In this document: piece by piece, positions 1 through 64,000 of the stretch
How the letters are laid out: every line of letters starts with the position of its first letter
Position numbering within the stretch: the stretch's first letter is position 1
Source of the DNA: Methylobacillus flagellatus
Lineage (GTDB): Bacteria > Pseudomonadota > Gammaproteobacteria > Burkholderiales > Methylophilaceae
Length of the DNA: 64,000 nucleotides
NCBI RefSeq assembly: GCF_005502435.1
Contig: NZ_SCOU01000003.1
Location: 62,001-126,000, forward strand
Direction of reading: 5' to 3'
Program-made: the position numbers and the translations under genes
Notes under the pieces: model-generated
Database searches by the model: none
The model's input: only the letters and a program-made list of their open reading frames with translations
What the model was told of the DNA's origin: nothing

Positions 1-906
1 GTCGGCACCGCGTGCGATCAGCTTTTGTGCCAGGGCCTGACCGGCTTGCTCAGGCGCCTCAGCGGCAGCGATGAGGCTTTCACGCAGCATTTCGCGGCCA
101 TCCACGCTGGCAACGAAACCGGTCATGTGCAAATGATCCCCCTGTTTCTCGGCATAAGCACCCAACGGTACCGTGCAGCTGCCCGCCAGCGCGCGGCTCA
201 TGCCGCGTTCGGCTTCTACACAGGCGGCGGTATCCGGGTGATTGAGTGGTGCCAGGATAGCCAGCAGATCGGTGCGTGCGGCGTTGATCTCGATGCCCAG
301 CGCGCCCTGACCCACTGCCGGAATACTCAATTCGGTGGGGATACGCTGACGGATACGGCCCTCCAGGCCTAGCCGCATCAAACCGGCAGCAGCCAGGATG
401 ATGGCCGCATATTGGCCTTCATCCAGTTTACGCAGACGCGTTTGCAGGTTGCCACGCAGGGACTCGATCTTCAAACCCGGGAATTTGGCCTGCAGCTGGC
501 TTTGGCGACGCAGGCTGGAGGTGCCGACGATGCTGCCTTGCGGCAAGTCTTCCAGACGCGCGTACGCGTTGGAGACAAAAGCGTCATGCGGGTCTTCACG
601 CTCACCGATGGCGGCCAGCATGAAGCCTTCCGGCAAGTGCATGGGCACGTCCTTCATGGAATGCACGGCCAGATCGGCGCGGCCGTCGGCCAGCGCTTGT
701 TCCAGTTCTTTCACGAACAGGCCTTTGCCGCCTATGCGTGACAGCGGGGAATCCAGGATCTGGTCGCCGGTGGTGGTCATGCCCAGGATCTCGACCAGGG
801 TCTGTGGATACAAGGCTTGCAGACGTGCCTGGATATGATGGGCCTGCCACAGGGCAAGTGCGCTTTCGCGTGTGGCGATGATCAGTTTGGCTGGATGAGC
901 GGACAT
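1..906 (-). CDS. hemC: Hydroxymethylbilane synthase (porphobilinogen deaminase), C-terminus cut by window start
   Basis: HemC joins four porphobilinogen units into hydroxymethylbilane in cytoplasmic tetrapyrrole synthesis. The reading frame opens with an ATG at 906 and stays open to base 1, giving 302 visible residues of a family usually near 310, so only the last few are missing. Motifs seen: [13 protein letters not shown] near residues 57-69, HSMKDVP with the catalytic Asp at residue 86, GTSSLRRQ, and [13 protein letters not shown], whose Cys244 is the expected attachment site of the dipyrromethane cofactor. The gene is divergent from argH across about 160 bp. hemE and hemL of the same pathway lie elsewhere in the window. 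Confidence 0.96.
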
Positions 907-986
907 GAAATCAGAGGGAAACCGGCGATTTCGCCATAAATGTACGGAAGGCTGATTTTAGCACAGGGGAAATTATGTCCTGATTA

Positions 987-1016
987 CTTTATACTTGAGT
1001 GCTTTATACTTAAGCG
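987..1016. repeat. Tandem 15-bp repeat in the hemC/argH divergent promoter region
   Basis: Two adjacent 15-bp units, CTTTATACTTGAGTG at 987-1001 and CTTTATACTTAAGCG at 1002-1016, differ at two positions. They lie in an AT-rich patch between the divergent hemC and argH starts. Each unit carries TATACT, so they could supply alternative -10 elements or a repeated regulator site; this is inference. Confidence 0.5.
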
Positions 1017-1064
1017 CATTATTTTTAAGCCTTTTTCCACCCTAGCCTCATCTAAAGTACAAAC

Positions 1065-2447
1065 ATGCAAGATAAATCCAAGAGTTGGTCCGGCCGTTTC
1101 CATGAACCTGTCGCCGAGCTGGTCAAGCGTTACACCGCCTCGGTGGACTTCGATAAACGTCTGGCCGAATTCGATATCCAGGGCTCGCTAGCCCACGCCC
1201 GCATGCTGGGCCAGCAAGGCATCATCAGTGCGGCCGATGTGAGCGCCATCGAGACCGGCCTTGCCGAGATCCTGGCCGAGATCCGTGCCGGGCAGTTCGA
1301 GTGGTTGCTCGATCTGGAAGACGTGCATCTCAACATCGAGAAGCGCCTGACCGACAAGATAGGCGATGCTGGTAAGCGCTTGCATACCGGCCGCTCCCGT
1401 AATGATCAGGTGGCCACCGATGTGCGCCTGTGGCTGCGTAGCGTCAGCGATGAGGTGGTGGCCAGCATCCGTGCTCTGCAGACCTCCATTCTGGATCTGG
1501 CGGAACAGCATTTCGATACCGTGATGCCAGGCTTCACGCACCTGCAGGTCGCCCAGCCCGTCACCTTCGGTCATCATCTGCTGGCCTACTTCGAGATGCT
1601 GCAACGCGATGCGGAACGCTTCGTGGATGCACGCAAGCGCATCAACCGTCTGCCGCTGGGTGCCGCCGCATTGGCGGGCACCAGTTATCCGATCGACCGC
1701 GAACAGGTGGCCCGCACGCTGGGGTTTGATGGGGTATGCCGCAATTCGCTTGATGCCGTTTCGGATCGTGACTTCGCTATTGAATTCACGGCGGCGGCCG
1801 CGCTGCTCATGACGCATCTGTCGCGTTTTTCGGAAGAGCTGATCCTGTGGTCCAGTCCGCGTTTCGCCTTCGTGGATATCGCCGACCGGTTCTGTACCGG
1901 CTCCAGCATCATGCCGCAGAAGAAGAACCCGGACGTGCCCGAACTGGTGCGTGGCAAGACCGGCCGCGTCAACGGCCATCTGGTGGCCTTGCTGACGCTG
2001 ATGAAGGGCCAGCCGCTGGCTTACAACAAGGACAATCAGGAAGACAAGGAACCCCTGTTCGACACCGCCGATACCTTACTGGTGACCTTGCAGATCTACG
2101 CAGACATGCTGCGCGGCATCAAGGTGGACAAGGCCAATATGCGGCAGGCCGCGTTCGAGGGCTATGCGACGGCGACCGACTTGGCGGATTATCTGGTCAA
2201 GAAGGGCATGCCCTTCCGCGATGCGCATGAAGTGGTCGCGCTGGCCGTGCGCCATGCCGTGGACCAGCGTTGTGATCTGTCCGAGTTGCCATTGGCAGAA
2301 CTGCAGCAGTTCAGTGCGCAGATCAGCGACGATGTGTATGCCGTATTGACCCTGGAGGGCTCGCTGGCCAGCCGTGACCACATCGGCGGCACTGCGCCAC
2401 GTCAGGTCAAACTGGCCATCGCGGCGGCGCGCCAGCTCATAGGCTGA
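1065..2447 (+). CDS. argH: Argininosuccinate lyase
   Basis: ArgH cleaves argininosuccinate to arginine and fumarate, the last step of arginine synthesis, as a cytoplasmic homotetramer of the fumarase/aspartase superfamily. The 460-residue length is typical. HTGRSRNDQ lies near residue 107. The superfamily signature [12 protein letters not shown] starts near residue 279 and carries the catalytic serine on the mobile loop. The start is the ATG at 1065, giving [12 protein letters not shown] as expected for the family. The gene stands alone, divergent from hemC, and is followed by a strong terminator at 2509-2544. Confidence 0.97.
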
Positions 2448-2508
2448 ACACATCGCTCAAAACAAGCTGTTCAACGCAATTGCGGCTTGCTTAGTGTGAT
2501 GCAGACGT

Positions 2509-2544
2509 AAAAAACTGCGGTGGCGTAAGCCCCGCAGTTTTTTT
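2509..2544 (+). terminator. Rho-independent terminator after argH
   Basis: A 12-bp stem, AAAAAACTGCGG paired with CCGCAGTTTTTT, has a roughly 11-nt loop and ends in a T run. It lies about 60 bp after the argH stop. The A run on the other side means it could also work leftward for the cupin gene at 2603-2881. Confidence 0.85.
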
Positions 2545-2602
2545 GTATCAGCACTGCATCCGGGCAGGCATCAATCCTGGCCGGAAGGCAGCAAGTGAAG
2601 AC

Positions 2603-2881
2603 TTAGCCGTGCTTGTAGTGCTTCTTCAGGGTCTTCTTCACTTCCCAGGTCACTTCCAGACCAGCCGGGAACACCAGCAGATCGCCAGCCTTGAAGTTGA
2701 TTGGCGCGCTACCGTCGGTTGGGGTCAGCGTGCACTCGCCTTCCAGAATGTAAGCGGTTTCGCGTGCGTTGAATTCGAACGGAAATACGGACACTTCCTT
2801 GGTCCAGGTTGGCCACTTGGACACACCCAGTTCAGCCAAGCGCTCAGGAGTTGGATTGTTATCGATGAATACGTTTGCCAT
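2603..2881 (-). CDS. Small cupin-domain protein (copy 1 of a tandem pair)
   Basis: A 92-residue single-domain cupin of the Cupin_3 (DUF861, EutQ-like) type. The sequence holds the motifs WPTWTKEVSVF, RETAYILEGECTLTP and FKAGDLLVFPAGLEVTWEV, a compact beta-barrel pattern. The substrate is unknown. The ATG at 2881 is preferred because AAAGGA lies about 9 nt upstream; a longer in-frame reading to 2959 has no such support. A paralogue with the same motif order lies at 3057-3332. No enzyme partner is evident, so binding of a small ligand, or a minor epimerase or dioxygenase-like role, are both only possibilities. Confidence 0.85.
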   Translation of the reverse strand: MANVFIDNNPTPERLAELGVSKWPTWTKEVSVFPFEFNARETAYILEGECTLTPTDGSAPINFKAGDLLVFPAGLEVTWEVKKTLKKHYKHG

Positions 2882-3056
2882 TTGTGCTAATCCTTTCGTT
2901 GCAGACATGGGTAAGCCCATGCATGCCGATTTATAGGGAGGGTTGATCGTAACGAACAACGAGGTAAGAGCAAGCGAGTACTGCTGACTTCACACCAGCC
3001 GCTATTCTAGAGAATTTCGGCCTGCCATGCCAGCAAGGTCTTGAAAACAGGCCGAA

Positions 3057-3332
3057 TTAACCGAAGCGATAATGTTTGCGCAACGGCTGCTTCACCTCCC
3101 AGCGACACACCAGACCCGCGGCGAAGCTGACCAGATCGCCCGCACCGAAACTCACCGGCACACCACCTTCTGGTGTCACGGTCACGTCACCTTCGAGGAT
3201 ATAGGCGGTTTCGCGGTCGGTGTAGGTCCATGAAAACACCGACACTTCCTTGGACCAGGTAGGCCAGTGTTTCACGCCCAGCGCCTGCAAACGGGCGGCG
3301 TCCGGCTGATGTTCAACAGTGATCGATGACAT
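3057..3332 (-). CDS. Small cupin-domain protein (copy 2 of a tandem pair)
   Basis: A 91-residue cupin paralogous to the gene at 2603-2881. It shares LGVxxWPTWxKEVSVF, RETAYILEG and the GAGDLxxFxAGLxxxWEVKxxLxKHY frame. It starts at ATG 3332 after the ribosome site AAGGAA. Identity between copies is moderate, so the duplication is old and the two may bind different ligands. The 175-bp gap between the genes leaves room for a promoter for copy 1. Function is unknown beyond the cupin fold. Confidence 0.85.
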   Translation of the reverse strand: MSSITVEHQPDAARLQALGVKHWPTWSKEVSVFSWTYTDRETAYILEGDVTVTPEGGVPVSFGAGDLVSFAAGLVCRWEVKQPLRKHYRFG

Positions 3333-3370
3333 GGCAGCTTCCTTGTTACAGTGCGCGTAGCGTCAGTGTG

Positions 3371-4153
3371 TTACAGCCAGTCCCAGTTCATTCTGGCTTT
3401 GCGTGGTGCGTTCTTCAAGCCCCAATCCCACAACACGGCCGGCATCAGGCGCATCAGGCGTGCCAGTATGCCCATCTGCCATGGGATCACCACAAAACGC
3501 CGTTTGGCGGCGATGGCAGCGGCGAACTTGCGGGCAGCGACATCAACGTCCATCAGGAAAGGCATGCGGTGCTGGTTCACATCGGTCATCGGGGTGCGGA
3601 TGTAGCCGGGTGCGATGGTGGTGACCGCGATGCCGCTCCCCGCCATTTCGACGCGCAGGCTTTCCAGATAATTGATTGCAGCGGCTTTGGAGGCGCTGTA
3701 GGCACCGGCACCGGGCAAGCCGCGTATGCCAGCCACGCTGGCGATGCCGACCAGCTGGCCATCACCACGCTCACGCATGGCGGCGATGAACGGGTGGAAG
3801 GTGTGCACCAGGCCCAGCACATTGATCTCGATCACGGCACGGAACGCAGCGATGTCGGCGGCGTCTTCGGTCAGGGTGCCGCGACTGACACCCGCGTTGG
3901 CGATCACGATGTCCGGCGTACCGCATTGTTGCAGGAAGTTGGCCGCCGCGGTCGCCATGGTGTCTGCAGCCCGTACATCGGCCACATACACCAGGCATTG
4001 CCCGGGAAACTCGGCAGCGAGCTTGTGGAGCAGCTCACTACGGCGTGCCACCAGCCCCAGCTGCGCACCCTGCTTTGCGTAATGCCGCGCCAGTGCCAGG
4101 CCGATACCACTGGATGCACCGGTGATGAAGACCTTGCTTGCTGACGCTGACAT
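3371..4153 (-). CDS. Short-chain dehydrogenase/reductase
   Basis: A 260-residue classical SDR oxidoreductase. The N-terminal nucleotide-binding motif TGASSGIG is near residues 12-19, NAG of the central strand near residue 85, and the catalytic YSASK near residue 150. The C-terminus is rich in hydrophobic and basic residues (RLMRLMPAVLWDWGLK), which may give loose membrane association, as in other SDRs acting on lipids. The substrate cannot be read from the sequence. It lies just downstream of dsbA in the same direction, 43 bp away. Confidence 0.85.
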   Translation of the reverse strand: MSASASKVFITGASSGIGLALARHYAKQGAQLGLVARRSELLHKLAAEFPGQCLVYVADVRAADTMATAAANFLQQCGTPDIVIANAGVSRGTLTEDAADIAAFRAVIEINVLGLVHTFHPFIAAMRERGDGQLVGIASVAGIRGLPGAGAYSASKAAAINYLESLRVEMAGSGIAVTTIAPGYIRTPMTDVNQHRMPFLMDVDVAARKFAAAIAAKRRFVVIPWQMGILARLMRLMPAVLWDWGLKNAPRKARMNWDWL

Positions 4154-4196
4154 GGGTGCTCGCCTTCTGCTTGTACGTTCAGGTTGCCCGGGCCTA

Positions 4197-4835
4197 CTAC
4201 TTGCCTGCTGCGCGTTCCTTGCGGGTCTCGGCGATCAGGTAATCGGCCACTTCGATGAGTTCCAGGTTGCCGCCCGCGATGGTGGTGGAGCTGACGTACT
4301 TGCCATCGATGATGAGTGACGGTACACCGGTGGCACCCGAGGAGCGGAAGATCTTCACGGCTTTGGTGATCTCGGTGTTATTGGAGAAGGAGTTGTAAGC
4401 GCCCTCTACTTTCTTGGTGTCCAGACCGCTTTCCCTGGTGAGCCAGGCGATGGCCGCGTTCTTGTCGCGTGGGTCAAAGGCTTTTTGCTTGTGGATGGCT
4501 TCGAACAGCTTGCCGTGCAGCTTGTCGGTCAGTTTGAGTGCTTCCATGGCGTAGTAGGTTCTGGCCATCGGTTCCCAGTCAGCACGCGGGATGCCAGGCA
4601 CGCGGCGGAAGCTCACGTCAGCCGGCAGTTTCTTGACCCAGGCTTCCAGCGTGGGCTCCAGCTGATAGCAATGCGGGCAGCCATACCAGAACAGCTCGAT
4701 CACTTCGATTTTGCTGGCGTTCAAGGCCGGGATGTTCTCCATGGTAGGTTTGAACTGGTTATTGCTGACACCGCCAGCCATCACGTGGCTGCTCAGGATC
4801 AGCAACAGGCCCGCCAGTATGTTTCTCATCATCAT
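4197..4835 (-). CDS. dsbA: Periplasmic thiol:disulfide oxidoreductase DsbA
   Basis: DsbA introduces disulfide bonds into exported proteins and is reoxidised by DsbB. The 212-residue precursor begins with a signal peptide (MMMRNILAGLLLILSSHVMA). The thioredoxin-fold active site FWYGCPHCYQLEP follows, with Cys53 and Cys56, and the cis-Pro motif GVPSLIIDGKY is near the C-terminus. The CPHC dipeptide is that of DsbA rather than DsbC or thioredoxin. It lies 18 bp after the SPOR-domain gene, so the two are probably co-transcribed, and the SDR gene may follow in the same transcript. Confidence 0.93.
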   Translation of the reverse strand: MMMRNILAGLLLILSSHVMAGGVSNNQFKPTMENIPALNASKIEVIELFWYGCPHCYQLEPTLEAWVKKLPADVSFRRVPGIPRADWEPMARTYYAMEALKLTDKLHGKLFEAIHKQKAFDPRDKNAAIAWLTRESGLDTKKVEGAYNSFSNNTEITKAVKIFRSSGATGVPSLIIDGKYVSSTTIAGGNLELIEVADYLIAETRKERAAGK

Positions 4836-4853
4836 TTTGTCCTTAAGTCAGGG

Positions 4854-5441
4854 TTAGTTTGCATCAACTTTGATTATATTCGCGCTGAAACCGTTCCGTT
4901 CCAGTTCAGATTTCGCTTGATTGGCTTGCACCAGGTCGTTGTACGGCCCGAGTCTAACGCGATGCAGTATACCTTTGCCCGGAATGTCAGCGGTCTGCAC
5001 CACCACTTCCATGCCTTGCAAGGCCAGCTTGGCTTTCATGTTGTCTGCTTCTTGCGCCGTTTTATAAGCACCAACCTGCAGATACAGGCTCACGGCTTTC
5101 TTGTCTGCCACAGGCGGTGTAGCGGCTTGCTGAGCTTCCAGGATCTCTTGCTCGCTGACCGCCTTTTCCGAGCCCGGCAGGATGGTGTAGAAATCAAAAC
5201 GAGGCTTGTCATTGCTCTCGTTTGCCTCTGGCTCGGCTTCGACAGGCTTGGCTGGCTGGGTGACCGGCGGTGCCACAGAGGGCGCTCTGAAGCCAAGGGC
5301 GATATCGCTGCCCTTGATGTAGAGGGCCACACCCAGCGAGAGCCCGACCCCCAGCAGCACCCCAAGTAGCAGACCTGTCATCAATGGGCTGCCACCACTG
5401 GGTTTGGCGCGGCGTTGTACGGGTTTGTAATCTCGGCTCAC
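4854..5441 (-). CDS. SPOR-domain inner-membrane protein
   Basis: A 195-residue bitopic protein. It has a basic cytoplasmic N-terminus (KPVQRRAKPSGG), one membrane helix around residues 20-43, a Pro/Ala/Glu-rich linker, and a C-terminal SPOR domain from about residue 117 (YLQVGAYKTAQEADNMKAKL ... VRLGPYNDLVQANQAKSELE). SPOR domains bind denuded septal peptidoglycan, so a cell-division role like FtsN or DedD is likely. It sits between argS and dsbA, an order common in Betaproteobacteria. argS ends about 70 bp upstream on the same strand. Confidence 0.88.
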   Translation of the reverse strand: MSRDYKPVQRRAKPSGGSPLMTGLLLGVLLGVGLSLGVALYIKGSDIALGFRAPSVAPPVTQPAKPVEAEPEANESNDKPRFDFYTILPGSEKAVSEQEILEAQQAATPPVADKKAVSLYLQVGAYKTAQEADNMKAKLALQGMEVVVQTADIPGKGILHRVRLGPYNDLVQANQAKSELERNGFSANIIKVDAN

Positions 5442-5509
5442 TTCATTTTCCTCGGTGCCTGTGGCGATGGTCGTTGTTGGTTTGGGCGTGCTGGTCGTGG
5501 TGTTGGTGC

Positions 5510-7168
5510 TTACATTTTTTCTGGTGCGCTGACGCCCAACAGATGCAGACCATTGCCCAATACCTGGCGTGTGGCACTGATCAGCGCCATGCGGGCCAGC
5601 TTGAGCGCTTCATCCTCGATGAGGAATTTTTCTGCATTGTAATAGCTGTGCAGATCGGCGGCTAAATCCTTGAGGTAGTTGGCCACCATGTGCGGCGCCA
5701 GCTCGCTGGCCGCATTCTGCACCACTTCCGGGAATTCACTCAGGCGTTGCAGCAGGGTGGCTTCGTAAGGGCTGGTCAGCGGGGCCAGTTCAGCTTGCTG
5801 CAACCTCATGGAGGTTCCACCCCATTGGCTCAGCACACTGCAGATACGCGCATGCGCATACTGGATGTAATACACCGGATTGTCGTTGGTCTGTGCGCGG
5901 GCCAGATCGATATCGAACACTAGCTGCGAATCGGCACGACGAGCGGCCAGGAAGTAGCGTGTGGCGTCACAGCCCACTTCTTCGATCAGGTCACGCAGGG
6001 TGACGTAGCTGCCGGCACGTTTGGACAGTTTGACCTCTTCGCCACCGCGCATCACGGTCACCATCTGATGCAGCACATAGTCCGGCCAGCCAGCCGGGAT
6101 GCCGATATCCACCGCTTGCAGGCCGGCACGCACACGCGTGATGGTGCTGTGATGGTCGGCGCCCTGTTCGTTGATGACACGCGTGAAGCCACGCTGCCAT
6201 TTGTCGAGGTGGTAGGCCACATCTGGCACGAAGTAGGTGTAACCCCCCTCCTTCTTGCGCATGACACGGTCCTTGTCGTCGCCGAACGCGGTGGTCTTCA
6301 GCCACAAGGCATCGTCCAGCTCGTAGGTATGCCCGCTGTTGATGAGGGCCTGCACGGTCTGCTCGACCTTGCCACTGTTGTATAGCGCGGATTCCAGCGA
6401 GAACACGTCGAATTTGATCTGGAACGCACGCAGGTCCAGGTCCTGCTCGTGGCGCAGGTAGGCCACGGCGAAGCGACGTATCGATTCGGCATCGTGGACA
6501 TCGCCACTGGCCGTCACCGCCATGTCATCGGCCGTGACGGTTTGCCCTGCCAGATAAGCCTGGGCGATATCGGCGATGTATTCACCGCGATAACCATCAG
6601 CGGGAAAACGTGCATCGTCCGGGCTGATGCCCTGACAGCGTGCCTGCACCGACAAGGTGAGATTGTCGATCTGCGCACCGGCGTCGTTGTAATAGAATTC
6701 GCGTGTGACCGCCCAGCCATTGGCGGCCAGCAGGCGCGCCAGACAGTCACCGACGGCCGCCCCACGGCCATGGCCTACATGCAAAGGCCCGGTGGGGTTG
6801 GCAGAAACGAACTCCACCTGCACCTTGTGGCCGTTGCCCAGATTGTTGCTGCCATAGCAGCTGCCCTCGGCCTGGATCTGACGCACCACCGCATGACGTG
6901 CTTCACCACTCAGAAAAAAGTTGATGAAACCGGCACCGGCGATCTCCACCTTGGCCACCAGGCTGGACGCAGGCAAGGCCTGGATCAGCGCTTCGGCGAT
7001 GGCTCGCGGGTTCTGACGCAACGGTTTGGCCAGCGTCATCGCCAGGTTGGTGGAGAAGTCGCCATGCTGCGCTGTTTTCGGACGTTCCAGCTGCACGCTC
7101 TGCGCAGTGAGGTCCAATGACAGGCTTTTTGCGGCCTGTGTCAGTAATTCGGTAAGATGTGCTTTCAA
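5510..7168 (-). CDS. argS: Arginyl-tRNA synthetase
   Basis: A class I aminoacyl-tRNA synthetase that charges tRNA-Arg. Its 552 residues are slightly below the E. coli length. It has an N-terminal Add-1 tRNA-binding domain, then the catalytic [10 protein letters not shown] with the HIGH-type HVGH at residues 130-133, the [13 protein letters not shown] loop in the KMSKS position, and a C-terminal DALR anticodon-binding domain ending [19 protein letters not shown]. It starts at ATG 7168 and is divergent from priA over 92 bp. The SPOR and dsbA genes follow on the same strand. Confidence 0.97.
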
Positions 7169-7260
7169 GGCAGGATGGCTAACAATGGATAAAGAAACAT
7201 ATTTTAACCCACGCGCTGAGGTTTATCGATCAACCTGTAACGCAGCAGTAGCGTATTGAG

Positions 7261-9489
7261 ATGACCGCGCCGTTTGTCCAGGTCGCCCTGGATGTCCCAC
7301 TGGACCGTCAATTTGACTATTGTGCTGGCGAGCTCCCCACGCAAGTGGGGCAGCGCGTGGTAGTGCCGTTCGGTCGGCGTCAGCAGGTCGGCATCGTACT
7401 CGGACACAGCGCAGACAGCGCATTCGATCCCGCCAGGCTCAAAACCATCACGCACGTGCTGCAGCACGAACCGCTGCTGGATGCGGATACGCTGGCTTTG
7501 CTCAAGTTCTGCGCAGAGTATTACCACTACCCTTATGGTCAGGCCTTGCTGTCGGCCTTGCCTACGCGCCTGCGTCAGACCCAACCTGCGGTCAGTCGCA
7601 AGCAGTACCTGTACGCGCTAAACGAGCTTGGCCTTGCCGCCGGGCTGGATGCCATCCCCAAGCGTCAGGCGATACAGCGCCGCCTCTACTCGGCCTTGCT
7701 GCAACAGGCCGGGCAGCATGGTCCCGACATAAGCGAGGCTGGGCTGAGCGAGGCCGCATTGGCGGCCCTTTCGCCGGGCTGGCGCAAGGCCGTGAACGCG
7801 CTGCAGCAGATGGGATGGCTGACCGCGCGCGAAGTCATCGCCGGGCTCAGCCTTGCCAGCCCAAGTACGCTGACGCCGCCCATGCTCAATCCTGACCAGG
7901 CCGAAGCAGTGACGCGCATCCTGGCGAAGGCCAAGGAGTTCGCGCCTTTTCTGTTACACGGCATCACCGGCAGCGGCAAAACCGAAGTGTATATGCGTCT
8001 CATCGAGCAACAGCTGGCGGATAAGCCGGGCCAGGCACTGGTGCTGGTGCCCGAGATCAACCTGACGCCGCAGCTGGAAGCGCGCTTCCGTAGCCGTTTA
8101 CCGCAATTCCCGCTGGTGTCCTTGCACAGCAATCTGGGCGAAAGTGAACGCTTGCAGAACTGGCGTCTGGCGCAATCCGGGCAGGCGCGCATCGTCATCG
8201 GCACCCGTTTGTCGGTATTTACGCCCATGCCACACCTGAAGCTGGTGATCGTGGATGAAGAGCACGACGGTTCCTATAAACAGCAGGACGGCATGCGCTA
8301 TCACGCACGCGATGTAGCGCTGGTGCGCGCGCAACGCGCAGGCGTGCCCATCGTGCTGGGTTCGGCCACGCCTGCCCTGGAGACCTGGCACAACGCCCAA
8401 ACCGGCAAATACGGTTTGCTCAGCCTGGGACAGCGTGCCGTGGCTGCAGCAGCCTTGCCGCAGATCCGCTGCATCGACGTCACCAAACAGCCATTACAGG
8501 ACGGTCTTTCGCCCGCTTTGATAGAGGCCATGCGTATCCGTCTGGCACGTGGTGAACAGAGCCTGTTGTTCATCAACCGGCGTGGGTACGCCCCGGTGCT
8601 GCTGTGTGGCGCCTGTCAGTGGATAGCGCCGTGCACACGCTGCAGCAGCCGGCTGGTGGTGCACCTGCGTCAGGGGCGCTTGCGTTGCCACCACTGTGGG
8701 CATGAAGAAAAGATCGTCCGGCAGTGCCCCAGTTGTGGCAACGCCGACCTCCATGCCACCGGTCACGGCACGCAGCGTCTGGAACAGACGCTGGCGGCGC
8801 TGCTGCCGCAGGCACGCATCCTGCGCGTGGACAGAGACAGCACACGGCGCAAGGAAGCACTCACTGACATGATCGCGGCGGTGCATGCGGATGAAGTGGA
8901 TATCCTGGTGGGCACGCAGATGCTGGCCAAGGGGCATGACTTTCCCAAGCTCACGCTGGTGGGTGTGATCGACACCGACAGCGCGCTGTTCAGCCCGGAT
9001 TTCCGTGCCGCCGAGCGTTTGTTCGCACAGTTGATGCAGGTGGCGGGCCGTGCCGGACGTGCCGATAAGCCGGGTGAAGTGCTGATCCAGACCGCCTTTC
9101 CGGAGCATGCGTTGTTCAACGCGCTGCGTAGCCAGGATTACGCGGCTTATGCGCAAGCGCTGTTACAGGAGCGTGCGATCACGCAGTTCCCGCCCTACCA
9201 GTATCTGGCCCTGCTCAAGGCGGAGGCCAACGAGTTTGCGCTGGTGTCCGGCCTGTTACGCTATGCCGCGGATTGGGCGCATGCGCATGGCACGGATGTG
9301 CTGAGTTACGAGCCGGTACGGCCGCAGATGGAACGCCTGAAAGGCATGGAACGCGGGCAATTGCTGATGCAGGCGGACAGCCGTGCGCCATTGCAGCGTT
9401 TGTTGCGTACACTGGTGGCCGCGTTGCGCGAGCACCCGCTCAATGCCAAGGTGCGCTGGGCGGTCGATGTCGATCCATTGGAGTTCTAG
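7261..9489 (+). CDS. priA: Primosomal replication restart helicase PriA
   Basis: PriA recognises stalled forks and D-loops and reloads the replisome; it is a 3'-5' superfamily 2 DNA helicase. The 742-residue protein has the N-terminal fork-binding domain, Walker A GITGSGKTE with Lys240, DEEH at residues 332-335, and a zinc-binding insert from residue 449 with paired cysteines in CGAC, CTRC, CHHCG and CPSCG. The helicase motif QVAGRAGRADKPGEV sits near residue 600. Start ATG 7261 gives MTAPFVQVALDVPLDRQFDY, the normal N-terminus. It is divergent from argS. Confidence 0.97.
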   Translation: MTAPFVQVALDVPLDRQFDYCAGELPTQVGQRVVVPFGRRQQVGIVLGHSADSAFDPARLKTITHVLQHEPLLDADTLALLKFCAEYYHYPYGQALLSALPTRLRQTQPAVSRKQYLYALNELGLAAGLDAIPKRQAIQRRLYSALLQQAGQHGPDISEAGLSEAALAALSPGWRKAVNALQQMGWLTAREVIAGLSLASPSTLTPPMLNPDQAEAVTRILAKAKEFAPFLLHGITGSGKTEVYMRLIEQQLADKPGQALVLVPEINLTPQLEARFRSRLPQFPLVSLHSNLGESERLQNWRLAQSGQARIVIGTRLSVFTPMPHLKLVIVDEEHDGSYKQQDGMRYHARDVALVRAQRAGVPIVLGSATPALETWHNAQTGKYGLLSLGQRAVAAAALPQIRCIDVTKQPLQDGLSPALIEAMRIRLARGEQSLLFINRRGYAPVLLCGACQWIAPCTRCSSRLVVHLRQGRLRCHHCGHEEKIVRQCPSCGNADLHATGHGTQRLEQTLAALLPQARILRVDRDSTRRKEALTDMIAAVHADEVDILVGTQMLAKGHDFPKLTLVGVIDTDSALFSPDFRAAERLFAQLMQVAGRAGRADKPGEVLIQTAFPEHALFNALRSQDYAAYAQALLQERAITQFPPYQYLALLKAEANEFALVSGLLRYAADWAHAHGTDVLSYEPVRPQMERLKGMERGQLLMQADSRAPLQRLLRTLVAALREHPLNAKVRWAVDVDPLEF

Positions 9490-9564
9490 CTGCCTTTCAG
9501 CCGACTAGACCGATTACCGGGCCACCGGCTCAATTTAGATATTTTTTAGGACCTTGCTGCCACT

Positions 9565-10116
9565 ATGGCGATCAAATCCACTGTTTACAAAGTCAATCTG
9601 CAAATCGCCGATATGCAGCGGCATTATTACAACGAGCATGCACTCACCTTATCGCAGCACCCGTCAGAGACCGACGAACGCTTGATGGTGCGCTTGCTGG
9701 CATTTGCCCTGCATGCCCATGAATACCTGACGTTTGGTCAGGGCATGACCGACGATGAAGAGGCGGATCTGTGGCAGAAGGATCTGACCGGCGTGATCGA
9801 ACGGTGGATCGATGTCGGCCTGCCCGACGAAAAGCTGATCCGCAAAGCTTGCGGGCGTGCCGATCAGGTCATCGTGTATTGCTATGGCGGGCGTGTGGCA
9901 GAGATGTGGTATGCGCAGAACAGCGCCCAGTTCGCGCGTTTGAAGAACCTCACCGTGATCAACCTGCCGCAGGAAAGCACGCAGGCGCTGGCCGCCATGG
10001 TGCAGCGTGGCATGCAGCTGCAATGCAATATCGAAGACGATCAGGTCTGGTTCATGGATAACAACAACACTGTGGTGGTGGAACCCGTGGTGTTGAAACC
10101 CGCTATGAGTGCCTAA
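9565..10116 (+). CDS. yaeQ: YaeQ family protein
   Basis: A 183-residue protein of the YaeQ family, which has a restriction-endonuclease-like fold but no firmly established activity. Family features are the opening MAIKSTVYKVNLQIADM, ETDERLMVRLLAFALHA, the acidic run DDEEADLW, and GRADQVIVYCYGG. In enterobacteria yaeQ has been linked to suppression of an rfaH defect; that role is not tested here. It lies 75 bp after priA on the same strand and converges on hemE. Confidence 0.9.
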   Translation: MAIKSTVYKVNLQIADMQRHYYNEHALTLSQHPSETDERLMVRLLAFALHAHEYLTFGQGMTDDEEADLWQKDLTGVIERWIDVGLPDEKLIRKACGRADQVIVYCYGGRVAEMWYAQNSAQFARLKNLTVINLPQESTQALAAMVQRGMQLQCNIEDDQVWFMDNNNTVVVEPVVLKPAMSA

Positions 10117-10158
10117 AACCTATGAGTACTTACAACGCCGGATCGTCGAGTGCTGACT

Positions 10159-10218
10159 ACGCGACGTGGTAGTGCAGACTGTAGGCCCGCACCGCGGCCA
10201 GCATGGCGGCGGCGTTTT
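10159..10218 (-). pseudogene. Duplicated 3' end of hemE
   Basis: These 60 bp match 10277-10336, the 3' end of hemE, at 57 of 60 positions with an offset of 118 bp. Read leftward, the copy encodes [17 protein letters not shown] and a stop, against SLQYHVA in hemE; two of the three changes are synonymous. A short AACGCCGGAT match extends the similarity at 10134-10143 and 10254-10263. It has no upstream coding part, so it is a scrap, not a gene. Confidence 0.85.
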
Positions 10219-10274
10219 AGCTCCGACCTAACCTGGCGGTTAGTCTGCACTGAAACGCCGGATGGGTAGTCACT

Positions 10275-11354
10275 TTACGCGACGTGGTACTGCAGACTGT
10301 AAGCGCGCACCGCGGCCAGCATGGCGGCGGCGTTTTCCGGGGGGGTCCATTGCGTGATGCCGTGTCCCAGGTTGAACACATGGCCATGGCCTTTGCCGTC
10401 CACGGCAGCGTAACTGGCCAGGATGCTGGCCACTTCTTTTTCGATGGCCGCCGGTGTGGATAGCAGGATGGCCGGGTCCAGATTGCCCTGCAGTGCCACC
10501 TGCTCACCCACGCGTGCGCGTGCGCTGCCGATGTCCACCGCCCAATCCAGTCCCAGCGCATCCGCGCCTATGCCTGCCTGCGCTTCCAGCCATAGGCCGC
10601 CACCCTTGGTGAAGCTGATGCGCGGCACGATGCGGCCTTCATGTTCGCGCGTCAGGCCGTGCATGATCTTTTCCAGATATTGCAGCGAGAACTCACGGTA
10701 GGCGTTGTGGGACAGTGCACCACCCCAGGAGTCGAACACCATCACCGCTTGTGCACCGGCGGCGATCTGCGCGTTCAGATATTGGGTGACGGCTTGCGCG
10801 GTGATGTCCAGGATGCGGTGCAGCAGATCCGGGCGTGCATACGCCATCTTCTTGATGGTGAGGAAATCGGTGCCGCCCTTGCCTTCCACCATGTAGGTGG
10901 CCAGTGTCCACGGGCTGCCAGCGAAGCCGATCAGCGGCACACGGCCGTTGATGGTGCGGCGGATCTGGCTGACTGCGTCGAACACATACTGCAGGCTGCC
11001 CATGTCCGGGACGGCAAGTTTGAGGATGTCGGCTTCCTCGCGCAGAGTGCGCTCGAACTTGGGACCTTCGCCCTCTTCGAAATACAAGCCCAGGCCCATG
11101 GCATCCGGCACAGTGAGGATGTCAGAGAACAGGATGGAGGCATCCAGCAGCGGGTAGCGGTCCAGCGGTTGCAAGGTGACTTCGGTGGCGAAATCCGGGC
11201 TTTTGCACAATTGCAGAAAGCTGCCAGCGTGTTTGCGGCTGTCACGGTACTCGGGCAGATAACGCCCGGCCTGACGCATCATCCACACCGGCGTGTATTC
11301 GGTGGGTTCGCGCATCAGGGCACGCAGAAAGGTATCGTTTTGCAGGACAGTCAT
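10275..11354 (-). CDS. hemE: Uroporphyrinogen decarboxylase
   Basis: HemE removes four carboxyl groups from uroporphyrinogen III to give coproporphyrinogen III. The 359-residue product starts [17 protein letters not shown], aligned with the known N-terminus; a GTG nine bases upstream is possible. Family signature [16 protein letters not shown] lies near residues 22-37, [23 protein letters not shown] near 78-100, and [18 protein letters not shown] near 142-160. It converges with yaeQ. The gltBD terminator lies directly before its start, so the gene probably has its own promoter overlapping that region or relies on read-through. Confidence 0.96.
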
Positions 11355-11365
11355 CGGCTTCACTT

Positions 11366-11396
11366 AAAAAATTAGGGGATACGCAGCGGTATCCCC
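11366..11396 (-). terminator. Terminator-like hairpin between gltD and hemE
   Basis: Read leftward, GGGGATAC pairs with GTATCCCC around a 6-nt loop (11375-11396) and runs into a T-rich tract at 11366-11372. It lies about 40 bp after the gltD stop but only 12-21 bp before the possible hemE starts, so it can end gltBD transcripts or attenuate hemE. Confidence 0.7.
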
Positions 11397-11435
11397 CATG
11401 ATTCTACTTCGGTTTGTAGTACGAACCAGCAGGCC

Positions 11436-12863
11436 TTAGCGAGGCAGCTCGGAAGACCCCATCAGGAACTCGTCCACGGCACGTGCGCACTGACGGCCTT
11501 CGCGAATCGCCCAGACCACCAGTGACTGACCACGGCGCATGTCGCCAGCGGCGAACACCTTGGCCTTGCTGGTGGTGTAGCAGCCTTCGCCATCGGTGCT
11601 GGCCTTGGCGTTGCCGCGGTTGTCTTTCTCGACACCGAAAGCGTCCAGCACTTTCTGGATCGGGCTGACGAAACCCATGGCCAGCAGCACCAGATCGGCC
11701 GGGATGGTGAACTCGGAGCCCGGCACTTCGGACATCTTGCCGTCTTTCCACTCGACCTTGGCGGCCTTCAGCGCGGTGACCTTGCCATTCTCGCCGATCA
11801 GGCCCTTGGTAGTGATGGACCAGTCACGGTTGGCGCCTTCTTCATGCGAACTGGAGGTGCGCATCTTGAGTGGCCAGTTTGGCCAGGTCAGTTCTTTGTT
11901 CTCTTTTTCAGGTGGCTGAGGCATCAGCTCGAACTGGGTGATGGAAACGGCACCATGACGGTTGGAGGTGCCTACGCAGTCGGAACCGGTATCGCCGCCG
12001 CCGATCACGACCACATGCTTGTTGGTGGCCATCACCTGATTGGGGATGGTGTCACCTGCCACCACCTTGTTCTGTGGGGTCAGGAAATCCATGGCGAACA
12101 TCACGCCATCCAGCTCACGGCCGGGCACGGGCAGGTCACGTGGATGCTCGGCACCGCCGGCCAGGATCACGGCGTCGTATTCGCTGACCACCGCATCGGC
12201 ACTGACATTCTCGCCCACGTACTGGCCGGTGCGGAATTCCACGCCTTCGGCTTGCATCTGCGCCATACGGCGGTCGATGTGGGACTTTTCCATCTTGAAG
12301 TCAGGGATGCCGTAACGCAGCAGACCACCGATGCGGCTTTCCTTTTCCAGCACCACCACGTCGTGACCGGCGCGGGCCAGCTGCTGGGCAGCAGCCAGGC
12401 CAGCCGGGCCGGAACCGACCACAGCGACCTTTTTTCCGGTCTTGTGAGTGGGTGGCTGTGGTACCACCCAGTCGTTCTCCCAGGCCTTGTCGATGATGGC
12501 GTGTTCGATGGACTTGATACCCACAGCATCCGCATTGATGTTGAGCGTACAGGCGGCTTCGCATGGAGCCGGACAGATACGGCCGGTGAATTCAGGGAAG
12601 TTGTTGGTGGAATGCAGCACGTCGATGGCACGGCGCCAGTCCTGCTGATACACCAGGTCATTCCAGTCCGGAATGATGTTGTTGATGGGGCAGCCGCTCA
12701 TGCAGAACGGGATGCCGCAGTCCATGCAACGCGCACCTTGCAGCTTGGCCTGATCGTCGGTCAGGTGCAGCACGAATTCCTTGTAGTTCTTGATACGGTC
12801 CGGGACTGGCAGATAGTCTTCTGACAGTCGCTCGTACTCCATAAACCCGGTCACTTTACCCAT
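11436..12863 (-). CDS. gltD: Glutamate synthase (NADPH) small subunit
   Basis: The beta subunit passes electrons from NADPH through FAD to GltB for glutamate formation. The 475 residues hold N-terminal iron-sulfur cysteines ([14 protein letters not shown] and [12 protein letters not shown]), the FAD Rossmann motif [19 protein letters not shown] near residue 152, the NADPH motif [13 protein letters not shown] near residue 290, and a C-terminal FAD segment [20 protein letters not shown]. It follows gltB by 34 bp, so the two form one operon. This is the usual partner for ammonia assimilation with glutamine synthetase, which lies at the far end of the window. Confidence 0.97.
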
Positions 12864-12897
12864 AGCGTTTCATCAATCTCTATATTTAACTTGCGAC

Positions 12898-17565
<4,668 letters not shown>

Positions 17566-17834
17566 ACTATTTGCCCCTATCCATCCCTCGACTTCAAGAC
17601 ATCCTCGAAAATCTGCGGTGTGGCTGCGCAAAGGTGCTTGCACGGCGAACCGTCGATTGTGATTTTCAAGCTCTCTTTTCTTAAATCACGCACAAATCGA
17701 AGGTATTTGCGCGTTGTACGGCCAAAATCAGCTTGACCGCGATTATTCAGCGAACCTTCAATGTTACCGTCAAAATATTATGAGTTCAATCACATAGAGC
17801 AAAATTCATGCGCACACGAGGGGCATGGCCGCCT

Positions 17835-19115
17835 TTACCAGTGCGCGAAGATAGTGTCAGCCGCCGCTATAGTGGCGGCAATGTCTTCTGCGGTATGTGC
17901 GGCGGAAACAAAGCCTGCTTCGAAAGCAGATGGAGCAAGATAGATGCCTGCTTCCAGCATGGCGTGGAAGAAGCGGTTGAACGCCTCCTTGTCTGACTGC
18001 ATCACCGCATCGAAGCTGTCCGGGCAGCTGGCGCTGAAGTACAGGCCGAACATGCCACCCACATTCTGGCCGCTGAAGGTGACGCCAGCATTGCGTGCAC
18101 TATTCACCAGCCCCTGCACCATTTGGTGCGTGGTCTGGTTCAGGCGTGCATGAAAATCGGGCGTCTGGATCAGCTTCAGCGTGGCGAGGCCAGCCGACAC
18201 CGCCACCGGGTTGCCAGACAAGGTGCCGGCCTGATACACCGGCCCCAGTGGGGCCAGACAATTCATGATGTCGCGGCGGCCACCAAACGCACCCACCGGC
18301 AGGCCACCACCGATGACCTTGCCCAGCGTGGTCAGGTCAGGGGTGATGCCATACAGTGCTTGCGCGCCGCCGAGTGCGACACGGAAACCGGTCATCACTT
18401 CATCAAAGATCAGCACCGCACCATGCTTGGTGCACTGTTCGCGCAATAGCTGCAGGAAATCGTTCTGCGGCACGATGAGGTTCATGTTGCCCACCACCGG
18501 CTCTACGATGATGCAGGCGATCTCGCTGCCCATCTGCTCGAACAACTGTTCGACCGCGGCATGGTCGTTGTAGGCCAGCGTCAGCGTGTGCGCGGCCAGT
18601 TCGGGCGGCACGCCTGCGGAGCTGGGTTGGCCAAAGGTCAGCGCGCCAGAGCCTGCCTTGACCAGCAGGGAATCGGCATGGCCGTGATAGCAGCCTTCGA
18701 ATTTGAGGATCTTGCTGCGGCCGGTGTAGCCACGTGCCAGGCGGATCGCGCTCATGGTGGCTTCGGTGCCGGAGCTGACCAGCCGGACCTGTTCCATGCT
18801 GGGCACCAGTGTCGAGATCAGCTCGGCCATCTCCAGCTCCAGCGCGGTCGGCGCGCCGAACGACAGGCTGTTCTCGGCGGCTTTTTGCACCGCAGAAACA
18901 ACGTCAGGATGCGCATGTCCCAGGATCATCGGGCCCCAGGAACCCACGTAGTCTATGTATTCCTTGCCGTCTTCGTCCCACAGGCGCGAGCCTTTGCCGC
19001 GCTTGAAGAACACCGGTGTGCCGCCTACGGAGCGGAAAGCGCGCACCGGCGAGTTGACGCCGCCCGGGATCAGGCGCTGTGATTGTTCGAACAGTTGCTG
19101 GTTACGTGAGGTCAT
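17835..19115 (-). CDS. hemL: Glutamate-1-semialdehyde 2,1-aminomutase
   Basis: HemL converts glutamate-1-semialdehyde to 5-aminolevulinate, the C5-pathway entry to tetrapyrroles. This 426-residue class III PLP aminotransferase shows [19 protein letters not shown] at the N-terminus, the [16 protein letters not shown]-type region, [11 protein letters not shown] around the PLP-binding Asp, and [17 protein letters not shown] with the PLP lysine near residue 265. Its start overlaps the end of thiE by four bases (ATGA), which implies translational coupling in a thiD-thiE-hemL operon. Confidence 0.97.
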
Positions 19116-19759
19116 GATGCTCGATGCGTGAATAATTGATGGAATTGTCGGGCAGTGTGCTCGATATCGGCACTATTCCAGAGCGCGCCGATCACGGCAA
19201 TCGCACTGGCGCCAGCCGTGATGGCCTGCGCTGCATTTTCAAGCGTGATGCCACCGATGGCGACGCTGTCCGGCAAGCCCGCTTGCCTAGCCATCTGGAA
19301 CAGCGTCAGGCTGGCCTGCGCGGCTTGCGGTTTGGTGCCAGAGCTGAAACAGGCGCCGAATGCGATGTAATCGACCCCTGCCGCCGCCGCTGAGTTCGCC
19401 AGCTCAAGCTGGTCATAGCAGGAGGCACCCAGCAGCTGATGCGGCGCCAGACGGGCACGTGCCGCTTGCAGGTCGCCGTCGCTGGCACCCAGATGCACAC
19501 CATCGGCATCCAGTGCCAGACAGAGCTTGAGGTCGTCATTGATGATCAATGGCACCTTGTACTGACGGCACAGCGGTAACAGTGCGCTGGCCTGAGCGAT
19601 GCGCAGGCGCGCATCCGCCCGTTTGTTGCGGTATTGCAGCAGCGCCGCACCGCCGCGCAAGCTGGCTTCCACCATCTGGCACAGGGAGGCGGTGTCATCC
19701 AGATCCGGTGTGACGGCGTACAGGCCGCGCAGTGCGGGTTTAGCCCTGCTCACTTTCAT
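19112..19759 (-). CDS. thiE: Thiamine-phosphate synthase
   Basis: ThiE joins the pyrimidine (HMP-PP) and thiazole moieties to make thiamine phosphate. The 215-residue TIM-barrel protein shows [53 protein letters not shown] and the phosphate-binding [19 protein letters not shown]. The start at 19759 has GAGGAAG directly upstream and overlaps the thiD end by 20 bases. Its other end overlaps hemL by four bases. Together with thiD this is the HMP-kinase/coupling half of thiamine synthesis; thiS and thiG lie separately at 22.6 kb. Confidence 0.95.
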
Positions 19760-20624
19760 CTTCCTCGTCGCGCGCCCAGAACATGCGGTCCGGGATGTAC
19801 TGGCCCATGCCGGGACGGAACGCGTGGCGCAGGGTCTGCCAAGTGTATTCCTGAGCTTCCGCGACAGCTTCTTCCACGGTCAGGCCATGCGCCATGCAGG
19901 CGGCGATGGCGGAGGTCAGGGTGCAACCGGAGCCGTGGTAGCTGCCGGGCAGGCGTTCCCAGTGGAAGGACTTGATCTGCCCCTTGCTGCCATACAGGGT
20001 GTTCACCACCTCGGCGCTGCGCTCGTGCGTGCCGGTGATCAGCACATGCTCGCAGCCCATCTGCAACAGCCGCTTGGCGCTGTCATCCAGCGAAGCATCT
20101 TCGTTATCATCGTAATCGTCGTTGAAGGCCAGCCGGCGGGCTTCCAGGCTGTTGGGCGTGATCAGCGTGGCCTGCGGGAACAGCAGGTCTATCATGGCTG
20201 CCTGCATCTCCTCATTGGCCAGCTCGTCGCCGCGGCCGGAAGACAGCACCGGGTCGATCAGCAGGGGAATGTCCGGATAATCCGCCATGATCTCGGCGAT
20301 GACCGCGATATTCTCCACGCTGCCCAGCATGCCCAGCTTGAAGGCGGAGACCTGCATGTCTTCCAGCACGATGCGCGCCTGCTCGTTGACCCAGTCGGCA
20401 TCGAACACCATCACATTGTCCACGCCCAGCGTGTCCTGCACGGTCAGTGCCGTGATCACGGACAGCGGGTGGCAGCCTATGCTGGCAAACGTCAGGATAT
20501 CGGCCTGGATGCCGGCGCCACTGGTGGGGTCAGTGGCCGCAAAGGTCATGACGGCTGGAGGCATGGGGTTCATGTCAGGATGGATGGGGTTGCTGGAAAG
20601 ACTGCGGTTCGGGGTCTGGGGCAT
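19740..20624 (-). CDS. thiD: Hydroxymethylpyrimidine/phosphomethylpyrimidine kinase
   Basis: ThiD phosphorylates HMP twice to supply ThiE. The 294-residue ribokinase-fold protein shows AATDPTSGAGIQADILTFASIGCHPLSVITALTVQD at the N-terminus, LIDPVLSSGRG in the middle and GSYHGSGCTLTSAIAACMAHG with the anion-hole and catalytic residues. The chosen ATG gives about 25 extra residues before the conserved core, and an internal ATG at 20573 is a plausible alternative. The last bases overlap thiE. A C-terminal tail [11 protein letters not shown] is acidic. Confidence 0.94.
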   Translation of the reverse strand: MPQTPNRSLSSNPIHPDMNPMPPAVMTFAATDPTSGAGIQADILTFASIGCHPLSVITALTVQDTLGVDNVMVFDADWVNEQARIVLEDMQVSAFKLGMLGSVENIAVIAEIMADYPDIPLLIDPVLSSGRGDELANEEMQAAMIDLLFPQATLITPNSLEARRLAFNDDYDDNEDASLDDSAKRLLQMGCEHVLITGTHERSAEVVNTLYGSKGQIKSFHWERLPGSYHGSGCTLTSAIAACMAHGLTVEEAVAEAQEYTWQTLRHAFRPGMGQYIPDRMFWARDEEDESEQG

Positions 20625-20728
20625 TGTTTGTTCTGCTTGGACAGGCGTTGTACCTGCACGGTTTTATGGAATTCAGCCCATTATTTTAGCGTAATATGTG
20701 CCTGAATAATCACGAAAGACAGTATGCG

Positions 20729-20893
20729 ATGAAAACCTGGATCTGTAATGTATGCGGCTGGATCTACGAAGAAGAAAAAGGCTGGCCTGAAGATGGCATC
20801 CCACCCGGCACGCGCTGGGAAGACGTACCACCGAACTGGACCTGTCCGGAATGCGGCGTGCGCAAGGAAGATTTTGAGATGCTGGAGTTCTGA
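20729..20893 (+). CDS. Rubredoxin
   Basis: A 54-residue one-iron electron carrier. The two CxxC-type pairs are CNVCGWIY near residues 6-13 and CPECGVRKEDFE near 39-50, with the aromatic core residues W and Y in place. The ATG at 20729 is preferred over an in-frame upstream start at 20696, because it gives the canonical MKTWICNVCG beginning. It is divergent from thiD. The redox partner cannot be read from context. Confidence 0.96.
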   Translation: MKTWICNVCGWIYEEEKGWPEDGIPPGTRWEDVPPNWTCPECGVRKEDFEMLEF

Positions 20894-20902
20894 GGGGATT
20901 AC

Positions 20903-20959
20903 GGAGTTATCCGTCTGTACATAGCTACTGTAGATTCTCAGCTAAAAACGGATAGCTCC
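20903..20959. repeat. Imperfect inverted repeat after rubredoxin
   Basis: GGAGTTATCCGT at 20903-20914 pairs with ACGGATAGCTCC at 20948-20959, with one G-T pair. The loop is about 33 nt. It lies 10 bp after the rubredoxin stop and could stabilise or end the transcript, but no T tract follows. I see nothing else between it and 21106. Confidence 0.45.
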
Positions 20960-21106
20960 AAACTTTTCGCTTTTGTACGCTACTCAAGCTGCTTGAGCAT
21001 GCTTTTTGTTCCAAACAATCATTAAATTGGCAAACGACCACGCAGCAGCACAGCCGCCATTGCCTGTTTGGATTTTCCTATTTTTAGGAAAGCGGGTTCG
21101 GTACGA

Positions 21107-21244
21107 TTAATCTTCAACGATCAATACGTCCCGCCTACACTCTTCACACCACGACACAAACACTCGGTCCTCTTCTACTTGGACAATGTCGATCAACTCC
21201 AGTCTGCTGCCGCACTTTCCGCAACAATCCGGTTGGTCTGACAT
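21107..21244 (-). CDS. Small two-CxxC zinc-ribbon-like protein
   Basis: A 45-residue frame from ATG 21244 to TAA at 21107. It has CCGKCG at residues 7-12 and CEEC at residues 33-36, a spacing suited to one structural zinc. The region between (LELIDIVQVEEDRVFVSWC) looks like short beta strands. It lies 29 bp after the HNH nuclease stop on the same strand, so it may be its downstream operon partner. No strong ribosome site is visible, and such short frames can be chance. I do not recognise the family. Confidence 0.5.
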   Translation of the reverse strand: MSDQPDCCGKCGSRLELIDIVQVEEDRVFVSWCEECRRDVLIVED

Positions 21245-21273
21245 GATGTGGAAGATTCTGTCCGAAGAGCTAT

Positions 21274-22053
21274 TCATTTTCGACGACTATCCACAAACAA
21301 CTCTGCTCTATGCCAAGCAATAAAAGTTGTGGTTGGAGTAAATCGATCTGGCAGAGAGATGACTTGTCCATCAAGTGGTAGAAAAACCGCGTTCATGAAT
21401 ACCTCATTTTTACGTTTCAGCTCATCCGAGACAATAACCTTGAAGTCATCGCTCAAAGTGATAAGTCCTTTGTCGAAGGCGCGATCATGAATGGCCGACA
21501 AACAGAGGCCGTTGCTCGGGTTCAGCCGGTTATTCTTGTCCTTGCTCCATGGCACGATATGACTGGCGACTAATAAACGAGGCTCTGCTAAGCCGGACAT
21601 GCAGCAGCGCCCCCCGTAGCTGCTCAACACCGAGCGACGGAAGAAGTTTTGCTTAATGCGCTGCTCGGTCACTACTTGACGCGTCTCGCCTGTGAAATCT
21701 TCAGGCACTAGTGACTCATCGGCTTCGTCATTGATAGGCTCCGGGTCGATGCTACGGCGAAGCATTTCGCATTCAACGGCAAGCCGTTCCCAATCGGCAT
21801 GAAATTCCGCCCAGATTTCACGGTCGAGATTGGATGCCCCATCTAAGCCTTTGCGCCCTGTTGAGGTGATAGCCGGATCAAGGCTGGCGAAATTCACTAA
21901 TTTCATTGCCAAGGCTGATGGCGTGCGGCCAATCACTTTTGCGAGGCGAATGATCTCTGGATTTCCTTTGTGCAGTTTGCCAAACGCTAATTGGCAATAT
22001 AGATGAAATGCGAGCTTGGCTTGCTCCTTTGTCCAGTTTTTTGATGTAGCCAT
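21274..22053 (-). CDS. HNH endonuclease family protein
   Basis: A 259-residue protein with a C-terminal HNH_2-type nuclease domain: SVLSSYGGRCCMSGL, then LLVASHIVPWSKDKNNRLNP and SNGLCLSAIHDRAFDKGLITL, which supply the histidines and asparagine expected of a beta-beta-alpha-metal site. The N-terminal half (WTKEQAKLAFHLYCQLAFGKLH ... GRTPSALAMKLVNFASLDP) resembles a DNA-binding module often joined to this nuclease in restriction loci. The start is uncertain: ATG 22053 gives MATSKNW, while ATG 22116 lies inside the methyltransferase-like stretch. The gene and its surroundings look less GC-rich than the neighbours. It was probably the restriction-side partner of a lost methyltransferase. Confidence 0.82.
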   Translation of the reverse strand: MATSKNWTKEQAKLAFHLYCQLAFGKLHKGNPEIIRLAKVIGRTPSALAMKLVNFASLDPAITSTGRKGLDGASNLDREIWAEFHADWERLAVECEMLRRSIDPEPINDEADESLVPEDFTGETRQVVTEQRIKQNFFRRSVLSSYGGRCCMSGLAEPRLLVASHIVPWSKDKNNRLNPSNGLCLSAIHDRAFDKGLITLSDDFKVIVSDELKRKNEVFMNAVFLPLDGQVISLPDRFTPTTTFIAWHRAELFVDSRRK

Positions 22054-22116
22054 CGTTCTTGACGCCGTGATGAGACTTGCTGGCGCCTGTTCCTCGTTTG
22101 GTAGGTGCGGAGCCAT

Positions 22117-22266
22117 CAGTTTAGCGAGTACTTTAATAAAGGTGTGGCCCTTATCGTGGGATATCAGGTTCTTTACACTTTCCAGCAGTAACGCACGTGG
22201 CTGCTTGGCTTTGATGATCCGGCAGACTTCGAAGAAGCCGTGAGTATAGTTGCAGGCATTACGCCC
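22117..22266 (-). pseudogene. Remnant of a cytosine-5 DNA methyltransferase
   Basis: In the frame of the downstream HNH ORF and without an ATG, 22266-22117 encodes about 50 residues containing FFEVCRIIKAKQPRALLLES and then VKNLISHDKGHTF. This matches the stretch around the catalytic ENV motif of Dcm/HhaI-type m5C methyltransferases (FFDIARIVREKKPK ... ENVKNFASHDNG in M.HhaI). Asn of ENV is Ser here. A TGA lies at 22267-22269, and the PC catalytic motif and the rest of the enzyme are absent, so this is a broken gene. Confidence 0.75.
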
Positions 22267-22387
22267 TCATTCTTGTCCTTGCAATGCATTTATGTAACTT
22301 ATGGACGTGTAACTGGCAAAGGAAAGTAGGATTGGCGGGAGTGACGATGGAAAATAAAAAATTAATTTTTCAGTTTTTTATGTCGTA

Positions 22388-22461
22388 TGGAGCGGGTGAC
22401 GGGAATCGAACCCGCGTATCAAGCTTGGGAAGCTGGCGTTCTACCATTGAACTACACCCGC
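22388..22461 (-). tRNA. tRNA-Gly(CCC)
   Basis: Read leftward, a 5' acceptor GCGGGTG pairs with CACCCGC. The D arm is GTTCAATGGTAGAAC, the anticodon loop TTCCCAA gives CCC, and the T arm GCGGGTTCGATTCCCGT is present. The CCA end is encoded at 22388-22390. The anticodon stem has one C-U mismatch. Confidence 0.92.
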
Positions 22462-22469
22462 AGTGCTGC

Positions 22470-22578
22470 CCATTTTACGTGGCGAACGCCAGCCTGTGCA
22501 AACTTGTTCCAAGCCTGCTCACCCCTCCGTCCAGGTGGCGGCTGGTTTGCTAAAAGTGCTTGAACCTACGTAAAATGG
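22470..22578. repeat. 11-bp perfect inverted repeat before thiS
   Basis: CCATTTTACGT at 22470-22480 is the exact reverse complement of ACGTAAAATGG at 22568-22578. The arms are 87 bp apart and lie between tRNA-Gly and thiS. They may be a chance match, promoter-linked sites or ends of a small lost element. Confidence 0.4.
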
Positions 22579-22609
22579 TGCTTTTACAGCTTAAGCTCCC
22601 GTTCACCCG

Positions 22610-22813
22610 ATGCATTTGTTGATCAACGGCAATTCCAGAGATTTTGACCACAGCAGCCTCACTGTCGATGCCTTGGTGACCCTGCTGGGCTTGCAGGGTA
22701 AACGTCTGGCCATCGAACTCAATGGTGATATCGTGCCGCGCAGTGCCTTTCAGGCGACCGCGCTGAAAGCCGGTGACAAGCTGGAGATCGTAGGCGCAGT
22801 GGGTGGCGGCTGA
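22610..22813 (+). CDS. thiS: Sulfur carrier protein ThiS
   Basis: ThiS carries sulfur as a C-terminal thiocarboxylate for thiazole formation. The 67-residue ubiquitin-like protein ends in GAVGGG, providing the required C-terminal Gly-Gly, and shows [10 protein letters not shown] and [15 protein letters not shown] typical of the family. thiG follows after 17 bp, so the two are co-transcribed. No adenylating ThiF or glycine oxidase ThiO is present in the window. Confidence 0.93.
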
Positions 22814-22830
22814 GACATAGATACGGATAT

Positions 22831-23610
22831 ATGGATACATTGAATATCGCAGGCAAGTCTTACCATTCCCGCTTGCTGGTGGGTACGGGCAAGTACAAGG
22901 ATTTCACCGAGACGCGTGCCGCCATCGACGCCAGTGGTGCCCAGATCGTCACCGTGGCCATCCGCCGCACCAACATCGGCCAGAATGCCGGTGAGGCTTC
23001 GCTGCTGGATTACCTGCCGCCTGAAGAATTCACTTACCTGCCCAATACCGCGGGCTGCTATTCCGCCGATGACGCGGTGCGTACCCTGCGTCTGGCGCGT
23101 GAGCTGCTGGATGGCCACAAGCTGGTCAAGCTGGAAGTGCTGGGCGACCCCAAGACGCTGTATCCCAACATGATAGAGACGCTGAAAGCCGCCGAGACTC
23201 TGGTCAAGGACGGGTTCGATGTCATGGTTTACTGTTCGGATGACCCCATCATCGCCAAGCAGCTGGAAGACATCGGCTGCTGTGCGGTGATGCCGCTGGC
23301 CTCGCTGATCGGCTCCGGCATGGGCATCCTTAACCCCTGGAACCTGCAGATCATTATCGAAAACGCCAACATCCCGGTGCTGGTGGATGCGGGCGTGGGC
23401 ACGGCTTCAGACGCGGCTATCGCCATGGAGCTGGGTTGTCAGGGCGTGCTCATGAACACGGCCATCGCCGCTGCGCGCGACCCCATCCTCATGGCCAGCG
23501 CCATGAAGCGCGCGGTCGAAGCCGGCCGCGATGCCTATCTGGCTGGCCGCATGCCGAAAAAGCTCTACTCGGCCGCGCCTAGCTCCCCAACCAGCGGAAT
23601 GATCGAGTAA
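22831..23610 (+). CDS. thiG: Thiazole synthase
   Basis: ThiG condenses DXP, dehydroglycine and ThiS-thiocarboxylate into the thiamine thiazole. The 259-residue TIM-barrel begins [20 protein letters not shown]. It shows [16 protein letters not shown] with the Schiff-base lysine near residue 97, [17 protein letters not shown], and [20 protein letters not shown]-type phosphate-binding sequence near residue 185. It follows thiS by 17 bp and precedes apaG by 9 bp. Confidence 0.96.
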
Positions 23611-23619
23611 GGACACCAC

Positions 23620-24003
23620 ATGCCTACGCATAAACGCTATGAATTCTCGGTGCAGGTTGAAACAGCGTTTTTGGCCGAGCAGTCCGATGTTGAACAGAAC
23701 CGTTATGCCTTTGCCTACACGGTCACCGTGACCAATGTGGGCACGGTGGCTGCGCAGCTGATCAGCCGTCACTGGGTCATCACCGATGCCCATGACGACG
23801 TCAACGAGGTGCGCGGTTTGGGCGTGGTCGGTGAGCAACCACTGCTGAAGCCGGGTGAACAGTTCCAGTACACCAGCGGTTCGGTGATCGCCACCCCCAG
23901 CGGCACCATGCAAGGCACTTATTACCTCACCGCAGAAGACGGCACCCAGTTCGAAGCCGCCATCGCGCAGTTCGAGCTGACCATGCCGCGCGTCCTGCAC
24001 TAG
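23620..24003 (+). CDS. apaG: ApaG protein
   Basis: A 127-residue single-domain ApaG (DUF525) protein with an immunoglobulin-like fold. The core is YAFAYTVTVTNVGTVAAQLISRHWVITD, VRGLGVVGEQPLLKPGE, FQYTSGSVIATPSGTMQGTYY. ApaG has been linked to Co/Mg handling and to Ap4A metabolism through its operon in enterobacteria, but its activity is not settled. It is 9 bp from thiG and 6 bp from mltA, suggesting one transcript. Confidence 0.93.
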   Translation: MPTHKRYEFSVQVETAFLAEQSDVEQNRYAFAYTVTVTNVGTVAAQLISRHWVITDAHDDVNEVRGLGVVGEQPLLKPGEQFQYTSGSVIATPSGTMQGTYYLTAEDGTQFEAAIAQFELTMPRVLH

Positions 24004-24009
24004 GATACG

Positions 24010-25287
24010 ATGCGTCTACCCCTGCTAGTCTGTCTGGTCTTGCTGCAAACCGCCTGCGGCCAGCAAGCCGTCAAGCCCGTCGCTCCGCCTCCCAGCCCGC
24101 CAGTCCAGACCAGCCCTGCAACGCCGCCAGCGGCTCAGGGCGAGCTCCCTCCCGTGCAGACCCCGGTGGAGGGTGGCAAGCCGGTGATCCAGCCCCAGCC
24201 TGTAGACAGCGTCAAGGCGGTCGATTACACCACCTTGCAGGCCGCCAGTTGGGAGCAGATGGAAGGCTTGCAGCAGGACGATCTGCGTCAGGCTTGGCCG
24301 GCCTGGCTGCAAAGCTGCAGCACGCTGGTCAACCGCGCTGCCTGGAAAGCGGTGTGCGAAAGATCCGCCCAGCTCAATCCGCGCAGCAGTGCCGCTATCC
24401 AGAGTTTTCTGCGTCAGCATTTCGATGTTTACCGCGCCACCAATGTGGACGGCAGCGACACCGGCCTAATCACCGGCTACTACCAGCCCTTGCTCAAAGG
24501 CAGCCGTAAAGCCACCGAGCGTTATCGTTACCCGCTGTACAGCCGCCCCACTGATCTCATCACGGTGGAGCTGGGTGAGCTGTATCCGGAGCTGGCCAAC
24601 AAGCGTGTGCGTGGCCGTCTGGTGGACGGCAAGCTGCTGCCCTATTACCCGCGCAGCGACATCGAAGCGCCTGCTGCGCCACTGCGCGGCCTGGAATTCA
24701 TGTGGGTGGATGACATCATCGACCTGTTCTTCCTGCAGGTGCAGGGCTCGGGCATCATCCAGCTGGAATCGGGCGAACGTGTGCCCGTGGGCTATGCCGA
24801 TCAGAACGGCTACAGCTATCAGTCCATAGGCAGGGTGCTGGTCGAGCGCGGCGAGATGACGCTGGAACAGGCGTCCATGCAGAGCATCAAGCAGTGGGGA
24901 CGCAACAATCCGGACAAGCTGCGCGAGTTGCTCAACCAGAACCCGAGTTATGTGTTCTTCCGTGAACTGCCGCCCGGTCTGCCCGGCCCGCTAGGTGCCT
25001 TGGGCGTGCCCATCGCCGCGCAGCGCAGTGTGGCGGTGGACCCGCGTTACATTCCACTGGGCGCCCCGCTGTTCCTGTCCACGACCCAGCCCAACAGCAG
25101 TCAGGCGTTGCGCCAGCTGATGCTGGCACAGGACACGGGCGGTGCCATCAAAGGTGGCGTACGGGCTGACTTCTACTGGGGTGCGGGTGCAGAAGCGGGT
25201 CAGCGCGCGGGTGCCATGAAGCAGTCGGGCAAGATCTGGGTGTTGCTGCCCAAAGGCTTCAAGTTGCGCGCTGCCAGCGCCAACTGA
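24010..25287 (+). CDS. mltA: Membrane-bound lytic murein transglycosylase A
   Basis: MltA cleaves peptidoglycan glycan strands to 1,6-anhydro products. The 425-residue precursor starts with a lipoprotein signal (LLVCLVLLQTAC), followed by a Pro/Ala-rich linker. It then has the MltA domain (TGYYQPLLKGSRKATERYRYPLYSRP, FFLQVQGSGIIQLESG) and the C-terminal 3D domain AQDTGGAIKGGVRADFYWG with the catalytic aspartates. Outer-membrane location is inferred from the lipobox and the lack of an Asp at position +2. It is the last gene of the thiS-thiG-apaG run. Confidence 0.95.
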   Translation: MRLPLLVCLVLLQTACGQQAVKPVAPPPSPPVQTSPATPPAAQGELPPVQTPVEGGKPVIQPQPVDSVKAVDYTTLQAASWEQMEGLQQDDLRQAWPAWLQSCSTLVNRAAWKAVCERSAQLNPRSSAAIQSFLRQHFDVYRATNVDGSDTGLITGYYQPLLKGSRKATERYRYPLYSRPTDLITVELGELYPELANKRVRGRLVDGKLLPYYPRSDIEAPAAPLRGLEFMWVDDIIDLFFLQVQGSGIIQLESGERVPVGYADQNGYSYQSIGRVLVERGEMTLEQASMQSIKQWGRNNPDKLRELLNQNPSYVFFRELPPGLPGPLGALGVPIAAQRSVAVDPRYIPLGAPLFLSTTQPNSSQALRQLMLAQDTGGAIKGGVRADFYWGAGAEAGQRAGAMKQSGKIWVLLPKGFKLRAASAN

Positions 25288-25319
25288 ACCGCCTAAGCTC
25301 AGTTAGGTTTGAGCGGTTC
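25286..25319 (+). terminator. Possible nested-stem terminator after mltA
   Basis: GAACCGC (25286-25292) pairs with GCGGTTC (25313-25319), and an inner CCTAA-GCTCAG-TTAGG hairpin lies between. The outer stem overlaps the mltA stop codon. No clear T tract follows, so termination is uncertain. Confidence 0.4.
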
Positions 25320-25391
25320 TCACATCAGGTTCATATCAGGTCCCGGCTTCTCGCCTTCGCCTGTCATTTCTGACAATCCTTGTAGCACTCG

Positions 25392-26168
25392 CTAGTGCGT
25401 TGCATCCCACACGTAGATATCCATGGCTAGCAAGCCGTAGGTGGTTTCCGGCTGTATGCGTCGCGGCACACCTTGCCCGCTGCCCAGGCCCACAAACAAC
25501 GGTAACAGATGGTCGTCCTGCGGATGCGCACGCACCCCTTGCGGGCAACGCTGACGGTAATCCAGCAGGCTAGTCATGTCCTGTTCCGCGATCTTCCCCG
25601 CCATCCAGTCACTGAACAAAGGCACATAGTCGAGCGCCGCCTGGTCGCGGCTGCCGCCCGAAAAGTCGCGCAGATTATGGGTGATGGCGCCAGAGCACAG
25701 GATCAGCACCTTGTCGGTATGCAGTGCACGCAGCGCTTGTCCCAAGGCATAGTGGGCTGCAGGCCCGGCCTGCCCCTGCATGGAAAGCTGGGTGACCGGG
25801 ATATCGGCCTCCGGGTACATCATCATCAGCGGCACCCAGGCGCCATGATCCAGACCGCGGCTGGCATCCAGCGTCACGGCAATATCCGCTTGCTGTAACA
25901 AGCCCGCGACCTTGCGGGCCAGCGCAGGGGCGCCCGGCGCCGGATATTGCAAGGCGTACAGCGGTTTGGGGAACCCGTAAAAATCGTGGATGGTGTCTGG
26001 CGTGGCGGTCACCGAAACCTGTGGCTGAGCGGTATCCCAGTGCGCGGAGATCACCAGAATGGCAGCAGGCCGCTCCAGTTCAGCGGCCAGCGCTGCCAGT
26101 GCCTGGCCCGTCTTGCCGGGCTCCAGCGCCAGCGTGGGCGCGCCGTGAGAAACGAATAAGGTGGTCAT
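25392..26168 (-). CDS. ygiD: LigB-family extradiol dioxygenase (YgiD-type)
   Basis: A 258-residue class III extradiol dioxygenase related to E. coli YgiD and plant 4,5-DOPA dioxygenase. Non-heme iron ligands are apparent in FVSHGAPTLAL near residue 8, ISAHWDTAQP near residue 42, and GLDHGAWVPLMMMYP near residue 108. The native substrate is unknown. The ATG at 26168 (MTTLFVSHGAP) is preferred over one three codons upstream. Purine-rich direct repeats ending in TAAAGAAAAG lie just upstream at about 26190-26216. Confidence 0.88.
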   Translation of the reverse strand: MTTLFVSHGAPTLALEPGKTGQALAALAAELERPAAILVISAHWDTAQPQVSVTATPDTIHDFYGFPKPLYALQYPAPGAPALARKVAGLLQQADIAVTLDASRGLDHGAWVPLMMMYPEADIPVTQLSMQGQAGPAAHYALGQALRALHTDKVLILCSGAITHNLRDFSGGSRDQAALDYVPLFSDWMAGKIAEQDMTSLLDYRQRCPQGVRAHPQDDHLLPLFVGLGSGQGVPRRIQPETTYGLLAMDIYVWDATH

Positions 26169-26402
26169 GGCCGCCATTGTAAAGGCAAGACCTAAAGAAA
26201 AGACTTAAAGAAAAGGCGTGCTACAAGGCCAACCCAATGCTGCCGGGATCTGGCGGTCATCATGCAGGCGGAGGTGTGGTGATGCGCGCTGCGGCATGAA
26301 GAGCTGCCGGATTGATATCTCGTATTGAGATCTAAGGTGCCGACCATCTCATCGGTCGGCCAGAGTGCGGAATCAGGGAATTAAAACGGGAGTCTACAAA
26401 CG

Positions 26403-26426
26403 AAAACGGGAGCCTGAGCTCCCGTT
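26403..26426 (-). terminator. Rho-independent terminator after pqqA
   Basis: AACGGGAGC pairs with GCTCCCGTT around a 4-base loop at 26405-26426, and a short T run follows when read leftward. It ends about 20 bp after the pqqA stop, so pqqA has its own short transcript. Confidence 0.8.
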
Positions 26427-26445
26427 GCATGACGATGCGATCGAA

Positions 26446-26517
26446 TTAACGATTGCAAACGTACATGGTAACTTCAAAACCGAAACGCATTTCAGTAGCA
26501 GCTGGCTTGGTCCACAT
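26446..26517 (-). CDS. pqqA: PQQ precursor peptide PqqA
   Basis: A 23-residue peptide beginning [19 protein letters not shown]. PqqA is the ribosomal substrate from which Glu and Tyr are cross-linked and excised to form pyrroloquinoline quinone. The conserved core is complete, with Glu15 and Tyr19 in the ExxxY spacing. AAGGAG lies 7 nt before the ATG. The gene sits alone between ygiD and lplT with its own terminator; no pqqB, C, D or E is within the window. Methylotrophs can carry several pqqA copies, and this would be an unlinked one. PQQ is needed by methanol and other quinoprotein dehydrogenases. Confidence 0.95.
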
Positions 26518-26618
26518 GATGAATCTCCTTAGTTTTAGATTTCGTCCCGCATTTGCGAATCGCAACTGCATTACGTGAGTAGTACTTTACTGCCAGCCGG
26601 ATTTAATCACGTGCCTAA

Positions 26619-26640
26619 ACTCATGAATGGCTACTCATGA
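26619..26640. promoter_or_regulatory. Paired ACTCATGA direct repeat upstream of pqqA
   Basis: ACTCATGA occurs at 26619-26626 and 26633-26640, 14 bp apart start to start and about 100-120 bp upstream of the pqqA start. A CACGTG palindrome lies at 26608-26613. The arrangement could bind an activator; no known motif is matched. Confidence 0.35.
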
Positions 26641-26666
26641 TTTTCATTAGATTGCGGGCACACTCG

Positions 26667-27899
26667 CTAAGCGTTTCTGCCTGCAGCGCGCCATCTTGCA
26701 AACGATAATACGCTGATGGCGACCAGCACCACTGCCCCCACAGCCAGGGTCGAGGTGCTGATGCTGGCCCCCTGTTTGTGCATCAGCGTGTACATGCCCA
26801 GCATGCCCAGCATGCAGAAGTTCTCGCACAGGTTCTGCACGGCGATGGCATGCCCGGCGCCTACGCTTTCATGACCGCGTTCCTGCAGCAGCGCATTCAG
26901 TGGCACCACATAAAAGCCGCCACAGGCGCCTGTGATGATGAGGAGGGTGATGGCCAGTGACAGCTGGTCTACCAGCGAAAACGCCATGATCAGGCCGCCG
27001 ATCAGCAAGCCGGCAGGCAAGGCGCGGTTCACCGTGGCCAGCGTCACGTAGCGCGCAGCAGCAGCAGCGCCCACGGCGATGCCGATGGCGACCACACCAC
27101 TCAGGTTGGCGGCCGTGCTCAGTGCCTGCGCGTTATCGGTGATCAGCAAGGTGGCCGGTACCCAGGCCACCAGCAGGAAGCGCAAGGTGCTGCCTGCTCC
27201 CCAAAAGATGCTGGTGCCCAGTAGCGAGAAACGCGCATCGGCATTGCCGAACAGCGTGCGCAGCGCGATCAGAAAATCCTTGAGCAGCGCTTTGACTGAC
27301 AACTGTTGCAGCGGATGCGCCGCTGGCAGGCGCGGGATCAGCAGATTGATCAGCGCCGCCAGCAGGTAACAGGTGGTGATGGCCATCAGCGCGCCTTGCA
27401 CCGATTGCCCGGCCAACCAGCCGCCCAGCACGGCGCCCAGCAGGATGGCGACGATGGTGGAGCCTTCCATCATGCTGTTGGCCTTGACCAGTTTGTCGGT
27501 GCTGACCAGCTCGCACAGGATGCCGTACTTGGCGGGTGAATAGGCCGCCGCTCCCAGCCCCACCATGGCGTAGGCAAGCAGTGGGTTAAGCCCGCACAGC
27601 ATGCCTGCTGCACCGATGAATTTCATGCTGTTGGCCAGCATCATCACGCGGCCTTTGGGCAGGCTGTCAGCGAATGGCCCGACGAAGGGCGCCAGCAGGA
27701 TGAAGGCCAGCACAAAGAATTCCTGCAGCAGCGGTAACTGCCAGGCAGGTGCAGTCTGCGACCGCAGCAAGGCGATGGCAGCGAACAGCAGGGCGTTGTC
27801 GGCCAGTGCCGACAGGAACTGGGCGATCAGCACGGCGACCATGCCGCGTGTCAGCAGTGGTCTTGCATCCACCTGCCCGGGGATCAAACTGGCTTGCAT
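26667..27899 (-). CDS. lplT: Lysophospholipid transporter LplT
   Basis: A 410-residue major facilitator with about 12 membrane helices. LplT flips lysophosphatidylethanolamine from the outer to the inner face of the cytoplasmic membrane for reacylation by Aas. Family features are GMVAVLIAQFLSALADNALLFA at the N-terminus, FAPFVGPFADSLPKGRVM-like loop 2-3 and AYSPAKYGILCELV. The ATG at 27899 follows AAGGAA by 7 nt. The adjacent aas gene ends 57 bp upstream on the same strand, which supports the assignment. Confidence 0.9.
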   Translation of the reverse strand: MQASLIPGQVDARPLLTRGMVAVLIAQFLSALADNALLFAAIALLRSQTAPAWQLPLLQEFFVLAFILLAPFVGPFADSLPKGRVMMLANSMKFIGAAGMLCGLNPLLAYAMVGLGAAAYSPAKYGILCELVSTDKLVKANSMMEGSTIVAILLGAVLGGWLAGQSVQGALMAITTCYLLAALINLLIPRLPAAHPLQQLSVKALLKDFLIALRTLFGNADARFSLLGTSIFWGAGSTLRFLLVAWVPATLLITDNAQALSTAANLSGVVAIGIAVGAAAAARYVTLATVNRALPAGLLIGGLIMAFSLVDQLSLAITLLIITGACGGFYVVPLNALLQERGHESVGAGHAIAVQNLCENFCMLGMLGMYTLMHKQGASISTSTLAVGAVVLVAISVLSFARWRAAGRNA

Positions 27900-27956
27900 G
27901 CAGGGTTCCTTTTCAATCGCGCTATGTTTCTGATGGGTGTTTGCGGTGACACCGCG

Positions 27957-30107
27957 TCAATGCTGTGATTCTGCCAGCAATTTGAGCGCGACATAATCGA
28001 TCTTGCCGGTGCCTAGCAAGGGCAATTCCTTGACCAGGATGACGCGGCGTGCCACCGCGATCTCCGGGCTGCCCAGCTGGCGCGCCGTGGTTTGTAAAGC
28101 CTCGCGTGTGAGCTGGGCGTCCGTGGTGAACAGCAGGATGGTCTCGCCGCGCTGCGCATCAGGCTGAGTGCTGGCGGCATGCTGGTGCTCGGGTGAGGCA
28201 TGCACGGCGATCTGTTCCACCACTTCCAGCGACACCATCTCCCCGGCGATCTTGGCAAAGCGTTTGACCCGGCCCAGGATATGCACATAGCCCTGATCAT
28301 CGACCTCCACGATGTCGCCGGTGTTGTACCAGCCCGCATGTTCAGTGTGACCGTCCAATATGGCAGCGGTGGGATGCAGGCGCGCCGGGTGATCATAGAA
28401 GTAATAACCCAGCATCACGTTGGGGCCATGCACATGCAGCAGTCCACCGCGGGTGATGCCGGGGACGGTCAGCAGCTGATACTGCATGCCGGGCATCAAG
28501 CGCCCTACGCTGCCGGCGCGCTGCGCCATCGGTGTGTTCACCGCCAGCACCGGCGCGCACTCGGTAGCGCCATACCCTTCCAGGATGCGGATGCCGAACT
28601 TGTCCATCCATTGTTGTTTGACGCTATCGGCCAGCTTTTCTGCACCCGCCACCACATAGCGCAGGCGATTGAAATCATAGGGATGCGCGAACTTGCCATA
28701 GTGAGCGAGGAAGGTGCTGGTGCCGAACAGCACCGTGCAGTTGCGGTCGTAGATGACCTCCGGGATCACGCGGTAATGCAGCGGCGAGGGGTAGAGCATC
28801 AATCCGGCCCCTGACAGCACCGGCAGGATGGCCCCGGCCGTGAAGCCGAAAGCGTGGAACAGCGGCAGCGCCATGAAGAACTTGTCGTGTGGCGAGAACT
28901 CGATCACGGCGCGTATCTGGGTCACGTTGCTGAGGATGTTGCGATGTGACAGCACCACGCCTTTGGGCTTGCCTTCCGAGCCGGAGGTGAACAGCACCAC
29001 AGCGGGCGCATCGGCGCTGGTGGGGATGCTGACCTGCTGCGGCCGCCACAGCGCGTAGCCCAGCAACCAGAGCTTGTCTGGCAGCGTGAAGCGCGCGCGC
29101 AGGTCTTCCAGATAGACCAGTTGCACATCTGGGATGGCCGCCACCATCTCGGTCAGCTTGGCGGCTTCCAGGAACTGGCGCGAGGTGAGGATGACGCGGA
29201 TACCGGCCGTGACGCAGGCACTGTGCATGCCTTGCGCGCCCGCCGTGTAGTTGAGCATGGCAGGCACACGCTGCACGGCGCTCATGCCGTAGATCAGGCC
29301 TACCGTGCTGTTGAGGTTGGGCATCAGCACACCCAGCGTGTCGCCGGGCTGACTGATCTTGCTGACCAGACGCGCCAGTGCCAGCGATTTTTTCAGCAGG
29401 CTGCCATAGCTGTCGCGGGTCTGGCGTATGTCTTCCATGACCTGACGGCGGCGGCCATGCAGGCGGATGGTTTGCAGCAAGGCACTGAACAGGGTGTGCT
29501 CGCTGTGCCCCGTGGCCAGCATGCGCTGCATCAGTTGCTGCATGGCGTCGCCTGCCAGTTTGCGGCGCAATTTGGAGTTGGCCGCTTCCGGCATGGCGAT
29601 CTGTTCTTGCGCTTGTATGTACAGCGAGATCTTGGGAAACACCGGTCTGGGGAAGGCGCGGTCCAGGCGGCCATAGATGGAACAGGCGGCGCCCTCGACG
29701 CGTACCGGCACGATCTGCGCGCCGGTCTTGGCCGCGATGAAGCCCGGCCCTTCGTACACTTTCATCAGGCTGCCTGTGGTGCTGATGCGGCCTTCGGGGA
29801 AAATCACCACCGCTTCCCCGCTGTCCACCAGCTTGAGGATCTTCTTGATGCCCAGCGCACTGGTCTGGTCCACGGCAAGGTAGGGCACGTAACGGAATAT
29901 CTGCCGGAACAGCCAGTTATCCAGCACGGTGGTATGGATGACGAAGGTAGCGCGGAACGGCAGGAACAGGCCGATCAGCAAGCCGTCCAGATAGGATTGA
30001 TGATTGGCGATGACCAGCACCTTGCCTTGCTGCGGCAAATGCTGCTCGCCATGCACCTCTATCCTGAACAGCAGGCGGCACAAGCCGCGCAACAGGGTCC
30101 TCATCAT
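27957..30107 (-). CDS. aas: Bifunctional 2-acylglycerophosphoethanolamine acyltransferase / acyl-ACP synthetase
   Basis: Aas reacylates lysophospholipids at the inner membrane. The 716-residue product, close to the 719 of E. coli Aas, has an N-terminal PlsC-type acyltransferase domain with NHQSYLDG (the HX4D motif) near residue 35 and FPEGRISTTG near residue 105. A C-terminal adenylating domain has VVLFTSGSEGKPKGVVLSH, GYGATECAPV and YNTGDIVEVDDQGY. The ATG at 30107 has GAGGAGG just upstream, and a second ATG follows at once; the frame stays open to 30161 without support. lplT follows 57 bp downstream, the usual functional pair. Confidence 0.93.
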   Translation of the reverse strand: MMRTLLRGLCRLLFRIEVHGEQHLPQQGKVLVIANHQSYLDGLLIGLFLPFRATFVIHTTVLDNWLFRQIFRYVPYLAVDQTSALGIKKILKLVDSGEAVVIFPEGRISTTGSLMKVYEGPGFIAAKTGAQIVPVRVEGAACSIYGRLDRAFPRPVFPKISLYIQAQEQIAMPEAANSKLRRKLAGDAMQQLMQRMLATGHSEHTLFSALLQTIRLHGRRRQVMEDIRQTRDSYGSLLKKSLALARLVSKISQPGDTLGVLMPNLNSTVGLIYGMSAVQRVPAMLNYTAGAQGMHSACVTAGIRVILTSRQFLEAAKLTEMVAAIPDVQLVYLEDLRARFTLPDKLWLLGYALWRPQQVSIPTSADAPAVVLFTSGSEGKPKGVVLSHRNILSNVTQIRAVIEFSPHDKFFMALPLFHAFGFTAGAILPVLSGAGLMLYPSPLHYRVIPEVIYDRNCTVLFGTSTFLAHYGKFAHPYDFNRLRYVVAGAEKLADSVKQQWMDKFGIRILEGYGATECAPVLAVNTPMAQRAGSVGRLMPGMQYQLLTVPGITRGGLLHVHGPNVMLGYYFYDHPARLHPTAAILDGHTEHAGWYNTGDIVEVDDQGYVHILGRVKRFAKIAGEMVSLEVVEQIAVHASPEHQHAASTQPDAQRGETILLFTTDAQLTREALQTTARQLGSPEIAVARRVILVKELPLLGTGKIDYVALKLLAESQH

Positions 30108-30433
30108 GCGTCCTCCTCGCAACCTTGTTTTTTTATCTTGAATTAATCGAGTGTTGCTCAATATAACCTAGCACGCACTTCAAGGCGGAGCAGTTGTGCC
30201 TTGCAGAGCGGAATTGCGTTGTTCAGCCAACTTTTTTGCTGAAGGCCAGTCAACTGAGCGGTACATTGCAGCATGCCGACGCGTCATCCATGTGTTTATC
30301 CATGCTTGAACATCGGCACGCTGACATCACATTGTAAAAATCTATCAATACGATATTTACATTCAATTTCACTAAAGACATGCCCCGGCATACAATCGCT
30401 GTTCATTTTTAACCAACCACGGAGTATCTGACT
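30108..30433. other. Divergent intergenic region aas/ahpC
   Basis: About 326 bp with no convincing ORF. It is AT-rich near 30120-30170 and 30330-30370, which could hold the promoters for aas (leftward) and ahpC (rightward). I do not see an OxyR-type ATAG/CTAT array clear enough to call. Confidence 0.5.
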
Positions 30434-31000
30434 ATGAGTTCTTTGATCAACACCCAAGTGGCCCCTTTTAGCGCCAATGCCTTCCACAACGGCAAGTTCA
30501 TCACCGTGAGCGACGCAGACCTGCGTGGCAAGTGGTCTGTGGTGATCTTCATGCCAGCCGCGTTCACCTTCAACTGCCCTACCGAAGTTGAAGATGCGGC
30601 TGACAACTATGCCGAATTCCAGAAGGCTGGTGCCGAAGTGTACATCGTCACCACCGATACCCAGTTCTCGCACAAGGTCTGGCACGAAACCTCCCCAGCC
30701 GTGGGCAAGGCCAAGTTCCCGCTGGTCGGCGACCCGACCCATCAGCTGACCCGTGCTTTCCATGTGCACATTGAAGAAGAAGGCCTGGCACTGCGCGGCA
30801 CCTTCATCATCAATCCGGATGGCGTGATCAAGACCGCAGAAATCCACGACAACGCCATCGCGCGTGACGTGCACGAAACCCTGCGCAAGCTGAAGGCTGC
30901 GCAATATGTGGCCAACAACCCAGGTCAAGTGTGCCCAGCCAAGTGGAAGGAAGGCGAAAAGACGCTGACCCCATCCCTGGATCTGGTCGGCAAGATCTAA
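30434..31000 (+). CDS. ahpC: Alkyl hydroperoxide reductase subunit C (2-Cys peroxiredoxin)
   Basis: AhpC reduces H2O2, organic peroxides and peroxynitrite. The 188-residue protein has the peroxidatic site AAFTFNCPTEVED with Cys48 and the resolving site GQVCPAKWKEG near residue 168. The C-terminus KTLTPSLDLVGKI matches the AhpC subfamily. The usual PADFTFVCP reads PAAFTFNCP here, a mild departure. An ACGGAG ribosome site precedes the ATG at 30434. ahpF follows after 264 bp with a hairpin between, so levels of the two can differ. Confidence 0.96.
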   Translation: MSSLINTQVAPFSANAFHNGKFITVSDADLRGKWSVVIFMPAAFTFNCPTEVEDAADNYAEFQKAGAEVYIVTTDTQFSHKVWHETSPAVGKAKFPLVGDPTHQLTRAFHVHIEEEGLALRGTFIINPDGVIKTAEIHDNAIARDVHETLRKLKAAQYVANNPGQVCPAKWKEGEKTLTPSLDLVGKI

Positions 31001-31049
31001 GGCGGCTGATGCCTGTCTGATGAAAGACAGTAGCGATATGTAGTCACAA

Positions 31050-31074
31050 GACGCCCCTGCTGCGGCAGGGCGTC
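31050..31074 (+). terminator. Hairpin between ahpC and ahpF
   Basis: GACGCCCCTGC pairs with GCAGGGCGTC around TGCG, with one bulged C. It lies 50 bp after ahpC. No T tract follows, so it is more likely a partial terminator or transcript stabiliser than a full stop. Confidence 0.5.
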
Positions 31075-31151
31075 GAGTACAGGGCATAGGCGTATCAGCC
31101 CGTGTCCTGCCCTCGACGCGATCCCCCTGTGAATTTTTTGAACATCGGCCT

Positions 31152-31247
31152 GCACCCAGGGTGCAAGGCGCAGGGTGTTTGCACGCTGAATTTATGCTTT
31201 AACAGTTGCTTGAAACGCTTGCTTGAAACACTAGGGTGCTTGCACCC
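31152..31247. promoter_or_regulatory. Cluster of palindromes and direct repeats upstream of ahpF
   Basis: GCACCC-A-GGGTGC occurs at 31152-31164 and the reversed arrangement GGGTGC-TT-GCACCC at 31234-31247. Between them AGGGTGTTTGCACGC repeats the second motif with two changes, and a 13-bp tandem TTGCTTGAAACGC/TTGCTTGAAACAC occupies 31206-31231. The cluster ends 17 bp before the ahpF ATG. It may bind a regulator of ahpF separately from ahpC. Confidence 0.5.
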
Positions 31248-31264
31248 AGTCATTGGAGAACACC

Positions 31265-32803
31265 ATGCTCGACGATACCCTCAAGACCCAGTTGCAGACT
31301 TATTTAGGCATGCTGCGCCAGCCGATCCGCCTGATCGCTTCGTTGGATAACAGCGCCAATGCCACCGAAATGCGCGGCCTGCTGGAGCAGATCGCCAGCC
31401 TGTCCGACAAGGTCAGCTTTGATGCCAGCGGTGAGGATGCGCGCAAGCCATCGTTCGTGATCGCCCGCGAAGGCGAGACCGAGGGCGTGCGCTTTGCCGC
31501 CATCCCCATGGGACATGAATTCACTTCGCTGGTGCTGGCCTTGCTGTGGACCGGCGGCCATCCGCCCAAGGTGGAGGCCGAGGTGATCGAGCAGATCAAG
31601 GCGCTGGACGGCGATTTCAGCTTCGAGGTGTACATGAGCCTGTCCTGCCATAACTGCCCGGACGTGGTGCAGGCCACGGCCTTGATGGCCATCCTCAATC
31701 CCAAGGTGAAGACCACCGTCATCGACGGTGCGCTGTTCCAGGACGAGGTCAACGGCCGCAACATCATGGCCGTGCCGACCACTTACCTGAACGGCGAGCC
31801 ATTCGGTTCCGGTCGCATGACGGTGGAAGAGTTCCTCGCCAAGCTGGACACCGGTGCGGTGGCACGTGAAGCCGCCAAGCTGGACAAGAAAGCGCCATTC
31901 GACGTGCTCATCGTCGGTGGTGGCCCGGCGGGCGCATCGGCGGCGATCTATGCGGCCCGTAAAGGCATACGCACCGGCATCGTGGCCGAGCGTTTTGGTG
32001 GACAGGTGATGGACACGCTAGGCATCGAGAACTTCGTCTCGGTCAAGGAAACCGAAGGTCCCAAGCTGGTGGCCGCGCTGGAAGAACACGTGCGCAGTTA
32101 CGAGGTGGACATCATCAACCTGCAGCGTGCGGAATCGCTCAAGCGTGACGAACTGATCGAGATCAAGCTGGAAAGCGGCGCCACCCTCAAGAGCAAGACG
32201 GTGATCATCGCCACCGGTGCACGCTGGAAAGAACTCAACGTGCCGGGTGAGCGCGAGTACCGCGGCAAGGGCGTTGCCTACTGCCCGCACTGCGACGGCC
32301 CCTTGTTCAAGGGCAAGAGCGTGGCCGTGATCGGCGGTGGCAACTCCGGCGTGGAAGCTGCCATCGACCTGGCCGGTATCGTCGGCCACGTCACCCTGAT
32401 CGAGTACGACACCAAGTTGCGTGCGGATGCCGTGCTTCAGAACAAGCTGTTCAGCCTGCCCAACGTGACCGTGGTGATCAACGCGCAGACCACCGAGGTG
32501 ACCGGTGCAGACAAGGTCAACGGCCTGATCTACAAGGATCGCGCCACTGGCCTCGATCACAAGCTGGAGCTGGAAGGCGTGTTCGTGCAGATCGGCTTGC
32601 TGCCCAACACCGACTGGCTCAAGGGTACGGTGGAGCTCAGCAAGTTCGGCGAGATCAAGGTCGACTCACATGGCCAGACCTCGCTGCCCGGCGTGTTCGC
32701 CGCCGGTGACGTGACCACGGTGCCCTACAAGCAGATCATCATCGCCATGGGTGAAGGCTCCAAGGCTTCGCTGGGCGCGTTCGATTATCTGATCCGTCAG
32801 TAA
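31265..32803 (+). CDS. ahpF: Alkyl hydroperoxide reductase subunit F
   Basis: AhpF is the NADH-dependent flavoprotein disulfide reductase that regenerates AhpC. The 512-residue protein has an N-terminal double thioredoxin-fold domain with LSCHNCPDV (Cys128/Cys131). It also has the FAD motif [17 protein letters not shown] near residue 215, the redox-active CPHCDGPLF (Cys340/Cys343), the NAD motif [17 protein letters not shown] and the terminal [18 protein letters not shown] 31265 follows GGAG; a TTG four codons upstream is less likely. A bidirectional terminator follows at 32852-32880. Confidence 0.97.
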
Positions 32804-32851
32804 GGGATTGACCCGTAGCGCTGTTGGGTCGTGACTAAAATAGTCGTGAAT

Positions 32852-32880
32852 AAAAAAGGAGGCTCAGGCCCCCTTTTTTA
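32852..32880. terminator. Bidirectional terminator between ahpF and the sensor kinase gene
   Basis: AAAAAAGGAGGC pairs with GCCCCCTTTTTT, with one mismatch, around a TCAG loop. Flanking A and T runs let it end the rightward ahpF transcript and the leftward cpxR-cpxA transcript. Confidence 0.8.
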
Positions 32881-32923
32881 TTGCGCTGCTTTATTGCGCC
32901 GCGTTGATGACACCGGCGTCTGC

Positions 32924-34258
32924 TCAGCCGCTTGCCTGAGCGGCGGTATCGAATACCATCTCCACGAGCAGCCCGCCTTCGGCGCGGTTGCTTAGCAGGA
33001 TGCGTCCGTGGTGGCGCAGCACGGCACGTTTGGCGATGGCGAGGCCCAGCCCAAAGCCACCCCCCTGACTCGTGCTGGCGCGGTAGAAGGGTTCAAACAC
33101 GGCCTCCAGCTCGCTTTCGGCCAGCCCCGGTCCGTGGTCGCGCACGGTGACATGCACCCCGCTTTCATCCTGATACAGGCGCACCAGTACCGTCTGCCCG
33201 GCCGGGTTGTATTTGAGTGCATTGCGGATCACGTTCTCGAACGCGCGGTGCAGCAGCTCGTAGCTGCCCGGCATGTAGACATCGCGCGTGGCTTGCAGCA
33301 CCACTTCGCTGCCTACTGCCTGCGCTTCGAAATTGACGTCATGCACGATGTCGGCCAGCAGTTCGTTGAGGCAGATGCGCTCGTTGGAATCTGCCAGCAA
33401 ACCGGCATCCAGTCTGGCCAGTGTGAGGATCTGGCCCAGCAGGTCGTCCAGGCGCTCGGTTTCGCGTTCGATGCGTTCCAGCGCCGTGGCGAGTTTTTCC
33501 GGTTGCTGCTGGGCGAGGCCAGCCGCCAGCCGCATGCGCGCTACTGGCGAGCGCAGCTCATGCGAGACATCATGCAGCAGCTGTTTCTGCGAATCGACCA
33601 GGGTCTGCAGACGCGTGGCCATGAAGTCGAAGTCACGCCCCAGGTCTGCCAGCTCGTCGTTCCGTCTGCCCATATTGTCGCTGACGCGGGCATTGAGGTC
33701 GCCGTCGGCCAGTTTGCGGCTGGCATGTTGCAGATGCCGGATAGGCCGTGTCATGTAGCCTGCGAACAGGGCACTGAAGATCAGGCTGGCGATGAAGGCG
33801 ATCAGCATCTGCATCTCGGGTGGTGGCAGCCTGTTCTTGAGCGGGCCGCCCGGACGTTTGTGATGCGCCGGGACGAACACGATGTATTCCGCACCGCTCA
33901 CGTCCTGCGTTTTGCGCAGGCTGGGTGAAGGCTGGCTGGTGGCCAGCGATACGCGTGCCTGCTGCAGCGCCTTGGGCGGCACCGGTCTATGATAGATATC
34001 CACCCCTTGCGCGTTGACCACCAGCACGTCGATCGGCCGCGCGCTGGGCCATTGCCGGAACTGTGCATCCAGCGCGGCTTTGCCGCCGAACTGGATCGCG
34101 TTGGCGGCCATGGTGACCAAAAATTCAGAGCGCCGGTCGGTGGAGAACTCCTCGTCCGAGTTGACGCGCTCGAAATAGACCGCGATGCCCACGGCCGCAC
34201 CCGTGATCACCAGCGTCAACCAGAAGCCGATGAACATCTTCCAGAACAGTCTGCCCAT
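32924..34258 (-). CDS. cpxA: CpxA-like sensor histidine kinase
   Basis: A 444-residue inner-membrane kinase. A first membrane helix lies near residues 7-28, followed by a periplasmic sensor of roughly 120 residues and a second helix near residues 149-170. HAMP follows (TRPIRHLQHASRKLADGDLNARV), then the dimerisation box LLHDVSHELRSPVARM with phospho-acceptor His233. The ATPase N, G1 and G2 boxes are NVIRNALKYNP, DHGPGLAESELEAVFEPFYR and GGFGLGLAIAKRAV. The layout is that of CpxA/EnvZ. It follows its response regulator by 2 bp. CpxR-type boxes upstream of the pair and a Spy/CpxP-like gene nearby support the Cpx assignment. Confidence 0.85.
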   Translation of the reverse strand: MGRLFWKMFIGFWLTLVITGAAVGIAVYFERVNSDEEFSTDRRSEFLVTMAANAIQFGGKAALDAQFRQWPSARPIDVLVVNAQGVDIYHRPVPPKALQQARVSLATSQPSPSLRKTQDVSGAEYIVFVPAHHKRPGGPLKNRLPPPEMQMLIAFIASLIFSALFAGYMTRPIRHLQHASRKLADGDLNARVSDNMGRRNDELADLGRDFDFMATRLQTLVDSQKQLLHDVSHELRSPVARMRLAAGLAQQQPEKLATALERIERETERLDDLLGQILTLARLDAGLLADSNERICLNELLADIVHDVNFEAQAVGSEVVLQATRDVYMPGSYELLHRAFENVIRNALKYNPAGQTVLVRLYQDESGVHVTVRDHGPGLAESELEAVFEPFYRASTSQGGGFGLGLAIAKRAVLRHHGRILLSNRAEGGLLVEMVFDTAAQASG

Positions 34259-34260
34259 GC

Positions 34261-34947
34261 TTATTCTCCCGGGATGAGCTGGTAACCCACCCCGCGCACG
34301 GTCTGGATGGGCGAACGGCCGTCGTCCAGCAAGCCCAGTTTGGCGCGCAGATTGCTGATGTGCACATCGATGCTGCGGTCATAGCGGCTCTCGGCGCGGC
34401 CCAGAGCCTGTTCGAACAGGTCTGCCTTGCTGACCACGCGGCCTGCATTGCGGATCAGCACTTCCAGCAGGCTGTATTCGCTGCTGGTGATGTCCAGTGC
34501 CTGACCGCGCCATTCGATCATGCGTTCTGCCGGGTGGATGATGATGTTGCCGACCAGCAGTGTCTCGCCTGCAGGCTGGTTGCGCTGACCGGTGCGGCGC
34601 TGGATGGCACGCAGACGGGCCACCAGTTCACGTGGGTTGAAGGGCTTGGCCAGATAGTCATCTGCGCCCAGTTCCAGACCGATGATGCGGTCGATCTCGT
34701 CACCTTTGGCGGTGAGCATGATGACCGGGATCTGGCTGCTGGCACGGATCAGACGCAGGGTGTCGAAGCCGTTGATGCGAGGCATCATCACGTCCAGGAT
34801 CACCAGGTCAGCCTGACCTGCCAGCGCCAGTTTGGCGCCCTCTTGCCCATCGTGCACGGTCTGTATGCCGATGTCTTCGGCAGACAAGTATTCGCGCACC
34901 ATCTGACATAGTTCGATGTCGTCATCGATCATCAACACATTTAGCAA
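34261..34947 (-). CDS. cpxR: CpxR-like response regulator
   Basis: A 228-residue OmpR/PhoB-family regulator. The receiver domain has the acidic pocket MIDDDIELC, phospho-acceptor Asp52 in LVILDVMMPRING and MLTAKGDEIDR. The C-terminal winged helix includes SSEYSLLEVLIRNAGRVVSKADL, RSIDVHISNLRAKLG and IQTVRGVGYQL. I use TTG 34947, because AAAGGAG lies six bases upstream and the product then starts MLNVLMIDDD; the frame is open to 35001 without support. Three GTAAA motifs in 10-bp phase lie about 90-110 bp upstream, suggesting autoregulation and control of the divergent periplasmic-protein/efflux genes. Confidence 0.88.
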   Translation of the reverse strand: MLNVLMIDDDIELCQMVREYLSAEDIGIQTVHDGQEGAKLALAGQADLVILDVMMPRINGFDTLRLIRASSQIPVIMLTAKGDEIDRIIGLELGADDYLAKPFNPRELVARLRAIQRRTGQRNQPAGETLLVGNIIIHPAERMIEWRGQALDITSSEYSLLEVLIRNAGRVVSKADLFEQALGRAESRYDRSIDVHISNLRAKLGLLDDGRSPIQTVRGVGYQLIPGE

Positions 34948-35033
34948 TTGCGACTCCTTTCGCACAGCAGCCCCACCAGAACGGTAACAGACGCAGTGCA
35001 TTCTGCCCCCGTCCGTGGTGCCTGTGCTGGCGC

Positions 35034-35058
35034 TTTACATACTTTTACCTAGTTTTAC
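35034..35058 (-). promoter_or_regulatory. Three phased GTAAA motifs (CpxR-box array)
   Basis: On the minus strand GTAAA occurs three times with exactly 5 bp between copies; on the plus strand TTTAC is at 35034-35038, 35044-35048 and 35054-35058. GTAAA-N5-GTAAA is the established CpxR consensus. The array lies midway between the divergent cpxR-like start (34947) and the His-rich protein start (35163). Confidence 0.85.
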
Positions 35059-35162
35059 ACCAGCGTAACCCAAGCATACAAACATTTAGTGGAATATGGC
35101 CCTCATAGCAACGGGCAACAAAATCCGGGCCGCCCACCCATCGCAATTGAGGAGTACGCATC

Positions 35163-35606
35163 ATGAAGATTAGCAAGCTTATCGCTTCAAGTCTGACCGC
35201 CGTCGGTCTGGTGCTCGCGATCTCTGGCCCGGCTTATGCCGACCGTGACGACCGCGGTCATCGTGGTGGTCATGGCTACGAGAATCATAGACAGCAGCAT
35301 CGTGGTGGTGACCGTGGTCGCGATGACCGTCGTCACGATTACCGTGGCAACGACCATCGCCGTCATGACTACAGTCGCCATGACTATGGCCGTCACGATC
35401 ACTACCGTGGCAACTACTATTCCACTGGCCATCATTATGGTGGCCGCGGCGCACCGCACTACACCTATCGCCATGATCTGCCACGCCGCCATGGTGGTTA
35501 CTGGCACCACGGCTGGCATGCCGGTCGTAACGGCAGCTGGTGGATCGTGGGCAACAACTGGCAGTTCTACGCACCTCCGGTTTCCATCATCTACCGGGCT
35601 TACTAA
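35163..35606 (+). CDS. Secreted histidine/arginine-rich protein
   Basis: A 147-residue protein with a clear signal peptide (MKISKLIASSLTAVGLVLAI to AYA near residue 26). The mature part has 18 histidines and many Arg, Asp and Tyr residues in a loose repeat (RRHDY, SRHDY, GRHDH). It ends in an aromatic-rich segment, SWWIVGNNWQFYAPP. The composition suggests metal or acidic-polymer binding in the periplasm or at the envelope; this is inference. I do not recognise a family. GAGGAG precedes the ATG. It is the first gene rightward of the CpxR boxes and 48 bp before the Spy/CpxP-like gene. Confidence 0.8.
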   Translation: MKISKLIASSLTAVGLVLAISGPAYADRDDRGHRGGHGYENHRQQHRGGDRGRDDRRHDYRGNDHRRHDYSRHDYGRHDHYRGNYYSTGHHYGGRGAPHYTYRHDLPRRHGGYWHHGWHAGRNGSWWIVGNNWQFYAPPVSIIYRAY

Positions 35607-35654
35607 GCCGACTTGATGCCGTTATTTCTTGAACCATTGAAAAGGAACATCACC

Positions 35655-36164
35655 ATGCAATCCAATCGTAAACATCTCATGCTGGCAGGCGTTTTCGCTG
35701 CCGTTCTATCCACCCTGAGCATCAGCAGCTTTGCCGGTTCAGGTGAAAAGTGTCACGGTCCGGCGCGTGGCGAACACGCTAGCCACCGAGGCCATGGCCC
35801 GGACGGCAAGGGGCCACAGGGCGCGTTCTGGCAGCACAAGATGGACAAGCTGAAGATGACGCCTGAGCAACAGGCGCAGGCCAAGCAGATCTTCGAAAAG
35901 CAGCGCGCCGCACAGGAAAAGAACCGTGAGGCCATGCGCGAGACACAGCAGGCTTTGTATGCAGCTTCGCGTACCAAGGATTTTGACCGTAGTCGTGTCG
36001 AACAGCTTGCTAACGACCAGGCCAAGCTGCGTGCCCAGATGACGGTTGCCCGTGCCGAGGCCATGCATCAGTTCTTTGCCGTGCTGACCGAAGAGCAGAA
36101 GCAGCAGATGCAACAGTGGCGTGAAAAGCGCAAACCGGCAGACAAGGCGCCTACGGCTAGCTGA
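35655..36164 (+). CDS. Spy/CpxP-family periplasmic protein
   Basis: A 169-residue protein with signal peptide (HLMLAGVFAAVLSTLSISSF, then A). The mature part is helical and contains LKMTPEQQAQAKQIFEKQRA near residue 71 and FFAVLTEEQKQQMQQWREKR near residue 138, the two LTxxQ-type motifs of the Spy/CpxP family. Members act as ATP-independent chaperones or as feedback inhibitors of CpxA. The start at 35655 has AAAGGA upstream; the frame is open 42 bases further. A terminator follows at 36214-36249. Confidence 0.88.
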   Translation: MQSNRKHLMLAGVFAAVLSTLSISSFAGSGEKCHGPARGEHASHRGHGPDGKGPQGAFWQHKMDKLKMTPEQQAQAKQIFEKQRAAQEKNREAMRETQQALYAASRTKDFDRSRVEQLANDQAKLRAQMTVARAEAMHQFFAVLTEEQKQQMQQWREKRKPADKAPTAS

Positions 36165-36213
36165 GTCCGTTCCGTGGCACTTAACTGAGGAAACTCGCTC
36201 CACCTCACCGGGT

Positions 36214-36249
36214 CTTCAGGTAATGTATCGCATTACCTGAAGCCTTTTT
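36214..36249 (+). terminator. Terminator after the Spy/CpxP-like gene
   Basis: CTTCAGGTAATG pairs perfectly with CATTACCTGAAG around TATCG and is followed by a T run. Being a 12-bp palindrome before mdtA, it could also serve as an operator, but the T run favours termination. Confidence 0.75.
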
Positions 36250-36289
36250 ACCCTACTGCTTTTTCTGTAACGCGACCCAGAGAATAATC

Positions 36290-37600
36290 ATGACGGCCAG
36301 TCCCGCCCCTCGTTCCTCTTCCTTTATCCGTAGTGTGCTGCCATGGTTGTTTGTGTTGGCGCTGCTGGCAGCGGCCGCCTGGTGGTTCTGGCCAGTGGCG
36401 TCTGATGATCAGGCCGCTGACCAGGCTGCACAGCAGGCCGCAGCGGACAAACCGGGGCCGCCTGGCAAGCCAGGCAAATTCGGTAAAAAGGGCGGCCGTG
36501 GTGGCGACCAGATGTCCACCGTGGGCGTGGCAGAAGTGAAGCAGCAGGACATCCCCCAATACCTGAACGCCATCGGCACCGTCACGCCGATCAGCAATGT
36601 CATCGTCAAGCCGCGCGTGGACGGCCAGCTGATCCGTGTGCTGTTCAAGGAAGGCCAATATGTGAACAAGGGCGATTTGCTGGCCGAGATCGATGCGCGT
36701 CCCTATCAGGTGCAATTGACGCAGGCGGAAGGCCAGATGGCGCGTGACCGCGCCTTGCTCAAGAACGCCGAACTGGATCTGCAGCGCTATCAGACTCTGC
36801 TGGCGCAGGACTCGCTGGCCAAGCAACAGCTGGATACGCAAGAGTCGCTGGTGCGCCAGTATCAGGGGGCCATCCAGACCGACCAGGGCGTGATCGACAA
36901 CGCCAAACTGCAGCTCAGTTTCACGCGCATCACCGCGCCAGTGAGCGGTCGCATCGGCTTGCGTCTGGTGGATGCCGGCAATATGGTGAGCAGTGCGGAT
37001 GCCACCGGCCTGCTCACTATCGCGCAGATCAAGCCCATCAATGTGGTGTTCTCGCTGCCGCAGGACGATCTGCCTGCGGTGCTGGGCCCACTGCGCAAAG
37101 GTGAGCGACTGCCGGTCAGTGCCTACGCACGTGACCAGAAGACCCTGCTGGCCGAAGGCGTGCTGAGCAGCCTGGATAACCAGGTCGATACCACCACCGG
37201 CACCGTCAAACTCAAAGGCGAATTCAGCAATGCAGACGAAGCCTTGTTCCCCAGCCAGTTCGTCAATGTGCGACTGCTCACCTCCACGCTGAAGCAAGTA
37301 CTGACCGTGCCCAACAACGCCGTGCTGCGTGGTGCACAGGGCGACTATGTGTACGTGGTCAAGGCTGACCGTACCGTGACCGTGAAGCCGGTGCAGGTGT
37401 TGACCATAGAAGGTGACATCACCGCAGTCCGTGCTGAATTGCAGCCTGGCCAGCAGGTGGTCACCGACGGCGCTGACAAACTGCGTGAAGGTGCAGAAGT
37501 GGCGCTGGCCAAGCCTGTGGTGTTATCCGACAAGACGGACAAGCCAAGAGGTAGGCGTGCTGATGCCTCGTCTGCCAAACCAGCCCGCGCTGCGCCATGA
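36290..37600 (+). CDS. mdtA: RND efflux periplasmic adaptor MdtA
   Basis: A 436-residue membrane fusion protein linking the RND pump to the outer-membrane channel. An N-terminal membrane helix ([20 protein letters not shown], residues 13-32) is followed by a lysine/glycine-rich linker. The barrel-sandwich hybrid starts at [22 protein letters not shown], with an alpha-helical hairpin ([20 protein letters not shown]) and a beta barrel with [16 protein letters not shown]-type sequence. The C-terminus is basic. Its last four bases overlap mdtB. Order and motifs fit MdtABC rather than AcrAB. Confidence 0.92.
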
Positions 37601-40600
37601 ACCCGTCACGCATCTTCATCCTGAGGCCGATCGCGACCTCACTGCTGATGCTGGCGATCCTCATCGTCGGCCTGCTTGCCTACCGCCTGCTGCCCTTGTC
37701 CGCCCTGCCCGAGGTGGATTACCCCACCATCCAGGTGGTGACGCTGTATCCGGGCGCCAGTCCGGAGGTCACGGCGGCCTCCATCACTGGCCCGCTGGAG
37801 CGGCAGTTCGGGCAGATGCCGGGGCTGGTGCAGATGTCGTCCAGCAGCTCGGGTGGTGCTTCGGTGATCACCCTGCAGTTCAGCTTGGAACGCACGCTGG
37901 ATTCAGCGCAGCAGGAAGTACAGGCGGCCATCAATGCCGCCACCAGCCTGCTGCCGCAGGACTTGCCCACGCCGCCCATCTACAGCAAGGTGAATCCGGC
38001 GGATACACCCATCATCACGCTGGCCATCACCTCGGACACCCTGCCGCTGCCCAGCTTGCAGGACCTGACCGATACACGTCTGGCGCAGAAGATCTCGCAA
38101 TTGTCCGGGGTGGGCCTGGTGTCGCTGAGTGGCGGTCAGCGCCCCGCGGTGCGCATTCAGGTGGACCCTGGCGCACTGGCCGCGCAAGGCCTCAATATCG
38201 ATGATGTGCGCACCGCCGTCACTAGCGGCAATGTGAATCAGGCCAAGGGCAGTTTCGACGGCCCGTCACGGGCGTCCACCATCGACGCCAATGACCAGCT
38301 GCGCAGCCCGGAAGATTACCGTAAGTTAGTGCTTGCTTACCGCAACGGTGCGGCAGTCAAGCTGGGCGATGTGGCCACACTGGTGGACGGCGCCGAGAAC
38401 AGCAAGCTGGCCGCCTGGGCCAATGGCAAACCAGCCATCCTGCTCAATGTGCAACGCCAGCCTGGCGCCAATGTGATCAAGGTGGTGGACAGCATCCGTG
38501 CCCTGCTGCCGGAGTTGCAGGCCAATCTGCCCGCCGACATGCGCGTGGAGGTGTTGAGTGACCGCACCGTCAACATACGCGCCGCCCTGCACGATGTGCA
38601 GTTCGAGCTGGTGCTGGCGGTGACGCTGGTGGTGCTGGTGATCTTCCTGTTCCTGCGCAACCTGCGCGCCACCATCATCCCGGCGGTGGCCGTGCCGCTG
38701 TCGCTGGTCGGCACCTTTGCCGTGATGTATGTGGCGGGTTTCAGCATCAACAACCTGACCCTGATGGCCTTGACCATCGCCGCCGGTTTTGTGGTGGATG
38801 ACGCCATCGTCATGATAGAGAACATCGCGCGCTATCTGGAGCGCGGCGAAAGCGCCATGCAGGCCGCGCTCAAAGGCGCCAGCCAGATCGGCTTCACCAT
38901 CATCTCGCTGACGCTGTCGCTGATCGCCGTGCTCATCCCCTTGCTGTTCATGGGCGATGTGGTCGGCCGCCTGTTCCGCGAGTTCGCCATCACGCTGGCG
39001 GTGGCCATCCTGATCTCGGCCGTGGTCTCACTTACGCTGACGCCTATGATGTGCGCGCGCTTGTTGCGGCATATCCCGGAGCAGGAGCGCAGCCGCTTCG
39101 ATGTGGTGGTCGGCAAGGGCTTCGACCGGCTGGCCGCCGCCTATGGACGTGCGCTGCAATGGGTGCTGGCGCGTCAGCCCATGGTGGTGGTGGTGGCAGT
39201 GGCGACGCTGGCACTCACCGTAGCGCTGTATGTGATGATTCCCAAGGGCTTCTTCCCGGTGCAGGACACCGGCTTGCTGCAAGGCATCACTGAAGCGCCG
39301 CAAACGGTTTCCTTCACCGCCATGGCCGAGCGTCAGCAACGCCTGGCCGAGGTGATGGGGGATGACCCGGACGTGGCCAGCGTCACCTCCTTTATCGGCG
39401 TGGACGGCATCAACGCCACACTGAATAGTGGTCGCTTGCTCATCAACCTGAAGCCGCATGCAGAGCGGGATGCCTCGGCGGATACCATCCTGGCGCGTCT
39501 GCAGCAGCGTGCCGCAGAAGTGACCGGCATCCATGTCTATCTGCAGCCGGTGCAGGACCTCACCATCGAGGACAAGGTCAGCCGCAACCAGTACCAATAC
39601 ACGCTGAGCAATCCGGACCAGCAGCAGCTCAACATCTGGGTACCGCGCTTGCAGCAGGCACTGGCCGGGTTGCCGCAGATCGCCGAAGTCAGCAGTGACT
39701 TGCAGCAGAAAGGCCTGCAGGCCTATGTGGATATCGACAGACAGGCGGCGGGACGCCTGGGCATCAGCGTGGCGGACATCAACAATGCGCTGTACAGCGC
39801 CTATGGCCAGCGCATGATCTCCACTATCTTCACGCAGTCCAACCAATACCGCGTGATCCTGGAAGTACGTCCTGACTTGCAGCAAAGTCCGCAGGCGCTG
39901 TCCAACCTTTACCTCACCACCGCAGAAGGTGCGCAAGTGCCGTTGACGGCGGTGGCCAGCGTGCGCGAGCAGCAAGCCGCGCTGCTGGTGAGCCGGCTGG
40001 GCCAGTTCCCGGTGAGCACGCTGTCGTTCAATCTGGCAGAAGGCTATTCACTGGGGGATGCGGTGCAGGCCATCGAGCAGGCACAGGCCGAACTTGGCCT
40101 GCCGGACAGCATGCAGACCAGTTTCCAGGGCGCTGCCCAGGCGTTCCGGGCTGCGTTGGGCAATCAGCTGTGGCTGATCCTGGCGGCCATCATCACTGTC
40201 TACATCCTGCTGGGCGTTTTGTACGAAAGCTTCATCCATCCGGTGACCATCCTGTCCACGCTGCCCAGTGCCGGGGTGGGGGCCTTGCTGGCCCTGATGC
40301 TGAGCGGCAGCGACCTCGGTGTGGTGGCCATCATCGGCATCATCCTGCTGATCGGTATCGTCAAGAAGAACGCCATCATGATGATCGACTTTGCGCTGGA
40401 CGCGCAGCGTAACGAAGGCAAATCCCCCGAGGAGGCCATCTACCAGGCCTGTCTGCTGCGCTTGCGCCCTATCCTGATGACCACCATGGCGGCCATGCTG
40501 GGTGCGCTACCGCTGGTGATCGCGGGCGGTGTGGGCTCGGAGCTGCGTCAGCCGCTGGGTATCGCGCTGGTGGGTGGTTTGTTGCTGAGTCAGGTGCTAA

Positions 40601-40683
40601 CACTGTTCACCACCCCGGTGATCTATTTGGCCTTTGACCGCACGGCACAGCGCCTGCGGCAGTGGACTGCCAGGGCGGCCTGA
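37597..40683 (+). CDS. mdtB: RND multidrug transporter MdtB
   Basis: A 1028-residue inner-membrane proton/drug antiporter of the HAE1 family with 12 membrane helices and two large periplasmic loops. Landmarks are [19 protein letters not shown] at the N-terminus, [20 protein letters not shown], the helix 4 proton-relay sequence [19 protein letters not shown] with paired Asp, and the repeat-two [18 protein letters not shown]. In E. coli MdtB and MdtC form a heterotrimer. The ATG overlaps mdtA and the stop is 1 bp before mdtC, so translation is coupled. Confidence 0.93.
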
Positions 40684-40684
40684 T

Positions 40685-43600
40685 ATGTCCATGATGGCAT
40701 TATTCGTGCGGCGGCCGGTGGCCACCACCTTGTTGACGCTGGGTATCGTGCTGGCCGGTTTTGTGGGTTTGCGTCAGTTGCCGGTAGCCCCTTTGCCGCA
40801 AGTGGAGTACCCGAACATCTCGGTGAGTGCCAGCTTGCCTGGCGCCAGCCCGGAGATCATGGCCAGCAGCGTGGCCACGCCGCTGGAGCGCGCGCTGGGG
40901 CGTATCGCCGGGGTCACCGAGATCACTTCCAGCAGCTCGCTGGGCTCGGTGCGTATCAATCTGGAATTCGATCTGGACCGTGACATCGACGGGGCCGCAC
41001 GCGATGTGCAGGCGGCCATCAACGCGGCACGCAGCACCCTGCCCACCGGCCTGCCGTCCAACCCCACCTACCGCAAGGTGAACCCGGCTTCTGCGCCCAT
41101 CATGATCCTGGCGCTGACCTCGGACACCATGCGGCGCGGCGAGCTGTATGACTACGCCTCCACCATCCTGGCGCAGAAGATCGCGCAGGTGCGCGGCATC
41201 GGTGAAGTCAGCGTGGGCGGCAGCTCCCTGCCGGCGGTGCGTGTGGATATAGACCCGCGTGCGCTCAACAAGTACGACCTGGACCTGGACGAGGTGCGTA
41301 ACTCCATCGCCAGCAACAACGTCAACCGTCCCAAGGGCGCACTGGCGGGCAGCGAGCAGCAATGGCAGATCGCCGCTAACGACCAGCTGGATAGTGCCGA
41401 GGATTTCCTGCCCATGATCATCCGCTACCGCAATGCGGCGGCGGTGCGTCTGGGAGACGTGGCCGAGGTCACGGATTCGGTGCAGGACCTGCGCAACGCG
41501 GGCCTGTCCGACGGCAAACCGGCCGTGCTGCTCATGGTGCGTGCACAGCCGGGTGGCAACATCATCGAGGCGGTGGACCGCGTCAAGGAGCTGATGCCTG
41601 TGCTGCGTGCCAGTGTGCCGGCCGCCATCGACATCGCCCTGGTTCAGGACCGCACCGTGGGCATACGCGCGTCCATCTATGTGGTGACGCATACCCTGTT
41701 CATCGCCATCGCGCTGGTGATCCTGGTGGTGTTCATCTTTTTGCGTGACTGGCGCGCCACCATGATCCCCGCCATCGCCGTGCCGGTGTCGCTGATCGGC
41801 ACCTTTGCCGCCATGTACCTGTGCGGTTACAGCCTGAACACCTTGTCGCTGATGGCGCTCACCATCGCCACCGGTTTTGTGGTGGACGATGCCATCGTGG
41901 TGGTGGAGAACGTCACGCGCCAGCTGGAGGCCGGCGCCAGCCGCATGCAGGCGGCCTTGCAGGGCGCGCGCGAGGTGAGTTTCACCGTGCTGGCGATGAG
42001 TCTGTCGCTGGTGGCGGTGTTCATCCCCATTCTGTTCATGGGCGGCATCGTCGGGCGTTTCTTCCGCGAATTCGCGGTGACGCTGTCGGTGGCCATTCTG
42101 GTGTCGCTGGTGGTGTCGCTGACGCTGGTGCCCATGCTGTGCGCGCGCTGGCTGCGCGACAAGCCGGTGCAGCCGGGACGGGTCAGTCTGGCGTTCGAGC
42201 GTGCGTTCACGCGTATGCAGAACGGCTATGCACGCAGCCTGCACTGGGCCTTGCGTTTTCGCGCCCTGATGCTGGTGCTGTTGCTGGCCACCATCAGCCT
42301 CAATGTGTATTTGTATGTGGTCATCCCCAAGGGCTTCTTCCCGCAACAGGATATCGGCCGTATCGCCGGTTCCATCCAAGCTGACCAGCAGATCTCGTTC
42401 CAGTCCATGCAGGACAAGCTCACCCATTTTATGGACATCGTGCGCCGTGACCCGGCGGTGGAAAGTGTGGTCGGCTTCACCGGCGGTGGTCGCCGCAACA
42501 GTGGTGTGATGTTCCTGGCCCTGAAGCCGGTGGCGCAGCGTGATGTGAGCACCGACGAAGTCATCAACCGCCTGCGTGAACAGCTCAAGGGTGAGCCGGG
42601 TGCCCAGTTGTTCCTGCAATCGGTGCAGGACATCCGTATCGGTGGGCGTCAGGGCAATGCGCAATACCAGTACACCCTGCAAAGTGACAACCTCAAGGAC
42701 CTGCGTGACTGGGCGCCGCAGATCCGCAAGGCGCTGAGTCAGCTGCCCGAGCTGCAGGATGTGAATACCGACGAGGAAGATCGCGGCCTGCAAACCTCGC
42801 TGGTGATAGACCGCGACACGGCCGCCCGGCTGGGCATCAGCATGGCGCAGATCAACAGCGCGCTCAATAACGCCTTCGGCCAGCGCCTGGTGTCCGTGAT
42901 CTATAACCCGCTCAACCAGTACCGCGTGGTGATGGAGCTGGCGCCCGAGTTCAGTGCCGATGCGCGCGCCCTGCAATATATCTATGTGCGTGCCGCCGAT
43001 GGTACCCAGGTGCCGCTGTCCTCCTTCAGTCGCTACGAACTGACGCGCACCGCACTGGAGGTGAACCATCAGGCCCAGTTCGCGGCCACCACGGTGACTT
43101 TCAACCTCACCGATGGCATCTCGCTGGGGGAAGCCACCGAGCTGATACGCGACACCTTTGTGAGTATCGGTGTGCCGCCTTCGGTACAGGGCGCATTCGC
43201 GGGCACGGCCAAGGTGTTCCAGCAGTCGCTCAAGAGTCAGCCCTGGCTGATCCTGGCGACCTTGCTGGCCGTGTATATCGTGCTGGGCATCCTGTATGAG
43301 AGCCTGTTGCACCCGCTGACCATCCTGTCCACCTTGCCCAGTGCCGGGGTCGGCGCGCTGCTGGCCTTGCTGGCCATGGGGCAGGATCTGAACCTGATCG
43401 GCATCATAGGCGTGATCCTGCTGATCGGCATCGTCAAGAAAAACGCCATCATGATGATCGACTTTGCACTGATGGCGGAACGTGAGCAGGGTTTGTCCGC
43501 GCAGGATGCCATTTTCAAGGCCTGCCAGATGCGCCTGCGCCCTATCCTGATGACCACCATGGCCGCCCTGCTGGGTGCAGTGCCGCTGGCGGTGGGGATA

Positions 43601-43786
43601 GGCGAAGGTGCCGAGCTGCGCCAGCCGCTGGGTATCGCCATCGTTGGCGGCCTGATGGTGAGTCAGTTGCTTACTTTGTATACCACGCCTGTGGTGTACC
43701 TCTATATGGACGCGGCACGGCGCCGCTGTTGGAAGCGCGGCAGCGCAAGCCAGCCGCGATTGGCGACAACACTGGGACAAGGATGA
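40685..43786 (+). CDS. mdtC: RND multidrug transporter MdtC
   Basis: A 1033-residue HAE1-family pump protein paralogous to MdtB. It begins [19 protein letters not shown] and keeps the same landmarks: [19 protein letters not shown] in helix 4 and [18 protein letters not shown] in helix 10. ATG 40685 is 1 base after the mdtB stop; an in-frame upstream start inside mdtB is rejected. The stop overlaps a possible start of the channel gene (ATGA). Two different RND subunits in one operon mark a hetero-oligomeric pump. Confidence 0.93.
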
Positions 43787-43794
43787 GACACACG

Positions 43795-45237
43795 ATGAAA
43801 ACACCGATCTGGCTATTGCTGTTCAGCCTGGCAGGCTGCACGGTAGGCCCGGATTACGTCAAACCCGAGGTGGAGACCCCGGCGGCGTTCAAGCAGGCCG
43901 ACGGTACGCAATGGAAGCAGGCCGAACCGCAGGATCATGTGCAGCGCGGCCCCTGGTGGCAGGTGTTCAATGATGAACTGTTGAACCAACTGGTGCCGCA
44001 AGTGGAAGTGTCCAACCAGACCTTGCGCGCCGCACTGGCGCGTTACCAACAGGCGGTCGCCGGTACACGTGCCGCACGTGCCGACCTGTTCCCCACCATA
44101 GGCAGTACGCTGTCACGTACCCGCAGCCAGTCTTCGCAGCTGGGTAACCGCACCTTCAACGGTAACCGGCTCAACACCAACAACACCTTGTCGGCCAACC
44201 TGAGCTGGGAGGCGGATATCTGGGGCCGCATCAGCCGCACCGTGGAAGCCAACCGTGCCGGTACCGACGCCAGTGCCAGCGATGTATCCGCCGCCCTGCT
44301 GAGTGCCCAGGCCGAGCTGGTGCAGAACTACTTTGCGCTGCGGCTGGCGGACAGTCAGCGTCTGGTGCTGGAAGACAGCATCGCCACCTATGAAAAATCC
44401 CTGCAGCAGACGCGTAACCGCTATGCAGCGGGCGTGGCCAGCAAGGCCGATGTGGTGCAGGCCGAAACGCAGCTCAATGCCACACGCGCCCAGGCGCTGG
44501 ATACCGGCATCCTGCGCGCCCAGCTAGAGAACGCCATCGCCGTGCTGACTGGTAAACCGCCGTCCAGCCTGAGCATTCCCGTGACCAGGCTCACCGAACA
44601 GTTACCGCTGGTGCCTGTGGGCCTGCCCTCGCAACTGCTGGAACGCCGCCCGGACGTGGCTGCGGCGGAGCGGCGCGTCGCGGCCGCCAACGCGCAGATC
44701 GGCGTGGCCAAGGCGGCCTTCTTCCCTACCGTCAATCTGTCGGTGAATGGTGGCTTCCAGAGCACCAGTTCGGCTAACCTGATCGATATCGCCAACCGCT
44801 TCTGGTCGGTCGGGCCTGCGCTGGCGTTAACCCTGTTCGATGCGGGCCGACGTCGTGCCTTGAGCGATCAGGCGATCGCCGCCTATGACGAGCAAGTGGC
44901 CAACTACCGCCAGACCACGCTGACTGCGTTCCAGGAGGTGGAAGACAACCTGGCGGCCTTGAATGTGTTGCAGCAGGAGATCGTATTGCAGACGCAAGCC
45001 CTGCAGGCAGCGCGGCAATCGCTGGAGATCAGCACTAACCAGTATCAGGCCGGGCTGATCAGCTACCTCGATGTGGTGACGGTGGCGAACATCGCCCTCA
45101 ACAACGAACGCACCCTGCTGACGCTGCGCGGGCAACAGTTCGCCGCGACGGTACAGCTGATGCGCGCACTGGGCGGCGGTTGGGAGCCGGGCACGGCCTT
45201 GCCGCACATGCAGGAAAGCGCGCGCCAAAAAGAATAA
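43795..45237 (+). CDS. OprM/NodT-family outer-membrane efflux lipoprotein
   Basis: A 480-residue TolC-like channel that completes the MdtABC pump. The signal peptide MKTPIWLLLFSLAGC gives a lipobox with Cys15, and the mature protein opens TVGPDYVKPEVETPAAF, typical of the family. Two repeats of long coiled coils follow (ANRAGTDASASDVSAALLSA; QVANYRQTTLTAFQEVEDNL). An ATG at 43783, overlapping the mdtC stop, is an alternative that adds four residues. A bidirectional terminator overlaps its stop codon. Confidence 0.92.
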   Translation: MKTPIWLLLFSLAGCTVGPDYVKPEVETPAAFKQADGTQWKQAEPQDHVQRGPWWQVFNDELLNQLVPQVEVSNQTLRAALARYQQAVAGTRAARADLFPTIGSTLSRTRSQSSQLGNRTFNGNRLNTNNTLSANLSWEADIWGRISRTVEANRAGTDASASDVSAALLSAQAELVQNYFALRLADSQRLVLEDSIATYEKSLQQTRNRYAAGVASKADVVQAETQLNATRAQALDTGILRAQLENAIAVLTGKPPSSLSIPVTRLTEQLPLVPVGLPSQLLERRPDVAAAERRVAAANAQIGVAKAAFFPTVNLSVNGGFQSTSSANLIDIANRFWSVGPALALTLFDAGRRRALSDQAIAAYDEQVANYRQTTLTAFQEVEDNLAALNVLQQEIVLQTQALQAARQSLEISTNQYQAGLISYLDVVTVANIALNNERTLLTLRGQQFAATVQLMRALGGGWEPGTALPHMQESARQKE

Positions 45238-45260
45238 ACGCCAGACTGGCTGGCGTTTAT
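45234..45260. terminator. Bidirectional terminator between efflux channel gene and hupB
   Basis: ATAAACGCCAG pairs perfectly with CTGGCGTTTAT around ACTGG. It starts at the channel gene stop codon and serves convergent genes on both sides. Confidence 0.8.
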
Positions 45261-45287
45261 GCGACGACGTTAAGGACAGAACTGAAC

Positions 45288-45560
45288 TTAGTTCAGTGCG
45301 TCCTTGAGTGCCTTGCCTGGACGGAATGCAGGGGCCTTGCGGGCAGCGATCTGCAGTTCAGCGCCAGTTTGTGGGTTGCGACCAGTGCGGGCTGCACGCT
45401 CGGATACTGCAAAAGTACCGAAGCCGATCAGGGTTACACTGTCGCCCTTCTTCAGAGCGCTGGTGATGCTGTCAGTAAAAGCATCGATTACCTTGGCAGC
45501 AGCGGCTTTGCTGATATCGGCACTGGCGGCGATTTGCTCGATCAATTCTTGCTTGTTCAT
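45288..45560 (-). CDS. hupB: HU-family DNA-binding protein
   Basis: A 90-residue nucleoid protein that bends DNA as a dimer. [20 protein letters not shown] opens the helical part. [24 protein letters not shown] carries the beta arm with the Asn-Pro that intercalates into DNA. The start at ATG 45560 is the family norm, and a four-residue extension is unlikely. It sits alone between two convergent units, and tRNA-Thr lies about 110 bp upstream. Confidence 0.95.
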
Positions 45561-45673
45561 AGGAAAGATCACTCTTAAAAAAGTTGGCGGAACACTATCT
45601 TAACCCAGTCATCAGGAATTGCTACTAGCTGAACACAGATTTTGTGCTGATTTACAGGGCTTTGTGGGGAAAA

Positions 45674-45749
45674 TGGTGCCGGAGATAGGAATCGAACCTA
45701 CGACCTTCGCATTACGAATGCGCTGCTCTACCAACTGAGCTACACCGGC
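45674..45749 (-). tRNA. tRNA-Thr(CGU)
   Basis: Read leftward, acceptor GCCGGTG faces CTCCGGC with a single T-T mismatch at pair 6-67. The D arm is GCTCAGTTGGTAGAGC, the anticodon loop TTCGTAA gives CGT, and the T arm GTAGGTTCGATTCCTAT is present. CCA is encoded at 45674-45676. Confidence 0.93.
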
Positions 45750-45814
45750 ACTTTGACTGAACGTTTTGAGGCAGACGGCGATTATACGGTTTCGCGCGGG
45801 CGGCGGCAAACCAC

Positions 45815-46972
45815 TTAATGCTTGTTGCTGTGGCCCAGCATGCCCAGAATCAGGCGCACCATACCGAATACCAGCCAGGACACCACACGCTTGCCCCAGC
45901 GCTCGCGTTCCCAGTCATCCGCATGCACCTGCTGGCCGCCATCACGGATGGAGCGTTCGATATCGCTACGCAGTTGCTGACTGAAATCCGCATCCAGCAC
46001 CATCACATTGGCTTCACGCGCCAGCAGCAGGCTGAACGGGTCGATGTTGGAGGAGCCCACTGTGGCCCAGCGCCCGTCGATCACCGCCACTTTGCTGTGC
46101 ATGAAGCTCTTGTGGTATTCATGGATGACGATGCCTTCGCGTAGAAACTGGCGGTAGAAGGCATGCGTCGCCAGCATCAGCCAGTATTCCATGCGTCCCT
46201 GCAATAGCAACCTGACCTTGACGCCACGTCTGGCGGCGGACACCAGCGCGCGGCGGAAGCGTCGTCCCGGTACGAAATAGGCGTTGGCGATGAGGATCTC
46301 GTCGCGCGCATTGCCGATGGCTTTGAGGTAAGCGCGCTCGATGGCTCGCCGGTTCAGCAGGTTGTCGCGCACCACGAAAGCCGCCCGCAACTGCCCTAGC
46401 GGCGGGTTGTCCAGTAACGCCAGCGGTACGCGGCTGCTGTGCGTGCGCTGTAGATTGGCCCAGGAGATACGCTGCCAAAGGCGCACGCAACTGGTGTGGA
46501 TGTCCTTCACCAGCGGGCCCTGCAAGCGCAGTGCGTAATCCACACGCGGCGGCATGCCGTTGGGCACGTTCAAATCGTCGATGATGTTGATACCGCCCAC
46601 GAAGGCGGTGGTGCCGTCGATGACGCTGACTTTGCGGTGCAGACGGCGCAGACGGTTGCGTTGCAAGGTCCACGGCGAGATCTGCGGGCGGTAGAAGATC
46701 ACTTCGATGCCCTCGGCACGCATGCCGTCCAGCACGGTCCGGGTCAGTTTGCGGCTGCCATAGCCATCCAGCAGCACATGCACCGACACGCCGCGCTGCG
46801 CTGCGGCCTGCAATGCTGCCGCCACGCGCAGGCCGGTGTCGTCGGCCTCGAAGATAAAGGTTTGTAGATGAACTTCGTAGCGCGCGCTGGCGATGGCCTC
46901 CAGCAAGGCGGGAAAGTATTCCTCGCCATTGCGCAGCAGCGTGATCTGGTTATTGGCGACGAAGCGGGTCAT
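45815..46972 (-). CDS. clsB: Cardiolipin synthase B-type phospholipase D protein
   Basis: A 385-residue phospholipase D superfamily enzyme of the ClsB type, which makes cardiolipin or phosphatidylglycerol at the inner membrane. Two HKD motifs are present: HRKVSVIDGTTAFVGGINI near residue 112 and HSKVAVIDGRWATVGSSNID near residue 293. There is no N-terminal membrane helix, unlike ClsA; a hydrophobic C-terminal segment (VVSWLVFGMVRLILGML) may anchor it. It is the last gene of the leftward run from fmdB and starts 16 bp after nadA. Confidence 0.9.
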   Translation of the reverse strand: MTRFVANNQITLLRNGEEYFPALLEAIASARYEVHLQTFIFEADDTGLRVAAALQAAAQRGVSVHVLLDGYGSRKLTRTVLDGMRAEGIEVIFYRPQISPWTLQRNRLRRLHRKVSVIDGTTAFVGGINIIDDLNVPNGMPPRVDYALRLQGPLVKDIHTSCVRLWQRISWANLQRTHSSRVPLALLDNPPLGQLRAAFVVRDNLLNRRAIERAYLKAIGNARDEILIANAYFVPGRRFRRALVSAARRGVKVRLLLQGRMEYWLMLATHAFYRQFLREGIVIHEYHKSFMHSKVAVIDGRWATVGSSNIDPFSLLLAREANVMVLDADFSQQLRSDIERSIRDGGQQVHADDWERERWGKRVVSWLVFGMVRLILGMLGHSNKH

Positions 46973-46988
46973 GCCCTGCTGCGCAGAC

Positions 46989-48104
46989 CTAGGACGCGTC
47001 CAGCATGCGTTGCAGCGTCAGGCGGGCCAACTCGGCTTCGTGTTCAGGGACCTTGATCTGGTTCACCACCTTGCCCTCGGCCAGGTTCTCCAGCGTCCAG
47101 GCCAGGTGTTGCGGGTCGATACGCGCCATGGTCGAGCACTCGCAGATCACATGCGACATGAACTGCACGTGCTTGCCCTGCGGCTTCATCTGATCGGCCA
47201 GACGGTTTACCAGATTCAGCTCGGTGCCCACCAGCCATTTGCTGCCCGCGGGTGCGTCGGAGACGGTCTTGAGGATGTATTCGGTGGATCCCACGTAATC
47301 CGAGTTCAGGCACACTTCGAATGGTGACTCCGGATGCGAGATCACAAAACCATCTGGGTGCTCGGCGCGGAAGCGCGTGATGTTCTGCTCGCGGAACATC
47401 TGATGCACGGCGCAGTGGCCCTTCCACAGCAGGATCTTGGCATTGCGGATCTGTTCTTCGGTGAGGCCGCCCATGGGCAGGTCCGGGTCCCACACGGGCA
47501 TCTGGTCCAGCGGGATGCCCATCTTGTAACCGCTCCAGCGGCCCAGGTTCTGGTCCGGGAAGAACAGCACTTTTTCGCGCTGCGCGAACGCCCATTCGAT
47601 GATCTTGGGGGCGTTGGTGGAGGTGCACACGATGCCGCCATGCTCGCCGCAGAAGGCTTTCAGATCGGCAGCCGAGTTGATGTAGGTGACCGGGGTGATG
47701 GTCGCGTCGAAATCCAGCACCTTGGCCAGCTCGCGGCGCGAACGCTCCACTTTGGCGAGGTTGGCCATATCCGCCATGGAGCAGCCGGCCGACAGGTCGG
47801 GCAGGATGGCGATCTGCTCGGGGCGCGACAGGATATCGGCCACTTCGGCCATGAAATGCACACCCAGGAACACGATGAACTCGGCATCGGTGTCGGCGGC
47901 AAAGCGCGACAGTTTCAGCGAATCGCCGGTGTAATCGGCATGGCGGTAGACGCTTTCCTGCTGGTAATGGTGGCCGAGGATGACCAGGCGTTTGCCCAGC
48001 TTGGCCTTGGCAGCCAGGATGCGCGCTTGCAGCTCATCTTCCTGGGTGGCCAGGTAGCGCTCGAATTTGATCGGCTCAGCCTTGATCATGGTGGCGGTTT
48101 CCAT
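46989..48104 (-). CDS. nadA: Quinolinate synthase A
   Basis: NadA condenses iminoaspartate with dihydroxyacetone phosphate to quinolinate in NAD synthesis and needs a 4Fe-4S cluster. The 371-residue protein starts METATMIKAEPIKFERYLAT; the frame is open further to 48173. Landmarks are LGHHYQQESVYRHADYTGDS, FLGVHFMAEVADIL, LSAGCSMADMANL, IVCTSTNAPKIIEWAF and MSHVICECSTMARI. Conserved cysteines occur in the last three. It follows nudB by 11 bp. nadB and nadC are not in the window. Confidence 0.94.
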   Translation of the reverse strand: METATMIKAEPIKFERYLATQEDELQARILAAKAKLGKRLVILGHHYQQESVYRHADYTGDSLKLSRFAADTDAEFIVFLGVHFMAEVADILSRPEQIAILPDLSAGCSMADMANLAKVERSRRELAKVLDFDATITPVTYINSAADLKAFCGEHGGIVCTSTNAPKIIEWAFAQREKVLFFPDQNLGRWSGYKMGIPLDQMPVWDPDLPMGGLTEEQIRNAKILLWKGHCAVHQMFREQNITRFRAEHPDGFVISHPESPFEVCLNSDYVGSTEYILKTVSDAPAGSKWLVGTELNLVNRLADQMKPQGKHVQFMSHVICECSTMARIDPQHLAWTLENLAEGKVVNQIKVPEHEAELARLTLQRMLDAS

Positions 48105-48115
48105 CGTATTCAGTC

Positions 48116-48565
48116 CTATAAGGTTAGTCCGTAGCGCAGGCCCAGGCGGCGCAGTGCATCGACATTGGTCCATGAGAACACCTGTTCTGCCGCGGTGCGC
48201 CAGTCGACCCAGGTGTACTGCAGATGTTCATCCGGCGCCAGCGTCACCGGCAGCGCGGCGGGTAATTCCAGTCCGAACAGATGTTCGGTGTTTTCAGTGA
48301 CGCCAGGCGCATAACGGTGGCGCCAGTGCGGGTAGATCTCGTAGACGTTGGACGCCTGCATGTCGTAGAAGTTGTGATCCAGCGCCTGCAGACCGGTCTC
48401 TTCCTGCACTTCGCGTATGGCGGCCTGCGCAGGCGTTTCGCCGTCTTCCAGGCTGCCGGTCACCGATTGCCAGAAGCCTGCCTTGTCGGCACGCTCCAGC
48501 AGCAGCACTTGCAGATCGGCGGTGTGGATCAGCACCAGCGCCGAGATCGGAGTTTTATAACGCAC
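48116..48565 (-). CDS. nudB: Dihydroneopterin triphosphate diphosphatase (NudB-type Nudix hydrolase)
   Basis: A 149-residue Nudix protein matching NudB, which removes pyrophosphate from dihydroneopterin triphosphate in folate synthesis. The Nudix box GSLEDGETPAQAAIREVQEETGL lies near residues 37-59. The N-terminus RYKTPISALVLIHTADLQVLLLERAD and the NVYEIYPHWRHRY segment are typical of the family. It starts with GTG and shares one base with the apt stop (TAGTG), so translation is coupled to apt. Position after aspS/apt is common in Betaproteobacteria. Confidence 0.9.
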   Translation of the reverse strand: MRYKTPISALVLIHTADLQVLLLERADKAGFWQSVTGSLEDGETPAQAAIREVQEETGLQALDHNFYDMQASNVYEIYPHWRHRYAPGVTENTEHLFGLELPAALPVTLAPDEHLQYTWVDWRTAAEQVFSWTNVDALRRLGLRYGLTL

Positions 48566-49092
48566 TAATCGCCTTCGTATTCACACAGCGCGAACAGCGG
48601 GATGCCCGCAGTTTCCAGCCGTTTGCGGCCACCCAGGCTGATCAGATCGATGACACAGGCACATTCCACCAGCGTGCCGCCCAGTTTGCTGATCAGCGTC
48701 GCTGCAGCGAGGGCGGTGCCACCGGTCGCGACCAGGTCGTCCACCAGCAGCACGCGTTCGCCCGGCGTGATGGCATCGGTGTGGATCTCCACGCGGTCGC
48801 TGCCGTATTCCAGCTCGTAATCATGGCCCAGCGTCTCCGCAGGCAGCTTGCCCTGCTTGCGCACCGGCACGAAGCCCACGCCCAGCTGATAGGCCAGTGG
48901 CGCACCCACCATGAAACCACGCGATTCTATGCCCACCACCTTGTCTATGCGCTGATCCGCATAGCGCTTGACCAGCTCATCCACCGTCACCTTGAGACCC
49001 AGCGGGTCTTTCAGCAGCGTGGTGATGTCACGAAACTGCACGCCTGGCTTGGGGTAATGCGGGATGGTGCGGATCAGGGATTTGATGGTCAT
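48565..49092 (-). CDS. apt: Adenine phosphoribosyltransferase
   Basis: Apt salvages adenine to AMP using PRPP. Its 175 residues are standard. Landmarks are IPHYPKPGVQFRDITTLLKD, IESRGFMVGAPLAYQLG, the flexible loop VRKQGKLPAETLGHDYELEYG and the PRPP-binding motif RVLLVDDLVATGGTALAA near residue 124. It starts 17 bp after aspS, and nudB overlaps its stop. Confidence 0.96.
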   Translation of the reverse strand: MTIKSLIRTIPHYPKPGVQFRDITTLLKDPLGLKVTVDELVKRYADQRIDKVVGIESRGFMVGAPLAYQLGVGFVPVRKQGKLPAETLGHDYELEYGSDRVEIHTDAITPGERVLLVDDLVATGGTALAAATLISKLGGTLVECACVIDLISLGGRKRLETAGIPLFALCEYEGD

Positions 49093-49109
49093 GCCGTGTG
49101 GTGGATTCC

Positions 49110-50894
<1,785 letters not shown>

Positions 50895-50904
50895 ATTAAA
50901 ATTC

Positions 50905-51525
50905 TTATTGGATGGGAGGTTGGAGAGGTGCAGGCTTGTCGGCAGGTGCGACGACGCCCATGGAAATAATGTATTTGAGTGCGGCATCCACGCTCATGTC
51001 CAGCTCGATCACGTCAGCGCGCGGCATCATCAGGAAGAAACCGGAAGTGGGGTTGGGCGTGGTCGGCACGTAGACGCTGACATAGTCACCCTGCAGATGG
51101 TTCGCCACGTCCCCGCCGGGCTGGCCGGTCAGAAAGGCCACGGTCCAGCTGCCTTGGCGTGGGTACTGCACCAGCAGGGCTTTGCGGAAGGCATTGCCGG
51201 AGTCGGAGAACAGGGTGTCCGATACCTGCTTCACGCTGTTGTAGATGCTTTTCACCACAGGCACGCGGCCCAGCAGGTTTTCCCACAGCAGGATCAGCTG
51301 TTTGCCGAAGAAATTGGTGGCGATGAGGCCGGTGCCGAAGATGATCAGCAGGGTGAGAATGGCCCCTATGCCCGGAATGTCCTGCCCCAGTTGGGCTTCC
51401 GGACGCCACTCGTAAGGCAGCAGCAACAGGCTTTGATCCATGACCCCGATCAGGGTCTTAAGCACCCATACGGTGATGGACAGCGGGACTAGGACCAGCA
51501 GGCCAGTGATGAAATAGCGTTTCAT
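50905..51525 (-). CDS. DUF502 family inner-membrane protein
   Basis: A 206-residue protein starting [20 protein letters not shown]. It has two N-terminal membrane helices, near residues 5-25 and 50-75 ([20 protein letters not shown]), then the conserved [19 protein letters not shown] and [20 protein letters not shown] of DUF502. The biochemical role is unknown. The gene lies between fmdB and aspS, an arrangement typical of Betaproteobacteria, and starts 7 bp after fmdB. Confidence 0.9.
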
Positions 51526-51532
51526 GTGAGCC

Positions 51533-51790
51533 TTAGTGGCAGGCGCAGCCGGGGTTGCAGGCGGCAGGTGCAGCGGCTTCTTCGGCCTTTTTGGCTGGCT
51601 TGCTGCCGCTGCCCTTGAAGTCGGTGGCATACCAGCCAGTGCCGCTGAGCTGGAAGCTCGGTGCCGACACTTGCTTGGAGAAGGTCTCTAGTCCGCAGGA
51701 TGGGCAAGTGGTCAGGTTGGGTTCGCTGACCTTGCGCATCACTTCTTTTTTGCAGCCGCAGCTGCTGCACTGGTAATCGTAGATAGGCAT
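51533..51790 (-). CDS. FmdB-family zinc-ribbon protein
   Basis: An 85-residue protein with an N-terminal zinc ribbon (MPIYDYQCSSCGCKKEVMRK ... CPSCG), two CxxC knuckles about 18 residues apart. A conserved SAPSFQLSGTGWYATDFKG follows, then a low-complexity Lys/Ala tail and a terminal cysteine/histidine cluster (CNPGCACH). FmdB-type proteins were named as putative regulators in methylotrophs, but the family is broad and its role is unsettled. It is the first gene of the leftward seven-gene run. Confidence 0.9.
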   Translation of the reverse strand: MPIYDYQCSSCGCKKEVMRKVSEPNLTTCPSCGLETFSKQVSAPSFQLSGTGWYATDFKGSGSKPAKKAEEAAAPAACNPGCACH

Positions 51791-52071
51791 GACATCACCC
51801 CGAAAAAAGTCGAATTATACCCGAAGGCGCCAAGCTCTACATGGCGATTAGCGGCAGATTATCAAGAGCTTAACGCGGTTGTCAGCATGAAAAAGACGGG
51901 CCTTGGCTGGTCTTGCGGCGTGTAGACATGGACGGCAGGCCAATCAACGGCACCAGCCTGAGCAGGCCAGCGAGACCGGTTATACGTACCGAATAGCGCG
52001 TGAACATCCAATGATTATAATAAATACAAGCAGCTAGATTGTGGTGAGTTGATTCATTTTGCTAGCATTTT
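51791..52071. other. Intergenic region fmdB / TetR cassette
   Basis: About 280 bp with no convincing gene. It becomes AT-rich from about 52010 (GATTATAATAAATAC), where the tetR promoter is expected. I see no terminal repeats that would mark the edge of a transferred segment. Confidence 0.5.
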
Positions 52072-52101
52072 ATGACGGTTATCATATATGATGGTCGTCA
52101 T
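52072..52101. promoter_or_regulatory. Near-perfect 30-bp palindrome at the tetR start (operator)
   Basis: The half-site ATGACGGTTATCATAT (52072-52087) is mirrored by the right half ending GGTCGTCAT at 52101, with only a few unmatched positions. It overlaps the first possible tetR start codons, the place expected for an autorepressor operator. Confidence 0.8.
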
Positions 52102-52687
52102 GAAACAAGCCATGACGAAACGCAATACGCCCAATCGTAAGGAAATCACGCATACCCGAATCGTGGAAACCGCTGCACGGGTCATTCGCAGAAGTGGCTA
52201 CGACGGCACGGGCGTGGCCGACATCATGAAAGAAGCTGGCCTCACCCATGGGGGGTTTTACGCACATTTTGCATCCCGCGATGCCATGCTGGCAGAAGCG
52301 GCAGATCGCGCAGGCGCAGATACGCTTGCGATTGCTGAACATATCTTCGCTGAAGTACCTCAGGATCAGGCATTGCCAGCCTTGATGCGTGCTTATTTAT
52401 CAAATGAGCACATGGCTAATGTTGAGACAGGTTGCGCTTTGGCAGCCTTGGGTTCGGAAATGCCACGTCAGGCGCCAGAGGTAAGAAAAGCCTCTACTTG
52501 CCGCATCAAGGAAATGATCGCGCTTATTGAAAGCCGCCTGTCAGGCCAGCCCAGCGCGCGTGAAGAGGCGCTGGTGATGCTATCAACGATGGTAGGCACA
52601 TTATTGTTAGCCCGCGCGGTAGAGGACCCTGAACTTAGTGACGCTGTACGCCAGGCAGCTTTAAAACACTATGATGCCAAGGCTTGA
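52100..52687 (+). CDS. TetR-family transcriptional regulator
   Basis: A 195-residue repressor-type protein. The N-terminal HTH is THTRIVETAARVIRRSGYDG followed by VADIMKEAGLTHGGFYAHF, with the recognition helix LTHGGFYAHF. The C-terminal ligand domain has TGCALAALGSEMPRQAPEVR. The start is uncertain: ATG at 52088, 52100 or 52109. The palindrome overlapping the start and a similar half-site before the SDR gene point to autoregulation and control of the downstream genes. The inducer is unknown. Confidence 0.9.
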   Translation: MKQAMTKRNTPNRKEITHTRIVETAARVIRRSGYDGTGVADIMKEAGLTHGGFYAHFASRDAMLAEAADRAGADTLAIAEHIFAEVPQDQALPALMRAYLSNEHMANVETGCALAALGSEMPRQAPEVRKASTCRIKEMIALIESRLSGQPSAREEALVMLSTMVGTLLLARAVEDPELSDAVRQAALKHYDAKA

Positions 52688-52728
52688 GTAATTTCTTAAC
52701 GGGCGGTTAGTTTTTTTTCACCATATAT

Positions 52729-52744
52729 ATGACGTTCATCATAT
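52729..52744. promoter_or_regulatory. Second TetR operator-like half-site before the SDR gene
   Basis: ATGACGTTCATCATAT matches the tetR half-site ATGACGGTTATCATAT at 14 of 16 positions. It sits in an AT-rich region about 50 bp before the SDR start, as expected for a repressed promoter. Confidence 0.65.
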
Positions 52745-52790
52745 TAACGCTGCATGTTTTTACAAATTTAAATCGCATAGGAGACGTAAC

Positions 52791-53618
52791 ATGAAAAGCA
52801 AGATCGCAGTTGTGACGGGCGCATCATCAGGTATCGGTGCAGCCACGGCCGAGCTGCTCGCAAGCGCGGGCTATAAGGTCTATGGGACGAGTCGCAAGGG
52901 AGCGCAAGGCGTCCAGCGCGCATACAAGATGATTGCGCTGGACGTGAATAGTGAGGCCTCTGTCGAAGCTGCTCTGAAAGAAATAATCCAAATTGAAGGC
53001 AGGATCGATCTGGTGGTCAACAACGCTGGCTTCGGTATGGCACCGGGTGGCGCCGAAGAAAGTTCAATTGAACAAAGCAAGATGATCTTTGATACCAATT
53101 TTTTTGGGATCGTGCGCATGACCCGCGCGGTGGTGCCTTATATGAGAAAACAAGGCGAAGGCCGAATCATCAACATCGGCTCCATTCTTGGTCTGATACC
53201 GGCGCCCTACATGGCCATTTATGCCGCTACCAAGCATGCCGTCGAGGGGTTTTCCGAATCCCTGGACCATGAGTTGCGCACAAGAGGGATCCGCGTTTCT
53301 GTGATTGAGCCCGGGTATACCAACACCCAATTTGAAGCCAATACCCAGGAAGTGGACGCTAAGTTGGATGAATACACGATTGCGCGAAAAGCACTCACAA
53401 AATTGTTAAAGATCGCCGTGGAAGCTGGCGATGATCCCAAAGTCGTTGCCAATGTCGTATTAAAAGCAGCCAAGGCAAAACACCCCAAGCTTCGTTACGC
53501 TGCCGGGAAATTGGCGTGCCGTTTGAGTTTCCTGAGAAGGTTTGCGCCCGCTGCCCTGGTTGATATCGCTATACGCAAAGAGATGAAACTTGATTCACTT
53601 CAAAAGTTTGCCAGTTAA
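52791..53618 (+). CDS. Short-chain dehydrogenase/reductase (TetR cassette)
   Basis: A 275-residue SDR. VTGASSGIGAATAELLASAG at the N-terminus binds NAD(P), VNNAGFGMAPGG follows, and the catalytic YAATKHAVEGFSESL is near residue 145. The long C-terminal part (LRYAAGKLACRLSFLRRFAP) is typical of SDRs acting on lipid, steroid or quinone-like substrates, but the substrate is unknown. GGAGACGTAAC precedes the ATG. The small membrane protein follows by 15 bp. Codon use looks more AT-rich than the neighbours. Confidence 0.88.
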   Translation: MKSKIAVVTGASSGIGAATAELLASAGYKVYGTSRKGAQGVQRAYKMIALDVNSEASVEAALKEIIQIEGRIDLVVNNAGFGMAPGGAEESSIEQSKMIFDTNFFGIVRMTRAVVPYMRKQGEGRIINIGSILGLIPAPYMAIYAATKHAVEGFSESLDHELRTRGIRVSVIEPGYTNTQFEANTQEVDAKLDEYTIARKALTKLLKIAVEAGDDPKVVANVVLKAAKAKHPKLRYAAGKLACRLSFLRRFAPAALVDIAIRKEMKLDSLQKFAS

Positions 53619-53633
53619 GGACAGGAAGTGGTC

Positions 53634-54014
53634 ATGAAATCATTAACTTTTTATCGAGTTTCGGTTTTCAGTGCGATCTTGTTTGTATCGCTGTCCATCA
53701 TCTTGCTGTTCGCACCAGTTCACATGCTGGCAGGCTGGGGAGTGGAGTTAACAACAGAGGCAGGGCTGCTTGCAAAGCGAATAGGCGCATTGTATGCAGG
53801 CATCGCGGTGATGTATTTTATGGCCAGAAATGCAGAACATTCGATCACCCGTACAGCGCTGATCTACGGAACTGTAACGGCCAGTCTGATCTTGGCGCTC
53901 CTCGGTATCTACGAGTTTGCTGTAGGCCATGCAACGAGCGGCATTTTGAGTGCAGTCTTTATCGAGGTCGTTTTGATGCTGGCGTTTTTGTATGTTGGCG
54001 CGCGCAGTAAATAA
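53634..54014 (+). CDS. Small four-helix membrane protein
   Basis: A 126-residue hydrophobic protein with four predicted membrane helices, near residues 7-30, 42-62, 72-95 and 98-122 (VSVFSAILFVSLSIILLFAP; LAKRIGALYAGIAVMYFMAR). This resembles DUF4345-type proteins, but I cannot confirm the family. A GTG two codons upstream is possible; ATG 53634 is closer to AGGA. It lies between the SDR and the quinone oxidoreductase in one direction and probably shares their transcript. Confidence 0.75.
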   Translation: MKSLTFYRVSVFSAILFVSLSIILLFAPVHMLAGWGVELTTEAGLLAKRIGALYAGIAVMYFMARNAEHSITRTALIYGTVTASLILALLGIYEFAVGHATSGILSAVFIEVVLMLAFLYVGARSK

Positions 54015-54066
54015 ACACCATCAAGCAATCAGGCAGGAACTCAGGCATGAACCCAGGAGAGCAACG

Positions 54067-55068
54067 ATGAAGGCATTTATCTTAAAACGATATGGCAAGA
54101 CAGGTGATTTCGCATTCGCTGACCTTCCTAAGCCCACGATCAAGCCTGATGAGCTGCTGGTAAAGGTTCATGCCGCTGGTCTTAACCCGATCGACTACAT
54201 GATAGCGAAAGGAGCGTTCAAGCCCATCCTCAAGGTTCAACTCCCGCTCACGATGGGCAGTGATCTGGCGGGCGTCGTGGTCGAGGTGGGCAGTCTCGTG
54301 ACCCGCTTCAAGCCGGGTGATGCCGTTTTTGCCAGCCTCTTCGATCTGGGTGCTGGCTCGCTCGCGGAGTATGCCGTCGTTCCAGAAAGCGCGGCAGCAA
54401 TCAAACCGGCCAATCTGGATTTCGTGCAAGCAGCTGCAATGCCTATGGTCGGCCTCACGTCGTGGCAAGCACTCAAAGAGCGGGCAAGACTCAAGCCCGG
54501 TCAGAGCGTGTTCATACCCGCGGGCTCTGGAGGCATTGGAACGTTCGCAATTCAGCTAGCCAAAAATCTAGGAGCCAAAGTGGCGACCACCACCAGTACG
54601 GGGAACGTGGACTTGGTTAAACGCCTTGGCGCCGATGTGGTGATCGATTACAAGAAGCAGGCGTTCGAGGATGTGCTGCAAGGCTATGATGTGGTGTTGG
54701 CTAGCATCAGGGGCGACGGGCTCGAGAAATCCCTGCGGATCCTGAAGCCCGATAGCAGCGTCGTGTCGCTCGTCGGTCCACCTGATGTTGCATTCGCTCG
54801 CGCCAGAGGCATGAGCTTCCTCATGAAGTTTGTATTTGCCCTGATCAGCGCAAGGATCATACGCCAGGCCAGCAAGCGCAATATCGCGTATTCATTCCTG
54901 TTTGTACATCCTGACGGTTACCAACTTGCAGAGCTTGGTGAGCTTCTGGAGGCTGGGCACATCCTTCCAGTCATCGACAAGGTATTCCCGTTCGATCAAA
55001 CCACTGAAGCGCTTGCTTATCTCGAACAAGGCAGGGTGAAGGGTAAGGTCGTGGTCAGGATGATTTGA
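54067..55068 (+). CDS. NADP-dependent quinone oxidoreductase / zinc-independent MDR
   Basis: A 333-residue medium-chain dehydrogenase/reductase of the quinone-oxidoreductase branch. The GroES-like N-terminus has MKAFILKRYGKTGDFAFADL and LVKVHAAGLNPIDYMIAKGAFK. The Rossmann motif PAGSGGIGTFAIQLAKNLGA is near residue 155, and the C-terminus ends FDQTTEALAYLEQGRVKGKV. The structural-zinc cysteines of classic alcohol dehydrogenases are absent. The start at ATG 54067 has AGGAGAG upstream; a longer frame begins inside the membrane-protein gene. It is the last gene of the TetR cassette. Confidence 0.9.
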   Translation: MKAFILKRYGKTGDFAFADLPKPTIKPDELLVKVHAAGLNPIDYMIAKGAFKPILKVQLPLTMGSDLAGVVVEVGSLVTRFKPGDAVFASLFDLGAGSLAEYAVVPESAAAIKPANLDFVQAAAMPMVGLTSWQALKERARLKPGQSVFIPAGSGGIGTFAIQLAKNLGAKVATTTSTGNVDLVKRLGADVVIDYKKQAFEDVLQGYDVVLASIRGDGLEKSLRILKPDSSVVSLVGPPDVAFARARGMSFLMKFVFALISARIIRQASKRNIAYSFLFVHPDGYQLAELGELLEAGHILPVIDKVFPFDQTTEALAYLEQGRVKGKVVVRMI

Positions 55069-55106
55069 ATGCTTGATTGAGTGCTGCAGTTTTAAGCGCA
55101 AAAGAA

Positions 55107-55127
55107 AAGCCCCTGAAACAGGGGCTT
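55107..55127 (-). terminator. Terminator after ssb
   Basis: AAGCCCCTG pairs with CAGGGGCTT around three bases. Read leftward a T-rich tract (TTCTTTTG) follows. It lies 30 bp after the ssb stop and may also end the rightward TetR cassette transcript. Confidence 0.8.
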
Positions 55128-55157
55128 GGGGTGGCTCAATTACACTGAACTAAGCAA

Positions 55158-55682
55158 TTAGAACGGGATGTCGTCCTCGAAGTCATCAAAACCACCTGAT
55201 TTTTTCGCCCCGGCAGCTGCAGTGCCGGCCGCTGCGCCTGCAGCAGGTGCGCTACGTTGGCTAGGTGCGGCGGCTCGTGCAGGCGGTGCCTGGTTGAAAT
55301 CGTCCATGCCGCCGTCATCCATGCCACCGTCGTAGCTGCCACCACCACCGCTACGTCCGCCTAGCATCTGCATGCGGTCGGCCACCACTTCGGTGGTCTG
55401 GCGTTCGTTGCCTTCCTTGTCCTGCCATTTGCGGGTTTGCAAGCGGCCTTCGATGTACACGCTGGAGCCCTTCTTCAGGTATTCACCAGCCACTTCGGCT
55501 TGTTTGCCGAACATGGAGATGCGGTGCCATTCAGTGCGCTCCTGCTTCTGGCCGTTCTTGTCTTTCCAGCTGTCCGTGGTGGCGATGCTGAAGGATGCCA
55601 GCGCGTCACCGGAGGGCATGTAGCGCATTTCCGGGTCGCGCCCCAGGTTGCCGACCAGAATCACTTTGTTGACCGATGCCAT
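55158..55682 (-). CDS. ssb: Single-stranded DNA-binding protein
   Basis: A 174-residue SSB. The OB-fold covers residues 1-110 ([52 protein letters not shown]). A flexible Gly/Ala/Asp-rich linker follows, and the acidic tip DFEDDIPF recruits repair and replication partners such as PriA. The start shares one base with the stop of yajR (TAATG), so translation is coupled. uvrA sits next to this pair, as in many Gammaproteobacteria and Betaproteobacteria. Confidence 0.97.
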
Positions 55683-57061
55683 TATTCACTCCCTATCAAT
55701 TGCAGTGCTTGCGTCTCATCGAAAGCATGCTGCATGTCTATCTTAAGTATAACCAAACCTTCGTCGGCAAGCACCACCGCTTCGCGTACACCGGCCAGCG
55801 CGCCCAGCGCTTTGGCCAGGCTGGCGGCTGCCTCAGGGCTCATTTCGTCCACATGGTACATCTTGCTTTTGACCGCAGGTGGCGGCTGCATGCTGATGGC
55901 CAGCACCAGCCAGATGCCCATCAGCACGCTGCAGAACAGGAACACCGAGGCATAACCGTAATAGTGCGACAGCACGCCACCCAGGGTGCCACCCAAGAAT
56001 ATACCGATGGATTGTGCGGTGTTGTAGACCCCGATGGCGGTACCTTTGGAGGCCGCCGGTGCCAGTTTGGAGATGATGGATGGCAGGCTGGCTTCCAGTA
56101 CATTGAAGGCAACGAAATAGGCCGACAGCGAGAGGATGATGCCCCAGAAGTGGGTGATGCTGGCGGCGAACATCAGTTGTGCCAGCAACATCACGCTGAT
56201 GGCACCCACAAAGATCACTTTGAGTTTGGCGCGCTTCTCGCCGTAGATGATGGCCGGCACCATCAGCACGAACGACAACACCATGATGGGCAGGTAGATC
56301 AGCCAGTGATCGTTCTCGCTCATGCCGCTGGTCTGCTTGATGGCGAATGGCACCACCACGAACATGGCCATCTGTGCCGCATGCAGCGCGAAGATGCCGA
56401 AATTCAGGCGCAGTAGTTGCTTGTTACGCAGCACGTCCTTGAGTTTGCTGGGCGCTGCTTCTGCATCGGAGTGAAAACGGCTGACCACCGGGTCGGGCAC
56501 CAGAAATCTGACATCGAGGATGGCCAGTGCGGCTAGCGCGCCAGTGAGCAGGAAGATGCCGGGCACACCGATCACCTGATTCAGCGCCGGGCCCAGGATC
56601 AGCGACAGCGCGAAGGTGACGCCTATGGTGCCACCTATCATGGCCATGGCTTTGGTGCGGTGTTCTTCACGTGTGAGGTCGGCCACCAGCGCCGTGACCA
56701 CGGCAGAAACAGCACCTGCGCCCTGGATGGCGCGGCCGATGATGATGGTATAGAGGTTGTCGGCAAAGCCGGCCACCAGGCTGCCGATGACGAATAGCAC
56801 CAGGCCGATGTAGATCATGCGCTTGCGGCCATAACGGTCGGACGCCATGCCGAACGGCAGCTGGAACATGGCCTGGGTCAGGCCATAGGCACCCAGCGCC
56901 AAGCCGATCAGCAGATGGCTATCGCCGCCGGGCAGGGTTTCTGCATAGATGGAGAAGATCGGCAGGATCAGGAACATGCCCAGCATGCGCAGGCCATAGA
57001 TGGAGGCCAGGCTCATGCTGGCCCGCAACTCCAGCGAGGACATACGTTCTGAATGGGCCAT
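55682..57061 (-). CDS. yajR: MFS transporter of the YajR type
   Basis: A 459-residue major facilitator with 12 membrane helices. It shows [20 protein letters not shown] in helix 1, the motif A segment [20 protein letters not shown], and a soluble C-terminal domain of about 60 residues ([20 protein letters not shown]). An extra ferredoxin-like domain after helix 12 is the hallmark of YajR. The substrate is unknown. The stop overlaps the ssb start by one base, and the gene is divergent from uvrA. Confidence 0.87.
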
Positions 57062-57368
57062 GAAAACTATTTGAATGGAATGCGGAAAGTTGCGTATATT
57101 ATCAGGTTGCTTCGCTTAAGTACCTGTCACTGTGCGGACTTTGTGTTGTTGGCTGCTGGCCCGGTGTTCGCGCCTGCCAGGCCGCCGGGTTTGCAAGTGT
57201 GGGCTGCGTCTTTAGTTGCGCGCGTTCAGCAGGCAGTTGAATTGCCAACATGCGGCTGAGTCGCAACGTGCCTGGGTCTGGCTCAGGTTCAGGGTGTCGT
57301 ATGTGTATCCGCATCGCGCGGATGGACTGGCGGCTGCTTGATCGGGATTATTTCGGTTCGGATGGTTA
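57062..57368. other. Divergent intergenic region yajR/uvrA
   Basis: About 307 bp without a convincing gene. An AT-rich GTATATTATCA at about 57092-57102 could supply the yajR -10 element. I do not find a clean LexA box (CTGT-N8-ACAG) for uvrA here. Confidence 0.5.
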
Positions 57369-60185
57369 ATGGAATTCATACGCATACGCGGTGCACGCAC
57401 GCACAATCTCAAGAATGTTTCGCTGGATCTGCCACGCAACAAGATGGTGGTCATCACCGGCCTGTCCGGTTCAGGAAAATCTTCCCTCGCTTTTGATACC
57501 TTGTATGCGGAAGGTCAGCGTCGCTATGTCGAATCGCTGTCGGCTTATGCCCGTCAGTTTCTGGCACGCATGGACAAGCCGGATGTGGACCTGATCGAAG
57601 GCCTGTCGCCGGCCATCTCCATCGAACAAAAATCCACCTCGCACAACCCGCGTTCCACGGTGGGCACCGTTACCGAGATCCACGACTATCTGCGTTTGCT
57701 GTACGCGCGTGCCGGTGACCCGGAGTGCCCGGAGCACGCCATCAAGCTGGAAGCGCAGACCGTATCGCAAATGGTGGACAGTGTGCTGGCCTTGCCGGAA
57801 GACACCAAGCTGATGATCCTGGCCCCGGTGGTCAGCAACCGCAAGGGCGAGCAGCTGGACCTGTTCGACGAGTTGAAGGCGCAGGGTTTCGTGCGCGTGC
57901 GCGTGGACGGCGTGATCTACGAGATGGACAGCCTGCCCAAGCTCGCCAAAACCAGCAAGCACAATGTGGATGTGGTGGTGGACCGCCTCAAGGTGCGCGA
58001 GGACATGAAGCAGCGCATCGCGGAATCGTTCGAAACCGCCTTGCGTCTGGCCGAAGGCAAGGCCATCGCCATGGAGATGGATGGCGGCAAGGAACATCTG
58101 TTCTCGGCCAAATTCTCCTGCCCGCTGTGCGATTACTCGCTGGTGGAGCTGGAGCCGCGTCTGTTCTCGTTCAACAATCCCATGGGCGCCTGCCCCAAGT
58201 GTGACGGCCTGGGCCAGATCAGTTTCTTCGACCCCAAGCGCGTGGTGGCCTTCCCGCATCTGTCGCTGGCCGCCGGTGCGATCAAGGGCTGGGACAAGCG
58301 CAACCAGTTCTATTTCCAGATGCTGCAAAGCCTGTCCACACATTACGGTTTTGACCTGGATACCGCCTTTGAGGTGTTGCCGCCTGAAACTCAAGAGATT
58401 CTGCTCAATGGCAGCGGCCGTGAGGTGATCCCGTTCCGTTACCTCAACGAGCGTGGTGTGTTCTTCAGCAAATCACACACCTTTGAGGGCATCCTCAACA
58501 ACCTGCAGCGCCGTTATCACGAGACCGATTCGGTGACCGTGCGTGAAGAGCTGTCCAAATACCTGAATTCCAAAGCCTGCCCGGATTGCAGCGGTACGCG
58601 TCTGCGCCGCGAAGCACGCCACGTCAAAGTGGGCGGCCGCAACATCCACGAAGTGTGCGAATCGCCGCTGCGTCAGGCGCTGGTGTTCTTTGACACGCTG
58701 GAGCTCACCGGCCAGAAACTGGCCATCGCCGACAAGATCGTCAAAGAGATCAGCAACCGACTTAAATTCCTTACCAACGTGGGCTTGGAATACCTGTCCC
58801 TGTCGCGCTCGGCCGAGACTTTATCCGGCGGCGAGGCGCAGCGTATCCGCCTGGCGTCGCAGATCGGCTCCGGCCTGACGGGCGTGATGTATGTGCTGGA
58901 TGAACCGTCCATCGGTTTGCACCAGCGCGACAACGACCGTCTGCTGGAAACACTCAAGCGCCTGCGCGATATCGGCAACAGCGTGATCGTGGTGGAGCAC
59001 GACCAGGACGCCATCATGGCCGCCGATTATGTGGTGGACATCGGCCCGGGCGCTGGCGAACACGGTGGCAATATCGTGGCCTTCGGTACGCCAGAGGAGA
59101 TCCAGAATAACGCCGCCTCGCTCACCGGCCAGTACCTGAGCGGCAGCAAGCAGATCGCAGTGCCGGGTGAACGTCATGCCCCGGACGCGCAGCGCTGGTT
59201 GCATCTCACCAATGCCACGGGCAACAACCTGCAGGACGTGACGCTCAAACTGCCGGTCGGCTTGCTGACCTGCGTGACCGGCGTGTCCGGTTCCGGCAAA
59301 TCCACGCTCATCAACGATACCTTGTATCGCGTGGTGGCCAAGCATCTGTATGGCAGCTCCACCGAGCCTGCACCGTTCGGCGAGGTTTCCGGTCTGGAGT
59401 ATTTCGACAAAGTGGTCGATGTGGATCAGAGCCCGATCGGACGTACGCCGCGTTCCAACCCCGCTACCTACACCGGCCTGTTCACGCCCATCCGCGAGTT
59501 GTTCGCCGGGGTGCCGGAGTCACGCGCCCGCGGCTACGGGCCTGGACGCTACTCCTTCAACGTCAAGGGTGGGCGCTGCGAAGCCTGTCAGGGGGATGGC
59601 GTGATCCGCGTCGAGATGCACTTCCTGCCGGACGTGTATGTGCCGTGTGATGTGTGCAAGGGCCATCGCTACAACCGCGAGACGCTGGAGATCCACTACA
59701 AGGGCAAGAACATCCGCGAAGTGCTGGAGATGACGGTGGAGCAGGCGCATGACTTCTTCAATGCTGTGCCTGCGGTACAGCGCAAATTGCGTACGCTGCT
59801 GGATGTGGGCCTGGGCTATATCACGCTGGGCCAGTCTGCAACGACGCTGTCGGGTGGCGAGGCGCAGCGCGTGAAGCTGGCGCTGGAGCTGTCCAAGCGC
59901 GACACCGGCCGCACGCTGTATATCCTGGACGAACCCACCACCGGTCTGCACTTTGCCGATATCCAGCTGCTGCTAGATGTGCTGCACAGGCTGCGTGACC
60001 ATGGCAACACCATCGTCATCATCGAGCACAATCTGGACGTGATCAAAACAGCCGACTGGCTGGTGGATCTGGGCCCTGAGGGTGGTGATGGTGGTGGCTT
60101 CATACTGGCGGAAGGTCCGCCGGAGCAAGTGGCCACTTGCGCTGCCAGCCACACCGGGCGCTACTTGCTACCTATGCTGAAGTAA
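57369..60185 (+). CDS. uvrA: UvrABC excinuclease subunit A
   Basis: UvrA finds bulky DNA lesions and loads UvrB in nucleotide excision repair. The 938-residue protein has two ABC ATPase modules: Walker [11 protein letters not shown] near residue 31 and [10 protein letters not shown] near residue 638, with signature [12 protein letters not shown] and [12 protein letters not shown]. Zinc fingers are [10 protein letters not shown] ... CPKCDG near residues 250-280 and CEACQGDG ... CDVCKG near residues 736-765. Normal length for the family. Start ATG 57369 gives [20 protein letters not shown]. It is divergent from yajR-ssb. Confidence 0.97.
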
Positions 60186-60290
60186 TCTTCTGCAGCGCCT
60201 TGGCGGCTTTGCCGCTGCTTTGCCAAGACGCTGCAGGCAAGTTGCTTACATGCGTGCTGTTTGGGTAGATGCGGTTCGGACAACGCCTGT

Positions 60291-60767
60291 TCAAACAAAA
60301 TAGGCATAGACGAACATCCCCAGCATCAGCAAGCCCAGCAGCACTTTGGCGGCCAGTGCCAGCACAAAGCCCAGGCCGGCCGCGATGCCCACCCGTGTGG
60401 CCTGACCGGCGCCGCGTCTGGCCATCAATTCGCCCAGCATCGCACCGACGACCGTCCCCAAGATGATGCCGGGCACCCCGCCCACGATGCCGACCACACC
60501 ACCTATCATGGTGCCGTACAAGGCTTGCTTGCTGGCGCCAGCGCGCTGAGTGGTCACTACCGAGGCCACCAGATCCACCAGCCAGGCGATCACGGCGATG
60601 ACACCGATCACGGCGATGGTCCAGCCGCCTACCAGGCTGAAGTCATCGATCCAGGCAGCCAGCAGCAAGCCACCGTACAGCAGGGGGATGCCAGGCAAGG
60701 CGGGAAACACCAGCCCGATGACGCCAGCGATGACCAGTAGCAGTGCCAATAACCACAACATTTCCAT
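60291..60767 (-). CDS. DUF456 family membrane protein
   Basis: A 158-residue, very hydrophobic protein with about four to five membrane helices (MLWLLALLLVIAGVIGLVFP ... LLYGGLLLAAWIDDF). It has the Gly-rich repeat TMIGGVVGIVGGVPGIILGT and VGAMLGELMARRGAGQA, typical of DUF456, whose function is not known. Gly-rich glycine-zipper stretches suggest tight helix packing. It lies alone between convergent uvrA and the mtgA operon, 65 bp after mtgA on the same strand. Confidence 0.88.
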   Translation of the reverse strand: MEMLWLLALLLVIAGVIGLVFPALPGIPLLYGGLLLAAWIDDFSLVGGWTIAVIGVIAVIAWLVDLVASVVTTQRAGASKQALYGTMIGGVVGIVGGVPGIILGTVVGAMLGELMARRGAGQATRVGIAAGLGFVLALAAKVLLGLLMLGMFVYAYFV

Positions 60768-60832
60768 TTTCCAGCCTCCTGTGCGCGGTCAAGTCAGGCG
60801 TTGCGCTGACTTGCTGGTAGATGCTCGATACC

Positions 60833-61528
60833 TTAAGGCACCGGGGTGTAGTACATGCGTGCCTGTATGGTGCCGGTGCGCTTGGCGAGGTAGGGGCTGT
60901 TGCGCCGTTTGTCGTAGTAGCGCGGGTTGGGCACCATGGCGGCCAGTCGCGCCGATTGATAGGGGCTGAGTTGTGACGCGGATATGCCGTAATAGTGGCG
61001 AGCAGCCGCTTGCGCGCCGAACACCCCATTGCCCCACTCGATCACGTTCAGGTAGATCTCCAGGATGCGGCGCTTGCTCATCATCTTTTCCAGCAGCAGC
61101 GTGATGAAGGCTTCTTCCAGTTTGCGCCAGGGCGTACGTTGCGTGGATAGGAACAGGTTCTTGGCCAGTTGCTGGCTGATGGTGGAGCCACCAGCGACGA
61201 TGCGGCCCTTTTTGAGGTTCTTTTCGTAGGCTTTCTGGATGCCTTCCCAGTCGAAGCCCTGATGTTCAAGGAACTTGGCGTCTTCGGAGGCGATGACGGC
61301 ACGCTTCAGGCTGACCGAGATATGCCGGTAATCCACCCACTGCTGACGTAGTTTGGCGTTCGGATCCTCTTTCTGCATCACCGCCAGCCGGTCACGCATG
61401 AAGGCGCTGGAGCCAGGGTTGTGGTCTATCCACCAACAGATGTGCAGAAAGATCCAAAGCTGATAGCCCACCACGATCACGAACAACAGGAACAGGCCGC
61501 GCAGCAGCCAACGGCGCAAGGCGTTCAT
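60833..61528 (-). CDS. mtgA: Monofunctional biosynthetic peptidoglycan transglycosylase
   Basis: MtgA polymerises lipid II into glycan strands (GT51 family). The 231-residue protein has one N-terminal membrane anchor (LLRGLFLLFVIVVGYQLWIF, residues 8-27). The catalytic glutamate motif EDAKFLEHQGFDWEGIQKAY is near residue 82, GGSTISQQLAKNLFLS near residue 113, and KRRILEIYLNVIEWGNGVFG near residue 154. No transpeptidase domain follows. Start ATG 61528 lies 4 bp after the aroE stop, so the two are coupled. Confidence 0.95.
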   Translation of the reverse strand: MNALRRWLLRGLFLLFVIVVGYQLWIFLHICWWIDHNPGSSAFMRDRLAVMQKEDPNAKLRQQWVDYRHISVSLKRAVIASEDAKFLEHQGFDWEGIQKAYEKNLKKGRIVAGGSTISQQLAKNLFLSTQRTPWRKLEEAFITLLLEKMMSKRRILEIYLNVIEWGNGVFGAQAAARHYYGISASQLSPYQSARLAAMVPNPRYYDKRRNSPYLAKRTGTIQARMYYTPVP

Positions 61529-61532
61529 GGCG

Positions 61533-62357
61533 TCATCCTCTCAGTGCAGCGATGACAGGGACCGTCTGCGGGCGTATGCCGCGCCACACCAAGAAGGCTT
61601 CTGCGGCTTGCTCCACCAGCATGCCCAGGCCATCTGCGATCATGGCGGCGCCCTGCTGGCGTGCATAGGCCATGAACGGGGTTTCGCGTCCGTACATCAT
61701 GTCGTATGCCAGCGCGCCCGCTGCAAACAACTGCTCCGGCAAGGGTAACTGGCTGTCGCTTAAGCCGGTGGAGGTGGCATTGATGACGATGTCGAAGGTC
61801 TGGCCTGCCAGTGCTTCGAACGCTTGTGCGTTGACCGATACATAGCGCAGGTCGCCGCGCTGTTCGACACGGCGTATCATGCGCAAGGCTTTGTCCAGTG
61901 TGCGGTTGGTGATCACCAGCAGCTGTGGCTGTTGTTCCAGCAAGGGGTGCAGCACGCCTTCGGCGGCGCCACCCGCGCCTATCAGCAGGATGCGCTGCCC
62001 TTGCAGGGGGCGCTGCAGATTATGTTGAATGTCACGCACCAGACCGGCGCCATCGGTATTGTCGCCGGTGATGCCGTGCTCATTGAAGATCAGCGTGTTG
62101 ACGGCACCGGCATCATGCGCGCGTTCGGAGAGTTGACCACTGAGCGCAAACGCTTCCAGTTTGAACGGGACGGTGACATTGGCGCCACGGTAGCCTTGCT
62201 CGCGCAAGCTGTGGATGGTGGCGCTGAAGCTATCAATGGCTGCCAGCACCCGGCCATAGTCGATGTGTTGGCCGGTCTGGGCGGCGAACATGGCGTGGAT
62301 CTGCGGGGATTTGCTGTGCTGCACCGGGTTGCCGATGACGGCGTAGTGATCGCGCAT
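61533..62357 (-). CDS. aroE: Shikimate dehydrogenase (NADP+)
   Basis: AroE reduces 3-dehydroshikimate in aromatic amino-acid synthesis. From ATG 62357 the product is 274 residues beginning MRDHYAVIGNPVQHSKSPQI, which holds the shikimate-binding serines. GANVTVPFKLEAFAL carries the catalytic lysine near residue 66, DNTDGAGLVRD follows, and the NADP-binding loop is LLIGAGGAAEGVLHPLLEQ. A GTG at 62381 is in frame but overlaps the rhodanese gene. AGG lies 4-7 bases before the chosen ATG. It is in an operon with the rhodanese upstream and mtgA downstream. Confidence 0.96.
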   Translation of the reverse strand: MRDHYAVIGNPVQHSKSPQIHAMFAAQTGQHIDYGRVLAAIDSFSATIHSLREQGYRGANVTVPFKLEAFALSGQLSERAHDAGAVNTLIFNEHGITGDNTDGAGLVRDIQHNLQRPLQGQRILLIGAGGAAEGVLHPLLEQQPQLLVITNRTLDKALRMIRRVEQRGDLRYVSVNAQAFEALAGQTFDIVINATSTGLSDSQLPLPEQLFAAGALAYDMMYGRETPFMAYARQQGAAMIADGLGMLVEQAAEAFLVWRGIRPQTVPVIAALRG

Positions 62358-62365
62358 GTGACCTG

Positions 62366-62821
62366 TCAGGCGTTGGTCCACGGTAGATCGGCGGCTTTCC
62401 AGCCATTGATCCTGCCGCGTTGTTTGCTGTCAGGCGTCGCTTCGCCTTCGAAGCCTTCCAGCACGTTATAGGCTTCGGTAAAGCCTAGCTTTGCCGCTAC
62501 CGCCGCCGCGTTGTGCGAGCGCCCACCGGTACGGCAGATGAACATGGTCAACCGCTCTTTGTCCACTTGAGTGTCCAGTTGTGCTGCAAAATCCGGATTG
62601 GCACTCATACCGGGATAGAACGCCCATTCGATGTGCACGGCTTGAGGGATGCGCCCCACCAGCTCCAGCTCGGCACGGCTGCGCACGTCGATCAGGGTGG
62701 CTTGTGGTGCTAGTTGTTGCACCTGATGCGCTTCGTTTGGCGTCAATGCGCCAGCATAGGGCAGCTGCAATTGCTCTGCGCGTTGCTTTGCGCGCAATAA
62801 AATCTTGTTCAGTGTCTCCAT
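62366..62821 (-). CDS. Rhodanese-like sulfurtransferase domain protein
   Basis: A 151-residue single-domain rhodanese. IDVRSRAELELVGRIPQAVH is the first conserved half. The active-site loop is MFICRTGGRSHNAA with Cys96, matching the six-residue loop of sulfurtransferases (CRTGGRS). The N-terminal 35 residues are helical and not part of the domain. The sulfur donor or acceptor is unknown. It is the first gene of the leftward rhodanese-aroE-mtgA unit and is divergent from glnA. Confidence 0.9.
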   Translation of the reverse strand: METLNKILLRAKQRAEQLQLPYAGALTPNEAHQVQQLAPQATLIDVRSRAELELVGRIPQAVHIEWAFYPGMSANPDFAAQLDTQVDKERLTMFICRTGGRSHNAAAVAAKLGFTEAYNVLEGFEGEATPDSKQRGRINGWKAADLPWTNA

Positions 62822-62886
62822 GATGACTCCAAATTACCGGATACTATGAGCACCAAGTATAGCGCCAAAACAAGCGGGCTTGCAGA

Positions 62887-62934
62887 TGCACACAATTGGT
62901 GCGCTGTATAATACGCCCGCACTGCAAGTGTGCG
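62887..62934. promoter_or_regulatory. Two NtrC-type enhancer sites upstream of glnA
   Basis: Both sites fit GCAC-N7-GTGC: TGCACACAATTGGTGCG at 62887-62903 and CGCACTGCAAGTGTGCG at 62918-62934. Their centres are 31 bp apart and lie near -137 and -106 from the predicted sigma-54 start. This almost repeats the E. coli glnA enhancer geometry. A TATAAT at 62907-62912 between them could be the -10 of a second promoter. Confidence 0.8.
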
Positions 62935-63005
62935 TCATGCGTGCGTTTGGCGCTGCTGGCGCGGGTTAAGCGGCTGTGCCAAAATGAAATATTGCAATTT
63001 TGTCG

Positions 63006-63021
63006 TGGCACATTTCCTGCT
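63006..63021 (+). promoter_or_regulatory. Sigma-54 (-24/-12) promoter of glnA
   Basis: TGGCAC at 63006-63011 and CTGCT ending at 63021 place GG and GC exactly 10 bp apart, the sigma-54 requirement. The predicted transcription start is near 63032, about 40 bp before the glnA ATG. Confidence 0.82.
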
Positions 63022-63071
63022 AGAGTTACATGTCGAATTTTTAACAAAACCTATCTAATTAGGAGAACTAA

Positions 63072-64000
63072 ATGGCGGTCGCTGATGTAATGCAAATGGT
63101 GAAGGACAACGACATCAAGTTTGTCGATTTCCGTTTCACCGATACCCGGGGTAAAGAGCAGCACGTAACGGTTCCTGTCTCTGCATTTGACGAAAGCAAG
63201 TTCACCGAAGGTCATGCATTCGATGGTTCTTCCATCGCTGGCTGGAAGGGTATCCAGGCTTCCGACATGCAACTGATGCCTGATCCTGACACGGCCAACA
63301 TCGATCCATTCATGGATGAGCCTACCCTGATCCTGACCTGTGACGTGATCGACCCGACCGATGGCAAGGGTTACGATCGTGATCCACGCTCCATCGCCAA
63401 GCGCGCTGAAGCCTATCTGCAATCCAGCGGTATCGGTGATGTGGCTTATTTTGGTCCAGAGCCAGAATTCTTCATTTTCGATTCGATCCAGTGGGATAAC
63501 ACCATGCAGGGTTGTTCCGTCAAGATCAACTCCGAAGAAGGTGCATGGGCATCCAATGAAAAATTCGAAGGCGGTAACACCGGTCACCGTCCTGGTGTAA
63601 AGGGCGGTTATTTCCCCGTGCCACCCGTCGACTCCCTGCATGATATCCGTTCCGCCATGGTGATGACCATGGAAGCCATGGGCGTGCCTGTTGAAGTGCA
63701 TCACCACGAAGTAGCGACCGCTGGTCAATGTGAGATCGGTACCAAGTTCAGCACGCTGGTGCAGCGCGCTGACTGGACCCAAATCCTCAAGTACGTGGTG
63801 CTGAACACCGCCCACGCTTACGGCAAGACCGCTACCTTCATGCCCAAGCCATTCTTTGGTGATAACGGTTCCGGCATGCACGTGCACCAGTCCGTATGGA
63901 AAGATGGCAAGAACCTGTTCGCAGGCAACGGCTACGCTGGTCTGAGCGATTTCGCGCTGTATTACATCGGCGGCATCATCAAGCATGCACGTGCGCTGAA
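63072..64000 (+). CDS. glnA: Glutamine synthetase type I, C-terminus cut by window end
   Basis: GlnA makes glutamine from glutamate, ammonia and ATP, and with GltBD forms the GS-GOGAT cycle. 309 codons of about 470 are present. The ATG at 63072 is 6 nt after AGGAG. Seen are [17 protein letters not shown], the Asp50-type loop [25 protein letters not shown] with metal-binding glutamates, [16 protein letters not shown], and the ATP/metal region [20 protein letters not shown]. The adenylylation tyrosine lies beyond the window. Transcription is probably under NtrC and sigma-54. Confidence 0.97.

What the first reader, a model, noticed from the sequence alone, without database searches (positions are those of the whole stretch)
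35034..35058. Triple CpxR box between a CpxRA-like pair and a periplasmic-protein/efflux block
GTAAA occurs three times with exactly 5 bp between copies, one more than the standard CpxR box. It lies between divergent cpxRA-like genes and a run containing a His-rich secreted protein, a Spy/CpxP-like chaperone and mdtABC plus its channel. In E. coli mdtABC and spy are mainly in the BaeSR regulon, so a single local Cpx-type system for all of them would be a compact rewiring.
Basis: partly seen in the sequence, partly recalled or inferred. Interest (0 to 1): 0.6.

Follow-up and report, generated by a model that had tools for sequence, protein, structure and literature searches.

The report
Triple CpxR-type box, conserved stress switch
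A methylotroph-like bacterium carries a cell-envelope stress switch of the well-known Cpx type, with three instead of two evenly spaced binding marks for its regulator; the marks are strongly conserved in relatives, but the drug-pump genes behind it are separated by a transcription stop signal, so the claimed single unit is only partly right.

Summary
GTAAA occurs three times with 10-bp phasing at 35034-35058 (minus strand); no such triple appeared in 100 shuffles. In 12 of 12 family loci with the closest regulator (RR >=69% identity) the triple keeps its phase, GTAAN-N5-GTAAA-N5-GTAAN, while flanks diverge. The neighbouring pair is CpxRA-like: the RR sits in the CpxR clade with a CpxR-type recognition helix, and the kinase core is closest to CpxA, though its sensor domain is not recognisably CpxA's. 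A Spy/CpxP-like gene is divergent, as in E. coli. No BaeR passes its cut-off in this genome.

The 'one system for all' reading needs correction. A strong, conserved intrinsic terminator (36214-36242) separates his-spy from mdtABC, with little room for a promoter after it. Read-through, or an overlooked promoter, must supply the pump. CpxR control of an MdtABC-type pump (MuxABC) is already known in Pseudomonas, with overlapping sites listed at muxA, so the rewiring is not new in kind.

New here: mdtABC placed behind cpxP in this lineage, an AcrB-type pump in the same place in sister genera, and the terminator gate. Binding, transcription and read-through are untested.

The parts
35034..35058 (-). 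triple CpxR-type box, three GTAAA half-sites at 10-bp spacing
   Evidence: conserved in phase in 12/12 family loci with RR >=69% identity; half-site columns 92% vs flanks 47% mean pairwise identity over 11 loci.
35044..35058 (-). half-site pair nearest his-spy; on the plus strand the half-site at 35054-35058 overlaps the candidate -35 of the his-spy promoter
   Evidence: Inference from spacing; no insertion or deletion between array and candidate -10 in 11 loci.
35054..35082 (+). candidate promoter for his-spy: TTTACA, 17 bp, TACAAA
   Evidence: Sequence reading; -10 region only partly conserved. Not detected by the consensus scan.
35000..35005 (-). candidate -10 (CAGAAT) of cpxRA, 28 bp from the array; conserved GATTYTGCC-like element in relatives
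   Evidence: Sequence reading and alignment. Inference.
34261..34947 (-). CpxR-like response regulator (TTG start)
   Evidence: 46% to E. coli CpxR, 40% BaeR, 36% CreB; top NCBIfam model CpxR but below its cut-off; inside CpxR clade in tree; recognition helix DRSIDVHISNLRAKL.
32924..34258 (-). CpxA-like sensor histidine kinase
   Evidence: Best solved relatives are CpxA structures, E 6e-40, kinase part; below NCBIfam CpxA cut-offs; two TM segments.
35163..35606 (+). His-rich secreted protein, 147 aa
   Evidence: No Pfam or NCBIfam hit; in family only G000, G001, G023 and weakly G018.
35655..36164 (+). Spy/CpxP-like periplasmic protein
   Evidence: Pfam LTXXQ 52 bits, cut-off 24.3; Spy and CpxP are the only solved relatives.
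36214..36242 (+). intrinsic terminator between spy and mdtA
   Evidence: MFE -21.7 kcal/mol, z -6.7; counterparts in G001 (identical) and G023 (diverged).
36290..37600 (+). MdtA-type adaptor
   Evidence: NCBIfam MdtA/MuxA 423.6 bits, cut-off 391.
37597..40683 (+). MdtB-type permease
   Evidence: NCBIfam MdtB/MuxB 1651 bits, cut-off 1584.
40685..43786 (+). MdtC-type permease
   Evidence: NCBIfam MdtC 1577.6 bits, below cut-off 1774; 61% to E. coli MdtC.
43786..45237 (+). NodT-type outer-membrane channel
   Evidence: TIGR01845 454.5 bits, cut-off 210.

Best explanation
This is a Cpx-type envelope-stress locus. The phosphorylated CpxR-like regulator binds the three half-sites as head-to-tail dimers that share the middle half-site. 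It activates both divergent promoters: cpxRA (autoregulation) on the left and his-spy on the right, where the outermost half-site overlaps the -35. Most his-spy transcripts end at the terminator 36214-36242. A fraction reads through into mdtABC and its channel, giving the pump a lower, Cpx-linked output. Shown here by computation: the array, its conservation, the gene identities, the terminator. Inferred: binding, activation, dimer sharing, read-through.
For: Array phase conserved in 12/12 close family loci while flanks diverge; 13 of the 15 half-site columns invariant, including all five of the middle half-site. The spacing from the array to the candidate -10 is constant. RR in CpxR clade with the CpxR-type HISNLR recognition helix. 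Same divergent cpxRA/cpxP layout with two GTAAA copies in E. coli MG1655. Conserved terminator; only 41 nt (G000) or about 16 nt (G023) between its T-run and the mdtA start, and no GTAAA pair there. No BaeR over its cut-off; two of the other RRs found are PhoB and OmpR.
Against: No binding, transcript or promoter data. A promoter overlapping the hairpin or inside spy cannot be excluded; the scan used covers only a sigma-70 consensus. In sister genome G010 the unrelated pump behind spy has its own TATAAT after the terminator, so adjacency need not mean read-through. RR and HK miss the NCBIfam equivalog cut-offs.
Confidence: 0.6

Rival explanations
1. mdtABC has its own promoter in or just before the terminator and is not controlled by the array; its place behind spy is incidental.
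For: Strong terminator in between; most standalone mdtABC operons of the family lack an exact CpxR pair (28 of 30); G010 shows a promoter-like TATAAT behind the spy terminator.
Against: Order his-spy-terminator-mdtABC kept in two genera; no promoter-like site on the plus strand there; little room after the terminator.
Confidence: 0.27
2. One reading: one uninterrupted operon 35163-45237 driven by the array.
For: All genes on one strand, short gaps.
Against: A 13-bp perfect hairpin with T-run between spy and mdtA, conserved in G023 with changed sequence.
Confidence: 0.07
3. The array belongs to another OmpR-family regulator and the adjacent pair is not functionally Cpx-like.
For: RR and HK below equivalog cut-offs; CreB scores close to CpxR in NCBIfam; predicted sensor domain resembles the AbfS sensor 2va0, not CpxA (weak, TM about 0.4-0.5).
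Against: Tree, recognition helix, gene order, and a GTAAA pair within about 60-110 bp of most cpxR-like genes across the order.
Confidence: 0.05
4. Chance run of AT-rich pentamers.
For: None found.
Against: 0 of 100 shuffles; invariant columns in relatives.
Confidence: 0.01

Closest known systems
E. coli K-12 cpxRA / cpxP (with CpxQ sRNA)
   Same: Divergent cpxRA and cpxP, GTAAA repeats at 10-bp phase between them in the same orientation; in E. coli the sRNA CpxQ comes from the cpxP 3' end (PMC4817254).
   Different: Two half-sites instead of three in the intergenic region read here; fieF follows, not an efflux pump; no CpxQ family hit here.
Pseudomonas CpxR control of muxABC-opmB and cpxP
   Same: CpxR directly activates an MdtABC-type pump (PMC5063474); PAO1 muxA is listed with sites at -78 and -89 (PMC12802237), which I read as three half-sites sharing the middle one, at 11-bp spacing.
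   Different: The pump is unlinked to the cpx locus and has its own box; cpxR and cpxS flank cpxP.
E. coli BaeSR regulon (mdtABC, acrD, spy)
   Same: Same output types: MdtABC pump and Spy chaperone.
   Different: No BaeR over its cut-off here; the local regulator is CpxR-like.

Membership tests
CpxR box | GTAAA-N4-8-GTAAA direct repeat (PMC5063474) | tested here: met
   two overlapping exact pairs.
CpxR | NCBIfam NF008199 equivalog cut-off 341 bits | tested here: not met
   217.4 bits, though the best-scoring model.
CpxR | groups with E. coli CpxR apart from BaeR, CreB, PhoB, OmpR | tested here: met
   Tree; BaeR, CreB and ArcA are long branches, so limited sampling.
CpxR | CpxR-type recognition helix | tested here: met
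   HISNLR as in E. coli CpxR; BaeR has HIKNLR, CreB HIKTLR.
CpxR | binds the box when phosphorylated | not testable with these tools
   Needs footprinting.
CpxA | NCBIfam NF007007 cut-off 486 bits / NF045900 cut-off 800 | tested here: not met
   210 and 277 bits.
CpxA | CpxA periplasmic domain | tested here: not met
   No Pfam sensor-domain hit; predicted domain (pLDDT 82.7) best matches AbfS sensor 2va0, weakly.
CpxP/Spy | LTXXQ family PF07813 | tested here: met
   52 bits, cut-off 24.3; NCBIfam Spy and CpxP equivalog cut-offs not met.
MdtABC pump | NCBIfam cut-offs for MdtA, MdtB, MdtC | tested here: inconclusive
   MdtA and MdtB met, MdtC not (1577.6 vs 1774).
CpxQ sRNA | Rfam match at spy 3' end | tested here: not met
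   No relevant match at E<=1; terminator itself present.
BaeSR control | BaeR ortholog present | tested here: not met
   None over cut-off in G000; best candidate is PhoB.

The most novel reading that the evidence does not exclude
The cpxP-terminator unit acts as a docking place where different RND pumps (MdtABC-type in G000/G001/G023, AcrB-type in G010/G210/G011/G030) are put under Cpx control by regulated terminator read-through, with a three-half-site box whose shared middle site divides CpxR between the two divergent promoters.
Probability: 0.15. Interest if true: 0.6.

Novelty: new variant of a known kind. Interest (0 to 1): 0.33.

Why it matters
It gives a clear betaproteobacterial case of a conserved three-half-site CpxR-type box and shows that the place behind cpxP holds an MdtABC-type pump in one lineage and an AcrB-type pump in others. 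That makes two questions directly testable: what a third half-site does at a divergent promoter, and whether a terminator sets the ratio of chaperone to pump.

Tried and rejected
A regulon search with the exact pair gave only the array and one site upstream of a TonB receptor, no more than the reversed-pattern control. The BaeSR-like hit in G000 (L194) turned out to be PhoBR, and L195 has an OmpR. Standalone mdtABC operons in the family mostly lack an exact CpxR pair (28 of 30, two of them with short upstream regions), so ancestral control in trans is not supported. The Rfam search for CpxQ found nothing relevant. Comparison of the sensor domain with solved structures gave only weak matches. 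One paper search found nothing and one was malformed.

Full report
Observation. The 25-bp sequence at 35034-35058 contains GTAAA three times with five bases between copies, on the minus strand. The triple occurs once in the window and in none of 100 shuffles. Exact pairs occur three times in the 2.38-Mb genome, two of them in this array. RR relatives place the genome in or near Methylophilaceae.

Neighbours. Left, on the minus strand, are a response regulator and a histidine kinase. The RR is 46% identical to E. coli CpxR, against 40% BaeR and 36% CreB, close to the 47% of the functional P. aeruginosa CpxR (PMC5063474). It falls in a clade with E. coli CpxR, apart from BaeR, CreB, ArcA, PhoB and OmpR, and its recognition helix reads HISNLR as in CpxR. 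The kinase core is closest to CpxA among solved structures. Both score below the NCBIfam equivalog cut-offs, so I call them CpxR-like and CpxA-like. The kinase's periplasmic domain has no Pfam hit, and its predicted structure resembles the AbfS sensor more than CpxA, weakly.

Right, on the plus strand: a His-rich secreted protein found in only a few family genomes, a Spy/CpxP-like protein, and MdtA, MdtB, MdtC plus an outer-membrane channel.

Conservation. Twelve family loci with RR identity of at least 69% all keep the triple in phase. Over 11 of them (G001 left out as near-identical) half-site columns average 92% pairwise identity, spacers 69%, flanks 47%; 13 of 15 half-site columns are invariant. 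These genomes are related, so the hypergeometric P of 1e-10 treats columns as independent and should be read as descriptive. The 55-58% RR group usually has TTAAG-N5-GTAAA-N5-GTAAA. Across the order a GTAAA pair about 60-110 bp upstream of the cpxR-like gene is the rule, and close triples (at most one mismatch) were seen at that place in L197, L199 and L217. E. coli has the same divergent layout with two copies.

Promoter geometry (inference). Read on the plus strand, the outermost half-site overlaps a TTTACA that is 17 bp from TACAAA; array-to-candidate -10 spacing does not vary in 11 loci. On the minus strand a conserved GATTYTGCC-like element 28-29 bp away could hold the cpxRA -10. The middle half-site is the only one with all five positions invariant, which suggests that it is shared.

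The terminator. Between spy and mdtA lies CTTCAGGTAATGTATCGCATTACCTGAAG followed by CCTTTTT (36214-36242), MFE -21.7 kcal/mol, z -6.7. G001 has it unchanged; G023 has a diverged hairpin at the same place, followed by a T-run about 16 nt before mdtA. An automated scan found a terminator-like hairpin behind the spy-like gene in most family loci, though not in all. So the his-spy transcript probably ends there, and the pump needs read-through or its own promoter.

The pump. MdtB homologs occur in 40 of 187 family genomes but adjoin cpxRA only in G000 and G001, and by gene order across contig breaks in G023. In G010, G210, G011 and G030 an AcrB-type pump, 68-81% identical among themselves, lies at that place instead. 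G010 has a TATAAT just after the terminator, so its pump may have its own promoter. Of 30 standalone mdtA upstream regions examined, 28 lack an exact CpxR pair; G163 and G007 have one.

Comparison with the literature. Divergent cpxP/cpxRA is described as the majority organisation (PMC12802237). CpxR directly activates muxABC-opmB, described as the mdtABC ortholog, in Pseudomonas (PMC5063474). The PAO1 muxA sites at -78 and -89 in PMC12802237 Table 1 read as three half-sites sharing the middle one; that reading is mine. In Erwinia CpxR did not bind or induce mdtABC (PMC4107485). The rewiring claim is therefore not new in kind; the local layout and the terminator gate are a variant.

Verdict. 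A real, conserved CpxR-type triple box in a Cpx-type locus; first-reader interpretation partly supported. All function is inferred from sequence.

Noticed in passing
L146, L148, L151, L152 behind the spy-like position: Sister genomes G010, G210, G011 and G030 carry an AcrB-type pump where the window has mdtABC. Whether this is ancestral or independent was not tested.
   Followed up: partly
G000:C1:389480-389494 (L001 3481-3495): The only other exact GTAAA-N5-GTAAA pair in the genome lies just upstream of a TonB-dependent receptor gene; about the number expected by chance.
   Followed up: partly
window 35163-35606: His-rich secreted protein with no family hit; in the family only in G000, G001, G023 and weakly G018.
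   Followed up: partly
window 33785-34189 (kinase sensor domain): Predicted fold best matches the AbfS sensor (2va0) of Cellvibrio, not CpxA; weak.
   Followed up: partly
L190 and L191 upstream of mdtA (G163, G007): Two standalone mdtABC operons have an exact CpxR pair upstream, G007 a near triple; G163 had no RR match at the threshold used.
   Followed up: no
window 30434-32803: AhpC-like and AhpF-like genes end next to the kinase gene, convergent with cpxA (named from sequence reading).
   Followed up: no
window 36165-36250: Spy 3' end with terminator could be a source of a CpxQ-like small RNA; no Rfam match.
   Followed up: partly

What the first reader, a model, noticed from the sequence alone, without database searches (positions are those of the whole stretch)
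35163..35606. Unrecognised His/Arg-rich secreted protein first in line behind the CpxR boxes
A signal peptide, 18 histidines in about 120 mature residues, RHDY-type repeats and an aromatic tail do not match a family I can name. Its place before a Spy/CpxP homologue suggests a metal- or polyanion-binding envelope-stress protein.
Basis: partly seen in the sequence, partly recalled or inferred. Interest (0 to 1): 0.5.

Follow-up and report, generated by a model that had tools for sequence, protein, structure and literature searches.

The report
Secreted Cpx-stress protein, unnamed family
This gene makes a small secreted, histidine- and arginine-rich protein that sits behind the switch of a bacterial envelope-stress system, and it proves to be an odd, shortened member of a widespread protein family that has no name in the family libraries.

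Summary
Window 35163-35606 (+) encodes 147 aa: an apparent signal peptide, 18 His in 121 predicted mature residues, three RHDY and one RHDH, and an aromatic C-terminus. It matches no Pfam, NCBIfam, PHROGs or PDB entry. It is not an orphan: residues 103-140 are the core (WxGGxWxHGxHxGRxGWWW..G..W.FY..PV) of an uncurated proteobacterial family, of which 53 loci were collected. Nearly all members end in a WYYC..YYPYV..C..GW module that the window protein lacks, and no complete member outside its genus is nearly as His-rich, so the His/Arg stretch is a genus-specific extension.

The Cpx link is strong here. Two overlapping exact CpxR boxes (GTAAA-N5-GTAAA) lie at 35034-35058; the 2.38-Mb genome has three. 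The gene lies between them and a Spy/LTXXQ gene, divergent from cpxRA. A homologue in another Methylophilaceae genus has the same place and boxes, and a few family genes elsewhere also sit beside cpxRA.

Best reading: a CpxR-induced envelope protein made with Spy, docking through the aromatic core and binding polyanions or metal through the disordered His/Arg stretch. The regulation is well supported by sequence; the biochemical action is inferred. The organism is a close relative of Pseudomethylobacillus aquaticus.

The parts
32924..34258 (-). cpxA-like sensor histidine kinase
   Evidence: HAMP, HisKA, HATPase_c; best NCBIfam models are CpxA models, 277 and 210 bits, below their cut-offs of 800 and 486
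34261..34947 (-). cpxR-like response regulator (TTG start taken; the open frame runs to 35001)
   Evidence: Response_reg and Trans_reg_C; best NCBIfam model is CpxR, 217 bits, below its cut-off of 341
35034..35058 (-). Triple GTAAA array at 10-base spacing = two overlapping exact CpxR boxes, in the 215-base cpxR / finding intergenic region
   Evidence: period-10 repeat also seen by TRF
35163..35606 (+). The finding: secreted His/Arg-rich protein, 147 aa
   Evidence: purifying selection against the congener
35163..35240 (+). Apparent signal peptide, residues 1-26 (MKISKL...GPAYA)
   Evidence: Read from sequence; no signal-peptide program available
35241..35468 (+). His/Arg/Gly/Asp-rich stretch with RHDY repeats, residues 27-102, predicted disordered
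   Evidence: pLDDT mostly under 50 for residues 25-107
35469..35582 (+). Conserved aromatic core, residues 103-140
   Evidence: helix plus three strands, block pLDDT 75-84 for residues 111-140
35655..36164 (+). Spy/CpxP-like (LTXXQ) periplasmic protein
   Evidence: LTXXQ 1.3e-13, Metal_resist 1.4e-12, both above gathering scores
36214..36242 (+). Terminator-like hairpin plus T-run after spy
   Evidence: 3 terminator-like sites found in the region, mean 1.0 in shuffles
36290..37600 (+). MdtA/MuxA-type RND adaptor
   Evidence: NCBIfam PRK11556 423.6 bits, above its cut-off of 391
37597..40683 (+). RND pump, MdtB-like
   Evidence: compared with other genomes; the subfamily name follows from its place after MdtA
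40685..43786 (+). Second RND pump, MdtC-like (start read by me inside ORF 40634-43786)
   Evidence: 51% identical to the first pump; subfamily name by position

Best explanation
The gene encodes an exported envelope protein that is switched on by phosphorylated CpxR and made together with the chaperone Spy. Shown by sequence: the reading frame, the conserved core, the paired CpxR boxes, the shared locus with cpxRA and Spy, and membership of an unnamed, widespread family of apparently secreted proteins. Inferred: under envelope stress CpxR binds the triple GTAAA array and drives this gene and spy as one transcript. Inferred: the small aromatic core (helix plus three-stranded sheet) docks on an envelope partner such as the outer membrane or peptidoglycan, and the long, disordered, strongly basic His/Arg stretch binds polyanions (such as lipopolysaccharide phosphates) and/or loosely held metal. 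In this genus the family's two-cysteine tail is gone and the basic stretch has grown.
For: Two exact overlapping boxes, two of three in the genome. All 30 cpxR loci examined in Methylophilaceae have a box of at least 9/10 within 220 bases of cpxR (21 exact; shuffle means 0.82 and 0.035) and 26 of 30 have a Spy-like gene, so the box-spy order is the family's usual one; in 3 of 30 (window, congener, G023) the family gene stands between boxes and spy. Of the six exact boxes in 522 kb (window plus 53 loci) all six lie upstream of this family's gene. In the other three cpxR-linked loci (L106, L133, L135) tandem 9/10 boxes lie in the same intergenic region and orientation. CpxR of at least 200 bits in 5 of 53 loci, 0.03 expected; MdtB of at least 330 bits in 10 of 53, 0.32 expected. 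Terminator-like hairpin after spy, none between. Basic, mostly disordered stretch.
Against: 48 of 53 loci hold no CpxR of that strength, some because the contig ends. Seven loci next to MdtAB-type pumps but not cpxR (L086, L096, L102, L104, L115, L118, L128) have no box of 9/10 in the 300 bases upstream. No sigma-70-like promoter was found. Several of the counted loci are near relatives (L133/L135 147 of 159 residues identical). No data on expression, location or binding; the fold is only moderately predicted and matches nothing solved. The polyanion step rests on composition alone.
Confidence: 0.5

Rival explanations
1. Metal sponge: the His-rich stretch chelates copper, zinc or nickel in the periplasm during metal-caused envelope stress.
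For: 18 His, RHDY/RHDH repeats; the co-located Spy also matches Pfam Metal_resist and has a His-containing N-terminus.
Against: The His stretch is confined to one genus while the family is broad; no metal exporter or metal regulator is shown at the locus (the adaptor is MdtA/MuxA-type); no cysteines; Arg outnumbers His.
Confidence: 0.2
2. Cpx signalling accessory: the protein touches the CpxA sensor domain or Spy and tunes Cpx activity, as CpxM does in Pseudomonas aeruginosa.
For: Place at the cpx locus under the boxes; accessory genes at a cpx locus that tune signalling are reported in PMC12802237 (passages).
Against: Most family loci have no cpxRA nearby, so a CpxA-specific role cannot be the family's general role; no shared sequence with CpxM was tested.
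Confidence: 0.15
3. Degenerating gene: a family member that lost its tail and its glycine-zipper partner and is drifting, its low-complexity stretch expanding without function.
For: No tail; only a weak partial glycine-zipper match in the genome (E 8e-4 over 43 residues); DNA repeats under the His/Arg stretch.
Against: Low pN/pS against the congener, and signal peptide, core and boxes kept in both species; but the two are 97% identical in this stretch, so the test is short-range.
Confidence: 0.1

Closest known systems
Unnamed proteobacterial secreted family with WxGGxWxHGxHxGRxGWWW core and WYYC..YYPYV..C..GW..VP tail (no model found in Pfam or NCBIfam)
   Same: Apparent signal peptide and the core (48% identity to the G023 member in the alignment; 57% over 51 residues); same place and boxes in G023
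   Different: Lacks the tail with its two cysteines; has a 76-residue His/Arg-rich stretch; followed by spy directly, not by a glycine-zipper gene
Spy/CpxP (LTXXQ) periplasmic proteins
   Same: Small, exported, CpxR-box-linked, same locus
   Different: No LTXXQ match; predicted core is mainly beta, with no long helices beyond the signal peptide
Pseudomonas Cpx accessory proteins CpxM and CpxH (PMC12802237, passages)
   Same: Lineage-specific extra genes at a cpx locus
   Different: CpxM is described there as a small inner-membrane helical protein and CpxH as histidine-kinase-like; this one is soluble, basic and His-rich. No direct sequence comparison was made
DUF6515 (PF20125) and WXXGXW-type repeat proteins (the latter recalled)
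   Same: Short secreted proteins with His-rich leads or W/G/Y motifs; one DUF6515 protein, L055, shares the YYPY tail
   Different: No Pfam match for the window protein at E up to 1; among 41 family members only two weak single matches, neither to these

Membership tests
Unnamed WWW-core secreted family | Conserved aromatic core | tested here: met
   12 core positions invariant in 8 sequences; G112, W114, G121, W126, W127, Y136 invariant in 41
Unnamed WWW-core secreted family | C-terminal WYYC..YYPYV..C..GW tail | tested here: not met
   Absent in the window and congener; present in 49 of 53 loci by pattern, 50 with the L126 variant read by eye. I therefore call it a tail-less variant of the family
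CpxR regulon | CpxR box upstream | tested here: met
   Two overlapping exact boxes; same in congener and G023
CpxR regulon | CpxR-dependent expression | not testable with these tools
   Needs RNA or reporter data
Spy/CpxP (LTXXQ) | LTXXQ domain | tested here: not met
   No Pfam match at E up to 1. An iterated Spy profile did list the window protein and its congener at about 6e-7, but hits under 1e-3 were fed back into that profile, so I take this as low-complexity drift; not tested further
Metal-binding His-rich periplasmic proteins | His-rich mature sequence | tested here: met
   18 of 121
Metal-binding His-rich periplasmic proteins | Measured metal binding | not testable with these tools
   Only composition seen

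The most novel reading that the evidence does not exclude
A widespread, unnamed family of secreted aromatic-core proteins is a recurrent partner of the CpxRA-Spy-MdtABC envelope-stress module in proteobacteria, and in Pseudomethylobacillus it has been remodelled into a tail-less, His/Arg-rich polyanion- or metal-binding stress effector directly under CpxR.
Probability: 0.35. Interest if true: 0.6.

Novelty: new variant of a known kind. Interest (0 to 1): 0.42.

Why it matters
Cpx is one of the main Gram-negative envelope-stress systems (general knowledge), and its effectors are best known in enterobacteria and Pseudomonas. A secreted family without a Pfam or NCBIfam model that recurs beside cpxRA, Spy or MdtAB-type pumps is a concrete candidate for an uncharted effector, with a defined promoter array that makes CpxR control directly testable.

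Tried and rejected
Rejected: 'orphan protein', because the core is shared with loci elsewhere. Rejected: 'His-rich family', because the strong His enrichment is confined to one genus. Rejected: a Spy duplicate (see Membership tests for the iterated-profile match). Set aside as relatives: L004 and L005, which matched outside the core (query residues 7-90 and 26-84); L004 has weak RcnB/CigR-type matches; L005 lies in a 494-residue open frame that does not look like the family.

Led nowhere: PDB sequence search; Foldseek on both models, nothing at E up to 0.001; plasmid searches (no match; searches hit the tail only, annotated 'hypothetical protein' or nothing); sigma-70 promoter scan (none found); papers holding histidine-rich, CpxR, periplasmic, Spy and operon together (none) and on the motifs (one irrelevant paper); papers naming Pseudomethylobacillus (four, none on Cpx by title or abstract). 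Not used: VIA-align, the viral structure library, viral contigs, Rfam, PADLOC.

Limits: the 53 loci come from two degenerate peptide patterns, so they are a sample, not a census; many are near relatives (for example L133/L135, L130/L131, L097/L100, L120/L121) and counts are not corrected for kinship. The start codons of the 53 proteins were chosen by a rule of mine. Background rates come from 56 genomes of the window's class, G000 included, while the loci come from many groups. In the 30-locus CpxR test 31 matches were found and 30 fetched; the shuffles kept base composition only. The box scan covered 49 of the 53 loci plus the window.

Full report
What was checked. The ORF at 35163-35606 (+) is as described: 147 residues, hydrophobic N-terminus ending in AYA, 18 His among 121 predicted mature residues (R21 G20 H18 Y14 D12; pI 10.0), RHDY at 57, 67 and 72 and RHDH at 77, and an aromatic C-terminus. 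Two overlapping rows of short DNA repeats underlie the His/Arg stretch. The copy in the congener differs by 8 synonymous and 2 non-synonymous codons, pN/pS about 0.07, which fits purifying selection, although only ten codons changed. Overlapping ORFs in other frames look like by-products of the low-complexity sequence.

Organism. The window lies in a 2.38-Mb genome. The same-genus genome G001 carries the gene on a 547,229-base contig; one search lists a contig of that length holding the same protein as Pseudomethylobacillus aquaticus H-5 (NZ_RJVP01000002.1). The window is therefore from a close relative in Methylophilaceae; the two 3.4-kb stretches are 97% identical.

Curated families. No match in Pfam or NCBIfam at E up to 1, PHROGs or PDB sequences. 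Of 41 family members scanned against Pfam, two single-member matches appeared (best E 0.0039 and 0.082), which I take as chance.

The family. A homologue in G023 (a Methylophilaceae MAG) matches the window protein over the C-terminal core (57% over 51 residues). Aligning it with relatives from five other genomes of the taxonomic family shows a core of about 40 residues in which G112, W114, G117, G121, R122, W126, W127, G130, W133, Y136, P139 and V140 are invariant in 8 sequences; in 41 sequences G112, W114, G121, W126, W127 and Y136 stay invariant. A scan of genome contigs found 53 loci in Methylophilaceae, Gallionella, Rhodocyclales, Chromobacterium, Burkholderia, Trinickia, Thiobacillus, Rhodospirillales and others. 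A scan of 369 class genomes found the core in 9, the window's own among them (at most 17 candidates scored per genome, so a lower bound). Nearly all members carry a second conserved module, WYYC..YYPYV..C..GW..VP: 49 of 53 by pattern, 50 counting the L126 variant by eye; it is missing in L117 (P. aquaticus) and L123, and L116 is cut by its contig end. The window protein lacks it too. Conversely the His/Arg stretch is a mark of the window genus: His is 14.6% of the mature part in L117, 14.0% in the 43-residue L116 fragment, at most 7.9% in the rest, median 5.1%.

The locus. cpxA-cpxR run leftward, and the finding and spy run rightward from a shared 215-base intergenic region. It holds GTAAA three times at 10-base spacing on the minus strand, that is two overlapping exact CpxR boxes at 35034-35048 and 35044-35058. 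They are the only exact matches in the window (shuffle mean 0) and two of three in the whole genome. In the window plus the 53 loci (522 kb) there are six exact matches, and all six lie upstream of this family's gene in the window, P. aquaticus and G023/L084. Spy is an LTXXQ protein. A terminator-like hairpin follows spy at 36214-36242 and none was listed on the + strand before it, which suggests that the finding and spy form one transcript, with the MdtA-type adaptor (above its NCBIfam cut-off) starting after it. Two RND pump genes follow, then an outer-membrane-factor-like gene at about 43783-45237 that I name from recall.

Comparison within Methylophilaceae. Thirty cpxR loci (of 31 matches at E up to 1e-75 in 187 genomes) were examined. 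All 30 have a box of at least 9 of 10 letters within 220 bases upstream of cpxR and 21 an exact one (shuffles: means 0.82 and 0.035, maxima 4 and 1); 26 of 30 have a Spy-like gene. The four without are G023 (its contig ends inside a partial spy whose LTXXQ score, 23.6 bits, is just under the cut-off of 24.3), L144, L157 and L165. In three of 30 (window, congener, G023) the family gene stands between boxes and spy. The CpxR tree puts window genus and G023 in one 12-row clade (100/100) but not as sisters: the window genus splits from the other ten, whose joint fork is only moderately supported (89/82; midpoint root). So either the gene was ancestral to that clade and was lost in most, or it was gained twice.

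Beyond Methylophilaceae. Thiobacillus L106 has mdtB-mdtA-cpxA-cpxR on one side and family gene, glycine-zipper gene and YYPY gene on the other; L133 and L135 have cpxA-cpxR, then LTXXQ gene, family gene and glycine-zipper gene. In all three the region next to cpxR holds tandem 9/10 boxes in the same orientation. L086 and L132 have the family gene directly before mdtA-mdtB, L096 and L104 have mdtB-mdtA nearby on the other strand. Against a general CpxR link: seven loci near Mdt-type pumps without cpxR (L086, L096, L102, L104, L115, L118, L128) show no 9/10 box in the 300 bases upstream (L132 has too little upstream sequence to test).

Enrichment. Of 53 loci (458 kb), 5 hold a CpxR of at least 200 bits (L084, L106, L117, L133, L135; 0.03 expected) and 10 an MdtB of at least 330 bits (0.32 expected) (rates from 9 and 102 hits in 56 genomes, 146.8 Mb, G000 included). 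The CpxR count includes the window genus and the near relatives L133/L135, so about four independent cases remain. A glycine-zipper gene lies nearby in 27 loci at E up to 1e-4, 25 at 60 bits or more. The other 48 loci lack a CpxR of that strength, some because contigs end, so Cpx linkage is recurrent, not general.

Structure. AlphaFold2 gives residues 25-107 mostly under pLDDT 50 and a core of one helix and three strands (blocks 111-140 at 75-84; overall 57, pTM 0.27). The full-length relative L084 shows the same core plus three short strands in the tail (mean 70.2, pTM 0.35). Neither has a PDB match at E up to 0.001.

Literature. PMC12802237 (passages seen) states that cpxP divergent from cpxAR is the order in most cpx loci, uses GTAAA-(N)4-8-GTAAA as the CpxR consensus, lists such sites before cpxP and muxA in P. 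aeruginosa, and reports that extra genes at a cpx locus (cpxM, cpxH) can tune signalling. Searches aimed at this kind of protein found nothing on it; the listings showed no title or abstract on it (listings only). The library holds open-licence PMC papers only.

Verdict. Shown by sequence: the frame, the conserved core, the boxes and the locus. Inferred: CpxR control in the cell, co-transcription with spy, and envelope docking by the core with polyanion or metal binding by the His/Arg stretch.

Noticed in passing
L067 3841-5368; L071; L074; L106 5322-6337; L135 5374-6330: A recurrent trio of a YYPY-tail protein, a glycine-zipper lipoprotein-like gene and the WWW-core gene, in varying order; glycine-zipper gene near 27 of 53 loci. 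Looks like a conserved uncharacterised envelope module.
   Followed up: partly
L144, right of cpxR (G202): Where other Methylophilaceae have spy, only a 75-residue frame that begins like spy is seen after the CpxR box; it may be a broken spy.
   Followed up: no
L168 around 1501-1515 (G000:C1:389480-389494): The only other exact CpxR box in the genome, just after a 308-residue frame resembling a glutamyl-Q tRNA(Asp) synthetase (name recalled). Target gene not identified.
   Followed up: no
window 30434-32803: An AhpC-type peroxiredoxin (AhpC-TSA) and an AhpF-like gene (name recalled) lie just beyond cpxA, also in P. aquaticus.
   Followed up: no
L055 987-1610: A protein with DUF6515 (PF20125, E 2.4e-16) also carries the YYPY-type tail, so the tail is a mobile module shared between secreted families.
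   Followed up: no
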